Shown piece after piece: positions 1-64,000 of a stretch of DNA of 64,000 bases. Every line of letters begins with the position of its first letter. Within the stretch, counting starts at the first letter, position 1. Position numbers and translations under genes: made by a program. This stretch comes from Tieghemostelium lacteum. Its lineage: Eukaryota; Evosea; Eumycetozoa; Dictyosteliales; Raperosteliaceae. The stretch covers positions 1,292,658 to 1,356,657 of the forward strand of contig LODT01000035.1 of NCBI GenBank assembly GCA_001606155.1, read 5' to 3'. The notes under the pieces were generated by a model. The model saw only the letters and a list, made by a program, of their open reading frames with translations. It was not told where the DNA came from and did not search any database.

Positions 1-740
1 AGGATCAACATCAAGAAGGAGGTAATAGAAATTATACACAAGTTCTCTCTAATAGTGCACCTGCAGTTGTCTATTGTCTACTCTACCATTTCACAACAAA
101 TAGATTGACAACTTATGTAGATTATACCTATGACTATTATGGTAGTTTTTTAATTGTTGCCGTATTGGCACATTTTGCATGTTGTAATGGTGATACTTGG
201 GCATCGGAATTAGGTATTCTCAGTTCATCTAATCCCATTCTCATTACTAAACTTAGACGTGTACCTAAAGGCACAAATGGTGGAGTTTCAACTCTAGGTC
301 TATTTGCTTCACTAGCAGGTGGTTTATTTATTGGTTTTGTTCAGTATATCAGTACAATGATTTATTCTAGTTTCTATCCTGATGAAATTCAAAAACTTCA
401 ACTAACCAATCAATTCTTTAGCATTTTATTAATTTCATCATTTGCTGGTTTATTTGGTTCAATTGTATGTGTATATAATATCTATATTTTTAATATATCT
501 TTAGACTAATAATTAAAATTTTATTGGTAGTTGGATTCAATTTTGGGAGCAACATTACAATATTCAGTATGGAGTGAGAAAAAACAATTGATTTTATGTG
601 ATGATAATATTGAAAAGACAGATAAAAAAGAAGTTAAACATATATCTGGTTATAAAGTATTAGATAATCATCAAGTTAATTTCCTTTCATCTTTAGCAAC
701 AGCTTTAATTTGTGCCTACTTTGGATATTATATATTTTAA
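1..740 (+). CDS. TMEM19-like (DUF92) integral membrane protein, 3' part
   Basis: This is the C-terminal part of a TMEM19/DUF92 multispan membrane protein; its molecular function is not established. The frame is open from the first bases, so the start lies upstream of the window. I see two exons: 1-464 and 531-740, with a 66-base intron (GTATGT...GGTAG) in phase 0. Family hallmarks are the [11 protein letters not shown] block near 183-213, [11 protein letters not shown] near 265-285, and [12 protein letters not shown] at the start of exon 2. The second exon also has the ILDN-type segment before the last hydrophobic helix, as in animal TMEM19. At least three hydrophobic stretches are visible. 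The stop is TAA. The gene precedes adrenodoxin reductase on the same strand by about 200 bases, with no sign of functional linkage. Confidence 0.85.
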
Positions 741-940
741 CAAATCAAATTGGCACCAATGGAAATAAAAAGTGACAAGATTACGATAATATAATCGTTT
801 GTAACCAACGCTATAAATAAGGGTAAATGTACATTGTATTTTTGGGGTGTTGATTTTTTTTAAATTTTATCAAAAATGCAATAATCGATTAATTTCGAAA
901 CCTAGAAATTTGTTGTTTAATTTTTTAAATTTATCAGATA

Positions 941-2539
941 ATGTTAAAATCAAAACATATTTTGGTTTTAAAATCATATTGTAGATATTATTCAACAAGT
1001 AACAATATTGCTGGACCACTAAAATTGTGTATTATTGGTAGTGGTCCAGCTGGATTATACACAGCAAATAAAATTATAAAAAAGTTACCAGATACTGATA
1101 TCACTATTATTGATAAGTATGTTTCGAAATTATCAATTTACCCCCTTCTGTAACAAATTTGGGAAATTAACATATTGGGTAAATGGGTAAATAGATTACC
1201 ATCACCATTTGGGTTGATAAGGTATGGAATAGCACCAGATCATCAAGAACAAAAGAGAGTAAAGAATCTATTAGAGAAGACATTGATTGAACATCCACAA
1301 ACTATTAGATTTCTAGGAAATGTTGATATGAATACAGATTTGAATCTAAAGGATATACTGGCTTCTTTTAATGCCACTGTATTGGCATGTGGAATTGAAG
1401 GTGAAAAGAAATTAGGTATACCAGGTGAAACATTAGATTGTATCTATTCAGCTAGAGAATTTACAAGTTGGTTGAATGGTCACCCACATTTTCAACAAAA
1501 AATTTTTAACTTGTCTCCGGAGAAGAAAGATGTGGTTATAGTGGGACAGGGAAATGTTGCATTGGATGTTGCAAGATTATTGATTAAAAAGGATAATAAA
1601 GAATTGGCACAAACAGATATCACCAGTAAGGCTATGGATATCATTTCGAAAAGTGCTGTAAAGAATATACATATAGTAGGTAGAAGAGGACCTGTAGAAT
1701 CGTCATTTTCTACAAAGGAACTAAGAGAGATTTGTAAACTCCCTAATGTTCAAACATGGGTTAACGACAGATCTATCATTGACAGTATTGATACTCAATC
1801 TGAACCTCTGCTCAAAGATCGAATTAGACAGAGAGTTTTTCAGATTTTTAATGATTATCTAAAACCTATTCCCTCTGAAGGATTACCTCAAAACGACGAT
1901 AAAGTTAATTTAATATTCCATTTCCTAAGATCACCAAATGAATTTATTGAATCTGAAAAGATTGGAAATTCAGTTTCAAAAGTGAAATTGGAGGTTAATC
2001 AATTGATTAGAGATAATGAAACCTCTGATACTAAAGCCAAAGGAACTGGTCAATTTGAATCTATAAACTGTGATATAGTATTTAGATCAATTGGATACAC
2101 AGGTGTACCAATTGAAGGTGTACCATTTGACTATAAAAATGTTAAAGTTCCAAATTTTCAAGGAAAAGTTTTACAAAAAGTAAATTCAGACAACCAATAT
2201 ATTGATGGTTTATTTGTTAGTGGATGGATAAAAACAGGACCAACAGGTACAATTGCGGCAATTGATAAAAATGTTGAAGAAACAACAGAAATGATTTATC
2301 TAGACTACCAAAATAATCGTCTAGATTTACAAAAAGAAAAACAAGGTTATAAACATATAATTGAACATCTAATCAATACACACAAACAAACTACCAATTT
2401 TGATGATTGGAAAAAAATTGAACAAGAGGAATTAAAAAGAGGTAAACAATTAGGTAAACTCTCTGAAAAAATTATCATTTTTGATGATTTAAAAAATATT
2501 ATAAATATTAATAATAATAATAATAATAATAATAGTTAA
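941..2539 (+). CDS. NADPH:adrenodoxin oxidoreductase, mitochondrial (FDXR family)
   Basis: This FAD flavoprotein passes electrons from NADPH to mitochondrial ferredoxin, which serves Fe-S cluster and haem-related chemistry. Exons are 941-1116 and 1195-2539; the 78-base intron splits a Lys codon, and joining gives IIDKLPSPFGLIRYGIAPDH, the expected family block. The product is 506 residues. The N-terminus is basic and hydroxylated (KSKHILVLKSYCRYYST), consistent with a mitochondrial presequence. The FAD motif is GSGPAG near residue 31, the NADPH motif is GQGNVALD, and the C-terminal GWIKTGPTGTIAAI block is present. A run of Asn ends the protein, a dictyostelid habit without known role. Without the splice the first exon hits a stop inside the intron, so the two-exon model is well supported. 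Confidence 0.93.
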
Positions 2540-2623
2540 TAATTAATGAATAATAGTATACTATATATAAAATATTATTTATTTGAATATTTAAAACATT
2601 TTTTTTTAATCCATTTTTTAGTA

Positions 2624-5145
2624 TTATTGGAATTTTGAATTAATTTCAGTTAAATCCCATGAATAGATTTCATTTGATTCGTGGATGGTTAGGAGTTGGT
2701 AAGTTTGATCATTGATATTTGGTTCAATACCTCCAAAGGTTATTAATTGAACACGACGAATTGGTGTTGGGTCGAGGAGGGATATGGTGGCAATAGGTGT
2801 TTGATATACAAGGTGAGGATTATCAGTGTCAATGTTTCTATTGGAATTTGGATAGATTATAAGTTGATTAAGATCAACATTTACAATGACATAAATTTGA
2901 TTATAGTAAGAGAGTTTTGGAATGTTTTCAAAGGAGGTATTGGTGGAGGTGTTATTAGTGAGATTGGTGTTATTGGATGTTGAAGATGATGTAGTATCAT
3001 GATCATCTTGTTGGAAGGTATTAGATGAGATATTCTTTTGTAAATGAACACTTTTATCACGACCTATAGTAAAATACTTGTTTGATGATAATGACTTTTT
3101 ACCAGATGAACTAGTTTGAATTACCAATTGGTTAGGTGGTGATGAAGATGTGGATGATGAAGGTGAAGTAGATGATAGCAATGGTGAAATGGATAGATTC
3201 TCTTTTGGAGAATACAATAACTTTTCATTACGATTAGAATGAAAATGTAAATTTACATAGTTTTTAAATTTTAGAATATCAACATAACAACTATCAAAAC
3301 CACCAGTTTGAGATGATGTACTATGAACAGATACACATTTGGAGACTGGTGATTTCATTGAATTTTCGTAATTAAAATACCAAGTTTTACTTATACCTGC
3401 AGAAGATGACAGTGCAGATATAAATATACCTTCTTTACCACCACTTACTTGTAATTTCTGAATAGAAGTATTTTGTGTCTGGTCAGTGATAAAATACTTT
3501 GAAACGAATACGAATTTATCATTGGTTCTGGTATTATTATTCTTGCTTGCCAAATGAACAGTACCATCTCTGACACCAATTGCCACAACAGTCTTAGTAC
3601 CACTTCCACTATAAGGTATAATACAAATATTTAAACATGTTATATGATTGGTACGATCCTTTAAATGATCCAAAGTTACTGTTGATTCATGTTTTTCTTC
3701 AGATTCAAAATTATTATCTATAGATTCATTATTATTACTATTATTACTATTATTATTTGTTTCATTATTACTGTTGGTATTATGTCTATTACGTAAAGTT
3801 TTATATTTATCCATAGCTTTAGATGAGAAACCAAATGTATTTTGAAAGAATTCAGGATCATTTAATTTATAAATTTCCTCTAGAGACCATACAAAATTAT
3901 CACGCAGATTTTGTTTAATTTCATAAATTTTACCATCAGAACAAGCAAAGTATAATGATTGTTCAAAATCACTTGCAACACTTGTAATATGTGAATGTAC
4001 TTTTAAAAACTTATTTGTACTATCACCACTACTATTGGATGCCAAATCCAATATTGTTATATAACCATTGGTAGATAAACATCCCAAATATAATCCATTT
4101 GCTATAAAATGTAAATATTTTGAATAATGTTTTAATTCATAAATTTTTTCAATTTTCTATAAAATATAGAAATAAAAAGTTAATAAAATATAGGATATAT
4201 AAATATAAAATATATATATTTACATCAGAAATTGAAATGGAAGCATAATCAACCATAACCTTCCAGGTAATGATTGTTTTATCATTAGAACCAGCTAATA
4301 AAACTTGAGTAATTTCATTAAAATTATTTTTTGTAATATTTAAAATTAAATTTTGGTAACATGTTATTGGTGATTCAATTGTAAATAACTTTATCCAATG
4401 AAATGTTATACCTTTATATCTATTAAATATTATAAATTAATAAATCAGAGGTTTTGATTAAATGGAATATATACTTACACATAACAATCAATTCTATTAG
4501 ATTCATAATAAATGAATATTAAATTTCCTTTAATGATTGTATTTAAAATTTTTAGTGACAGGTCTTCGATTGGTAATTTATTAATGAATAAAGTACCTCC
4601 TGCAGCTAAATTATTATTATATTGTTTCTTGGGTGTCAATAATTTAATCAATGGTTCAACCCTATAGAAATCAATTTCACTAAATATCTTCTCAAATGAT
4701 ATTTCATTTGGAAGTGAAAATATACCAGTTCGGAGATAACTTAAAATTGGTGAAAATAAATCACCATCCCTATCTATAAAATAAAATCCTATGATTTTTT
4801 TTTTTTTGATATTTTTTTTTTGTAAATATATAAATATCTTGTGTGATTGTGTCGTGGGAAGGGTATGAAAACTTTTGGAATAAGATATAGTAGTTTCATA
4901 TGATAATTTTACAAAAAAAACAAAAAAAAAATAACCTCCAACATACCATCATTATCAATTGAACTTCCACAATTACCATTCAATAGAGTATTAAAGAAAC
5001 TACTTGGTGATAAAGTTTCTCTAGTTGTAAAGAATTTGTAACCACCTACATTCAATTTTATGATATTGTTGGTTATTGTACCTCCAATTGATCCTCTTGG
5101 TGATTCACTTGGTTGTCCAAAACCATTAACTTTATTTTCTAACAT
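2624..5145 (-). CDS. BTB (T1-type) plus WD-repeat protein, KCTD3/SHKBP1-like
   Basis: Four exons on the minus strand were joined by phase: 5145-4947, 4788-4479, 4419-4224 and 4156-2624, giving 745 residues. The N-terminus holds a potassium-channel tetramerisation-type BTB domain (IIKLNVGGYKFFTTRETL, then IDRDGDLFSPILSYLRTG across the first junction). The remainder has WD-like blades (for example LLAGSNDKTIITWKV) interrupted by Asn- and Ser-rich inserts. This order matches human KCTD3 and SHKBP1, which act as adaptors and bind partners such as HCN channels or CIN85; whether that role holds in amoebae is inference. Each junction restores frame and each intron is short and AT-rich. The gene is divergent from the small zinc protein at 5657 and convergent with adrenodoxin reductase. 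Confidence 0.85.
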
Positions 5146-5656
5146 GTTTTAGTTTTAAGATAAATTCAGTCTGAATTGAGTTCTTATTCTATTGATTATA
5201 TACAACAACAACTAAAATAGAATAATAAATCATCACTAAAAATAAAAAAATAAAAAAAAAAAATAAAAAATGATTTGATATGAATTTGGATATTTATCTA
5301 TCAAATTATTTGAAAATATCCCTGAATAGCTTTTACAAAATTCATTCCAACTTTTTGAATAAATTTGGGTCATAAATATGCATCCATGATATAACTTAAA
5401 GATATATCTTTTATCAATCTTTATAAAACCCCTGTTCTGCTTTTTATTTTATACCATTTTGATAAATTAAATAAAATATCCTTCAACTAATTTTACAAAT
5501 ATCCTTATTTTTGAGATTTAACAAATTAATAGTTATAACTCCAAATCAAATAATAGTTTGATTTCAATTTAATTTCTCACAACTTTTTTTTTTATTTAAA
5601 TTAAAAAATTTTTTTTTTTTTTTCGTAACAGTTAGAAAAAGTACACCAAACACACA
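5146..5656. other. Divergent intergenic promoter region
   Basis: This 511-base spacer separates the divergent KCTD3-like gene (-) and the small zinc protein (+). It is almost purely A and T, with T runs at about 5586-5595 and 5610-5625 just before the plus-strand start, as is usual for dictyostelid core promoters. The plus-strand leader reads CGTAACAGTTAG before AAAAAGTACACC and the ATG. I see no ORF, RNA gene or repeat element here. Confidence 0.5.
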
Positions 5657-5890
5657 ATGCCATCAGGAAACGGAGCTAAAGCACAACAAAAAAGAGAGAG
5701 AAATTTACAAAAGCATGCAAATGACTCAAAAGCTCACAGTCAATTAAAAAGTAATCAAGCAGCTATGAGTATTGTATGTCAAGTTTGTAGAACCTCCTTT
5801 TTATGTACCGTTAAAGAACCAGAATTGAGAAACCACGCTGAAAACAAACATCCAGCAAAGAAATTTGAAGAATGTTTCTTACCAAATTAA
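5657..5890 (+). CDS. Small 4F5/SERF-like plus C2H2 zinc protein (ZNF706/At2g23090 type)
   Basis: The product has 77 residues in a single exon. The N-terminal half is Lys/Arg/Gln-rich and starts GNGAKAQQKRERN, as in 4F5/SERF proteins. The C-terminal half holds one zinc site: C-x2-C (CQVC) followed by H-x4-H (HAENKH). It is collinear with plant At2g23090, including the AMSI-C-VC core, and more distantly with animal ZNF706. Members are small, basic and widely expressed; roles in translation and protein aggregation have been proposed for animal relatives, but none is proven here. The length matches the family. The start is the first ATG after an oligo-T leader. Confidence 0.9.
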   Translation: MPSGNGAKAQQKRERNLQKHANDSKAHSQLKSNQAAMSIVCQVCRTSFLCTVKEPELRNHAENKHPAKKFEECFLPN

Positions 5891-6503
5891 ATTTACTTAA
5901 CCTAGTATTGTTGTGTAATGGTAGCGAATTTTTAAATATATAAATGTACATAAAAAATTTAAAAAAGTAGGTATTATGTCACATTCAACAATTTATCACA
6001 ATCAATGATCTAACAAAATTAATTAATTAAAATAGAATTCTATATAAGAGATAATTAGATTGAAATTTTTATTTTTAATACAGAGGAATTTGAAATAAAG
6101 AAATCGAATTGATTATAAATAGATTTTTTTTAAAAAAAAAACACATACAAGAGAGTATATTATACTATAATGTGGATTGTCTTTTATTTTTTTGTTTTTT
6201 GTTTTTTGTGAAGTTTGCTGTTGTGTTGATAATTTTATGGAATGATTGATGATTATTTTTTGTTTATATATATTTTGCTTGTTTGATTTGTGTTTGGATG
6301 GAGATATGGAAGGAGAGAAGGGGAGAATTAATCAATAGGTTTTAATTTTAAAAATATATGTATATATATATAGTATTGCATTATTTATATCGAAAGAAAT
6401 ATTAAAAAATTTAAATAATTTCTTGTTATTGCTGTTTTGTTGTTTCTGTTTGTTGTGTTTGTTTTGGGTTTGGATGATATTTGAAATGATGATAAATGAA
6501 GTT
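5891..6503. other. Convergent 3' spacer without genes
   Basis: This spacer lies between the 3' ends of the small zinc protein (+) and the PTB-like gene (-). The plus-strand side is A-rich with likely cleavage and polyadenylation signals (AATAAA near 6095). The minus-strand side is T/G-rich, so A/C-rich on the transcribed strand. There is no ORF with coding character and no recognised RNA gene. Confidence 0.45.
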
Positions 6504-8655
6504 TTAATGATGTGCTTTTGGAGAAGTTGTATTATTCATAATATTATTATTATTTTGAGTTGGAGTGGAAGAAGATGAGTTATTTTGAGTTGTTACTGTG
6601 TTGTTATTGGTGATTGGAGATGAAACTGTTGTTTTTGGAGTATGTGGTAAAACAGATGAATTACTAAATGAAAGACGAATAGTATAATGTGAATTAGCTG
6701 GTTGAATATTATTGGCCAATACCAATGCTTCCAATGCATTGGAAAGTGAACTAAATTCGATTAATCCAACAATTTTATCAGTATGTTTTGGATCTTGTGT
6801 TGTATTGCTAGAACTACCATTTACAATTGATGTTGAATTCGATGTAGTTGTTGAACTAGTATTATTATTATTATTATTATTAGCAGTAGTACTATTATTA
6901 TTTGATGTTGAAGATGTATTTGTATTACTATTAGTGGTAGTAGTTGTACTAGGAGAAGAAGTTACAGTATTACTACTACTACCTGGAAGTGAAAAGTTTT
7001 TAATGGCAATTGGTTTATGTGTGTTGAGAGAGGCAAAAAGTTGATTAAATGATGCTTCAGTGAAATCTTTGGGTACATTGGAAAAGTACAAAGTTGGTGA
7101 TGGTTTATAAATGTGTTTATAGGTATTGATTGGATGTGAGAATCTATTCAGTGGCGATCCTGTAAAATCTTTAGAGAGATTAGGTGAGTCTGGATTATGA
7201 CTATCTGTAATGGTTAAATGTTTACTATAGTGAATTTGTAAAGCCTCTCCAAACATTGACAATTGATGATAGTAACGAATGGCTGTTTCAGCTTGTTGAC
7301 TATCTTCCATTTGAACCATTGCTGCTCCTTTTTTAGTTGATAGAATTTTAATTTTTAGAACATTACCATAAATGGAGAAAAGATTAAAAATACGATCACA
7401 GTTCATAACATCTTCATCTAATCCATGTACTAATAAAACTGATGTTCTATTTAACCCATTACCATTATTAACCATCATATTTGAGTTATTAATATTATTG
7501 TTAACTGTTTGTTGTTGATGATTATGATGTTGTTGTGATAATACCTGTTGTTGTTGTTGATGATGAGATTGTTGTTGATGTTGATGTTGATGTTGTTGTA
7601 CTGTTGATAAATGGTGAATATTTTGATGATGAGCTTGTTGTTGATGATGATTTATATTGTTACTATTATTAGAGTGGGTATTATTAAAATTGTGAATTAC
7701 TGTTGGGGATGGCATCTGTGGTTGATTAAAATTTTGTTGAAAATAAGGTGGTAAAATGGTTGGAAGAGGTTTTGTGAAATCTTTAGTTTTCTCAGTGTTA
7801 TGCATAACATTGAGTTTTTCAGTTTTTGAGATTTCAATTCTCAAAGTACCTTGATTATTTTGAAATATTGGTACGTTATTGAGATGCTTTTTGGCATTGT
7901 TTGCAGCATCACTATTGGAGAATTCAATGAGTGCTTGCAAACTGGTCTTATTGAAAATGACAATTCTAAAAACTTCACCATACTTTAGAAATATGTGGTG
8001 AAGGTGATCTACATTGATAGTATTCATACCAGGGTTCTCAATTGTACATAAAAGTACATTACCAGATGGTTGCTGGTTGATGGTTTTACTTCGACTGTAA
8101 CTGATTTGAATTGGTTTACCATAGAGACAGAATACATTATTCTGTGCATATTGGTAGACTCTAGTTGCAGCCTCAATACTGTCCATCTCCAACAATGCTT
8201 GATGTTTCTCTAATATTCTAATTGCTACACATCTTCCAACTTTTAAATCGCTAGTCAATTGATAGATATCTGAATCTTTTGTTTGTGTTGGTAATGATCT
8301 TAAATGCAGTACTGCTGATGGTCTATTTTCATTATCATTATGTTGAACACGAAATGGATTATTATTATTCATTAGTTAATTATTTGCAGAATTTTTATAA
8401 TGATGAAAAAAAAAATATTTGCAGTATGAAAAAAAAAAAAAAATTTTTTTTTTGAACTAAAAAAACTTTTTATGTTCTTACAACTTACGTTTCAATGTTG
8501 GTACTGGAGGAGGAAGAGGTTGGGGATGATGAGTGAACTTGATTTGTTGGTTGAATATTTTGAATTTTATTATTGTTTACTTGTGTTTGTTGTTGTTGTT
8601 GAATATGATGTATTGGTACTTGTTGTTGAGGAATATGATTGTGAATTTTATTCAT
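6504..8655 (-). CDS. Four-RRM RNA-binding protein, PTB/hnRNP-L family
   Basis: The protein likely binds pyrimidine-rich RNA and controls splicing or stability, as PTBP and hnRNP L do. The last exon is 8322-6504. An ATG-initiated first exon fits at 8655-8489 (Gln/Asn/Ser-rich, donor GTAAGT). Splicing over 8488-8323 is in phase and gives ETPSAVLHLRSLP, the canonical PTB RRM1 entry; total length is 661 residues. A start at 8372 inside the putative intron is the alternative. RRM1 has VLHLRSLP, RRM2 starts VLLCTIENPG, and RRM3 has SVLLVHGLDED. RRM4 starts LYFSNVP and is interrupted by a long Ser/Thr/Asn insertion. A His/Gln-rich linker separates RRM2 and RRM3. The RNP motifs are weakly aromatic, which is normal for this family. 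Confidence 0.85.
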
Positions 8656-9024
8656 TTTTCTTAATTTCTTTTGATTAGTTGGTTTCCTGGTTATGTTTCT
8701 TTTTTTTTTTTAAAAAGTTGTTACAATTTTATAATACTATATGGTTTTTACGAATAAATTTGTGGAGTGAAAGAGTTTTTAATGGTGATTTATAGGTGAT
8801 AGAGTTAGAGTTTAGTTGTATTTTGGTGAAGTTGAGGTGGTGATGCAAAAAATAAAAATTAAATTAAAAAAAAAAAATCAATAAAAAAATTTTTTCAATT
8901 ATCATCAAAGTGCAATCTACAACCTTATCGAAAGAGTGTTCACATTCTAAATCAGTTTTGAAAGTTTTATGGTGAAAAGGATATTTTATTTTTTTGGGAA
9001 TATTGTATATTTTTTTTTATTAAT
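8656..9024. other. Spacer upstream of the PTB-like gene
   Basis: This region has 369 bases between the PTB-like first exon and the 3' end of the patatin fusion gene. A-rich tracts on the minus strand just before the ATG (complement of 8700-8710) fit an oligo-T/A promoter. No ORF, RNA gene or repeat is evident. Confidence 0.4.
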
Positions 9025-12000
9025 TTAATTTGGTAAATAATGGGATAATTCAAATGGACAACCAGAAATGGATGTATTGTTTTCTGTTTTGTTGTCAGAT
9101 TGTAGTGCACATTTGATATCGATGATAAATGGTGATTTTAAATTGGTTAAATCTATAGTGAATTCAATGGGAAGTTGATTGGTTGTATAATTGATACCAG
9201 GATGTTGGAATGTATTCAAATCAATTTTATCGATAATTTTAGTTTGGAATAGGTTCTTTGAGGCCTCATCTAAACTCTCTGGTTTTAATCTACAATATAT
9301 TTTACCATGTAGTTTGTTGTTTAGTTCCTTTAGTTTATCAACATAGAAGAGAGTTGAAATTAGACGATTACCTAGGAATTTGATACCATTTTGAGCTTGT
9401 TCACTTTTAATATATTTCTCTGAGGCTGTTACTAGTTTGGTAACAGATGCATCGTCTACAGCTGCCAAATCAATGTCTTCATCCAATAAAGGAGTGAGAC
9501 GAATGGAATTTTGTGTATTTAGACTTGGTGACAAATCTGTCCATGTACTTTCACATTCAGTTAGAATATTAATTACCATAGATGCAAAGTTCTTTAGATT
9601 TTCAGAACGTTTATGCTTGTTATTTGTATAATGACCAGTACCTAGAGATGCAATGATATCTAACTTTTGGTTGGGCCAAAGAGTTAAAGCTTGATTATAT
9701 GCAACTTTACATGGATTATTATTATGAATACCACCATCAAGATATTCTTTACCTTGAAAGATAAATGGTGGGAAATAAGTTGGAGCAGCACTAGTGCCTT
9801 CTGCAGCATCAACAGTAGTTGAATCATGAATAGTATTGATGTTAGGATCTTTTCCACGATAGGATGCAAATAAGCATGCTTTATTGGATCCATCTGAATT
9901 ACATACTGAAGTTACTGCCACTTTAGGACTCAAATGTAGAGGTTTACCACTACCCAAAATTTCTGTAAAAACCTCCTTTTTTGGTGTTCTTTGAAATTGG
10001 GTATATTTAAAATTTTGAAATAATACACCAGAGAATCTACTAAAAAAGGAAGTTTTTTTAAAGATATCTTTACCTTTGGTACAGAATTTTTCTGTTAACT
10101 CATCAACTGTTATATTGGTTGTTGTTAGGGCTAAAGCTACCAGACCACCAGTACTAGTACCAACAATAAGATCAAAGAACTTATTTACAGGTAACCCAAA
10201 GAGTTGTTTTGATAACTCTTTAAGAATGTAACATTCAATGATACCACGAATACCTCCACCATCTAGAGACAGGACTCTATAACCTAAAGTTGGAGTAAAA
10301 TCAATGAGAGTACCATCAGCCAAATTTTGAATACATTGGCAGATTTTACATTTGTTTAGACCTTCTTTTATACAATGGTTACATAGTTGATGACCACATG
10401 GAGTACATGTACTCTCTGGAACACCAAGTAGACATCCAAAGCAAATTTTATCAGTTTTTATACCTTTATATTCAATATTTTCAGGTTCTTTAAAAGATAT
10501 CTCTTTTACATCTTTGGTAATACTGTTAAAGTATTCAACTAGATTCGAACTTTCAAACTCTGGCATATAATCACCAAACCAATCATAGTTTTGTTCAATA
10601 GTTTCTGTTATACCAAAGAGACCTAAGAAACCATTAAGTTTTTTCTTTAGAGGATAGGTTTCACTAGATTGATGTTTTTGATGGCTATCTTTGAAGTTTA
10701 CACAACCAATGGTTTTATCTGTTGTTGGTTGATGCTTACATGAACATGGGATATATTTATCAATCTCTTCAGATACCTGTTTAAGGTGGTCACTAAAGAG
10801 TTCTTTAGTGTGTTTAGAAATTTGAGTATTGGTTCTCTTGTGATGTCTTAAAAAGACTTCAAGAATTCTTGATTTTAATTTATCCAATGATTTTTCATAG
10901 ACTTGTGCCAATGTAAACTTTGGAGTTACAGATGAACTATAGTGATTGTGATAGGCTTTAAAGTAACCAGTAAGGTAACCAACAATAGTTTCAATTTGTT
11001 TATCATTCTCTTCCATTTCAGCTTGAAGTTTATGCATGTCTAATAGAACATTGGGGTTATCATTAAACTTTCCTATAGCCAAATACATCATTGACATTAC
11101 TCTTTCTCTGGTAATTGGAATTCTAGTTTTTAGATTCATTTTATCACTATATGATTCAGATAGCTTTTCATTAATTATTGGGTACAGTGACGTTATCAAT
11201 ACATCACTAAACTGTTTTTTAGTAATATCATTATCCTTAGCATTTGGAATATATACCACAGTAATGGATTTATAGAAATCATTTAATTCTGATGGTTTAT
11301 TACCAAATGAATCATCCATAAAATCTTTAGTTGATTCCGATACCTCTTTTAAACCAGCTTTTGCAACCAAATTAAAGACAATTATTAAATGTGGTTTTGT
11401 TGTCTTATTGGTACTAGAAGCAGAAATCTTACTAATCTCTTTTAATTGTTCAGTAATTGTACCTTTTTGATTTACACCTACAAATGTATAAACTACCACA
11501 TCAGAGAACATATAAAGCAACCTTGGATAAGATATTTTTACAAAAATCTCTCTATTTCTTCCAAATTCTTCCAATTCATTCTAAAATTATAATATATAAT
11601 TTTGGTATTAGTACTAAAATTTTGTTTTTTTGATTTTTTGTGTAAATCTAGATTATAAATACTTTTTCTAATTTTTGATTTGTAATTGGATGTTTAAGTG
11701 GTATTACTGAACCACCAATTCCTTCAGAATCTGTAATTAGATAATTTATATTTTTACCTTCAATTTGTAGTGTACCAGTATAGGAGCTGATATCAGATGA
11801 TGTAGATACAGTACTGCCTTGGTTGCCAGGAATTGGATATTCACCAGTCATATAAGATAACGGTGAAATTAGAGTTGATTTACCAGTACCAGTAGGACCA
11901 ATAAAACTAACCATTAGAAATACATCATCCTCATTTAAACCTGTATTAAACCATTTATTATCAGTACTGATTTTTTTTTCTTCCCAACTGACTGATAGTA

Positions 12001-12277
12001 ATTTACTGTTTTCTTCCATCTCTGTAAGCTGATTTGGTAATAGTTTATTATTCTTTTCAAATTCTAAAAAGGAACATATAAAAATACTTTTAAGGTGGTC
12101 TTCTAATTTCTCAACAGGATGTTTCAAAAACATTTTGTTTTTGTTGTGGACGTGATATTTATTATTACAATCTTCACAAACTATACCACATTTATTACAA
12201 AATTTGTATATGGGGCCATTATCTTTATCGTAATGGCCACAATGTTCTAAATTACTTAAAATACTATTTATATTCAT
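9025..12277 (-). CDS. B-box / P-loop GTPase / RING / patatin-like phospholipase fusion
   Basis: Two exons, 12277-11663 and 11580-9025, are joined in phase 0 (donor GTATTT, acceptor TTTTAG) to give 1056 residues. Domain order, residues approximate: B-box-like Cys/His cluster (15-60, CGHYD...CNKCGIVCEDC); P-loop NTPase (128-320) with G1 GPTGTGKS, Thr-rich switch I and G3 DSEG; an alpha-helical part; a RING finger (583-623, CFGC...CTPCGHQLCNHC...CKIC); then a patatin domain (635-960). The patatin oxyanion loop is GGGIRG, the Ser nucleophile lies in GTSTGG, and the Asp lies in DGGIHNNNP, so lipid acyl hydrolysis is expected. I infer a GTPase-gated, possibly ubiquitin-linked lipase. The GTPase resembles large GBP/VLIG-like types only loosely. 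The true start is the ATG at 12277. A decayed paralogue lies at 53656-56312. Confidence 0.88.
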
Positions 12278-12549
12278 TATTTTTAAATCCAATAAAAAAA
12301 AAAATTAAAAAATTTGATGATCAAAAAAATATCTCAAACCTATTTTTTAAAGTTTAAAATTAATTCCAATTTTTATATTTATTTATTTAAAAAAATAAAC
12401 ATTTAAATTTTATTGAGTTTTTTTTTAAATATGGAAAGGGTTTTAGATATAAATGTTTATAATAAAATTAATATTAAAGGAATTTTCAATATAGCTAGAT
12501 TTATCATTTTTTTTTTTTAATTTTTTTTCATTCTTCATTTTTTGTGAAA

Positions 12550-13152
12550 ATGTCAAATCTACAGTTTCCAACACCAGAAGATCTTAGAACTACATATCAT
12601 ATTCTTAATGATTGGGGATATGATTCAAAAACATTAGATTTTAAATATCCAAGACCTGATTGGGTAATCATTTCAGATTTAGTGTTTCAAGCATTGGATT
12701 TCATTAAAGATACAAAGAGCATTAAAATTAGAGGTCGTTCTGGTCAAACAAAAACAATACCATTTCAATTAGCCATCAAAGGTGAATTTTTTAAAGATTT
12801 ACCAGAATCACATTCATCTAAAGAAATCAAAGAAAGTCAACCACCAAAACTTGATGATATCTTATTAAATATTAATTTTGATATTAATAATCGTCAAAAA
12901 TCACCTTTAAATGCCAGTAATAATAATAATAATATAAAAACTCTTGAAGAAATTGAACAACCAAAAAAACAGATTCCTCAACAACAAGACGCCACAATTG
13001 AATCAACAGAATTAGAAATTGAATCTATTAATGAAATTGAAGATATACAAAAACCAATTTTAATTAGTAATAGTAATAATAGTATAAATAGTGATAATAA
13101 ACAAAGAAATGGTTCTTTGAATACTTCAAATCAAACGTTACCTAAAGGTATA

Positions 13153-13209
<57 letters not shown>

Positions 13210-13542
13210 AATTTAAATTTTCAATCGCCTCAATCACAACAGTATAATAGAAATTCACAAACAGTACCAATTCAAACACAGCAATCATTTAATGATTTAT
13301 ATGATTCAAATGATTTTGAAACAGAATTAAACGTTGATAGTCTAGGTAATATTAATAATAGTGCAAGTTTTAAAACTAGTAGTTCCACATTTAGTCAATC
13401 ATCACTCCCACATTTAATATCAAATAACAATAATCATTTAAATTTGAAAATCAAAGAGATTTCACAGTTATTGGAGGCTTATAAAATTTTACAAAGTTCT
13501 GATGTTAAACAATTGATTATTGATAAAGTTAATAATTTATAA
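12550..13542 (+). CDS. Unidentified protein with conserved-looking N-terminus and polyQ tract
   Basis: I do not recognise this 330-residue protein. The first ATG is at 12550 (GTG codons precede it), after a strong oligo-T leader. Residues 1-90 are free of low complexity and look folded, with helical segments around PEDLRTTYHILNDWGYDS and PDWVIISDLVFQALDFIK. The pattern faintly recalls small helical N-terminal domains such as NN-CH folds, but this is only an impression. The middle is acidic and then Asn/Gln-rich, with a pure Gln run from about 13155 to 13209. The last 30 residues form a probable amphipathic or coiled-coil helix (LKIKEISQLLEAYKILQSS). It diverges from the patatin fusion gene across about 270 bases. 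Confidence 0.7.
13155..13209 (+). repeat. (CAA)n trinucleotide run coding polyglutamine
   Basis: About eighteen uninterrupted CAA codons lie inside the unidentified gene at 12550-13542. Such runs are common in dictyostelid coding regions and are expected to vary in length between strains. Confidence 0.9.
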
Positions 13543-13645
13543 AAAAAAACAAGGTTATCTCCTATATATCATTACTATTATGTTTTTATTATTTATATAC
13601 AAATTGTATAATTATTCCTTAATAATCATATGATTAGGTTATATA

Positions 13646-13921
13646 TTAACAAGATACTGAATGATATGGTAATAATGAGAAAATGAATTTTGGAGCTAAT
13701 TTCTTGGTTAAATTACCAATAATTCCAAAACATAATGCTGCTAATATTCCTCCTAAAATACCAGAACTGTGAACACTTTCACTGCCTGTTGTTTGTAGTT
13801 CAAATTGGTATTAGAATCTAAAAATGTAGGCATAATTATTTATTAATTAATAATTACCACTGGCTAGAGTAACTGATATTAAACTTAATAAAATTAAAAA
13901 AATAACTTTGATTAATTCCAT
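13646..13921 (-). CDS. Small secreted or membrane peptide, 67 residues
   Basis: This gene is too short to stand out as one ORF. Exon 1 is 13921-13858 and encodes a classic signal peptide (MELIKVIFLILLSLISVTLA, cut probably after LAS). A 72-base intron follows (GTAATT ... CAACAG, 13857-13786). Exon 2 is 13785-13646, giving GSESVHSSGILGGILAALCF followed by a Lys-containing tail and a Cys at the end. The splice is in phase 1 and removes stops. The second hydrophobic stretch could be a membrane helix or a GPI-like or amphipathic segment. I do not recognise a family. It is convergent with the polyQ gene and lies beside LTR scars, but it appears intact. Confidence 0.65.
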
Positions 13922-14025
13922 TGGTGAAGTGAACAAAAAAAAAAAAAAAATAATTAAAAAATCAAGAAATTTTATCAAATTTATAAAACTTTTTTTAGTA
14001 AAATTAAATGATACTGTACTCTTGT

Positions 14026-14231
14026 GTAACTTGGTAAGGAGCATTCTTACATTCTCCCCCTTGAAGTAAGACCCCCCTGTCATTTTTACTTTTATATACT
14101 TTTAAAGTGTATTCTAAAAATGAACTACGTCTTATCTTACACTTATGAAATTCAGTACGGTCTCCCATGATTTTCAACAACTTTTTACTTTAAACTTTTA
14201 GGACTATGTAAATTGGTAAGGAGCATTCTTA
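14026..14231 (-). mobile_element. Fossil LTR-element ends (two copies of a terminal motif)
   Basis: Two direct copies of a 24-base motif lie at 14026-14049 and 14208-14231, differing at one base. On the minus strand the first copy begins TGTAAGAATGC directly after a purine tract (CTTCAAGGGGGAGAA). That arrangement is expected at the polypurine tract/3' LTR boundary of a Ty1/copia-like retroelement. Only end fragments are visible and no coding part is recognised, so this is a broken relic. It lies 60-270 bases upstream of a tRNA gene, a typical dictyostelid integration zone. Family and age are uncertain. Confidence 0.4.
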
Positions 14232-14291
14232 AATAAAAAATTTTTTTTAATCTTCAAAACTATAGTTTAAAAAAAAAATCTAATTGTTTTC

Positions 14292-14364
14292 AATGTCGTA
14301 GCTCATCTGGAAGAGCACTGGTCTTCGAAACCAGGGGTGATGGGTTCGAGCCCCATCGACGATA
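14292..14364 (+). tRNA. tRNA-Arg (anticodon UCG)
   Basis: The cloverleaf can be drawn: D arm GCTC-ATCTGGAA-GAGC (14301-14316), anticodon arm CTGGT-CTTCGAA-ACCAG (14318-14334), five-base variable loop, and T arm ATGGG-TTCGAGC-CCCAT (14340-14356). With U33 fixed, the anticodon is UCG, reading CGA (Arg). Internal promoters are good: A box TAGCTCATCTGG from position 8, and B box GGTTCGAGCCC. A T run follows at about 14367-14387 as Pol III terminator. There is no intron and no encoded CCA. The acceptor stem has an A-A mismatch at pair 2-71 and a U-G at 3-70, which is unusual; the gene may be slightly decayed or the RNA repaired. Confidence 0.85.
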
Positions 14365-15440
14365 CAATTTTAATTTTTTTTTTTTCCCTGCTAAAATACC
14401 TAGACTACCAATCAAGGATCAACAACTCCAATGACGATGTTAAACTTAAATTTGAATTCAATAGAAACTGGCAAACAGTTTACAATCCTCTACCAATTAC
14501 ATTAATAGTTTAAAAAAAAAATTTTTTTACGATGAATATGTAATATGATAGTCTTTATTTTATGAATACGAATAACAGAGTTGAGCTCGGAATAATAGAT
14601 GTATGATGTGATTATGATGTGATATGAGATGAGATGGTCTGAGATGTGTGAGAGTAATGATAGATACTATCGTTACGGCTACACGATCAACTATTTTAAT
14701 AGATAACACCTCCCAATCTCCCAATAAATAAAAATTTAATCATTATAGTTGTAATGCTAGTGACATTTTTTCACACAAAAATAAAAAAATGTAAACGTAT
14801 TGGATAAATATAAAGACTATTATATAACATATTCATCTTAGTTATAAAAACAATGGTACTTGATCCCTATACTAAATCACTGATGCCTATGAATGCAACA
14901 TTGGGATTCTTGATAGTTGAAGGTCAGCTGGTTACTTTAGTCGTTGTTCTCCAAATTTAATTAATAATGTGCATTCTGCAGGTGTCCCACAAGTTTCCTA
15001 TGTAGTCACACAATAGAATTGGTTTTAAATTTAAAGAATTTATAGATTTTACAAATTGTTGAATGACAAAAGGCCCATTAACAGCTTTATCTACAGCATC
15101 ATTCCATTTGGGTCCATTTCATTACCTATAAATATACCCCTTCCTCTTGTATCTGTTGAACTTTTCACAACATATAAATTCTTGTTATCCATTATGGTTT
15201 TTTTAAGTTTCATCATTTCAGGATTAAACCATACTTATCTAAATTTCCATTTACTTTCTATTATAAACCTGAGGTGTAACACAAATCTACAAGCCCATTA
15301 ATTCCAATCTTAATCATAACATTAAACTGCAAGCCACTAGATCAAAAACAAATAATTGAAACTAACACAATAAAATAATGGATTAAACAAAATAAAATTG
15401 AATAATATTCAGACATTAAAATTTTTTTAAAAAGATAAAA
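14365..15440. other. Gene-poor spacer downstream of the tRNA, holding LTR relics
   Basis: These 1,076 bases lie between the tRNA and the first actin-like gene. They contain the Pol III T-run terminator, a fossil LTR-like segment with an imperfect inverted repeat (14531-14837), and a degraded coding-like stretch on the minus strand (about 15001-15310). The last 120 bases before 15441 are AT-rich and probably hold the actin promoter. No intact gene is visible. Confidence 0.5.
14531..15310 (-). mobile_element. Fossil LTR retroelement fragment, possibly Ty1/copia-like
   Basis: On the minus strand a purine tract (complement of 14709-14724, TTGGGAGATTGGGAGG) is followed directly by TGTTATCTATT. 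The sequence then runs to ATTACA near 14539, about 170 bases in all, which resembles a polypurine tract plus a short LTR. A second copy of the terminal 33-35 bases lies inverted at 14803-14837. Between 15001 and 15310 the minus strand has peptide-like sequence with coding character but several breaks. I cannot assign it to a pol domain with confidence. The element is broken, fragmentary and probably old. Confidence 0.35.
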
Positions 15441-16598
15441 ATGGATGACACACCAGAAACAATAGTAATTGATAATGGTAGTTATTATACAAAGGCAGGA
15501 TTTGCAGGTGATGATGCACCAAGATCAATTTTTCCAACAATTGTTGGTATGAAAAAAAACAATTACAACAATAGTGGTCATCAAAAGATAGTAAACAGTA
15601 TAGGTTTAAAAGATTCCTATATAGGTGATGAAGTTTTATCAAAGAAAAGGTTTTTAGATTTATATTACCCAATAGAGTATGGTGAAATTACAGATTGGGA
15701 TAAAATGGAAAAACTTTGGAAACATATATTTGTAAATGAATTAAGAGTTGAATCTAGTGAACATCCACTGATTATAACTCATTCGTCATTGTCAACTAAA
15801 CAGACTAAGGATAAGATAACAGAGATAATGTTTGAGACTTTTAAAATACCTTCTTTATATGTAGCTGATCAATCACTGATGGCTTTGTATTCTAGTGGTA
15901 GAAATGAAGGTGTTGTATTGGATTCTGGTGATCAATGCACACTTAGTGTACCTATAATTGCAGATCAAGTTCAAACCAATAGTATTAAGAAAATGAATTT
16001 AGGTGGTAGAGATTTAAGTAAATATTTAGTAGAATTACTAAACCAAAAAGGTTACCAGAGTGATGATTTAAATAATTATGAATATACAAGATATAACATA
16101 AAAGAGAAATTATGTTATAGTGCTTTGGATTTTGAACTCGAGGTATCAACAGTTAATAATACAGCAGTTGAGAAATCATATGAATTGCTAGATGGTAATT
16201 TTATTACTGTTGGTAATGAAAGATTTAGATGTACAGAATCACTATTTCAACCATCACATTTACAAAAGGAAATGGATGGTATTCATCAACTATGTTTTAA
16301 TTCCATAATGAATTGTCCAATTGAAACTAGATATAGATTATTTAATAATATTATATTGTGTGGTGGTAATACAATGTTTGATGGTTTAAAATCAAGAATG
16401 GAAAAAGAGTTAACAGCTCTGGCTTCTTCCTATTATAAAATTAGAATCATTTCATCACCAGAGAGAAAATATTCATCTTTTATTGGTTCCTCTATTAGAG
16501 CTTCCATTGCCACTTTTAGAGATGTTGTGATCTCAAAAAGGGAATATGATGAAGTTGGTGCTTATAAATCATTTCAATCAAAAAAATTTTTATTCTAA
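15441..16598 (+). CDS. Divergent actin-like protein 1
   Basis: The product has 385 residues in one exon, actin length plus a small insertion. The actin fold is clear end to end: DNGSYYTKAGFAGDDAPR (phosphate loop 1), KDSYIGDEVLSKK, PIEYGEITDWDKMEKLW, NELRVESSEHPLI, VLDSGDQ (phosphate loop 2), KEKLCYSALDFE, KSYELLDGNFITVGNERFRC, CGGNTMFDGL and PERKYSSFIGSSI. The Gln equivalent to actin Q137 is kept (VADQSLMALYSSGR). Differences include Asn insertions after IVGMKK in the DNase-I loop area, replacement of the GVSHTVPIYEGYALPHA region, and a diverged C-terminus lacking HRKCF. ATP binding is plausible; assembly into ordinary filaments is uncertain. Dictyostelids carry several such outlier actins. 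Confidence 0.88.
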   Translation: MDDTPETIVIDNGSYYTKAGFAGDDAPRSIFPTIVGMKKNNYNNSGHQKIVNSIGLKDSYIGDEVLSKKRFLDLYYPIEYGEITDWDKMEKLWKHIFVNELRVESSEHPLIITHSSLSTKQTKDKITEIMFETFKIPSLYVADQSLMALYSSGRNEGVVLDSGDQCTLSVPIIADQVQTNSIKKMNLGGRDLSKYLVELLNQKGYQSDDLNNYEYTRYNIKEKLCYSALDFELEVSTVNNTAVEKSYELLDGNFITVGNERFRCTESLFQPSHLQKEMDGIHQLCFNSIMNCPIETRYRLFNNIILCGGNTMFDGLKSRMEKELTALASSYYKIRIISSPERKYSSFIGSSIRASIATFRDVVISKREYDEVGAYKSFQSKKFLF

Positions 16599-16740
16599 AA
16601 CTTGTAAATAATATTATTATTAAATTCAAAGAACATAATAATTAATTCTTATTACTTTCTAAAACTAAAATTTTATTTTTTTTTGAGTAAAGAACATAAA
16701 TATCATCTAAAAAACGATAAAATGATATATCAAAAATAAA

Positions 16741-17739
16741 ATGAGTGATCAATTTAAAGCGATAGTAATTGATAATAGTTATAATTTAAAAGCTGGTTTT
16801 TCAAATGAAAATGAACCATCTATACAATTTAATTCAGATATATTAGGTAAACAAGCACCATCAAATAATAATAATGAAATATTGGAGGATTGGGAACATA
16901 GAATTAGTTTATGGAGAATGATATATAATAAATTGGGTGTTAATAGTGAAGAATATCCAGTTATAATATCAGAACAACCTATAAATCCAAAAATGAATAG
17001 ATTAAAAACCATTGAATATCTATTTGAGGAATTTAATGCATCTGCTGCTTACATGTCTCAAAGTTCATTATTGACAATGTATTCAATGGGCATAATTAGT
17101 GGTATGGTATTGGAATGTGGTCATTCATCTAGTTATGCATTACCAGTTTACGAAGCATATGCATTACCAAACGCCATTAAAAAGTTATCTATTGCTGGTA
17201 AACATTTAGATAAATATTTATCTGATTTGTTATCACCACAACATTATGGTTCTATAGATATAGATTCCATTAGACAATTAAAAGAAACTTTATCATTATC
17301 TTCTTCACAAGAACAGAATTTAAACTATAAATTACCAGATGGTAGAGAATTAACATTAAATAGTAATGCTTTGAAATGTCCAGAATCATTATTTAATCCT
17401 GAAATTTTAGGGTGCAGTGAAAAGGGAATTCATCAATTACTATATGGTTCCTATTTATCATGTCCTGATGAGTATCAATCACATATAAATCAAAATTGTA
17501 ATTTTGTATTATCAGGTGGTTCAACAAAATTTAAAGGTTTTTCTGATAGATTATCATTAGAGATTACTAAACTTTTTACCTCACTTTCTGGTAAACCAAA
17601 TATTATAATACCACCAAATCCTTCAACAAGTGCTTGGAAAGGTGGTGCTTCTTTAGTTTCAAACCTTGGTAGTTTTTGGATTAGAAAATCTGAATATTTA
17701 GAATCTGGTCCTTCTATTGTTGAAAGAAAATGTTTTTAA
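16741..17739 (+). CDS. Divergent actin-like protein 2, D-loop region missing
   Basis: The product has 332 residues in one exon, about 45 shorter than actin. After IDNSYNLKAGFSNENEP the chain passes through SDILGKQAPSNNNN straight to EILEDWEHRISLW. The subdomain-2 segment around the DNase-I-binding loop is therefore replaced by a short Asn linker. The phosphate loops are altered: DNGSG became DNSYN, and VLDSGDG became VLECGHS with Glu at the D154 position. The C-terminus ESGPSIVERKCF is nearly identical to conventional actin, so it derives from a true actin, not from an Arp. It sits 142 bases after the first actin-like gene on the same strand and looks like a tandem relative. Filament formation and ATP hydrolysis are doubtful. 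Confidence 0.88.
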   Translation: MSDQFKAIVIDNSYNLKAGFSNENEPSIQFNSDILGKQAPSNNNNEILEDWEHRISLWRMIYNKLGVNSEEYPVIISEQPINPKMNRLKTIEYLFEEFNASAAYMSQSSLLTMYSMGIISGMVLECGHSSSYALPVYEAYALPNAIKKLSIAGKHLDKYLSDLLSPQHYGSIDIDSIRQLKETLSLSSSQEQNLNYKLPDGRELTLNSNALKCPESLFNPEILGCSEKGIHQLLYGSYLSCPDEYQSHINQNCNFVLSGGSTKFKGFSDRLSLEITKLFTSLSGKPNIIIPPNPSTSAWKGGASLVSNLGSFWIRKSEYLESGPSIVERKCF

Positions 17740-17868
17740 ATATATATTTTGTGGTTTGATTAGAATCTCTTATATTATATGATTCATACTTTGAAATAAA
17801 TGTAAAATGTGTTAAAACACACTTGAATTAAAAAAAATTTTAAAGTGGTGTTTGAACATAAACACTTT

Positions 17869-18864
17869 ATGATAAAATTTAATAGAGTATCAAGATTATT
17901 CTATTTTAATAAAATGTCAAATAATATTGATTCACAAAGTGCAATATTACCAGAACATTGTAAATTTGGAATTTATCTAACATCAAAAGTAAATTTAAAA
18001 AATGAGAATGATAAAACAACACTAAAGAATGGATTATCAAAATTTATACAAGAAATGAATAGAATAGAAAAAGAATATCCAGATACAGGTATAGGTAGTG
18101 TTGTATCATTTGGTTATGATTTATTAGGAAAACTAACAAGTAGTTATCCAGGTGGATATGAAATGCCAAAAGGTTTTAAAAATATGATACCTATTGGCTC
18201 AGCACCAAGCACTCAAAGTGATATATTTATTCACATTTTGGGTAATAGATTTGATGTAGCATTTCATGCTGCTGAAAATTTCTATTTTACTTTTAGAGAT
18301 TGTGGAATTTTAGAGATTCAAGATGAACAACATGGTTTTAGACGTTTAGAAGAACGTGATGAAACTGGCTTTATAGATGGAACTGAAAATCCCACTGGTT
18401 TAGATAAAAGAGTTAGATTTGGTCTAATAGCAAAAGGTGACCCACACGAATATGGTAGTTATGTATTTCCTCAAAAGTGGGAGCATAATCTAGTAAAATG
18501 GGAGAAAATCTCATTACATGAACAACAAGATACCATTGGTCGTACAAAAAAAGAATCTATTGAAATTCCAAAAGGTAAAAGACAAGTTTCTAGTCATGTA
18601 TCTAGAACAGATCTAAAAGATAATGGTGTTTCTTTAAAAATTATACGTCAATCTTTACCCTATGGAATGTTATCAAAAAAGGAACATGGTTTATATTTTT
18701 TAGCTTATGCATGTTCTCTTGTAAACATTGAAAAACAATTACTTTCTATGTTTGGTCAATTAGATGGTAAATCTGATTTGTTATTACAATATACTAAACC
18801 TATAACTGGTGGTTATTATTTTGCACCATCATTAAATGAATTAAATAAAATTCTAAATTCATAA
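17869..18864 (+). CDS. dypA: Dye-decolorizing (DyP-type) haem peroxidase
   Basis: DyP peroxidases use haem and hydrogen peroxide to oxidise dyes and phenolics. The GxxDG signature is present as GFIDGTENPTG, the proximal His lies in SSHVSRTD, and the distal Arg segment is IIRQSLPYG; length fits the family. Two starts are possible. The ATG at 17869 gives 331 residues with a basic, hydroxyl-poor leader (IKFNRVSRLFYFNK) that could be a mitochondrial presequence. The ATG at 17914 (MSNNIDSQ) gives 316 residues and a cytosolic enzyme, which matches the usual family start. I list the longer form with equal doubt. D. discoideum has a DyP of this kind. Confidence 0.92.
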   Translation: MIKFNRVSRLFYFNKMSNNIDSQSAILPEHCKFGIYLTSKVNLKNENDKTTLKNGLSKFIQEMNRIEKEYPDTGIGSVVSFGYDLLGKLTSSYPGGYEMPKGFKNMIPIGSAPSTQSDIFIHILGNRFDVAFHAAENFYFTFRDCGILEIQDEQHGFRRLEERDETGFIDGTENPTGLDKRVRFGLIAKGDPHEYGSYVFPQKWEHNLVKWEKISLHEQQDTIGRTKKESIEIPKGKRQVSSHVSRTDLKDNGVSLKIIRQSLPYGMLSKKEHGLYFLAYACSLVNIEKQLLSMFGQLDGKSDLLLQYTKPITGGYYFAPSLNELNKILNS

Positions 18865-19369
18865 TAATTTTATTAAAGTGTAATATATTTCTGATATGTT
18901 AGACATTATTAGATATATTCCTCCGATTAATAACTGCTGAAGATCAGTCAATGTGTGCAACACTTGCTTGGCCTTGTTTCTTTTTTTTGGAAATTATGAT
19001 ATTAGAAGGTTTAATATCTCTATCTAATAATGTCTAACTTTAAATTTTATTTGATCAACTAATTATGTACCATTTTTGATCCATCATTTCAAATGAAAAT
19101 TTGAGAATCTATTAAAATTATATATTCTCCATCAAGATTTGATTTTAATCCACGCAATTTAATTTACCCACATTTAATAATTTTAGAGGTGAAATTATTT
19201 TAGTAAAAAAATAAAAGGAACATGTATTAGAGTTTACATCACATGTGTTACTTAATTGTTTTATTCTTAAAATCTTTTTACAAATGGTTCGGTTATATAT
19301 TGTGGTTTCTTTTTTTTTTGTTTTATATTTTTGTTATTGTGTGCCTGAGGTGATGTGTTTTTTGATGAA
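18865..19369. other. Convergent spacer with a perfect 18-base inverted repeat
   Basis: This is a 505-base region between the DyP gene and the 3' end of the TMEM131 homologue. It contains the inverted repeat described at 18898-19038. The rest is AT-rich 3' flank. No ORF with coding character is seen on either strand. Confidence 0.5.
18898..19038. repeat. Inverted repeat with 18-base perfect arms (hairpin or mini-element)
   Basis: GTTAGACATTATTAGATA at 18898-18915 is the exact reverse complement of 19021-19038. The 105-base interior is less AT-rich than its surroundings and includes a short CTGAAGATCAG palindrome-like core and a T-run (CTTTTTTTTGG). It could fold into a closed RNA, or it could be the termini of a small inverted-repeat element. 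No obvious target-site duplication flanks it, and I see no dictyostelid CCCAYAA-type snRNA promoter element upstream on either strand. Confidence 0.6.
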
Positions 19370-20281
19370 TTATTGTAAGTGTAATGTGGGTGATGAAGGT
19401 GGTGAATTACTTGATGGTGGGCTATTAGAAGCTGAGGAGTTGTTATTATTACTATTTGATGTGTGATTTGTAGCAAATAGAGATAGATTGCTATTAAACA
19501 GATCGTAAGTTGGTGTAGAGTAGTTTCCAAAGTAACCATTGGAATCATTATTGTTTTTAGTAAGACTTGTATCATTCGAGGTTTTTGGATATCCTCCAGT
19601 GAGATGATGCGAAATTGAAGGAATACCAATGATATCTGAAAAGAATTGATTATGGTGATGATGTGTATTCTGGTCAACACCATTACCTACCAAAGATGGG
19701 AATAATGATTGGGAAGGTGTCTGTTGTGAGTTGGTCAATATTTGTAAGTCTCGTTGTGGAGATGTTTGAGAAGACATATAATTTGATTTACCACTACCAA
19801 TGACACCAATAGATGGTTGTTGTTGTTGACTCTTATATGAATCTGTTAGATTTGCAATTACCGTTGGAGAAATAGAACTTGAATTATTACCACCTGACAA
19901 GAGACTTTGACTCCAAAATGGATCAGATTGCATAAAACCTGAATAGGTTCCATTATTAACACCAGTTGGATTCAATAGAGATGAATTGTTGGTTGGAGTT
20001 GGGGAAAAGAATGGGAAATAGTTACCAAATGATGAATTTGTACTACCAATATTATTGTTATTATTAATATTGGAATTATTAGTTGTTTGAACATTTGGTA
20101 ATATTGAAGAGGGTATGCCATTCATTGTTGGTGTTGTAATTATAGGTGTTGAATTAATTGGGGATACTTGTGGTGGAGTATTATTTGGTGTAACCTTTGG
20201 AATATATACCTTTTTAGGTTTTTCAAATGGTTTCTTATTCTTGTATTCCCTTTGCTGTTGTGGTTGTTGTGGTTGTTGTGT

Positions 20282-20316
<35 letters not shown>

Positions 20317-23300
20317 AATTTGGTTGTTGTGGTTGTTGATTTGGTGTTGTGGTAGTAGTGGTGATGGTGGTAGTATTTTGATCATAATGTTTAGTTATTA
20401 CTTTATCTTTATGATTGTGAGTAGTGTTGGTTGGAGTTGTTGAAGTTGAGGTTTGAGGTGTTGAAGTTTGATGTTTTTTATGTGGATTAGATAGTGGTGA
20501 TGGTGAAGGTGTAATATTTGGGTGTGGTAATGAAGATTGAGGTGGTGAATTACTTGTTGTAGTAGCAGGTGGTGTAGATGAAACTGAAGATGAAAGTGGT
20601 GCTTGAATAACTACTATATTTTCATTAGTATTAGATGGTTTTTGAGAAGCTGGTTTTTCATCTTGAACTACTGCAACAACTGTTTGAGATGTTGATGTTG
20701 ATGGTTGTGGAGTAATAACAACATTAGAAGTATTATCTATATCACTAGTAGAAACTACAATAGTAGAGTTATTTACAAGACTATTATTACTGTTACTAGG
20801 AGCATGTTGGATTGGTGGATTATATTTCTTTTCATTCTTCTTATTTGAAGGGTTAACAATAGTTGTTAGTTTTTCAGCAAAAGCAACAGTTTTAACCTCT
20901 CTTTGTTCATCACCTTCTTTTTTCTTTTTGATAATTGAAGGTGGTATACTAGTAATTGTATCATTCGAGTTCTTTCTAACTGGTGTGACTTCTTTTACCT
21001 TAATAGGTGTGCTAACTAATGCTGTAGTTGTTGTGGTTACTTCACTATTATCAGTAATAACAATATTATTTTGATCAATAGAATTGATATTATTATCTGA
21101 TTTGTTTGAAGAAGATGTACTAGTAGTAGGATTCTTTTTCTTTTTAATAGTTTGTTGTTGATGTTTAGGTGATTGATCAAAATTTGATTTATCAGGTGAT
21201 TTTGGTGTAGTATTACTTTCTAAATGATGATCATCATAGGTATTATCATTATTATTATTATTAATATGATTACTAGATGTAAAACCTTTATATATATGTT
21301 TTGATTTACTACTAGTATTAGCACCAGGTGGTATTAATGGAACATTTACACCGGCATTAGATTGTTTTGAAAATTCTCTAAAACCCATTAAAATTAAAAC
21401 CATAAAGAGAATAATCATACAAATGATGAATACAATCTTTGCATGATATTCATAGAAATTGGAAGGATGCAAATGGGTACACAATGGTAGATAATCATGT
21501 GGTAGAGATCCAACAATAGTAAAATAAAATGATTTCTGATTGGTACGAATAACCATTTCTCTTTTGAGTAGACTAGTTGAGAAATCAGGTTCAAATGTGA
21601 CTGTAAGACGAATGGAATCACCAGGTGCCAATTTAGAATGATCTCTTTTAATCTCCATGCAATTCTGTACTTTAAATCCATAACCTTGACATTTCAAATC
21701 ACTAATTAAGATATCCGATATCTCAATAGGTAAATTACCTCTATTGACAATATGAATAGTCTTATTTAATTCAATTTTTGAATCCTTTTGTGATTTAGAC
21801 AGATGTTTTTGGTTCTTGTCAAAGAGAATCTCTGAATTCAGGTCAGGTTCATCTGCTGTTTTCTTAAAGATGCATGGTGACAAATGAGTCTTGTTAAGCT
21901 CCATTTGAAGTGAATGAATTTCATTCTGACCATCTAGCATTACTAGTTTTCCTTGTCCACCTCGTCCTTGTAATTTAATTGGTGACAAGAGAGTATAGTT
22001 ATTCTTTAGATAAACTATCCAGGTATAGTTTGCCAATGTTTTTGGTGCGAATAGAATCGGTCCAATTTTAACAGAATCTCTTGGTGGAATTAGAATAACT
22101 TCTTGAAGGAGATCATCATTCATCAGTGAGAAATGAATATCTTCATCAGATTCTTTTCTATAAGGACTACCATTGTCATTCGATAGAGAAAAGAGTGAAT
22201 CCAAATGAACAGAGTCTGGAATACCATGAGTAAAAGGTATTTGATTATCAAAATAATTGGCTTGGTGTAGTTGTATACTGACAATTGATGATACCTGCAT
22301 TTGAGTTTGAAAAGGCATCAATTGAGCTAAAATCTCACTGTCCAATGGATTGTGGATATACAAGTACTTGGAAGCCTGGTCACCAACTTTAACCAAACCA
22401 AAATCAATTTGACTATTGGCAAAATAGTCTTTTATACTCTCTGATGAGGATGGATTCATAAGAGGTGCTCTTACAGATTCTGTGACTTCACCTTGTTCCA
22501 TTAATAATGTGAAGCTATCACTTTCAGATATAGAAGGGTCTCTAGATTGGTGATCCATTAGACAATCACTAATGTGTAATTCTGGTTTAGCTAAAATTCC
22601 ATTAGCTGTAATTACAAAATCCTTTGCAACATCAGCATGAATTACAATACTAGAACTTAAAGTGTAATGGTGTCTATGATAATAATGGTCGCTTGTGGAA
22701 ACCCAACTGTCTTCTCTCTTTAGAAACTCAACAATCGATTGATTGTTTGATAACAAGTCCAAAGAGATCTTTGGATGTTGTTCAGGGTAATGAGGAGGAT
22801 CAGACAGATAGATATTAGAGTCAAAGATCAAATTGGCAAAATGTGTCAATTGATGAGGAGGCAATGTGATTTCAATGATTGAAAATTTTACTTTGGAATC
22901 AGAGCTATCAATAGAGGTTATATTTACAGGTATTTCATGAGTGTTATTTGCAAACAATGGTTGAATTACAGTGTGCGTACTAGTATTTCCAAATTGAAAT
23001 TGTAGTGGTGTGATTTGAAATTGACCAGACATGACTTGGTAATGTAATGGAACGAATAGTGAGTGTTGTTCCTTTAGATTCTTTTTGTTTGCACTAGGAT
23101 AACTAGTACAATACATTTGCATACTGATACCAGTACTATTAATTTTATCTTTAGATTGAAAATCCAGTCTAAACGAAACTATCATACCAGGTTCAATTAG
23201 AATCTGAAGTGATTTACTATTACTACACTGTGAGGCTCCAGTTAATAACAGATTGTTTTTTGTAGGTCTACCATAGTATTCCTCAGCAAGTGAATCAAAT

Positions 23301-25809
23301 TCCAATCTATCTTTGTAAACATTTTCCATTACCATTTTCAATGTCGGAAGACTTCTACCAGTGATTGTGTCAGTTAATTGAAAGCAGTCAATAACAATAG
23401 GTATCGGAGTGGGATTACGTAAAAATAACTGTTTTTTACGTAGTTCACCTATACCAACAATACCAAAATTTAAAGACTTTTCCCTCTTATTTAACGGTAA
23501 TGAGAAATCCATTAAATTAGCAGCATAATCTAATTTTCCTAAATGACTGTGAAGATCAATGTGAAGGGTGGTTACATTAGTCTCTATAGTCAATGTAGAA
23601 TGTCTACTGGCAACAGATGATAAATAGGAATTCTTAAAACTCAATTGCAAGGCATTCTGCCATGGATGACCTTCTAAAGCCGTACTATTAAGTAAAGTAC
23701 CACCATTGACAATTTGAAATTCTGCATCATTTAAAATAAGACTGGTTATTCTTACTGGGAGATAGTAATTATTTTTCAACTGTAACAGTGTCTGAGTGCT
23801 TTCACCGCCGGTCTTATCACTATCAGAAGACACTAAAAATACAGTTGCATCCTTGTTATAGGTTATATCTCCAAATGCAATACGTGCTCTCCAAGTAAGA
23901 GGAATTCTCTTACTGACGTTACCAGATCGTATCAGTACTGTATAAGTACCGGAATACTCTTGAATTCGTTGTGTATTCAAGTAAAAGTTGTCGTCTATTG
24001 CCCTTGTATTAATATCTGCGTGAAATTCCATATTACCAATTTCCAGTTTCTCCAAATTTGGGTGTACTGTTGTCTCGGGTAGTAACTGATTCTTATTGGT
24101 ACCTTGTATGGACATTGTAAGATATTCACTATTTACTATGTACAATGGTACCTGTTTAATATGATGTTGAATCTTTTCATTTCTATCCAATGACAGATAT
24201 CCAAAATCGACATGTTCTGGAAATAGTTGAACTGACTTTTCACTATTCAATATATCCACTTGAACTGTAATTAAAAAACTCTGTAGATTACTATCAATAT
24301 TCACCACACCACTATATCTACCCACAACTGGTTTACTTTTAAAATATAAATTTATAATATTAACTTTTGAATAAGGTTTTAGTTCCTGCATGTTTAGTGG
24401 GTTAATGTTAGTGTGTGAGGGTTTTTGTGGAAATTGTGGGGATAATAATAATTATAATATACATACCCATAAATAATTTAATTTTGAATTTTTATGATTA
24501 TTGTTGGATGTATACTGTTGAGTTGGATTTGGAGATGTAGTTGAAGTTTGAGGTACTGTTAGGAAAAATGGATCACCATTAGTGTAGATATCATGGATTT
24601 TCAATGTAGTATTATGAGGATTATATAATGAGATTGGATATATAATAATCTCATCTTGTGTTTGATTTTGACTCTGTATTATTGTTTCATTGATTGATGT
24701 GAGATGATATCTACATTGTATTCCTGTACCCTGAACCATAATTTCCAACTCACCTGCATTGGTAGTAAAAAGAAATGAACCTTCATATAGACCATAATGT
24801 TGAGGTGTAAAAGTTAATCTGATCTCTCTGGTCTCCAGAGGTTTCAAATACCAACTCTGTATAAAATCACTCTTAAAATACTCGCTGTTTCCAATCATTG
24901 ACAGTATCTGTACAGTTTGTTTCTCTGAATGATTTGTTATATTTACATTCTTAGTTGATGATAAACATAGTTCTCTATAATATATAAACACATCAAATGG
25001 TAGTGAGTTGAAGTAAAGGGGTGTGTTAGGAGATTTTTTTTGTGATTTTTTTTTTATAAAAACAATTCAATCTTTTTTCTTACATTTTACTGAAATCAAT
25101 TAGGTGAGAAGAGACTGAAATTAGTGAGTTTATATCTAAATCCGAATCTATATCAATAATAGGACTTGAAAATTTAAGTTTTTGTTGATGTTGTTGTTCT
25201 ATTTTACTTTGCTTCATTGATTGGTAGTTATTATCATTATCAACAGGATGAGAATTAGTGTGTTCTTGTTCATTAATGCTATTTAATCTGTCTTTTGGTT
25301 CTCTATATGAATGTTCATCTGTATTAAACTCTACAGGAACTCTAGATAGATCTGAAAATGTATAATGATGATAATATTTCAATGAGGAATATTGCTGCTT
25401 TTGTAGTTGAACTTGTTGATTGTAAGCTTTATTCTGTTTCTTCCAACCATCTGAACCTACAAAAGTTTGATTGTTCAATATAAATGTATTATAGTATCTT
25501 GTTTTTAATTCTGGACTAGTATCTGAACCTACATTTTATATTGAGAATTATAAAATTATTTGGTTAACATATCTGTTTCATTACAATATCTATGCATTGA
25601 TATTTAAATATTCATTGTTATATCTACACTCATTGTAGGTGTAGTTTTGTAAACCAATTGATATTTAAATATCTTACATATAATTTCGGTTTGAACATAC
25701 CAAAAACTCCAATATTACCAAATAATTGTAGGAATAGTATTAAAAGTAGTAAAATTACTTTTAATGACTTCCCACAATTCTTTTCAGTAAAAGAATTGAA
25801 GAAATCCAT
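19370..25809 (-). CDS. TMEM131 homologue, large type I membrane protein
   Basis: Four exons were joined by phase: 25809-25701, 25528-25084, 24974-24467 and 24385-19370, giving 2,025 residues. A signal peptide starts the protein (KVILLLLILFLQLFGNIGVFG). A long luminal part contains repeated PapD-like beta modules with phrases such as HLIDFSKIELCLSSTKNVNI, DFGLVKVGDQASKYLYIHNP and VNRGNLPIEISDI. One transmembrane helix lies near genomic 21,370-21,435 (IVFIICMIILFMVLILMGF). The C-terminal cytosolic tail of about 650 residues is Ser/Thr/Asn/Gln-rich with a polyQ run. Animal TMEM131 helps collagen cargo leave the ER and binds TRAPPIII through its tail; the tail here is not obviously similar. The gene shares a 356-base divergent promoter with the RRM gene at 26166. 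Confidence 0.87.
20280..20317 (-). repeat. (CAA)n polyglutamine run in the TMEM131 tail
   Basis: About ten consecutive CAA codons on the minus strand lie inside the cytosolic tail, flanked by interrupted CAA/CCA repeats. It is a simple-sequence tract of the usual dictyostelid kind. Confidence 0.85.
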
Positions 25810-26165
25810 CTTTAGGACTTTTAGTTAATATACTTAATAGAAATCGATGAAAATAACAAATTGAAAAAAAAAAAAAAAAAAAAAACAAACATTTTAAATT
25901 TGAAGCCAATTTCCATCTTAAAAATTTGATATTTAGTATTACTAAATTTCATTTTTATTTCACCATTTTATAAATATAAATTTATTTGTAAATTATTATA
26001 ATAATAATTAATTCAATCAATCAATTATCTCTTTTTAAATTTACCATCAATTAACTACTAAGATATTTTCCAAATAACAACTTCAACATCAACCGAAACA
26101 CTTTTTTTTCAATTTTTTTTTAATTTTTTTTTGCCCACTCACCCACACACCTTTTATTATTATAA
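25810..26165. promoter_or_regulatory. Divergent promoter between TMEM131 and RRM genes
   Basis: This 356-base AT-rich spacer lies between two divergent starts. A 22-base A run sits at about 25863-25884, that is, an oligo-T on the transcribed strand of TMEM131. Three T runs precede the plus-strand ATG at 26101-26133. Both fit the dictyostelid pattern of an oligo-T tract near the transcription start. Confidence 0.5.
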
Positions 26166-27521
26166 ATGTCACAAGAACAAAAAGCTTCCAATATCATTTT
26201 TGTTAAAGATATTCCACAGGGAATACATCCACAAGAATTTGAGGATTTGTTTAGTAGATTACCTGGATACATAACAATGAGAAGAGTAAGAACCTAATAA
26301 TATGATAGATAAAGAGATATTAGATAAAAAGAGAGAGTTTAGATTAGATTAGATAGATGTTTAGATAGTAAAACTAGTTGATCAGAGAGTCATTAACATA
26401 TATATAATATAAATCAATCAAAAGAAACCTTATTTTGCATTTATAGAGTTTAAAGATAAAGAATGTTCAACCAATGCTATGAGAAAGTACCAGGCATATA
26501 AATTTCATAGTTTAGATAGACCATTAATAATAGAGTATGATAAAGTAAAAATCAATAATCTTTTGTTTATAATATTGTTTTATACAAATGCTAATAAGAG
26601 AGAGTAAAACTCAAAATGATTAAATAGGATAGTAGTAATAGTAGTAACATCAATAACACCAACAACAACACCAACAACAACAACAATAGAGATTCTAGAA
26701 CAGGTGATAGAGATTATCGAGATTCAAGAGATTCAAGAGATAATGCTAGTTATATGTCCAGTTATTATTCATCTTCTACATCGTCTTCTTATAGAGGAGA
26801 TGGTAGAGATGATTTAGATCAGACTTCTAATGAAACTGGAAGTTTGATTCAGTTGAAGGATTCTAATAGTCCTTTAATAATGGCTGATAAAGACTATGAA
26901 CAAGGTATGATTATTGAAAAGGATTTACTGGACGATGAAGAACGTGAAGAGAAACATAAATCACGTGCATCACATTTAGATAATCCAGATAGCTACTATA
27001 ATAGATCGAATGGATCTTCTAGAGTTCATAATGGAAGTTTAGACTATCCTCCACCACACCACAATAGTCATCACCATCACCCTTATACACCACCACAAGA
27101 GACATATCAAGAGAGAAAACGTTACAGAGATGACAGATACCAAGACTCTTATTATGGTGCACAAGAGAGATATGATAGACCTTCAGATAGATCTTATCCT
27201 CCATATTCTACATCACCATATTCTAGAAGTATGCCACCTTATATGCCACATGCTGGTCCTACTCTCTATGTCTCCAATCTACCAAGAGATGTAACTGAAA
27301 GAGAGTTATCTATTCTCTTTAGATTCATGAGAGGTTTTATTGGAATCAGACTTATTAACAAAGATGGTAGACAACCAATATGTTTTTGTGATTTTGATAA
27401 TGTTCAATCTGCTGGTATGGCTTTGGAAGCACTTCAAGGTTTCAGAATGGATCCTAAAGTTCCTTCATCAAGTATCTCTATTGAATTTGATAAATCAAAC
27501 TCAACTAGAATTAAACATTAA
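26166..27521 (+). CDS. Two-RRM RNA-binding protein, RBPMS/couch-potato-like second RRM
   Basis: Three exons are in phase 0: 26166-26285, 26425-26544 and 26628-27521, giving 377 residues. RRM1 spans the first two exons (NIIFVKDIPQGIHPQEFEDL then KPYFAFIEFKDKECSTNA). An RD/RS-like, Ser/Asn/Tyr-rich linker follows, with HHH and PPP patches. RRM2 (TLYVSNLPRDVTERELSILF ... GFRMDPKVPSSSISIEFDKS) matches the RBPMS, couch potato and Whi3 type, which bind CAC-containing mRNAs. A role in mRNA localisation or stability is inferred from the family. Both introns start GTAAGA or GTAAAA. The gene shares a divergent promoter with TMEM131. Confidence 0.85.
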
Positions 27522-27693
27522 TTCCAAAAACCATATCGGAAAAATATTTTATATTATAAATCAAATAAATATCCACAGTATACACCACATGCTTTATTTT
27601 TCAAATAATGTACAAATAAAAACTATTTTAAATTTATTTTAATGAGAAAAAAAGAATATGATTATTATTCTTATAGTGTTCGATTGGTTGTAT

Positions 27694-28905
27694 CTAAAGG
27701 TTTTTTAAAGTTTGAAGATTTGATGAAACTTGACTTGTAAGACCTTCAATTGGTTTACCTACAAAATCGATGGCACCAGAAACTGGTTTAACAACAACAC
27801 CCATTAAACCACTACCTAAACCTTTGAAAAATCCTTTTGCACCCTGTTGTTGTGCACCATTTATAGGGTCCATTACAACACCAGTGACACCATCAAATAT
27901 ATTTTTACTCAGTGATAGAGTACCTTGAAAAATACCTTCTAGAATGTTATCAGCCTCCTTTTCACGTTGATGAAAAGTATCTAAATTATTTGGATCATTT
28001 TTATCAGAAAATATAGCATTTGGTGTATTTCTTAGACCTTCACTAGTCTTTGTTAGGAATCCTGCTGTACCTTTAATTGGATTAATAACAGCTCCACCTA
28101 AACCCACACCAACACCTTTAAAAAAACCTTTTGCACCTTCTTTTTTAATACCTTCTTTTGGCTCTAAAACTATTCCTTTAGCACCAGTTAAAAAACCATT
28201 GATACCCAATTTTACACCATCTACTATACCTTTACCTACATGTTCTGCCTCTCTATTCTTTTTCTCTTCTTCCTCATTAAAATCATCAACTTCACCGTCT
28301 TCCAAAGCACATGAATTTGATCTAAATTCATATTCATTTGTAAATGTAACCATATTCTTTTTATCTTGTTTATCATTTTCATTATCTTCGTTAACTATTG
28401 TTTTACTATTATTACTATTATTATTATTATTATTATTGGTAGCACTATTATTATTGGTAATAGATTTTCTTGCAATTAAAGGTGAATTTTTAGCTTGAAA
28501 AGTATCAGAATCGTCATATTCATATTCAGAAGGTAGTTTTTGAATAGAGGACTGATCTTTTCTTTCTATAATTGGACTATTACTATTTGTACTATTACTA
28601 CTACCAGTACTTAATTTTAATTTATTATTACCGCTACTGGTGATGGCATTTCTATTCTCTTTTAATGTGTTGATGGTTTCACCAACTATTAGATCTTTAC
28701 CTAGTTGATGTAATATATTCGAATTGATTTCCTCTGTATTAACTCTAATGTGTAATGCAACACTGGAATTGGTACTGTGAACTAATTGATCGCATTCCAC
28801 ACAAAATGTGTCCATACATGATTTACAATAATATTGTTTAATCTTATTATGTTGTAAACACATTTGATTTTCATTTTCATTATCATTCTTTTCTATAGAC
28901 ATCAT
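27694..28905 (-). CDS. B-box zinc-finger protein with two VPS13-like C-terminal modules
   Basis: The product has 403 residues in one exon. Residues 15-60 form a B-box (CLQHNKIKQYYCKSCMDTFC...CDQLVH). The centre is Asn/Ser-rich. From about residue 222 the chain holds two copies of a Gly/Lys-rich amphipathic module: first EAEHVGKGIVDGVKLGINGF through GFFKGVGVGLGGAVINPIKG, then EADNILEGIFQGTLSLSKNI through GFFKGLGSGLMGVVVKPVSG. The same phrase occurs once near the C-terminus of the VPS13 gene in this window (GDGFVYGVRGLGRGVYEGVA), where the ATG2/VPS13 C-terminal helices bind lipid droplets or membranes. I infer a membrane- or droplet-binding adaptor without a lipid-transfer channel. Confidence 0.83.
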   Translation of the reverse strand: MMSIEKNDNENENQMCLQHNKIKQYYCKSCMDTFCVECDQLVHSTNSSVALHIRVNTEEINSNILHQLGKDLIVGETINTLKENRNAITSSGNNKLKLSTGSSNSTNSNSPIIERKDQSSIQKLPSEYEYDDSDTFQAKNSPLIARKSITNNNSATNNNNNNNSNNSKTIVNEDNENDKQDKKNMVTFTNEYEFRSNSCALEDGEVDDFNEEEEKKNREAEHVGKGIVDGVKLGINGFLTGAKGIVLEPKEGIKKEGAKGFFKGVGVGLGGAVINPIKGTAGFLTKTSEGLRNTPNAIFSDKNDPNNLDTFHQREKEADNILEGIFQGTLSLSKNIFDGVTGVVMDPINGAQQQGAKGFFKGLGSGLMGVVVKPVSGAIDFVGKPIEGLTSQVSSNLQTLKNL

Positions 28906-29047
28906 TCTTTACACTCTTCTTGCTTTTTATTATATCAAGTAATCAAAAAAAAAAAAATACTTATCCTGTCTTTTTTTGTGTGGTTATTACAACGTAAAAA
29001 ATGGTTTTCAATTGGAGATTTGGATTTTTTTTTTTTTTTTGTTTAAT

Positions 29048-32000
29048 TTAATTGTGAGGTTGTCCTGCTTGATGACTACTTTTTAAAATTTTTAAATCTT
29101 CTTCGTCCTCCTCTTCTTCATCATCAGTAAAATTATCATCATCAATTGATGTTGCTGTTATGGATGACATACTTTTTGATTTTCTAAGTTTTTCACAATT
29201 CACCAAATCAATGGAATCACATGGAACTAATGTTTTTGTAAATACAATGGTACCATTATAACGACTTACCAAGCTTATGAGTTCCTCATAACATTTCAAA
29301 AAGGATTGAAATGAATACTGAATAGCAGAGATTTGGTGTAGTTTATAGTTATCAATAATCTCTCTCTCTTCAATATAGCCTGAAATCTGATCTGAAATCT
29401 CTTTAAATATAGGTACAACTTCAATTTCAGTTCTCATAGATTGACAATGTGCAGCTTCTTTGTTATCTAGCAATGACAATAGACTTCTACTTCCATAATC
29501 CAATTCAGCCATCAATTCAATTAACTTTGGTGCTATAACTATAAATATATCATGAACAAACTGGTCACCACTAGCCCTGTCTACAGTTATAAAATCCAAT
29601 GCCAACAACTGATTGTACAATAAGACTGTAGCATGTTCAATTGCTTTTAGGTCTTCATATTGTTTGGATTTTATAGTTACTTCAAATTTTGATTTTAGTA
29701 ACAATGCTCTATTTTGTGGTAGTATAGAACGAATGTTGTCAATTTGTTTGTTTATAGTATCTATAAACTTTCTTTTATCTAGTTTTCGAAGTTCCATAAT
29801 ATCAGATCGAATGAAATTGTATGGGGAAGGTTTGAAATAGTTGATTGTCTCTTGAAGTAGACTTACATCTCCAATACAATATGCCATTAAATAATTAAAT
29901 GTCGAGGTTATTTTAAATGGCAATGCATAGATACTCTTCTCCAATTGAACATGGTCATAGTTCCTATTGAACACCAGTGAGAAGAGGAACACTATAAGAA
30001 TACCAATGGAAATATGCAAGGTTCTAAGTAATGCATAAATAATAATAGGGTCAGTGGTAGAGTAAGGAAGATAACTTATAACTGTATAAGAATATACAAA
30101 ATATAAGATAATCTTTTCAAAATCCTGATGTTTTGAAATGAATGTTACAACACAGAAAAAGACAAAGGATAGTGAAATGAAGATAAAACTACTTCCAGGT
30201 GGGTCTGCAAGAATATATAGAACTGTAATTGCATATCCACTGAATGACCCAACAAGTGTACCTATAAATCTAAGTACTGATATAAAAGATATATCACCAA
30301 AACTTGGGTTATTAACAGACAGAAATGTAGTTACAATCCAACCAGAGTTTTTAAACAAAATGAAATCGGAATTACTAGTAATCTCCCAGTACCCTATAGA
30401 AAGTGCACTAACACAAAATGCATGTCCCAAAGAATATTTCCAATTGAATAACACTCTTTTAACCACTATATTCTCCCACAACATTTTTATAGATTCCCAC
30501 CATGTAAAATGAATCTTATAAAAATCATTATCTATTTTGGTTTTTGGTTTTCTAAACAAGTGGACTATAGATCTAAATAATCTACCAAACAGTGACTTAA
30601 AATAATATAAATGACCTATCAGACACTTTTTTACCAAATGAAAATAATTTTCATTAGTCAATTGTATGGATAATGAATATACTAGAGTTGATAAATATTT
30701 TTGATCTTTAGAGAATCTCAATAGAGATCTAATAAAGAAATGTAATCTAAATATATCATCAAACTGTGATATATTACCAGGTTGATAACAAAATATATTC
30801 TTATATTTCTCTTGAATGATATCAGCCTCTTTAGAGATGATTTCGAAACTCTTTAAAATCTTAAATTGTGACAATTCAATAGATTTTATGAGTTTTTTGT
30901 TCTTTTCTGTGGTATCGTTAATTTGAATACTAAGGAAATCTCCACTGACATCCAAATGATTATGTAATCTACCATGAATAGAATGAAAATGAATGTATTT
31001 TCCTGATAATTGTTTCTCCATGATACTGAATATCTTTATAGTCTGTGAAATGACAATTTGAATGTGAGGTAGCAGTGGTAGGATCTTCTTGGAGTTCTCC
31101 TTTGTCAGAGGTTCTTTGGTTAGACTAACTTGTATAGCTAGGAGTTTAGAATGGTTTCTTGCTAATAATATAGAGAGTCTCTCAAATGTACCTATGTATG
31201 ACTGATTCCAAAATTCACCTTGATACTCTTTAAAATAGACGTTTAATTGATTTAGCATTCTAGAGTATTCTTGACCTTCATAAACCAACTTTTTAACAAA
31301 ATGTTCATGAGCCTTTTGGAATATATAATCTACTAGTGAAGAGGCATTCTTTGATTTCTCAACTGTCTCTGGATCACCTTCTTCCTGCTCCTCTTCAATC
31401 TCATCAATTACATCTTTCAAAATGGTATTGACATCATATAAAGACTGTTTATAGAATTTACCAAGTAACTCTTCATTCTTTCCAAAGAAATTCTCTTTAA
31501 CCAGATTGTAAGTGAATTGGTGAGTTCTATGATCAGATGGTAACTTTAAATCTTCCACCATCTTTACTTCCAACTCATTACCAATGAGATTAAAAATCTT
31601 TTTTGTCTTTTTCAGTAATGTCAATGCTCTAAATACATACAACTGTGACGCAAATGGTATTTGGAATATCAAAGATCCTATAACAACAATGAGAAATGAT
31701 ATAACTGGAACCAACATGAATTTAACGTAACTAACTATATTTTCCAAATCCGGTCTTATAAACCATGTTAATAGGAAATAAATAGTAAATGAGAATTTCC
31801 CTACCATGTATGGTAATAATCTCTGACTTGATAACATTGGTCCAACAGCCACAAAACAAAATACAAAATTTATAAATACACAGCACCATGTATGTCCCAT
31901 TACCAATACTCTTGATATATAAGACAACAGTACTCCTAAACCAGTTGCTAAAAACATCCTACAGCTTGTAATTATTTTAGAATATATTGAATCGGTAGAT

Positions 32001-32260
32001 GAAATTGAAAATATTGTCAAAATACTAATAAATGAAATTTCGATATTGGAAAAAAATACTCTAAGTACATCAATTATCAGAAATATAACTGTAATTGACA
32101 TACAAAATCCTGCATAGATTGAATAATACAATGACCTAATAAGTTCATGTTTATATTGATTCGATTGAAATATAGATCTATTATATAGATATTAATATTA
32201 TATAGAGCAATATAAATTTCTTTTTACATACGTTAAAAAAGATAAACTCCATTCAAACAT
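29048..32260 (-). CDS. FUSC-like multispan membrane protein (aromatic acid exporter type)
   Basis: The gene has a tiny first exon, 32260-32232 (MFEWSLSFL), and a main exon 32177-29048. The junction is in phase 2 and gives TSIFQSNQYKHELIRSLYYS; total length is 1,052 residues. The layout is two membrane bundles of about six helices each. The first is near residues 25-180 and the second near 570-740 (WKYSLGHAFCVSALSIGYWE, then LGxxSGY-like RFIGTLVGSFSGYAITVLYI). Each bundle is followed by a helical cytosolic part. This is the duplicated FUSC/ArAE/ALMT-like pattern found in bacterial fusaric acid resistance proteins and fungal relatives. Transport of aromatic or organic anions is an inference. 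The C-terminus is strongly acidic. Confidence 0.8.
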
Positions 32261-32500
32261 TATTCTATCATTTCTGTTTTTTTTTGTTAATATATCTGTT
32301 GGTAATAAGGTCTTTATAAGATAAATAAATTAAAAGATATAAATTATTATTTTTTTAATAAATATAGAAAAAAAGTGGGTGAGTAAATGGTGTTAAGGGG
32401 TGTGGGGGTTTCAATATCTTATTTGAAAATCGACAGTGTTACCTTCTTTCAATGTTATTTATTTACAATAGGTATCTATTAATTTCCATTAAATAAAAAA

Positions 32501-33473
32501 TTATTCATCATCACTTATAATTTTTCTATTTGATTTTGTTGTTTTTTTCTTTGTCATTACAGGTTCATCAATTAGTTCTATATCTTCGTCTGCTATTATA
32601 CTTTTCTGTGGTTGTAATTGTGGTTTTTGTTTTTTTTGTTGCTGTTCTTGTTGTTCTTCTTCTCGTTCTTGTTGATTCACTGTGTCTGTTAAATTTGATC
32701 CTGAATCTACAGTCATACCTGAATAATCTTCTTCTTCTTCTTCATCTTCTGCATCTTGAGAAGTCCACCAAGAAATCATACCAAGACCAGGATCTCTCAT
32801 TGAGACCTTTAAGATCATCGGTGATTTTGTTTGTTTTGCTAAATCTTTAATATAGTCTTCACGTTGTTTATGTTCTTGTAGAGTTCTAGAATCCATCAAA
32901 TCGGTATTTACATTTTTAGGTCTAGGAGGTGGTTGTGAAACCTCAGGATTAAATTCAACAGTGTCCACTTTGAATCTAACTTTTCCACCCTTTTCAAAAT
33001 AGAGTGAATTCTCACCGTATACCCAAAACCACAGTTTCTCTTTCTCATCAAAATAACTAGGTGTTGGTAAATCAATAGATAGTACGAATATCTCATCATA
33101 GAAACCCAATGTCAATTGAAGTTGTTCTGATGTACAACTTTTAATATAACCTTCAATTACCTCTCCTTTAAATGGTTTAAAAACAACCATTGAAAATTTA
33201 ACCAAAACATGTGCTCCTCCATCTCCAGAGTAAACATATGCGTCACCTGTACCTAAAATTTCATATAAAGCTATAAATAATCCGCCACCTAAAACAATCT
33301 AAAATAATCATAACTTTTTATATTAAAAAAACTATACTAATTCAAATACCTAATACATCTCTTACCTTATTTGTATATTTTTTTTCAATTTCATCCTCAA
33401 TAGTTTGTATTTCATTGTTAAATTGACTTGGAGGAACTCTAATTTTATCCTCGATTGTTATTAGGTGAAACAT
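32501..33473 (-). CDS. RNA polymerase III subunit RPC8 (RPC25/POLR3H)
   Basis: Exons 33473-33366 and 33298-32501 join in phase 0 to give 301 residues. The N-terminal SHS2-like domain (FHLITIEDKIRVPPSQF ... IVLGGGLFIALYEI) is followed by the OB-fold part (VVFKPFKGEVIEGYIKSC). It forms a stalk with RPC9 and serves Pol III initiation. The conserved end motif LGMISWWTSQ is present near residue 245. After it comes an extra acidic and Gln/Lys-rich tail of roughly 80 residues that usual family members (about 200-230 residues) lack. The tail ends in a basic KKKTTKSNRK stretch. It looks like dictyostelid low-complexity growth. Confidence 0.93.
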
Positions 33474-33557
33474 TCATGAAAAAACTGTGAAAATAAAATT
33501 CAAAAAATTTTATCAAAAAGGCATTTAAAATTTGTCCCATTCTAACAAGAACAAAAA

Positions 33558-33947
33558 TTAAATGGTTTCTGGCCCAACAGTGTGAATTAGTTGTAGAAGA
33601 GATGAACATCTACTTGTGCATTTATAACAATGTATACCTCCATTTGAGGAGGGAAACTTAGATTTTTGGTCCGTAATACCTAGTTTTTGTAAAATTGGAT
33701 TTGTCATCTTTACAACATGATGGAGTCTGCAAATGTTTACTGATTCATTCTCATACTTTATTTTAAATCTCTCAAGTGGCTTAGTATTTATACTACTACA
33801 TGTGCCGTTAGCATATAGGGAACATAGTTTTGCTTGAGTTGTACTCTCCTGTTTTACCTTTATCTCTCTTAAGTCAGCAATTGCTTTAATACTTTTAAGG
33901 TATGCTGATGAATTTGGTGTTGGTTTATTGGATACTAACTCTGCCAT
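33558..33947 (-). CDS. Small Cys-containing hypothetical protein
   Basis: The ORF has 129 residues and no recognised family. Cysteines and histidines are spaced in groups (KLCSLYANGTC, ICRLHHVV, HCYKCTSRC), which may bind zinc. The frame stays open upstream of the first ATG to about 34210 with Asn-rich, coding-looking sequence, and an AG acceptor lies at 34203-34202. The real protein may therefore begin in an upstream exon I cannot place. It lies between RPC8 and an LRR scrap on the other strand. It may itself be a remnant. Confidence 0.4.
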   Translation of the reverse strand: MAELVSNKPTPNSSAYLKSIKAIADLREIKVKQESTTQAKLCSLYANGTCSSINTKPLERFKIKYENESVNICRLHHVVKMTNPILQKLGITDQKSKFPSSNGGIHCYKCTSRCSSLLQLIHTVGPETI

Positions 33948-34263
33948 AGTTGGAAGGTTTTTAATTGATTCTATTGAATCATTTAGTATAGATAATGAAG
34001 TGTTTGAGGGTGTTGATGGAGTGCTTAAAATTATGTTTAAAATTATGTTATTATTTGTGTCCGAACAATGCGAGTAAATATTGCCATAATTATTGTTATT
34101 GCGGTGGGTATTGCAATTATTGTCGTTGTCTTCATGTTGAGGGAAGAATATTCGTTTTACGTAATTATTGTATATGTTTGAACAATTACGTATGTGGGTT
34201 ACTAAATTTTTGTTTCATCACAAACAATGCTAATCTCTTTCATTATCTACTGTCTCTCGATAG

Positions 34264-34433
34264 ATGATAATTGTTATGTCATTCCATTTGATGAGACTTC
34301 AATGATGTCCATGTCTGGTCTACTATTTAATCTCAAAGAATTAGATCTCTCAAATATTGCTGTTCAAAAGAGAAATATTCCTTGTCTCATTAAAGCAATT
34401 CCCACCCTTAATACTCTAGCTCTACTCAACTGA
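34264..34433 (+). pseudogene. Leucine-rich-repeat gene scrap
   Basis: An open stretch of about 56 codons follows an acceptor-like CGATAG and ends in TGA. It contains LLFNLKELDLSNIAVQ and a following IPTLNTLAL, which read as a leucine-rich repeat unit and a half. No exon to join upstream is visible. It is best explained as the last piece of a lost LRR gene, though a chance match cannot be excluded. Confidence 0.35.
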
Positions 34434-34564
34434 AAACTCACCAAACAAGAAAATATGATTGTGGTATTACTTATCCTCATGTTCAATTTTATTAAACAAT
34501 ACATCTTAACCAATAACACTGTTTCAACATCTTATTTTTTATACCATGCATTTTTATCTTTTAT

Positions 34565-36613
34565 TTAGATACAAAATCTTTTTATTAAATCAAGATTACT
34601 ATCTTTTGGATATGTAATAGGTCCAATAGTTGTAGCTTCAGTATTTCTATTGTATATACAAACTAAATATCTAAGAAAGAGTTTAATACTCTCTATATCC
34701 AGATTTATCATTCTTGATAACTCCTCAAAGAAGTTATATAATTCATCATCTTCGCAATAAGAATCAAAAGTAAGAGTTTTGTTTCCTATTTGAAAAATAT
34801 AATAAAATGTATCATTTTCAGTAGATTTATGATACGATCCTTCTTCTCTAAATAAAAACTTGAATTCAAATTGATTGAAGTCCCTATCCATAAATGTACC
34901 AACCATATACAATTTATATTGTGTATTTACACCTTCATCACAATTTAAATAATTAGATGTAATTTTATAATAGTGATTTCTATAGACTATAGAATCAACC
35001 AAGAATTGTAAATCCTGATTATTGAATGTTTCAATTCTTCTAAATTGAATAATTTCTTTATACCTATTAATTAAATCAACAATTACATTTTGATCATGAT
35101 GTTGTTGGAGGTGTGATTTAATTGACAAGAGTAAATTATTGGGTTTTTGCTCTTTCATGTACCTATGAATGAATAATTGCTTCCATGATGTAATTAGAAG
35201 GTGATCTGAGAGATAATTAATATAATATCTCTTCTGATTGTATATTTGTACAATTTTTTGTTCGTTTGGATAATGTGGGATTTCAAATAATTTGGAATTG
35301 AGAAGAGAATGATTTTGGGAATTGGAATGTCTAAGTGATGGCCACATTTGGTGTGAAAATGATCTCCAAACTTCATCATTCTGCATTATTAAGTTCCATC
35401 TTTTACACACCAATGAAATATTCATTATTGTTTTCCCAATTGAAGAAAACAATTGCATGTTGATAATTATTGATTTCATTACAAATGGAGGAAATTGTGA
35501 TTCATCAGAAATGGCTTGTTGTGAAATTGTAGAACAAGGAATTTGGTAATAGATTGGATCTTGGTGGTTCATTTGTTCTTCCTTTGATCTTTTTGGTATA
35601 AAATCAAATTCAGGAAAATAAAAATATTCTCCCTTGAAATTGTAATTGGGAATCAATGTTTTCAACAATGATTTTACTTCTTCAATTTTTAGAAGATCTA
35701 CTTGACCACAAGTTAATTCTTCTCTTACTCTCTCTAAAAATACACTCTTGAATTGAGTAGTATCCTCTTCATAACGAGAGAAATAGTAAGCAGTGGTACC
35801 AATGAGAAGTGAATTTTCCTGAGAGTATATATATCTATCAGAATGACCACCTGTAAGATGAGTATAGAGTTTCAAATTGATTCTTAGTGGATTTCCTTTG
35901 ATATCTCTAATTGTACCTTTAATATAACTGTATTTCATATCTCTTCTCATTTCAATTATATGATTTAATTGAACCAAATGGAATTCAATGGATTGGAAGA
36001 AGAATAATAGAGTTGGATTGTATTGAAATTCTTGTTGATATTTTACTGAATTGAGAGGTTCAAAGTTTTGGTACATTTGTAACTTTTTCAAAAGAAATAG
36101 ATTGTAAAAAACTGTTGAGACATCGGGTCTAGAACTTAAAGGCTCAATCATAGGCCACCAATGTTCACATTTACGTGAAACTAGAGAAAATGGATCATTT
36201 TCATCACTAATAATATCATTAGATATATTATAGAGAATAGTATCCTTTTTCAACAATTGAAAGAGATAATCTTTCCAATTGTTTGATACCAATGAGAATG
36301 GATTGTTTACAAGTTGTTGAAGATTTTTTCTTGAACTACACCAATTTAAACTATAATCGTTATCTCTATCTTCATCAAATGTAATGGTTGTATTAAGATC
36401 AAGTTGATAAATTTCTTTTGATTTTGAGATATCAATATTATAGAGTTGTAATATTGGCCATCTTGTTAAAACTAATTCTTTCCAAAACTGCTCATCTTGG
36501 TGGTTTTTAACTATATTTCTCCATACTTTTGAAACTAATGTCAAGGTCAATAAAATATTTTTATCTTTTATCAAATGCTTTAACAAAAATAAAATGATAT
36601 TAATATTATACAT
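34565..36613 (-). CDS. F-box protein with two F-box-like motifs
   Basis: The product has 682 residues in one exon. An F-box-like motif opens the protein (ILLTLTLVSKVWRNIVKNHQ followed by DEQFWKELVLTRWP). A second lies near residues 395-430 (TIMNISLVCKRWNLIMQNDE followed by VWRSFSHQMWPSL). Each half continues with similar helical and beta segments, including NNWKDYLFQLLKK versus ITSWKQLFIHRYMKEQ, so the protein looks like an internal duplication. F-box proteins recruit substrates to SCF ubiquitin ligases; targets cannot be told. The first ATG is at 36613. There is no recognisable C-terminal substrate domain such as WD or LRR. Confidence 0.75.
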   Translation of the reverse strand: MYNINIILFLLKHLIKDKNILLTLTLVSKVWRNIVKNHQDEQFWKELVLTRWPILQLYNIDISKSKEIYQLDLNTTITFDEDRDNDYSLNWCSSRKNLQQLVNNPFSLVSNNWKDYLFQLLKKDTILYNISNDIISDENDPFSLVSRKCEHWWPMIEPLSSRPDVSTVFYNLFLLKKLQMYQNFEPLNSVKYQQEFQYNPTLLFFFQSIEFHLVQLNHIIEMRRDMKYSYIKGTIRDIKGNPLRINLKLYTHLTGGHSDRYIYSQENSLLIGTTAYYFSRYEEDTTQFKSVFLERVREELTCGQVDLLKIEEVKSLLKTLIPNYNFKGEYFYFPEFDFIPKRSKEEQMNHQDPIYYQIPCSTISQQAISDESQFPPFVMKSIIINMQLFSSIGKTIMNISLVCKRWNLIMQNDEVWRSFSHQMWPSLRHSNSQNHSLLNSKLFEIPHYPNEQKIVQIYNQKRYYINYLSDHLLITSWKQLFIHRYMKEQKPNNLLLSIKSHLQQHHDQNVIVDLINRYKEIIQFRRIETFNNQDLQFLVDSIVYRNHYYKITSNYLNCDEGVNTQYKLYMVGTFMDRDFNQFEFKFLFREEGSYHKSTENDTFYYIFQIGNKTLTFDSYCEDDELYNFFEELSRMINLDIESIKLFLRYLVCIYNRNTEATTIGPITYPKDSNLDLIKRFCI

Positions 36614-36967
36614 TGAAATATGTAAAGTTTTAATGTTTAAACATGTTAAAAATTATTTTTTATAAGCCATTCTTTCTAAGAAATTAAAAACTTTGCAGAG
36701 AAAAGAAATCAAAAATAATTGCATATTAATTTATAAAAATTTAATTTTTAAAGAAGTTAGTTAAATATTTAAGAAAGGGTTCATGCACTTTGATCAAGGT
36801 TCACCATGTTTGACAGAATTCTGTGAGATGAATTGTTCTTCTCCATAAGTTGGAGATTTTGGATCTGGAAACAAATCATCATTTTTAGAGAATTTGAGAA
36901 TAATCTAAAAAATACTTGTTTATTTGTCCACTCTTTATATCAGTTGAATACTAACTATTATGTAATT
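36614..36967. other. Spacer with an orphan C-terminal exon-like stretch
   Basis: This spacer lies between the F-box gene start and the acyltransferase stop. On the minus strand, after TTTTTTAG, positions 36904-36794 form 36 sense codons and a TGA (ILKFSKNDDLFPDPKSPTYG and on) with a coding look. No donor in the preceding acyltransferase 3' end fits well. It may be an alternative last exon or a leftover of another gene. The remainder is AT-rich promoter-like DNA. Confidence 0.4.
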
Positions 36968-38353
36968 TTATTTTTTTTTAGGTTTATCCATATCTTCGGT
37001 TGTGAATAACTTTGTTGATTTTCCATATTCTTTAACTAAAGGTACACAATCAGGTGGAACTGAAATTGGTATTGTGAATATCTTTTTAGAATCCTCTATA
37101 TCAAAAGCGATGGTATTTACACCATATTGTGCAATATTTACTGATTTCACTGATATTGGTGTGCAAGTATCAAATTTAATGGAATCATAATCAAATGTTG
37201 CCCAATTGGTTATACGTGATGATGTAAATGATGTTTTACCGAGATAGTTTAATGTTTCTTCATTATTATCATACATGTACCTATACCACGACAAAGTATT
37301 TCTAAAATGATCAAATTTAATATCTTCTACACTTTTTCTATTAACTAATGCCAATTGAAGAATAGATTGATTTCTAATTTCACCAACTGACATTTCCATT
37401 CTACATTGGTGAACAAGGTTACCAATAATCTCTTCACCAAGTTTAGCAAATTTTCTTATATTATTTGCATACCTCAGAGTAAAAATTTCTTCATCCGATA
37501 GATAACTAGTCATAGTATACACTTTAAATAATACACCAGAGAGAATATCATTAGTTGACAAATACTCTACAACTTGTGATTTGATTTTTGAAATTTCATC
37601 TAAATCAAATTTTAGTTTAATTAGAGAATTTAATGAAAATGGGTGAGGTTTGTCATCTGATGCAAGGTTCTCTATCAATGGTGTATATGTGAATCCTGGA
37701 ACTCTATCACCGTATTGCCGAGCTTCAGTTATATTCTTGAATGTGAATTCCTTGTTTTCCATAGGTAAACTATTAACCACTGCAGGTCTAGGTAAATTAA
37801 TTTTATCTTTACCTACAGTATACAATTGTGATATATATTTTAAATAATAAAATACACTAGCTTGATCAAATAATGAATGATTCATACTATATCCCAATAC
37901 AAAACCATCATCAGATAGAATAGTTAACTTCAAAACACCCATTGGCAAATTTGTTAAATCTGGTGCAAAACCAGATAATTGACTTGGACCAACAGTTTTA
38001 CTCGTAGGCAACAGTTGATCAAATGAAATGTTATTCATATTCATAATTGAATCTGATATTTTTTCAATTTCTAGATGACATTGTTCTACATTGTTTGTAG
38101 GTGGATAACTAGCATTAAAACAACCATTAGAATCTCTATAGAATGTTGATAATATAAAATCAAATACCAAAAATGATTCACTCATTGCATTAATGAATCT
38201 ATCCAAATCTATTTGGCCTTTGAAATATAGAGCACCTCGGGTATAAATTGCACAAGCAAAGTACTCTAACGGATCTATCCTCTTATTCCATCCCATAGTA
38301 GCCGGAAAAAACCTGACTGACATCCTTTCCTTATCATAAAAATATTCGTGCAT
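36968..38353 (-). CDS. BAHD-type (transferase family) acyl-CoA acyltransferase
   Basis: The protein has 461 residues if the ATG at 38353 is used; that ATG directly follows a TTGCAG, so an upstream non-coding or short exon is possible. The catalytic HxxxD motif is MNHSLFDQAS near residue 160. A degenerate counterpart of the DFGWG structural motif lies in FDYDSIKFDTCTP. The two-lobe layout and length (430-470) fit the BAHD family, best known in plants and fungi, which moves acyl groups from CoA thioesters to alcohols or amines. Dictyostelids make many polyketide and acylated metabolites, so a secondary-metabolite role is a reasonable inference. The substrate is unknown. Confidence 0.75.
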   Translation of the reverse strand: MHEYFYDKERMSVRFFPATMGWNKRIDPLEYFACAIYTRGALYFKGQIDLDRFINAMSESFLVFDFILSTFYRDSNGCFNASYPPTNNVEQCHLEIEKISDSIMNMNNISFDQLLPTSKTVGPSQLSGFAPDLTNLPMGVLKLTILSDDGFVLGYSMNHSLFDQASVFYYLKYISQLYTVGKDKINLPRPAVVNSLPMENKEFTFKNITEARQYGDRVPGFTYTPLIENLASDDKPHPFSLNSLIKLKFDLDEISKIKSQVVEYLSTNDILSGVLFKVYTMTSYLSDEEIFTLRYANNIRKFAKLGEEIIGNLVHQCRMEMSVGEIRNQSILQLALVNRKSVEDIKFDHFRNTLSWYRYMYDNNEETLNYLGKTSFTSSRITNWATFDYDSIKFDTCTPISVKSVNIAQYGVNTIAFDIEDSKKIFTIPISVPPDCVPLVKEYGKSTKLFTTEDMDKPKKK

Positions 38354-38484
38354 TCTGCAATCCAACAGTCAATTAAACAGACAAATGTACACAAAAAATC
38401 TTAAAAAACGGCTTTTAAACCAAAAATTGGGTTCAGGGAAAATCTTCAGAAATAAGATTTGATAGATATTTTAACAAACTATTA

Positions 38485-41232
38485 TTATTTATTAAAATAA
38501 TAATATTTATTGGGATATAGTTTCATTTTTAATTTTGATGCCTTTGAGAAATTGAAATCGTCCATTGTGAAATTTAGTTTGGTAATGGAACGATTTTTAA
38601 GAATGAGGGGGTTGACAGACTTGAGAATAGATTGACGAGAGAATATAGAATTGGAGATATCCAGTGTGGTAATAGACTGATTCTTTTGTAGAAATTTAAT
38701 AAAAGATTTCTTTAGTGATGTTGAACATAAATGTAAAATTCTAACTGAAGATTGATCTTGGTTCTCTGCAAGATAGTTGAGAACTGGGTCGATATCAATA
38801 TTCAATCCCAGGTCAAGTTCAGTTAGAGTGTGGTTATGTGAAAGTAACTGGGCAATGCATTTTGCCTCTTTGATTTCAATTTGAGTGGCATAGAGATTCA
38901 GTACCTTTAATGTCTTGTTAGAATGAAGTGAATTACAAATCTTTTCTATACCATCTTTAATGAAATTGAATCCCAAATTCAAGTTCTCCAAAGTCTGGTT
39001 ATTCTCTAGAAATTTTGATACCTCAATGGCAGATTCTATACGTAGTCTGTTAATGGATATATTCAAATACTTTAGTATAGATCTAGCAGTATTGGACTTA
39101 TTCAATGACTGAATAATAGGTTTGAATTTTGGATCGCTTAATCTTAGATTACTGAGATCCAAACTAGTCAAACTATAATTACTAATCGATATAAAATCCA
39201 TTTGTTGGAATATATTAGCTTCTGGAAATGGATAATTATTTGATATTATTAATGATTTAATATTACTAATATTATTATTATTGTTGTTACTATATAATTT
39301 AAATAAAAGAGGGAATAGATTGATATTGGCATTGGTTGGGCAAGTTCCAGAGAGATTTAGAAATTCAATAGACTTGTTTTGGGATAGACTGTGAAAGATT
39401 AGTGATGAACTATTGGAGATATTGTTAAATGAATTCTTACTGATATCCAGGTATTTAAGTGTACTGTTACCCTTGAGAAACTGTTGAAATGATTCAATAG
39501 ATTGTTGACTATCAAATAATGCGCATTCAGAGAGATTCAAACTGGTAAGTGTTCTATTGAATTTAGATAGACTCAAAAGCACCATGGGCAAACCTTCCAT
39601 ATTATTATTGTATATCAAAGTATGTAAAGTCTGATTAGACTTCAAATACAAACTAAAATGTTCAGCAGCCTCTTCTGACAGATTCATTCCACCCAAATCA
39701 ATATAATACAACTGATGTACCATCAATTGCTGACAATGATAACTACTAGCCAATTGTAAAGGTATATTTAAATTCAATTGAGAATTTATCCTAGAATACA
39801 GTACACCACCAGTCCGTAACTTCTGGTTAAATGTGCACTTATTCATCTGCAGTATTCTCAATGAAGTGTTACTAGATAACGCTCTATAAAACTCTTCTAA
39901 TTCCTCTAGAATTACTTCATCTTGATGTTGAAATGTTGTCGTTCTAATCATATTCAACTGACTGAATTGTTCATTCATTTTCAATTTCTCAGTCAATACC
40001 ACCAATAATTCTGGAGATATATAATTATCACCTAAATCCAGTGAAGGATCATGTGGTAGTTTTGAAAATATCTCTAAAAATTGTTTTGATAAACTACTAT
40101 TACTATTACTATTACTATTACTATTACTATTACTATTACTATTACTATTACTATTACTATTACTATTACTATTACTATTACTACTAGATATACTACTATT
40201 ATTATTACTATTAATTGATATGATTTGGTTCTGAATTTCACTGTAGAAAGGTTTAAAAAAATTATTTACAAATTTTAATTTGGAAACTCTTTTGTAGTGT
40301 TTTTGGTACCATTGAATGGCATGTTGTGACTGTGACTCATTAATTCCAATAATGAGAATGAAACCTTTCATTGATTCAATTACCTTACAGAAATGTTTAG
40401 AAACAGTCAATAATTCAATATAATCTAAACTAGGTAACAGTAAATCCATTGCACTATATAAAACATCTTCTAATAAATGTTGTGGTAATGATGTTATATT
40501 ATTATTATTATTAAGTTGTGAATTTGGTGATATAGGTGGTTGATTATGTACAAATGAAATTAAATTAAAATTATTATATATTGAACTACTTCTACTGTGT
40601 CTTGGACTTTTTTGTGTACTTTTGGGACTAGTTGAAAATAATGTTTTCAATCCCAAATAAGAATGTGATCGGGGTGATTCTTCACCATTTGGACTATTTA
40701 TAGATAAACTACCTGCACTATTTAAACTACTATTATTATTACTATTATTACTAGATAATAACTTTAAATTTAATTTTGGAACTATTATTTGTTGTTGTTG
40801 TTGTTGTTGTTGTTGTTGATTATTACTATTATTATTATTATTGTTATTTGAATCATTTGATTCTTTTGTGGGATCTTCTATATTTAAAATTGGTATTATT
40901 GGTTCTATTATGGATGGAGGCGGTGGTGATGTTGATGTTATTGGTTTATTTTTAGGTGGAGAAGGTGTAATGCATCCTGAATTTGTACTATTTGATAAAT
41001 TATTGGTTTCGATTGGTAATATAGATATTGTATATAAGGAATTTGATGATGATGTTTTACTCTGGAATGATGATGTTTCAGTTTCTTGTTTATTTGCAGA
41101 TCTAGGTGTGCAAATTACTTTTTGAGTTCCTGTTGATGTTGATGATGATGTTGTAGGAGATGTTGAAGATGATCCCGACTGACGTGATTTCGATTTTTTC
41201 CAAAACCTAAATTTGGATAAAAATATATACAT
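38485..41232 (-). CDS. Leucine-rich-repeat protein, ribonuclease-inhibitor type
   Basis: The product has 915 residues in one exon. The first 230 residues are Ser/Thr/Asn/Gln-rich and low in complexity. Around residue 245 an F-box-like helix set appears (LPQHLLEDVLYSAMDLLLPS then LLTVSKHFCKV). A run of alternating Ser-Asn interrupts residues 355-380. From about 400 to 890 there are at least ten LRRs of about 28 residues, for example LKYLDISKNSFNN, LTSLDLSNLRLSD, LENLNLGFNFIKDGIEKICN and LTELDLGLNIDID. Such proteins serve as binding scaffolds; the partner is unknown. It heads a minus-strand series with the acyltransferase and F-box genes, each apparently with its own promoter. Confidence 0.8.
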   Translation of the reverse strand: MYIFLSKFRFWKKSKSRQSGSSSTSPTTSSSTSTGTQKVICTPRSANKQETETSSFQSKTSSSNSLYTISILPIETNNLSNSTNSGCITPSPPKNKPITSTSPPPPSIIEPIIPILNIEDPTKESNDSNNNNNNNSNNQQQQQQQQQQIIVPKLNLKLLSSNNSNNNSSLNSAGSLSINSPNGEESPRSHSYLGLKTLFSTSPKSTQKSPRHSRSSSIYNNFNLISFVHNQPPISPNSQLNNNNNITSLPQHLLEDVLYSAMDLLLPSLDYIELLTVSKHFCKVIESMKGFILIIGINESQSQHAIQWYQKHYKRVSKLKFVNNFFKPFYSEIQNQIISINSNNNSSISSSNSNSNSNSNSNSNSNSNSNSNSNSNSNSSLSKQFLEIFSKLPHDPSLDLGDNYISPELLVVLTEKLKMNEQFSQLNMIRTTTFQHQDEVILEELEEFYRALSSNTSLRILQMNKCTFNQKLRTGGVLYSRINSQLNLNIPLQLASSYHCQQLMVHQLYYIDLGGMNLSEEAAEHFSLYLKSNQTLHTLIYNNNMEGLPMVLLSLSKFNRTLTSLNLSECALFDSQQSIESFQQFLKGNSTLKYLDISKNSFNNISNSSSLIFHSLSQNKSIEFLNLSGTCPTNANINLFPLLFKLYSNNNNNNISNIKSLIISNNYPFPEANIFQQMDFISISNYSLTSLDLSNLRLSDPKFKPIIQSLNKSNTARSILKYLNISINRLRIESAIEVSKFLENNQTLENLNLGFNFIKDGIEKICNSLHSNKTLKVLNLYATQIEIKEAKCIAQLLSHNHTLTELDLGLNIDIDPVLNYLAENQDQSSVRILHLCSTSLKKSFIKFLQKNQSITTLDISNSIFSRQSILKSVNPLILKNRSITKLNFTMDDFNFSKASKLKMKLYPNKYYYFNK
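40095..40182 (-). repeat. Hexanucleotide (AGTAAT)n run coding Ser-Asn dipeptides
   Basis: About fourteen near-perfect six-base units (ACTATT on the plus strand) code alternating Ser-Asn inside the LRR protein. The unit is a multiple of three, so length changes keep frame. It is likely a slippage hot spot between strains. Confidence 0.9.
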
Positions 41233-42544
41233 GTTTCCGATGGTGTTTTTGATTTTATATATTTTGCAATGAAAAGGTGGGGGTGGTTTACTATATATGA
41301 TTATTATTTATAATTACGATTGAGTTATAGGTTACTATTACTACTACTTTTTTTATTATATTAATCTAAGTAGAACGATAATTATTGATGAATAGGGGAA
41401 TTAATAAATAATGTGGTTTTTTTTTTAATTAATTTGTTGTTGTTGGTTTAGTTGGTTGTTTAGTTTTGATGTTTCTTGGCTTAAGAGTTTCTTTAGCAAC
41501 AACAAGAACAAGAAGAACAACAGGCAAAGAGAAAGATAAAGGTTGTGTTTTTAGTTTTTTGAATTAAAAATACAATTCACCACTCTGAATGAGATAGATA
41601 TAAAAATACAAAAAATAGGATGGGTGTGTGTGTGTTGATGTGTTTAATTTCACAAACACACCCCTATCTTCCACTGCACTGTGAGTGTGTGTGTGTGTTA
41701 TTAGTTAAAAAAAAAAAAAGGTGATGGGTTTATGCAAAAAATTGTGAGATTAGTGTAGGGTGTATCTAAGATATATGTAAATTCATATAATATAATTGAT
41801 ATATGGGTTATGTGATTTTAAATAATAATTGTTTAGAATATTAATGATAATAAAAAAAAATACAAAATGTATTATCTTGTGTGTTCCGATTTATCAAGTT
41901 TAAAAAAAAGTTTAAGTGTAGTGTGAATTTACAGTTCACAAAACAAATGTACAAATAAAGATATATAAACAGTGTAAATATGTTTTAGAGATCATTTAAC
42001 CACCCTTTTTTTGTTATTATCTAGAAAAAAAAAAAAAACAAGAGCGAGTACTTTTCATTTGAAAACAAAAAATATCACATTAATAGAATTGTGTAAATTT
42101 GTATATGTACCCTTTTTTGTATTTGTATTTGGTAAAATAAATAATATATGCTTTATGTGTCTTTATGGATTAAATGTATTATAGGGTTGTTGGTTGTTGG
42201 GTGATTATGAAAAAAATGATGAACTTAACAGCTAGTACAAACCTCTCCAATTTTGGTATTTTTAATTTCAAGATTTTCATCTATATAGGCTTTTTATCTT
42301 TTGTTTTTAATAGTGAAATGTAGCTATTTATAATAACATATTTATTGGGGGACAGTTAACAAATACAAAAAATTTTTGTAAATTTGCATTGGTAGAGTTT
42401 CAAAAAGGTAATGAAAAAAATTCAAACAAAATTTTTGAATCAAAATATCTAACTTGGAGATGATTGATTTATTTTATCAGATCATAAAAAAAAAAAAAAA
42501 ATTTTTAAAATTTAATTTAATTTTTTGTAAGATATTTTGACCTC
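41233..42544. other. 1.3 kb spacer: LRR gene promoter and kinase 3' flank
   Basis: There is no gene of coding character on either strand. The side near 41233 holds the LRR gene promoter on the minus strand. A GTGT-rich tract lies at about 41625-41700, with two (TG)n runs around a CACAAACACACC segment that could pair with them. A and T runs occur at 41707-41718, 42023-42039 and 42483-42501. I see no tRNA, snRNA or element ends. Confidence 0.45.
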
Positions 42545-44491
42545 TCAAATGTAGATAGGGTTTTGAGTGAAATGTGATTGGAGACTACTGTAATTACATT
42601 TACTGGAATTCATTTGATGGTCAACGTTGGTTGGTGAAATAAAGTGTAAAGGGATTAATTGATGTTGTTGTGGTGATGTTGTAGTTGATGATGAAGAATG
42701 AAAATAAATGATTGGTTGGGGTTGTGGAATAAATGTTGTAACATGACTATTTGGTTGTTGAGTTGAAATTAAATTCATTGAATTGGTTTGTTGATTTTGG
42801 GAATAAATGTTATTTTGGTGGCAAAGACCAATATTGGGTTGTACTAAAAAACCTTGGTGTATGTTGGTCTGAGTTGGCTGTTGCTGTTGTTCATATTCTT
42901 CAGAATCTGATAAATCACCACTATAGGTTGAATAATAAATTCTATTGCTATCTACAAATGGTTGAACATGATTAATAATATTACTACTGTTATTATGAAT
43001 AATATTATTTTGAGTATTTAAATGAGCTTGCGAAATTGATTGTTGAGGATGTGAATAATAAATAAATGAATTAGTTGGTGATAATGATGAAGATAATAAA
43101 TGACTACTATCATTATTACTAGTGTTATTATTATTGTTGTTTAAAATATAAACATTTTGAGGCTGTTGAATGTATTGAGTGGGTTGGTAAAAAATATATT
43201 CAATATTTTGTTGTGGAATTGGTTGATATTGAGTTTGTTGTTGTAATTGAGGCAAAGTATTAAAAATCTTTGATTTGTTATTATTATTATTCGATATTAT
43301 TTCAATAGGTTTTGGTGTAAAATATATTGTAGCAGGTGGTTGTGTTGTTATAGGAATAACAGGTTGTAGTATTGGTTGAGGAATTGGTGGAGGTAAAATA
43401 ATAGGAATTTGTTGTAATATTGGTTGTGAAAAAATTTGAATATTACTTTGTTGTTGTGGTGATTGAAAAAGTACATTGTTTTTACTAATATTGTTATGAT
43501 TATTATTGGAAACTAAAGAATTTGATAAATTGGTTGAAAATGTTTGTAGTAGATCATCTACAAATGTTGATGAACTTGGAATGAGATGATCTAAAACCGA
43601 ATCATTTTGATTGAACCAACTGTGATTTAGAGCATTATAGGAATTGATTCTAGCTCTAGGGTCCAATGTTAAAAGTTTAGATGCAAGATCTAATACATGT
43701 GGTAGAAATTGAAGATATGGAAAAGAATCCAGTAGTGATTTTTGAGGATACTCTGGAAACTTTTGAATTAGATTATTGTCTGGGTATAATTTACTATTAG
43801 AGATACCAGGCCAATTAGATTCTTTAGGTGTACCAAATCTCTTAAAGATCAATTGTAACTGCTGTAATTCAATTTCACCTGCAAACAGGTAGCTGTTGGT
43901 AACCATTTCCATTAGTATACAACCAATACTCCACATGTCAATTTCAGGACCATATTTTGTAGATCCCATCAGCAGTTCTGGTGGTCTGTAGTATAGGGAG
44001 ACTACATTACTTGACAGACACTGATTGGCTTCCAATCTACAATCGGTAGAAAGTCCAAAATCAGTAAGTTTTATCACACCATCAGGAGACAATAGTAAAT
44101 TTGCAGGTTTTATATCTCTGTGCATTACATTTCTGCTGTGACATTGGTAAACAGCTTCCAATAGTTGTCTTGTTATATTCTTTATAGTCTTTAAATCAAT
44201 TACGGTTTGGGGATTGGAAATGATCTTCCAAAGATCTCTTCCTACAAATTCCATAACCAAAAACAAGTGTTTTCCATTGTCAGTATAGAAATGGTCAATT
44301 AAATTCACAATATTTGACTGATTTCTCAGACGTGTCAGATATTTAACTTCAATAGAGGTACCATCATCTTCTTTGGGTACATTCATTATCTGTTTTAAAG
44401 CTACTGTTCTACCAGTATGTCGATTTACAGCTCTATATACATATCCATAGGTACCTTCTCCTACTCTTTCAATAATTATATAATCTTCCAT
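42545..44491 (-). CDS. CDK-like (CMGC) serine/threonine protein kinase with polyQ/N tail
   Basis: The product has 648 residues in one exon. The kinase domain is residues 4-292: Gly loop GEGTYGYV with Thr and Tyr at the CDK inhibitory positions, VALKQI lysine, HRDIKPANLL catalytic loop, DFGLS, and PPELLMG in place of APE. The segment replacing PSTAIRE is EDDGTSIEVKYL. The insert LFAGEIELQQLQLIFKRFGT is typical of cyclin-dependent kinases. The activation loop VVSLYYRPPE lacks a Thr at the T160 position, so activation may differ. The rest is a Gln/Asn/Pro-rich tail. It resembles the several dictyostelid CDK-like kinases of unknown role rather than CDK1. Confidence 0.9.
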   Translation of the reverse strand: MEDYIIIERVGEGTYGYVYRAVNRHTGRTVALKQIMNVPKEDDGTSIEVKYLTRLRNQSNIVNLIDHFYTDNGKHLFLVMEFVGRDLWKIISNPQTVIDLKTIKNITRQLLEAVYQCHSRNVMHRDIKPANLLLSPDGVIKLTDFGLSTDCRLEANQCLSSNVVSLYYRPPELLMGSTKYGPEIDMWSIGCILMEMVTNSYLFAGEIELQQLQLIFKRFGTPKESNWPGISNSKLYPDNNLIQKFPEYPQKSLLDSFPYLQFLPHVLDLASKLLTLDPRARINSYNALNHSWFNQNDSVLDHLIPSSSTFVDDLLQTFSTNLSNSLVSNNNHNNISKNNVLFQSPQQQSNIQIFSQPILQQIPIILPPPIPQPILQPVIPITTQPPATIYFTPKPIEIISNNNNNKSKIFNTLPQLQQQTQYQPIPQQNIEYIFYQPTQYIQQPQNVYILNNNNNNTSNNDSSHLLSSSLSPTNSFIYYSHPQQSISQAHLNTQNNIIHNNSSNIINHVQPFVDSNRIYYSTYSGDLSDSEEYEQQQQPTQTNIHQGFLVQPNIGLCHQNNIYSQNQQTNSMNLISTQQPNSHVTTFIPQPQPIIYFHSSSSTTTSPQQHQLIPLHFISPTNVDHQMNSSKCNYSSLQSHFTQNPIYI

Positions 44492-45427
44492 CTTTTAGTA
44501 GTAAAAAGAGGATTTCACTGCTCTCTATTTATATTACTTTTACTTATTTTCTCCAATTTTTTATTGTTTAAATGCCTCTAATTTAAATATATGTATATTT
44601 GTTTTATATTTAAAGGAGAAATTGGTGTCAATTTATCTCTGATGTGTGATAATAATAATTGGTGTACAATTTTCAAAGCAATTGAAAAAAAATAAGAAAA
44701 AGAGAGTGGGGTGTGTAATGTCCGGACAAATTTTATGTGTGTTTTTTGATTATTATTTTTCCTTTTTCTCTTAAAGAAGCTTTGTTTAACCGAGTATGAT
44801 GTTATTTCTAATAATTCATAAATAAATATTTAAAAAAAAATAATTATAATACAATAAAATGAAATGAGGAGCTTTTCGTACCAAATATCAAATTCTAAGA
44901 ACAGAGATTCATCTTTCATAATCATAAAATTAATTAATTCCTTCAAATGATGGTTTTTTTTTTTTAAAAAGGCACATTCAATATTTTTTTTATAATATGT
45001 GGGGGAGTAAAAAGCAATAAAAAATAAAAATCATAAAAATGAAAAAACTTAAGGTCCAATCATCAGTGACAAGTTTTTATTCAATTTTGAAGAGGTGTAT
45101 GAACATTTAGGGCTTTTTCCTCACACAAGTACTACATAGAATTTTAATTCAAATTATTCTATTTTTCAGATTCAATTCTCTTTTGGAATTTGTTTTAATT
45201 GAAAAACTCCAATATACGTCTAAAAACATGTTTTTAATAAAAATCATTGATTCAAATTTGACAAGTGAAAAGAGATGTTGAAATAAAAAAAAAATCTTTA
45301 GGTTGTTAGTGTAGAATAAGGGGGGTAACTCTGATATATTTTTTTTATTTTTTTCTTTTAGGTAATGGTAAAGTGGGTGTTGTTGGGATATTTTTGATTA
45401 GAGATAATTTGGGTATTATTTTTTTTT
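44492..45427. other. Spacer: kinase promoter and AP-3 beta 3' flank
   Basis: This is 936 bases without an ORF of coding character. The 300 bases next to 44492 should contain the kinase promoter. A palindromic TGTCCGGACA lies at 44718-44727, rare for its GC content in this DNA. The remainder is AT-rich with short T runs. Confidence 0.4.
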
Positions 45428-48400
45428 TTACTTTTGAATTATATCACCCAATTTCTTGAGTAGTAACATTGCAGTTAGACAATCTCCAGAACGACATTGA
45501 ACATGGGCACTATGAGTGACAGTATTCAATTGAATATTCACCAGAATTGGTAGATGTTTGAGTAGAGTTGTACCAGAAAGAGTGTAACGGTAGTTATTGT
45601 AACTATTATTATCAGATTGACTCTTGGCAATTGGTTGTAAATTAATAGACTCTAGTATCAAAGATAACAGTGCATTTGGATTCTGTTTAAGAGTGTCACC
45701 AAATTCCAGATTCTCTTCCTCTGCAGTTGTGGTTTGCAATTGTGTGTATGTCTCCTCCCATTGAGATACATCCTCAAATTCCAAAGGTACTATAAGTTCA
45801 CCAATAATTGGTGTTAAACTTACATTAGAAATACCCTTATCCGATTGAATTTCAAATTTAGCAGGTTGAGAAGCTGAATTAAATAGCAAGTGAATCTCTT
45901 TCTCTACCAATTGACCAGGAGACAATTGTTCAATTTCTTCAAATTCCAGTAACTTGCTACCTTCAATCAATGTTTTTTTACCTATATGTATTGAGCTTAT
46001 ATTACCATCTGATAATGTATTTTTAATGAATAATCTAATGGTATTATATCCTTTAGCTTCTTCTTGTGTTTCTTGTATCTCTTCTTGTTGTTCTTCTACA
46101 TGTTCTTCGTTATCCTCTTCATCATCTTCACCTTCTAAAACCTTTTTAACAGTCTTTGTTGTTTGTTGTTGTTGTTGTTGAGGTAACAATGGTTGAGGAG
46201 CACCTCTAACAAAACAATATTCAATAGATAGACCATTACCAACAGTAGATTTCAAAAGAATCTTTTTAACAGATTGACTTGTAGTTTGATAGTCTTCATT
46301 CAATGTCAATTTCTTCATTTCAACTACCAAATTATGATCAGAAACACCAAATAGTTCATCCATTTCATCTTCATCCATATTTTCATTTTCCTCATCTTCA
46401 TTTTTCTTGTGATGTTTCTTTGATTTCTTTTTAGACTTTTTATCTTTCTTTTTCTTTCCAGATTCTTCATCACTATTAAAGAAAGCTTCTAATTCATCTT
46501 CTTCCTCTTCCTCTTCTTCTTCCTCTTCTTCTTCATCTTCACCACTATATTCTTCATCTTCATCTTCATCTTCATCATCGTCAGAATAGAAAGATGATTC
46601 AAATTCATTTTTAAATGATAGTTTCTGAGTTTGAACATCAGGTACCCATTTTTGTTTTGGTTGTCTAAGAGATGGGTCAGAAGCTTCTGCTGGGAAATCA
46701 GGTAGAGTTTGATAACCCATTGCAGAGTGATTGACAATATGTGATAAAGAACCAAGAGTGAAACGTTGTCTATCCTCAGAGACAGAAGTCTCAGTTGGAA
46801 CAGGTTTCTGATTGACAAATAGTGCTTTGGCATTCTGAGATAGTAATGGAGTGTTATCAGTATTAACTAAAAGATATCTCATAATTCTACTACTGTCTCT
46901 AATATCATAGTTCAAATCGAATTTAGCCTGGTTGAGTAGATACTGAAATATCAAAGTTGTCTTCTCTTGCACTTTTACATTGTTTTCCGATGCAAAATGT
47001 AATTTTGCTGCTAAATTCAAAATTTGTTGTTTTACAGATTCGTGTTCATCAGAGAAGGATTTTGCCAATTTTCTCAGGATATCTGGTGCAACCATTGGAA
47101 TCTTGTGACTGTATTCGCCAATTACCCAAATAATACTAGCTCTTGCTGAAGGTACTTGTAATGTATCCAATAGTCTAGCTAAATGAATTATTATATTATC
47201 ATATTTAATATTACTGTTATTATTATTATTATCATCATTATTGTTATTGTTATTGTTGTTGTTATCGTCTTTTTTCATATCTAAGTTCAATTGTAAGAGT
47301 CTTTTAAGGACAATTACTGACTCAGCTACTACTATAGAGGAGGTATTGGTAAGAAGTGACATGAGACCAAAGATACAGGATTCAGTGACATCTGGGATAG
47401 TGGAAGCACATGAGCCTATAGCTTGAATGGTAGCAGCTACAAACTTTTTATCTTCATTTTTAATGTATTCTTTGAATTCTTTTAAAATTCTTGAAATGTT
47501 GACTGGGGTTGCTAGACGTGTGAGAATTTCAAGTTTCAGTTTAATGCAGTATTCTGGGTCTTGACTGTTGATAAAGAACTCTGAGAGATAAGGTTCGAAC
47601 ATGTTAGGTCTCATAGTGACCATTGTGGAGATATTGGTTAAGATGATATATTGTACCTCTTGATTAGTGTGTAATAGACGTACTAGAGATTTACCAACTT
47701 TTTGAGCTTCGATAACTGGTGCACAATTGAAATAGAGTGAGCTTACTGCCATTACAACTGCATTGTTACGTGATTGTAATAGCGGTATTGAACTCTTTAG
47801 TAGTAGTCTATGGTCTTGATCAATTTCCTCGCTGTCAAAGGACTCTGAATGCTTACTGTTATTATCATCTTCATCGTCAGAATAGAAGCTAGATGACTTC
47901 TTTTTATACTGTTTATGTGGTGTTACTGTATTCTGTTGTTGTGGTGCTGATTTGTTGTTGTCAAAAATGTGGATATCAGGACACTTAAATTGAGTTCTAG
48001 CATATCTAGACAACAAGTTTATAGTGATGACTTGTGACCATTCATCAAAATCAGCTAGCAATTGACAAATCTTTCTGTAGTGTTGATGTAGTAGATCAAA
48101 TCTATCAGGACACACTTCATTGAAGGTTACAATAGTTGCACCTAGTACCATTGTACTATTGTCATTTAAAAGTATCTGAATGAGATCAATCAACTCTTCA
48201 GTCTTATCTTCAGACTGATCGAGTTTATGTACTTTTGCAATGGCGAATGCTGCTGCTTTTCTAACGAATGGACTTGAATCTTTTATAGATTTTTCAATTG
48301 CCAATATAATGACTTGAATGATATCCAATACTCTAATACTACTTATAACCCTCAATGCAGAGGCTCTAATGACCTGACTCTGGTCAGTCAATGATTTCTG

Positions 48401-48787
48401 AATAGTATTAATTGCTAACAATGCTGAATCATGTTCAATCTCAGCATAGTGAACTAAATACATATAAACTAGTTTCTTTAATTCTAAATTCTTTGCAATT
48501 ACATTCTTTACTACTGATGGAAATGCTTCTGAAACATCTCTACCTTTTGATAACATCTAGATTTTTTTATAAAATTGGGTGTTATTATAACCACTGTTTT
48601 CCTATAATCGTCTGTATTATATTAATATAATAATATTGACACCTACAGCAATGAGTTTTTTCATTGAATCTAATTTATCTTGATCAGAGTCAGAATCCAA
48701 TTGTTTTTTTAGTTCATCAATTTTGGTATTGGCTGTCTGATCACTAAAGTACCTTCGTTTATTTATATTATTTAATACAGAGTTCAT
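45428..48787 (-). CDS. ap3b1: AP-3 adaptor complex large subunit beta
   Basis: AP-3 beta helps sort cargo from endosomes to lysosome-related vesicles and the contractile vacuole. Exons are 48787-48647 and 48556-45428, joined in phase 0 (donor GTAGGT), giving 1,089 residues. The N-terminal trunk is made of HEAT-like helices with the diagnostic LIRASALR-like phrase VIRASALRVISSIRVLDIIQ and SSPFVRKAAAFAIAKVH. Asn-rich inserts lie near residue 460. The hinge is first strongly acidic (DDDEDEDEDEEYSGEDEEEE) and then Lys-rich (KKKKDKKSKKKSKKHHKK), as in AP-3 beta of other eukaryotes and unlike AP-1 or AP-2. The C-terminal ear follows, ending in CRSGDCLTAMLLLKKLGDII. Confidence 0.93.
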
Positions 48788-49344
48788 CTTTTGTAGGTAC
48801 TATTATTCCAAAACTAAAAAGTTTTTGAAATTTTTTGATAAACAGAGAATAAAATTATATGATCAAATCTAAACTTTTCTAAATAAAAATCTAATAAAAA
48901 AAAAAAAAAAAAAAACATTATTTGCATATTGAGAAATACCAGCAATGTAATAAAAATTTCATTACCCCTATCTCATTATTTTTAGAACTGACTATATGGG
49001 GAATTCAAGGTAAATTTTCATTAAACTATTGATAGAATTTTGTTAAAGCCCAATTAGCTTATAAATCTCAAAAATAAAATGGAGCATATCCTTTTTGGAT
49101 TAACAATATTATAGAGTATTGATTTGAGCCTATCTATACTCATAAAACAACATGTACCGAAAAGACAACTGATCTTGTAATGGTACAAAAGAAATAAAAA
49201 TTGAAAATGGACTCTAATATATCTATAGATATGGGAATGGTCATTTAGAACATTGTTAACAAAGGTGAAGAACGTATTGAGGTACCTAATAATTCCATTA
49301 AAAAATAATTGTAATAAGCTAAACATTTTATTTTGCAATATCGA
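48788..49344. other. Spacer between AP-3 beta and CCT alpha, nothing recognised
   Basis: Next to the AP-3 beta start lies its promoter, with a 19-base A run near 48898-48915 that reads as oligo-T on the transcribed strand. A 94-codon frame on the minus strand (49338-49054) is hydrophobic and basic, lacks family resemblance, and probably arises by chance in 3' flank of the CCT gene's neighbour. No RNA gene is seen. Confidence 0.4.
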
Positions 49345-51101
49345 TTAATGACCATGACCATCATCTTGTTGTTGTTCTTTTGGATTCAAAGTAATCATAT
49401 CATCAATTCTCAGAATGGTGATAGCAGCTTCAGTTGCAAATTTAATACATTTAATCTTTGCAATAGAAGGCTCTAAAACACCAGCTTCGATATTATTTTT
49501 AACTTTACCATTGTACAAATCCAAACCCGAGTAGGAATAAGATTTCTTGGTTTGATCAGTTTGAGCAACGTGATGATAGGATCTCAATTTTGCAACCAAA
49601 TCAGTAGCATCAAGGGCAGCATTAACAGCCAATTGTTTTGGAATGATTAATAGGGATTCAGCAAATTCAGAGATTGCCAATTGTTTTCTTGAACCCATAG
49701 TGGCAGCAAAGTTATCCAAATAGATGGATAGACCACTTTCAACAGCACCACCGCCTGGAACGATTGAACCAGATTCCAAAGTTCTCTTTACAATACAAAG
49801 AGAGTCGTGAATGGATCTTTCCATTTCATCCAACATTACAGAACCAGCACCACGGAGGATAATAGAAGCTGATTTCTTATTGGAGTTCTTTACTAGAATT
49901 AATTCGTCATCGGCAATTCTCTCTTGAACTACTTCTTCACAGGTACCTAGAGTAGTTGGATCAAAGCTTTCTTCACCTTCCAAATTGGATAGAGTTACAT
50001 GAACTGAACCACCACAGGCTTTAGCAATACGTTTGAGATCTTCTTTTTTACATCTTCTAACAGCCATTGCACCGGCTTCTACAAAATATTTAAGACAGAG
50101 GTCATCGATACCTTTAGTTGTCAAAATGACATTGGCACCACTGGCTAAAATCAATTGAATACGTTCCTTGACAATATCATTCTCACGGTCTCTAATGGCT
50201 TCTAAATCATTGACATTGGTGACAACAACCTTCTGACCGAGTTTCATTTTTGTCTTTTGTAAATTGAAATCCAAAAATGCAATTTTTGCATTTGTAATCT
50301 TTTTGGGCATACCTTCACTAGCAACGGTACAATTCAATGCGTAACCTTCAACCAGTACACTCTCTTTAGCAGACTTTCCATGAGCCTTTAGGATATTTAC
50401 TGCATTGATTGGGTATTTGACATCACCCTTGTAGTCAATAGTCTTGACACGGTTCATTGCCTCCACAACCATCTTGGAGAAGAACTCTGAATCATCACCA
50501 ATAATCTTTGATGACATGGATGTTCTGGCAATGTTTATAATGTAGTCTTTTGGTAGAGTCTCAACTTTAACAGAGAGACAATCGTTAATGTATTTAATAG
50601 CCTCTGTACAGGCAATTCTGTAACCACTGATAATAACAGTTGGATGAATCTTTCTCTGTACCAATTCATTGGCTCTCTTTAGTAACTCTGCTGCTAGAAT
50701 TACAACACTAGTTGTACCGTCACCAACTTCCTGGTCTTGTAAATCTGCCAATTGTACTAATACCTTAGCTGCTGGATGTTCAACTTCTAATAGTTTCAAT
50801 ATGGTTGCACCATCATTGGTAATTGTCACATCACCTATATTGTCTACCAACATTTTATCTAATCCAATTGGTCCCAATGATGTCTTTACAATATTAGAAA
50901 TTGCTGCTACTGCTGTAACTGTATTATTTATTTTTAATATTTCGTATCAGTATTTATAGTCTAGACTCTATAGGATATCATTATCCTAAATATCCAAATC
51001 TTTTCAAATTTTTGCTAAATGAATAAAATACCATTTTGATTTCTAACATCTTGACCTGAAATACGTTCACCATCAATATTTAATACTTTATTACTACTCA
51101 T
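49345..51101 (-). CDS. tcp1: T-complex protein 1 subunit alpha (CCT1)
   Basis: This is one of eight subunits of the cytosolic chaperonin CCT/TRiC, which folds actin, tubulin and WD proteins. Exons are 51101-51032 and 50918-49345. The phase-1 junction gives RNQNVTAVAAISNIVKTSLG, and the total is 547 residues, as in other CCT1 proteins. Group II chaperonin hallmarks include DGATILKLLEVEHPAAKVLV, GDGTTSVV (ATPase), the apical domain near residues 215-365, and GGGAVE. Subunit identity as alpha comes from TSLGPIGLDKMLVDNIGDVT and IHPTVIISGYR. The protein ends in a Gln/His tail (QQQDDGHGH). The intron (51031-50919) is 113 bases. Confidence 0.96.
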
Positions 51102-51407
51102 TTTATAAAATAATAAATATGACTTCTATGCTGTGAATTTGATGAAAATCTAAAAAAAAAAAAAAAAAAAAAATGAAAAAAAAAAAATAATATGATTTGC
51201 AATGGAGATGTAACGTTACTATTAAATATGATAATTTTATAAAAATAATGATTAATACTTGGTTATAATTATAATTTATGATATTAATTATAAGAATTCT
51301 TAAATTTTATATCTTTCTTACAATTCTCGATTTCCCGCTCTTTTTTTTTAAAAATTTTTTATTTTATATTTTGGATTTGATAAGCTAAATCAATTAATCA
51401 AACAAAT
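51102..51407. promoter_or_regulatory. Divergent promoter between CCT alpha and primase large subunit
   Basis: This is a 306-base AT-rich spacer between divergent starts. A-runs at 51151-51171 and 51178-51187 read as oligo-T for the CCT gene. A T-run at 51341-51348 precedes the primase gene. No ORF is present. Confidence 0.5.
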
Positions 51408-52900
51408 ATGAATAGAACAGAAAATAAAACAAAATCTACAAGTGATAAAAATGATAAATCAGGATTTCCATCATTATATATTAAAATTCCAAATATGAAT
51501 TTTAACATGTCAAAATTAGAATATTTTTGTAAAGAAAGATTAACTTGTATGTTTATATGAATATTCATTTTTCAATTATTGATATTATCTAACACCTCTA
51601 TACAAACAAATACAGTATTAAATAAAGTAATGTATTTTGCAGAAAAGGCATTAGTAGAAAAAATGACAACTATAGATATAATAACTGAATTCAAAGAAAT
51701 GAATAAATTCTTTCAAGGTGATGACGAGAGAGATGAGATATCACATTTTTGTCTGAGAATTGCAATGTGTGATTCAGATGATATACAATGGTTTATATCT
51801 GCAGAAGTTCAATTATTGACATTTAAATTCCTTACCATCTCATCATCGACCTATATACAACACCCAGAATTTGGATTTAAAACAGCAACTGAAAATGAAT
51901 TAACTCCAGAAGAATTAAAATACATTCAAATGGTAGAAAAATGTGCAACTTTAAAAGATTCTTTATTTAAGGTAATGTTATTAAATTTTTATAATTTCCA
52001 TTTGCAAAATTATTTTATTAATTTAATAATTAATAGATTGGATTCGAAGAAATACCGATATTATTAGAAAATAAGAAATGTGTAATTAAAAAGGGTATTG
52101 CTTATGCACATATTGACCATTTAAAGGATTTGGTATTGAATATCTATAGAAACTATCTAAACTATGCATTGGATAAAGTTAAAGTTGACAAGGCTAGAAT
52201 TAAAGAAGAGTTTCCAGAGGTAATTGAATTCTTTCAGACTCTACCAAGACACACAGCAAAGAGAGCACAAAACGCAGCAGTTACAAAAGAGGAGGTATTT
52301 CCACTTTCCAAGACTTCTTTCCCTCTTTGTATGAGAGTAATGCATGACTCATTACTGAGAACCAGTCAACTCAAACACGAAGGTCGTTTGGAATTTTCAA
52401 CATTTCTCAAAGGTATTGGATTACCTTATGAAGAAGCTATTCAGTATTGGAAGACTGCATTCAGTAAGAGAGTAACTGCCAATGAATTTGATAAAGAGTA
52501 TACCTATACATTCAGACATACCTATGGTCTAGAAGGTAAAGGTATCAGTTATTCACCATACAGTTGTGCTAAAATCATTCCAAAAATACCATCAGGTTTC
52601 GACCAAGTTCATGGATGTCCTTATATGTGGCCTGCTGATAGACTAGAACAGAAACTACTGGAATTGGGTATCAATGACATACAAACTGCTGAGATTCTTC
52701 AAAGTGCTACTATTACACCTAATATAGCATGCACTAAACACTTTGAATACCTACATCCTAAAGCAGGTCCACAAAAGGTAATCTCACATCCCAACCAATT
52801 CTTTGAGAGCTCTAGAGAATATTATAAGCAATTGGAACAACAAAAGGATGATCAAGACCCTTTTAAAAAGGATAATGATACTACAAACTCTAATAACTAA
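51408..52900 (+). CDS. prim2: DNA primase large subunit (PRIM2/PRI2)
   Basis: This subunit partners the catalytic primase subunit and DNA polymerase alpha to start Okazaki fragments. Three exons, 51408-51546, 51616-51971 and 52037-52900, give 452 residues; the first junction is phase 1 (ERLTLLNKVMYF) and the second phase 0 (FKIGFEEIPILLEN). The C-terminal Fe-S domain keeps all four ligand cysteines: FPLCMRVMH, YSCAKI, HGCPY and NIACTKHFE. HDSLLRTSQLKHEGRLEFST with FLKGIGLPYEEAI is the strongest family block. The tail is short and Asp/Asn-rich. Length is near the usual 450-510. Confidence 0.94.
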
Positions 52901-52978
52901 AGTTTTATCATAACCTTGTTTTATTAATATATAGACTATACATTATCCTTATTTTATTATTAAACTAAGTTTTTATCA

Positions 52979-53608
52979 TTAATTTGCATGTTTTAAAGAT
53001 AATAATGTATAGTTTCCGTCTAACCATTCAAATAATGCTATTGCAATGGGACCGTGTGGTTCCACAGTTTCATAATTAAAATCAGGATACAATTGTACTG
53101 ATTCATCAGAATTCATATAATTGCCTAATAAATTATATGTTGCTTTCTCTGTGTTATCAATCTTAAATTCTCTCATATTCTTTAATATCATGTCAGCATT
53201 TTGACAGGTTGAATCTTTGGCTTCCTATTGATATTTCATTAACACCTATTAATATGATCTCAATCTGAAGTATGAATTTATAATTTAAAAACCTACTTTT
53301 AAAGTTGCCAATTTTGAAGTAAATAGACCATGTATTGCTACAAATAATATATAAAGTGATGGTGTTTGTGAAGGGAATATATCTGTACAAGTAGTTAAAA
53401 GATTATTAATTTCATTTCTATTGTTTTCTAATATCTCGAAATTCCTGTTAATCTCAGAAATAGCCATTAGTTTTAATCGGTTTTCTGCTTCTTCTAATGC
53501 TTGTTTTCTAATTTGTGGATCTAGTTCAACATTCATATTATTATCTTCTTCAAAATATTCCTCATTATCATCGTCCATTTCATATTCATTTTCATTTTTT
53601 GACACCAT
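52979..53608 (-). CDS. Unidentified acidic helical protein, 185 residues
   Basis: Two exons, 53608-53297 and 53224-52979, join in phase 0 (donor GTAGGT, acceptor CAATAG), giving ATLKEAKDSTCQNADMILKN across the junction. The N-terminus is acidic and Asn-rich (YEMDDDNEEYFEEDNN). The rest is mainly helical, with a helix of the kind LDPQIRKQALEEAENRLKLM. A compact C-terminal part ends HGPIAIALFEWLDGNYTLLS. I do not recognise the family; a small subunit of a larger complex is only a guess. It is convergent with the primase gene and lies downstream of the decayed patatin paralogue. Confidence 0.7.
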
Positions 53609-53655
53609 CTTTCTAAAATTCAAAAAAAAAAAAAAAAATAACAAAAGTCCAATCT

Positions 53656-55791
53656 TTATTCATTTTTATTTTTGAGAAGTGATTGAAAATTCAATGGACA
53701 ACCTGAAATTGAAGTGTGATTTGTTTCGTTATGTTTACATTTAATATTACATCGAATATCAATTATAGGATATTGATTATCATTATCAATTGGTGGCATG
53801 GTGATGGTAAATGGAATTTCAATAGTATTACTTCCTTTTATCATGGGAGAGAGTTTAAGTGAATGGTAATTTACCAAATCCGAAGTGGCGAGAGTGAATG
53901 AGGTGTTATCAATATGATCTAATACTTCTTTAGGTAGTTGATGTGGAAGTCTATGTTTAATACTTCCATTCAATTGTATTCCATTCTTGTTGTTTTTAAA
54001 TATTGTTAAATTATCTATATAGAATAGAGATGAGAGTAATTTACTACAGATTCTATTCAGATCATACATAAACTTTGAATAACTATCAATGTTATAATAA
54101 AATCTATCATTTGTTTCTCTTGATAAACCACTAATAACAACAATATCAGATTCCTTCGTTGGCCATAATTTTTTTACAGCTATTTGATAAATAGAGCTAT
54201 TTGGTTCATTTGGAATGGATGGGAAATACAAAGGTTTGTTTAGTCCCCATTCATTGTTTGCTTTAGATAAAAGTAGTATTTTTACATTTGAAAGGACAAC
54301 ATTTTCTTGGCGATTTACTTCACGGTATTTCAGATTTACCTCATCACTAAAGTCTTTCTCGATTTTATAATAAAAACTGTCATCTAATATGATAAAATCA
54401 AACAGATATATTAGTGGAATATCGTAAACCTGCCCACCTATTTTGTATTCCCAATGAACTAGATTTATATAATTCAGTGATAAAACTCTGTAACCAACAT
54501 GTGGATGAAAATCAACCATACGATCTGAAGTTATTGTGGTGGGTTGTTGACAAATTTTACATTTTCCTTGGTAATAGGGGTCTGATTTTTCATCTCTACA
54601 ATTTTGACAAACCAAATGATTGCATGGATAATTACGTTGAATTGGTCTTTCAATTAAACATCCAAGACAAATCTCGAGTTTATAAGGTTCTAATTCAATA
54701 TAATTGATTTGATTCATGATTGGTTTTGGAGATTTATCTCGAATTTGTTGTTCAAGATGTTGATAGAAGTCTGGTAATTTTAATTCAATTCCATTTCTAT
54801 ATTTACCTGGCCAATGGTAGTATAGATCTACACCTCTCAAGAATGAATCTATATATTTAAATAATCCATTTTCTCTAAGAGACACTTTATGAGATTTTGA
54901 TGATTGGTGTTTAAAATGGTATAGGGAATTTGAATCACATGAGATATTGGGATGATCTGGATGTATTACATTACATGGTAAAATATCTTGAATTAATTGT
55001 ACCAATCGATGTTTAGTGAACATTTTAAATGAAAATGCTTTTTCAATATCAACTTCTGATATGCTGAGATAAATATCATACAATCGATTTTTCAAATCTT
55101 CAATTGCCATTTCTTGTGATTTAGATTTCGATAATTTTTTATCATTATTACAGTTATTTTCTGTTTGAATTTCTATAAAAGCTAAAACTAAAATTTCAAG
55201 AGGTTCTCGTTCTTTTAGTTCTTCTAGTTCTTCTTCAAAAGAATCTTTTAACTTGTTGACTTTTTTAAGATTACTTAAATTTAAAGGTTTACCTGGGATA
55301 TTGAGTACATTAATTACCAATTTCATTAATTTAGTGTTGATAGTTGTTGGTTTACTAGAAATGGATTGGTGTGATTCAACCATCTTTTTCTTGATGAGTT
55401 GATATAACTTTTCTTGTTGTGATTGAAATCTTAGAAATTGATTATTACCACCTTCATTAGCATTAGGAATAGAAATGATGGTTATTGATTGATAGAATGA
55501 TTTCAATTGATTGAATTGTGACAATTGATGATCAATGTAGTGTTGTGTTGAGAATTCAAAATCATCAAATTCTATGTTCAATGATGATTTGTTGAATACA
55601 ATCACAAGATGTGGTTGTTTTGGTTGATTCAATACTGATGATGAGATGTTACTGAATTCAATAAGATCATCAAATACAGTTTTTACTTGTTTCTCACCAT
55701 TGAATGTGAAAATCAATACATCTGAGAATATATATAAAAATTTTGGGTATACCAATATTGCTTCTTTTCTCTTTTGGTTGTATTTATCCAT
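53656..55791 (-). CDS. Degenerate paralogue of the GTPase/RING/patatin protein, main exon
   Basis: An open frame of 711 residues is collinear with exon 2 of the fusion gene at 9025-12277. Shared phrases include YPKFLYIFSDVLIFTFNGEK versus YPRLLYMFSDVVVYTFVGVN, the intact RING (CLGC...CNHLVCQNC...CKIC, residues about 375-415), and the tails NHTSISGCPLNFQ versus NNTSISGCPFELS. The patatin core has lost its catalytic motifs. Where the other copy has GGGIRG this one reads LSLNYINLVHWEY; GTSTGG is replaced by ILDDSFYYK; and DGGIHNNNP is replaced by PNEPNSSIYQ. It is therefore a pseudo-lipase at best. The frame begins exactly at the acceptor (TTAAAG|ATG), so a product could start at that ATG. The missing front is described in the next entry. 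Confidence 0.8.
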   Translation of the reverse strand: MDKYNQKRKEAILVYPKFLYIFSDVLIFTFNGEKQVKTVFDDLIEFSNISSSVLNQPKQPHLVIVFNKSSLNIEFDDFEFSTQHYIDHQLSQFNQLKSFYQSITIISIPNANEGGNNQFLRFQSQQEKLYQLIKKKMVESHQSISSKPTTINTKLMKLVINVLNIPGKPLNLSNLKKVNKLKDSFEEELEELKEREPLEILVLAFIEIQTENNCNNDKKLSKSKSQEMAIEDLKNRLYDIYLSISEVDIEKAFSFKMFTKHRLVQLIQDILPCNVIHPDHPNISCDSNSLYHFKHQSSKSHKVSLRENGLFKYIDSFLRGVDLYYHWPGKYRNGIELKLPDFYQHLEQQIRDKSPKPIMNQINYIELEPYKLEICLGCLIERPIQRNYPCNHLVCQNCRDEKSDPYYQGKCKICQQPTTITSDRMVDFHPHVGYRVLSLNYINLVHWEYKIGGQVYDIPLIYLFDFIILDDSFYYKIEKDFSDEVNLKYREVNRQENVVLSNVKILLLSKANNEWGLNKPLYFPSIPNEPNSSIYQIAVKKLWPTKESDIVVISGLSRETNDRFYYNIDSYSKFMYDLNRICSKLLSSLFYIDNLTIFKNNKNGIQLNGSIKHRLPHQLPKEVLDHIDNTSFTLATSDLVNYHSLKLSPMIKGSNTIEIPFTITMPPIDNDNQYPIIDIRCNIKCKHNETNHTSISGCPLNFQSLLKNKNE

Positions 55792-55908
55792 CTTTAAGGG
55801 TAATTAAAGAATAATGAATGGATTATATTTTATCATGATTTTATTAATCAATAAAATAAAATATTAGTAATTTGTAATTAAGTGTTATAGTTATTCAAGT
55901 GTACATAC

Positions 55909-56312
55909 ATTTTTAATATTTTGGTGAATATAATTTTGATTTGGAATCACAGAACCACCTATTCCTTCACTATCAATGATAATGAATTTTTTGGGTTTAT
56001 CAATTAATGATTCATGAAAATCTGATTGTTTAAATTCACCATGATAAAAATTCAAATCAGATGATGTTGAGTTTGAATTTGATTTACTACCTGGAATGGG
56101 AAAAGAATGACTTTTATCATCTTTTTGGTGGCATAAAGGAGCAATTAAAGTTGTTTTCCACTTCCAGAAGGTCCAATAAAACTAACCATCATAAATGTTT
56201 CTGAATCATCAAATCCAAATTGATTTTTATCAGGTTTCCAAACAATATTATATTCTACATTTTTTTGTGTTTTGTCAAAAGAATCTATCGGTATAATCCG
56301 GTTGCTATGCAT
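55909..56312 (-). pseudogene. Broken first exon of the patatin-fusion paralogue
   Basis: Homology to exon 1 of the gene at 12277 starts near NRIIPIDSFDK (counterpart of SKLLSVSWEEK) and runs through VSFIGPSGSGK. It continues through the G3 motif IIDSEGIGGSVIP to a donor GTATGT at 55908. The B-box part (about 85 residues) is absent. The P-loop codons are out of frame with the following part by one base in an A run (about 56153-56157), so no continuous GTPase can be read. This could be a true deletion or a base-calling slip in a homopolymer. The intron 55908-55792 keeps phase and splice sites. Confidence 0.7.
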
Positions 56313-56554
56313 TCTATACCATTCCTGGTGGTGGTACTAATAGTTCAAGTAGTGATTCTCAAACTACAAGTAATGAATCAAGTAACTCATCTGCCAATCC
56401 TTCATCAACAACATCAACATCAACATCAAATCCAACCACTAGTACAACTACGACCAATTCAAATATAATTTCAATAGCTTCATCTGTAATGAATATTAAT
56501 ATGATATTATCAATTACAACAATATTGGTTCTAATGGTTTTATTGGTATTATAG
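56297..56554 (+). pseudogene. Orphan Ser/Thr-rich C-terminal tail of a surface protein
   Basis: A plus-strand frame of 85 codons opens right after a stop and reads YTIPGGGTNSSSSDSQ, then a Ser/Thr/Asn stalk, then a hydrophobic end (NMILSITTILVLMVLLVL) before TAG. This is the typical end of a GPI-anchored or single-span dictyostelid surface protein. No upstream exon or start is visible; the upstream DNA is instead the minus-strand patatin paralogue exon. Its stop lies 7 bases from the VPS13 stop on the other strand. It looks like a cut-off gene end. Confidence 0.5.
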
Positions 56555-56560
56555 AATAAA

Positions 56561-59500
56561 TTAGTTTAGTTGATTTCTAATTTCATCTTTTAGGATTAAA
56601 AGTAAATTTAGAATTTGTTCTTGATCATCAATGTTAATGATATAACTTGAACGGTAATCGATAACCATGATTTTTTGTAGATGATGGAAATTTAATTTTA
56701 TACCTTCTGGAACAATTTCACAACTTTTGATATTGTCGAATGTGGATGACCATTTAAATGAATAGTTTTGTGATTTAACGTAGATGAGACGTTGATTGGT
56801 TATAAGTGAAATAGATTTACCATGATTGAAATGGATGATGTATTGATCATTTTTGAATTTACCTTTAAAGGTTTTGTCGAGAATGAATCTACCTTCGGAT
56901 AACTCAAAATTGTATTCAACCAATAGATCATCTCTTCCAAGACACCGTGGAGGTCTCATACGATTACGATCTTGAAATAGATTAGTAGTGTTTCTTATAC
57001 CTTCTGTAGTTAGAGTTGCAAGATCAAATACACCAACTACAGGTTTCACACCGACACCTATAACACCTTGCACAACACCTTTTGCAAAACCTTCGATACC
57101 ATTCTTTTGAGCACCTTCTAGTGGTTTCTTTACCATTCCTGCAACACCTTCGTATACACCTCTTCCTAAACCTCTTACACCATATACAAAGCCATCACCA
57201 ACGTGTCTGGCTTTCTTTTGTCTTTGACGTTGTCTTTGGAGAAGGTATTGGTCGTCGAGTGATAGTATTGCAATACCTTTACCCATTGCACCAGTGAGTT
57301 TGGATAAGGTATTAAACAGTCCGTATACAGAGTTCTTGAGTAGAGATATAGAACCTTTTTCTAACCCTTTTCTAAAGTCTTTTGGAGAGGTTACTAAACC
57401 CATTGCAGGTTCATAAAAGAAATCAATGAAACCTGTACCTAGATGGTTAAATAGACCAACGGGGTTACCAATGTTATCTGAAGATCCTAGGACTTTGTAT
57501 AACTGATTCAAAGATTGTAAGGTATAATGAGATTTAATACGACTGATGAAGGAACGTTCTGATAGGAAAGGATGTTCTAGAATCAAACTATTTAAACAAA
57601 TTGGTGTTCTTTCTAAACCAAAACTTACACCTAGTACCTCTAGTAAAACACCAACCATATCTGATGATTTCTCAATGAAACCGTCTCTTACAAATGAGAA
57701 TGATAGTATAACTTTAATGGGATTAAGTAAGAGAAGTTTGATATAAATCATCTTTTTCTTTTTAGCATGTTGTTGAGGTTGAGTTTGTTGAGATGTTGGT
57801 TGTGGATTATATAAAATCTGAGTTGATTTTATATCACTACCACTTTTATCTTCACTTAAATCCTCACTATTTACATCAATTATAATAGATTCATTTAGAT
57901 TATTAATGTTATTAGGTGGTTGATGGTTATTACTATTGTTGTTGATGACAGTTGTACTGCTATTAGGGCTGGTAGGGTGGATGGAAGTTGGTTGATTTAA
58001 TTCTTTGAATTTCTTTCTGAATTTGTTTAGACGTGTAACTAAATCAATTATAGATGCTAGTATGTTATCTTCTAACATTATATTGAATTCTTGAATTAGA
58101 AGACTTATGATTTCAAAGTATTTTAGACCTTTGTTTTCTTCATTCTTTACAAAGGTAAAATGAATGAATGGTTTAGATTCCTCTTGATTCTTTGGAGGTG
58201 TTTGGTAGAATAGTACTGGATAATCAGTGTGAAGAAGTTGATTATCAATTTGTATATTACTAATAACCAAGTCTAGAATAGAGAAGATATTGGATAGTGA
58301 ATAACTGAGTGTGAGATCATTGACGGATAGATACAATAGTTCTTTGGAAAGATGATTTACAAGTGATAATCCAATTCTAGGTAACTGAACTTGAACATCA
58401 AGTTTACCTAATTCTAGAGTAACATTAGAGCTACTAGATATCTCACTGGTATTAGATACCAAGCCACTGTTATGTTGGTCATAGGATAGTGATAGTACTC
58501 TAGTTGATCCTTCAACTCTCATATAACCATAAATTATATTACTACCAACTCTAATAGGTTTAAATGACTTGATTTTGAGAATATTACATTTCATAGTGGC
58601 AACTACTTGGTCACTAGTAGACAACCAAAATTCAATTAAAAGTACTCTTTTCATTGTTAGTTGGTCCCATACATAGTCAGCTGATGAATATGCTTGTAAA
58701 GTATCAACTAGTGAACTTCCATCTTGATAATATCTTATAGCACGTGGAGTATTATTTTCAATACGGAAAGGTGGATCAGCATTTACATCAGGATCATAGA
58801 ATCTAATTGACAATTGAGATGTCTTATCATCTACAACATCAACTCGGGAGAATGATGATTTATGGGTCTTTGGATTTCTCTGATTAATAGTCAACTCTGC
58901 AATATCATCAATAGAGAAGGCACCTGACCAATTGTAATCTGGATGATCAAATTTAATCTGAATGTGTCTAGTAGAGTTTCTGTATCTCCAATGAAATGCC
59001 TTAGTTTCACCAATTTCCAAAATCTCAAATTCTTGCATTTGTTGTTGGTCTAAGCTAGTATTGATATTTAGATACAAATTAGACGATGATTTAAGTGCAG
59101 TTACATTAGAATTGCTATTGGTAACCTGAGGTGGTATCTGTCTATACAATACACGATGTGAACTGAAATTACATAGAAGATATTTGTAATTGATGGTAAC
59201 CATTTTGGTACGTTGAAGGTTATTCTTACCAATAGAAATGGTAGCTCTGAAATTGTATTCTTGATCATTGTTTAGTGAAGATACACAGGTTATCAAACCA
59301 TCTTTACCAATAGTTTCCAATGAGATGATATTCGATAGCTGACTGTCTTGTACTTTAATTTTCAGTTGATCGTTATGATAAAGTATCATAGAATCAATAG
59401 TAGAATGCTGTTGATGTGTATCAGAATCTCTTTTCTTTTTCTTTGTCAAAATTTGTGGAATTTTACTTGGTGTGCTAGATCCTGATGAATTTTGGTCACC

Positions 59501-62500
59501 TTGTTGCTGTTGTTCAATAAATGCCAAAAATGATGGTTTTTCAAATACCATTGGTAGATTGGTCTTATTGATAATCCAGTAAGTTGAGTATATAGATAAT
59601 TTACGAATTCCTTCAACTTGTTCACGATTTGATATCATTAGAGTCAGAGGGTGAAGAAGTTTCTGTGGATCTGTTAATTTGATTTTAGATTTTACAACAG
59701 GTCTAACTTGCTTATCACAGTCTACTAATAGGAATCTCTGGTTTTTGTATCCTGGTATACCGTTTATCATAATATCTACACTACAACGAGGGTCTTGACT
59801 GTACAATGGTAGTTCTTCTGATGGTTTAACTACAAATTGTTGACTGACTTGTACTTGTTGATCTTGAGATTCAAATAGACTAAGATGTAGTGAGCATGGA
59901 AGGAGATTCTCAATAATCAAAGGTGGCATTACAACAATTCCATTTTGATGTAGATTCAATTGATCAGATACTATAATCAATTTAACACAACTACTGGTAG
60001 TTACAGATTTCTTATTTACATTGATACAACTGATAATCTTGAATAGACTTTTGAGTTCATGATCGTCAAGTCTAATGAGTTCTTGATCACTATTGGAACT
60101 ATGTTTATATTCAATGGTATCACACATGGGAAGAATAGAGAGAAATGTATTGGAATTCAAGTTTACTAGGGGAATTGGTATTTCTTCTTGAGGAAAGAGA
60201 ATCTTTGGTAGAATAACTTGTTGTGCACTATTGACTTTACTAGAAAGATATCTGATTTCTAATGGTAGGGTAGTAGAGTTTCTAATAAAACTATTAGAAC
60301 GAATGGTAATGAGTTTGGTACCATCTTCATTCCAACCAACTTCGAATATCAAACGTCTTTGTGGACTTAGTTGAATCAAAGTTATACCAACTCTACCAAT
60401 AGGTATACTCTGACTGATGGTATTGGTACCTGATAACTTAATTATAATATGTGGTCCCTGGTCTTCTTGAACCTCTTTATAATGTCTAAAATCTCTTGAT
60501 CTCTTTACTGATAATAGTGATTTAGAGTCAATAGATATTGGTTGCTTTTCTTCAACTTGTAGGGTAATCTTATTACTAGTCTTTGGAGTGGAAGATGATG
60601 TAGTAGCATTACCATCATTGGCATTATTCACAGGTAACAGTATTTCATATTCCAATACTATACCTGTCTTATTGAATATCCAATAGGGATGGAATGTAGA
60701 TGCCAGTTTTCTAATGGAGATAGTTTGTAAGAGTGGTGATGATTTTAAACTTTGGTGTTGTAATTGTAATTTCAATGCACTGGTTGAAGAAGTACTATTA
60801 TTTGTGTTATTTTGGGTTTGGAAGATGCTAGGTGATAGTAAACCACTTAGTCTCTGGTACTGTGGAGTCGATATCTTTATACCACTACTAGTACTCTTTT
60901 GTTCGGATATACCATAAGAGAGTGATATTGGTGGAAGATTAGGTAAAGGTGTATCATCTCTTGACAATATCAGTGAGGAGCCACTTCTAACCATTGAAGT
61001 ACCAACAGATGAAGACTTAAACAGATCCTTTATAGTTGGAATAGTAACTGCCAAATCGTTTTGAATACTTAGATAGGTTTTCAAAAATGCATGTGCAAAA
61101 CCATAAGTTAAATTAAAATTCAAAAACTGTGAGGATTGGAGATTGAGTTTTAGCTTGGCATCTTTTTTCAATTGATTTTGGTGTTGGTGATTTTGTATGA
61201 GTGATACTTGGAATTCCCAACTTTCTAAAAGAGGTTCAAAAGCCATCTTGTCTATATTAAAATAATCAATCATTAGGCTTGACTGAAAATCTAGTGAGAG
61301 TAAATCACCAGGTTTACCATCCATTACAAACCCAATTTTTGAGAGATTAACCTCGAGGAACGGTAAGTTTTGGTCCATGAAATCGTTAATCAATGTCATT
61401 GATAATTGTGATGCTTTTAATGACATGTTCAGTTGTAAATGTGGTTCTTTTCGTACAGTAATGGGTTTATCAGGTATTTCTAGAGTTGTGGATGAATCAA
61501 CATCACTATTCTTTCTCTTTTTTGGGAAATTCTTTTTTAATTGGCCTGCTATGAGAGCTAGTAGTAGTGTATCATGGTAACTTACAAGTAAATTAAATGA
61601 TTCAAATTCAGCAGAGAGATCAATGATTGTCAATGGTTTAGTTGATGTAGAGTTGTTGGTATTTCGTACTGTTAATATAGTGCAATTAACTTTTAGATTC
61701 ATAGGATCAATTAGTGAGGCTGCACGAGAACTTGAGATATTAACAATAGAATGTCTAAATGAAAACATTTGGAAATTCTCAAAATTGGCTTCAATTTCAC
61801 GAAGACCTCTGGACTCTTTAAATGTTGCACCTAGAGATACTTTGGCTATGACTAAATTGGAGAATTGAGAATTTGGGTTCTCAACTAAAAGTATTTTCAA
61901 TTTGTTTACAAATCCAGTGACTGAAATGGACTTGGACTTCTTTTCAATGATTACATTGGAAAAGCTGGATTGTTGTTGACGTTGTAATAGCATTTCTCTT
62001 TGCGATTGTTTAAGATTTTTAAGGAATGTAGATAGTGGTTGTTGGAAGAAAGAAACAATCATGAATACTATAGTTGGTGATATATAGATTCTAGGTCTAT
62101 CTACAGTGGCATCTACTTGAATGTTATTGGTACTCTTGTCAATGAGGATATTAGCACTTATCAATGGACTATTTAAATGTAGTGACTCTTTCAGTGCTGA
62201 GAATGAATCTTTTAATTCACTGGTTCCTTCAAAGGTAGTGATATTCTTACTACAGAATAAATCTAGGAATTGGGATCCAGAGTCTTCTCTAGTGTCTGAA
62301 ACTCTTATTGACTTTAATTGTGACTTTATCTCTACTTTACCTCCACTGGATAGTAATATATTTGCAGATAGATCATTCATTTGAAGCATACTTAGAGGTA
62401 CTTGAATATCAGTGAAGATAGAGAACCTTAATTCTGATAATACCATATGTATATCAATTACACCTTGTGGAGTTGTAGGTGTAGGTGTAGTTGTGGATTG

Positions 62501-64000
62501 TACCAGGGACTGACTATTGGTAATATCTAATCTCTGTGATCTTGGTGATTTCATTGCTTGTTTCTTTAGAATGGATGCCTGTTTCTTTCTAACTAATAGT
62601 GGGGCTAAATGGTTCTTATGAAACTGCATATATTCACTAGCAGTTTCTAAGAGGAATTGATAGTCATGTGCAGTGAGGTTAAATGAAATTGACTTTATAG
62701 TAATTTCAATCTTTTGTAATGGAATCATAGCACCACTTGCATTACTAGTACTCATTGATAAAATGGATTTTGAATTATCAATTTTCTGATCGAGAATATC
62801 AATGGTAATCATGAGATTAATATCTTCCAAGACATTGGATATCAACTGTTGTTGTTGTTGATGTTGTAGACTGTAACTATTCTGAATGGATAACGATGAC
62901 ATTTGTATTTCCAACATTTCAAATGGAATCTTATTACTCTTTGAATAAAAGAGATTCTCCATATGAATTTTACCAAGATTAATGAGAATATTATCACCTC
63001 TATGACCACTGGTAATCACAATCTGTGGTGATGAAACATCAATAAACAGTCTAATTCTTTCACGGTTTTCTATTCCATCTGATACCGACCTCTTTGGTTT
63101 CTTTATAACATTTCCATTTTTAGTCTCTATAAATGGGATGACTATAGAATTCTCTTTTTTCAAAATTCTATTGGTAGGAGGTGACTTTGATGTAGTCTCT
63201 TGTTGTTGTTGTATTTCAGATGAATCAGTTAAAGCCATTTCTCTAAGTCTCTTTAACCTCATCTCTAATAATTCCGATAGAATTGGATTTACAAAATTCA
63301 AAAGTCTCTCTATAAACTCAATCTGTGTGGTAATTTGAATCTGACGAAGAATCAAATTAAACTCTGAATCGAATTCGAATTTAGTAGGTGCAGAGTTAAA
63401 TTTCATTGTAGATTGACGTTGCTGTTGTTGTAGTTGACTTTTATCAATTTTACTGTTGTAGTATATCTCTAATGTCTGTGCAATGGTATCATCATCCTTC
63501 AGTGATATAATCCTCTCTTTCTGATGAAATAGATAGATCTTTCCAACTGACAATGAAAGTATATTAGTGCCATTAAACTGTGCAACATTTGAGAAATTGG
63601 TATTCTGAATCTTGAATATCAGGTCTATTTCAGGTACCAGTATCTGTAATAATCCAACTTGAACTTGTAATTTCAACTTATTACCTTTTTGTTCAGATTT
63701 CAGTTTCTCCAATAGATTTAAACCTCCACTACCACTAATACCTCCACTAGCGTTGTTATAACTGTCACTTATTGACTCTAACCCTATATCCCCCATTATA
63801 CCCTCATCTTCCTTTAAACTAGCAACTGTTGGTATAGAACCAAAGAATCTAGGTGAATTACTAGTTGATATCCTCAATGGTGATGATATAATCTTACTGA
63901 GTCTAGGTGACAGTATTTGTTGTTGTGTTAATAGCTTTGGTGATATCACACTATTATTACTATATGTACTGTTACTACTACCACTAGTTGTTAAATGTTG
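56561..64000 (-). CDS. VPS13-family bridge-like lipid transfer protein, 5' part missing
   Basis: An open frame of 2,479 codons runs from the window edge at 64000 to the stop at 56561, so the N-terminal chorein part and start lie outside. Visible parts, in order: long beta-rich lipid-groove repeats; VAB/SHR-BD modules (ASTFHPYWIFNKTGIVLEYE and LSIYSTYWIINKTNLPMVFE); the VPS13 C-terminal region (NHLGTGFIDFFYEPAMGLVT); the ATG2-like amphipathic helices (GDGFVYGVRGLGRGVYEGVA); and a PH-like end (LITNQRLIYVKSQNYSFKWS). VPS13 proteins move lipids between organelles at contact sites; D. discoideum TipC belongs to this family and affects autophagy and morphogenesis. Which paralogue this is cannot be told. 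Gln and Asn inserts are scattered. Confidence 0.92.
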   Translation of the reverse strand, partial: QHLTTSGSSNSTYSNNSVISPKLLTQQQILSPRLSKIISSPLRISTSNSPRFFGSIPTVASLKEDEGIMGDIGLESISDSYNNASGGISGSGGLNLLEKLKSEQKGNKLKLQVQVGLLQILVPEIDLIFKIQNTNFSNVAQFNGTNILSLSVGKIYLFHQKERIISLKDDDTIAQTLEIYYNSKIDKSQLQQQQRQSTMKFNSAPTKFEFDSEFNLILRQIQITTQIEFIERLLNFVNPILSELLEMRLKRLREMALTDSSEIQQQQETTSKSPPTNRILKKENSIVIPFIETKNGNVIKKPKRSVSDGIENRERIRLFIDVSSPQIVITSGHRGDNILINLGKIHMENLFYSKSNKIPFEMLEIQMSSLSIQNSYSLQHQQQQQLISNVLEDINLMITIDILDQKIDNSKSILSMSTSNASGAMIPLQKIEITIKSISFNLTAHDYQFLLETASEYMQFHKNHLAPLLVRKKQASILKKQAMKSPRSQRLDITNSQSLVQSTTTPTPTTPQGVIDIHMVLSELRFSIFTDIQVPLSMLQMNDLSANILLSSGGKVEIKSQLKSIRVSDTREDSGSQFLDLFCSKNITTFEGTSELKDSFSALKESLHLNSPLISANILIDKSTNNIQVDATVDRPRIYISPTIVFMIVSFFQQPLSTFLKNLKQSQREMLLQRQQQSSFSNVIIEKKSKSISVTGFVNKLKILLVENPNSQFSNLVIAKVSLGATFKESRGLREIEANFENFQMFSFRHSIVNISSSRAASLIDPMNLKVNCTILTVRNTNNSTSTKPLTIIDLSAEFESFNLLVSYHDTLLLALIAGQLKKNFPKKRKNSDVDSSTTLEIPDKPITVRKEPHLQLNMSLKASQLSMTLINDFMDQNLPFLEVNLSKIGFVMDGKPGDLLSLDFQSSLMIDYFNIDKMAFEPLLESWEFQVSLIQNHQHQNQLKKDAKLKLNLQSSQFLNFNLTYGFAHAFLKTYLSIQNDLAVTIPTIKDLFKSSSVGTSMVRSGSSLILSRDDTPLPNLPPISLSYGISEQKSTSSGIKISTPQYQRLSGLLSPSIFQTQNNTNNSTSSTSALKLQLQHQSLKSSPLLQTISIRKLASTFHPYWIFNKTGIVLEYEILLPVNNANDGNATTSSSTPKTSNKITLQVEEKQPISIDSKSLLSVKRSRDFRHYKEVQEDQGPHIIIKLSGTNTISQSIPIGRVGITLIQLSPQRRLIFEVGWNEDGTKLITIRSNSFIRNSTTLPLEIRYLSSKVNSAQQVILPKILFPQEEIPIPLVNLNSNTFLSILPMCDTIEYKHSSNSDQELIRLDDHELKSLFKIISCINVNKKSVTTSSCVKLIIVSDQLNLHQNGIVVMPPLIIENLLPCSLHLSLFESQDQQVQVSQQFVVKPSEELPLYSQDPRCSVDIMINGIPGYKNQRFLLVDCDKQVRPVVKSKIKLTDPQKLLHPLTLMISNREQVEGIRKLSIYSTYWIINKTNLPMVFEKPSFLAFIEQQQQGDQNSSGSSTPSKIPQILTKKKKRDSDTHQQHSTIDSMILYHNDQLKIKVQDSQLSNIISLETIGKDGLITCVSSLNNDQEYNFRATISIGKNNLQRTKMVTINYKYLLCNFSSHRVLYRQIPPQVTNSNSNVTALKSSSNLYLNINTSLDQQQMQEFEILEIGETKAFHWRYRNSTRHIQIKFDHPDYNWSGAFSIDDIAELTINQRNPKTHKSSFSRVDVVDDKTSQLSIRFYDPDVNADPPFRIENNTPRAIRYYQDGSSLVDTLQAYSSADYVWDQLTMKRVLLIEFWLSTSDQVVATMKCNILKIKSFKPIRVGSNIIYGYMRVEGSTRVLSLSYDQHNSGLVSNTSEISSSSNVTLELGKLDVQVQLPRIGLSLVNHLSKELLYLSVNDLTLSYSLSNIFSILDLVISNIQIDNQLLHTDYPVLFYQTPPKNQEESKPFIHFTFVKNEENKGLKYFEIISLLIQEFNIMLEDNILASIIDLVTRLNKFRKKFKELNQPTSIHPTSPNSSTTVINNNSNNHQPPNNINNLNESIIIDVNSEDLSEDKSGSDIKSTQILYNPQPTSQQTQPQQHAKKKKMIYIKLLLLNPIKVILSFSFVRDGFIEKSSDMVGVLLEVLGVSFGLERTPICLNSLILEHPFLSERSFISRIKSHYTLQSLNQLYKVLGSSDNIGNPVGLFNHLGTGFIDFFYEPAMGLVTSPKDFRKGLEKGSISLLKNSVYGLFNTLSKLTGAMGKGIAILSLDDQYLLQRQRQRQKKARHVGDGFVYGVRGLGRGVYEGVAGMVKKPLEGAQKNGIEGFAKGVVQGVIGVGVKPVVGVFDLATLTTEGIRNTTNLFQDRNRMRPPRCLGRDDLLVEYNFELSEGRFILDKTFKGKFKNDQYIIHFNHGKSISLITNQRLIYVKSQNYSFKWSSTFDNIKSCEIVPEGIKLNFHHLQKIMVIDYRSSYIINIDDQEQILNLLLILKDEIRNQLN

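Follow-up and report, generated by a model that had tools for sequence, protein, structure and literature searches.

A Candidate G-Domain–Switched Patatin Effector with Noncatalytic Sister Copies in Tieghemostelium lacteum

Introduction

Patatins act in bacterial anti-phage defence, and P-loop–controlled patatins serve as cell-death effectors in fungi. In the fungal NLR-like protein PLP-1, which carries patatin, NB-ARC and TPR parts, cell death requires both patatin activity and the nucleotide-binding motif (PMC12881547). For D. discoideum, excerpts of a review of Dictyostelium defence name a single TRIM protein (PMC5758549), and those of a review on dynamin-type GTPases give a single GBP homologue (PMC8565484); neither set of excerpts mentions a fusion of G-like, RING and patatin parts. 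In a study of how D. discoideum responds to P. aeruginosa, one table gives negative values for a "patatin family protein" that carries no name (PMC2474670). No paper on this domain set was among the matches listed for open-licence full text.

Here we describe a gene from a 64,000-nucleotide stretch of the T. lacteum genome (hereafter, the window) that combines a P-loop G-like domain, a RING and a patatin lipase domain in one chain, and compare it with its sister copies and with these systems.

Results

Gene Structure

The gene lies on the minus strand of the window, and joining of exons 12277-11663 and 11580-9025 yields a protein of 1056 aa (Table 1). The original prediction, made from the DNA letters, had described a single 1056-residue chain with B-box, GTPase, RING and patatin parts, and this description stands: the frames are as it gave them, and the 851-codon exon 2 joins half of the G-like domain, the RING and the patatin. 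Within the range scanned, eight GT-AG choices keep the frame open at this gene, and nine do so in each of two paralogues, C35A and C35B (described below). Both paralogues can be spliced through a phase-0 GTATGT...TTAAAG intron that falls two columns from the window intron in a gapped alignment. Because C35A and C35B allow this near-coincident phase-0 intron, the 82-nt intron is preferred, and the paralogue intron position appears to support, rather than prove, the exon junction of the window gene. The fusion of the G-like half, RING and patatin is independent of splicing since all three lie within one open frame; as exon 2 holds everything else, doubt about the junction reaches no further than the B-box–like motif and the half-domain with the P-loop. 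That two or more adjacent genes were taken as one might be argued from the exon 1-exon 2 junction, which was derived from sequence, but exon 2 alone unites the G domain, RING and patatin, and the same order of parts recurs at the separate locus of the paralogues. Such an annotation artefact is very improbable. In comparisons of the window copy with the paralogues, dN/dS was 0.29-0.78 in every segment compared, at dS values of 0.8-2.3 that are near saturation, which would fit constraint along the whole chain.

Elsewhere in the window, two adjacent actin-like genes lie at 15420-17739 on the plus strand, one matching PF00022 at 2.4e-105 and the other, more divergent, at 6.6e-63 in two stretches. 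A Dyp-type peroxidase gene comes next, at 17827-18864.

Table 1. Coordinates of the window gene, its parts and the second family copy in the window
Feature	Position	Strand	Description
Exon 1	11663..12277	-	205 codons, phase 0; ATG, degenerate B-box–like zinc motif, P-loop (G1), DSEG (G3)
Intron	11581..11662	-	82 nt, phase 0, GTATTT...TTTTAG
Exon 2	9025..11580	-	851 open codons; remaining G-like domain, middle stretch, RING, patatin, conserved tail, TAA
B-box–like Cys/His cluster	12119..12241	-	Residues 13-53; irregular first ligand pair; missed by PF00643 in the window gene
P-loop GPTGTGKST	11873..11899	-	Residues 127-135; GPxGxGKST in 3/3 complete copies (window, C35A, C35B)
DSEGIGGS, G3-like	11708..11731	-	Residues 183-190; invariant in 3/3 complete copies
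IIVFNLVA, G4-like	11362..11385	-	Residues 271-278; lacks the usual Lys and Asp
C3HC4 RING	10339..10443	-	Residues 585-619
Patatin domain	9700..10272	-	Residues 642-832; PF01734 E=4e-27; Ser681/Asp820
Conserved C-terminal tail	9028..9315	-	Residues 961-1056 (TSISGCP); common to four copies
Second in-window copy, exon 2	53656..55791	-	Half of the G-like domain, RING, patatin remnant (no GGGxRG or GxSxG) and tail; open frame
Second in-window copy, 5'-truncated exon 1 and intron	55800..56280	-	92% DNA identity with C35B; no B-box part; frame interrupted in P-loop

Patatin Domain

By profile and motif, the assignment of residues 642-832 to the patatin family is certain. All three patatin motifs of the original prediction were located, with GGGIRG at residues 646-651, Ser681 within GTSTGG and Asp820 within DGG, and the predicted Ser681-Asp820 catalytic dyad is intact in the sequence. 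A genome search with PF01734 returned six genes, the window gene and five other patatins.

An analogy had been drawn with the lipase CapV. CBASS lipase models do match the window patatin, both that of PADLOC (8.5e-46, 154.8 bits) and NCBIfam NF041079 (7.9e-41, 140.3 bits, short of the curated cut-off of 200 bits), and its best PDB matches, at E of about 1e-19, include CapV-type enzymes. The analogy is not specific, however, as the models also match four of the genome's five other patatins. Their NF041079 scores are 175.8, 120.2, 114.6 and 30.8 bits, with no match for the fifth, and two of them score above the window patatin in PADLOC (193.5 and 155.3 bits). In a patatin tree built from 99 of 150 rows and limited to prokaryotes, plasmids, viral contigs and the present genome, the window patatin groups with C40, another patatin of T. 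lacteum (97/89). The C40 branch and some others are long, and the pairing is not secure because of the length of the C40 branch. The three CBASS-annotated plasmid genes used (L018, L019 and L022) form part of a separate 29-row clade (99/93), with the window patatin outside it. Together, the similar scores of the genome's other patatins and the tree undo the idea of a CapV-derived lipase acquired by gene transfer.

Seven viral rows adjoin the window patatin in the tree with modest support (93/79). A viral origin was also considered and rejected: a scan of viral_contigs with a profile running from the N terminus to the RING, which used two short peptide patterns, gave 165 pattern matches, none of them confirmed. 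Scans with the single patatin sequence returned zero loci in genome_contigs and one in viral_contigs. Among 165 prokaryotic, plasmid and viral loci, 146 of which have a plus-strand patatin ORF passing the motif filter, the longest such ORF, at 543 aa, is too short to hold the fusion; the eukaryotic search covered this genome, 23.3 Mb in 43 contigs. That 543-aa patatin frame (L160, a viral contig) has about 240 residues N-terminal to its patatin motif. Three of the seven adjoining viral loci were inspected and are tailed-phage-like, with a terminase in two and a tail-fibre-like frame in one. In L113 (2592-5056) and L153 (2511-4993) the patatin frame (phrog_25573, unknown function) directly follows the terminase large subunit, and in L140 (3374-6090) a patatin of this kind precedes the tail-fibre-like frame; these phage patatins represent a lipase within a phage structural module.

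The other patatin genes of T. lacteum give no sign of a defence-type architecture, and in one of them (C42) a PH-like stretch is seen by eye. This setting would suit a housekeeping enzyme of lipid metabolism that acts on the cell's own membranes or on lipid droplets, with the G-like, RING and zinc parts setting only location and turnover and the sister copies being decaying duplicates. The sister copies bear on this alternative, as discussed below.

B-Box–Like, G-Like and RING Parts

The Cys/His cluster described in the original prediction as a B-box is present, but its first pair is irregular and PF00643 misses the window gene. The B-box first-pair consensus is C-x2-C/H, and the pair in the window protein is C13-x-H15, not of that form. 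In a genome search with PF00643 at E up to 1, the window gene was absent among the 92 matches, and C35A and C35B scored 19.7 and 19.6 bits, below the cut-off of 24.1. The motif is only partly confirmed and, judged by these profiles, is probably the least secure part of the protein. The 92 matches themselves represent a large expansion of B-boxes in this genome, and another B-box protein is encoded in the window at 27697-28908 on the minus strand (26.9 bits in the genome search, over the cut-off, and 22.5 in the protein scan, just under).

The GTPase motifs GPTGTGKS and DSEG are present as predicted, and DSEGIGGSVIP is common to the window copy, C35A and C35B. The GTPase assignment itself is less complete, as MMR_HSR1 stays below its cut-off and where the G4 motif would be expected the window copy has NLVA and the paralogues have NKSS. 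Because G4 is nonstandard, nucleotide switching and guanine specificity are only putative. The MMR_HSR1 match is nearly full length and spans the splice, with E=0.018 for the whole window protein and 0.0018 for the isolated domain, both below the cut-off. Isolated G-like domains matched in all three complete copies, the best at 9.5e-6 and the window copy at 18.8 bits, under the 21.9-bit cut-off.

That the domain belongs to a large GTPase of the GBP kind was not supported. The genome search with PF02263 found only C17 (7.3e-41) and C33 (5.5e-4), no family gene, and none of 11 matches to PF00350 lay in family genes; as both searches find other members, GBP/dynamin membership was rejected. Pfam scans of the window protein, the paralogues and the isolated G-like domains likewise gave no GBP, dynamin or VLIG-type model. 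An hhalign comparison with 35 P-loop ORFs from the loci collected here, weak because the templates were single sequences, placed SMG9 of the same genome at the top (87%, 73 columns, from G1 to G3), ahead of a runner-up at 62% over 21 columns, GBP at 1.3% and a dynamin at 0.3%. C. elegans SMG-9 was a weak PDB match (E=0.11), behind a P-loop–only match at 0.0087. These comparisons weakly suggest that, among the G domains tested, SMG9 is the nearest.

The full RING of the original prediction was borne out in its ligands, C585, C588, C600, H602, C605, C608, C616 and C619, though a Pfam scan of the window protein at E up to 1 gives no RING. All four family copies carry the eight C3HC4 ligands with RING spacing. 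Profile matches are weak (zf-RING_10 at 0.0094 in C35B; the TRAF6 RING at E=0.0027 for the window protein among PDB sequences). In 2000 shuffles of the window protein, the RING pattern and the ordered patatin triple each arose 0 times and the P-loop 102 times. A further RING match, in C23, was rejected as a family member; it falls in a 392-aa ORF whose RING is of another, classical-looking kind.

Paralogue Family

A genome search revealed C35A (914 aa) and C35B (908 aa), a tandem pair on a different contig whose parts are arranged as in the window protein, and a fourth copy within the window at 53656-56280. This family of sister copies was missed by the original prediction. The fourth copy, truncated at its 5' end and broken in the P-loop, has an abrupt start on the minus strand near 56280, with another frame ending a few hundred bases away. 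Its match to C35B extends through the intron, and this suggests that it arose by duplication of DNA and not by copying from mRNA.

In C35A, C35B and the broken copy the patatin core is gone, the missing stretch starting at the oxyanion loop, taking in the nucleophile and reaching DGG, and the PF01734 genome search lists none of the three. The edges of the remnant are kept in all of them, namely YRVxSL, a stretch around WPxxESDIVV, SSLFYxDNL and the TSISGCP tail. Retention of the RING ligands throughout the family, when only one copy in four has the catalytic patatin motifs, would be expected of a ubiquitin ligase family in which the RING and a G-like switch are active in every copy and the patatin was added to bind membranes or transfer acyl groups. 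Active E3 RINGs commonly carry Pro or Arg/Lys at the last ligand pair, where the E2 is contacted. The last pair reads KICQ in all four copies, lacking these residues, and together with the weak RING scores and the intact catalytic motifs of the window patatin this speaks against a ligase family, which we regard as unlikely.

The remnant diverges rapidly. Among C35A, C35B and the broken copy its dN is 0.26-0.32, compared with 0.05-0.08 in the preceding part. Between C35A and C35B, dN in the remnant is 0.255 against a dS of 0.100 (p=0.02), or 0.145 against 0.028 under a strict filter (p=0.03), both p values being uncorrected. In both pairs that involve the broken copy, remnant dN is about equal to dS (p 0.66 to 1), and dS is itself raised there, 0.29-0.30 compared with 0.10-0.13. 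Identity in 40-column blocks drops elsewhere too, for example at C35A residues 81-120 and 469-548. Positive selection on the remnant was considered and set aside, as dN exceeds dS in one of three pairs only; fast change is shown, selection is not. The pattern indicates that the remnant is coding and fast-changing, and its rapid change may reflect selection, relaxed constraint or gene conversion around the remnant.

For the housekeeping alternative, in which the sisters are decaying duplicates, the near equality of dN and dS in the pairs with the broken copy, the raised dS there and the 5' breakage of one of three sisters are what would be expected. Simple decay is at odds with the C35A/C35B pair, however, in which all five remnant indels are multiples of three at 85% DNA identity, so that the frame survives, and the G-domain and RING blocks are 0.93-1.00 identical. 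On balance, a housekeeping role is possible, though we lean against it.

Discussion

Our preferred, still tentative, reading is that the window gene is a single gene for a G-domain–switched multidomain patatin effector with noncatalytic sisters, resembling the fungal P-loop–patatin death proteins. In such a mechanism, nucleotide binding or turnover would drive self-assembly, while the zinc modules would bind partners or the ubiquitin machinery and put the protein on its target membrane. There the patatin, with its Ser681-Asp820 dyad, would cut phospholipids, as its family suggests. The core-deleted sisters, which share the front end, could join the assembly as inhibitors, baits or sensors. The self-contained, controlled lipase put forward in the original prediction is plausible as a candidate reading.

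The immune role put forward in the original prediction would be conjecture here as well, and the fast-changing remnant is a suggestive hint of it only. A more specific version, in which a lethal G-switched patatin is checked by sisters whose excised patatin forms a fast-diversifying recognition surface, as part of a lineage-specific self/non-self or pathogen-response system, seems to us a long shot. If the effector reading is correct, a genetically tractable amoebozoan group would have its own candidate P-loop–patatin effector, with a RING and with noncatalytic, fast-changing sisters. Even outside immunity, a lipase accompanied by partners that share its front end but lack the core would be a testable case of pseudoenzyme regulation.

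How does this architecture compare with known systems? The P-loop and DxEG of the GBP/dynamin superfamily are also found in the window protein, and the GBP motif spacing resembles that of the window protein. Alignment of SMG9 with the window G-like domain stops at G3, the family genes are not listed by a genome search with the SMG9 profile PF10220, and to our knowledge SMG9 has neither RING nor patatin. RING and B-box–like zinc motifs are features of TRIM proteins, but in the window protein their order is reversed, the G-like domain lies between them and the B-box is missed by PF00643; judged from this arrangement, TRIM membership is not supported. With CBASS CapV the window protein shares the patatin fold. 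The closest functional precedent that we found, by analogy, would be PLP-1 (PMC12881547). An NB-ARC match was obtained for C35A only, over the P-loop at residues 127-161 (12.7 bits against a cut-off of 23.5), and NB-ARC is absent from the Pfam matches of the window protein (E up to 1); Pfam scans of the window protein and paralogues gave no TPR model. The patatin is N-terminal in PLP-1, whereas in the window protein it is C-terminal and accompanied by a RING, but both proteins unite a P-loop NTPase and a patatin in one chain.
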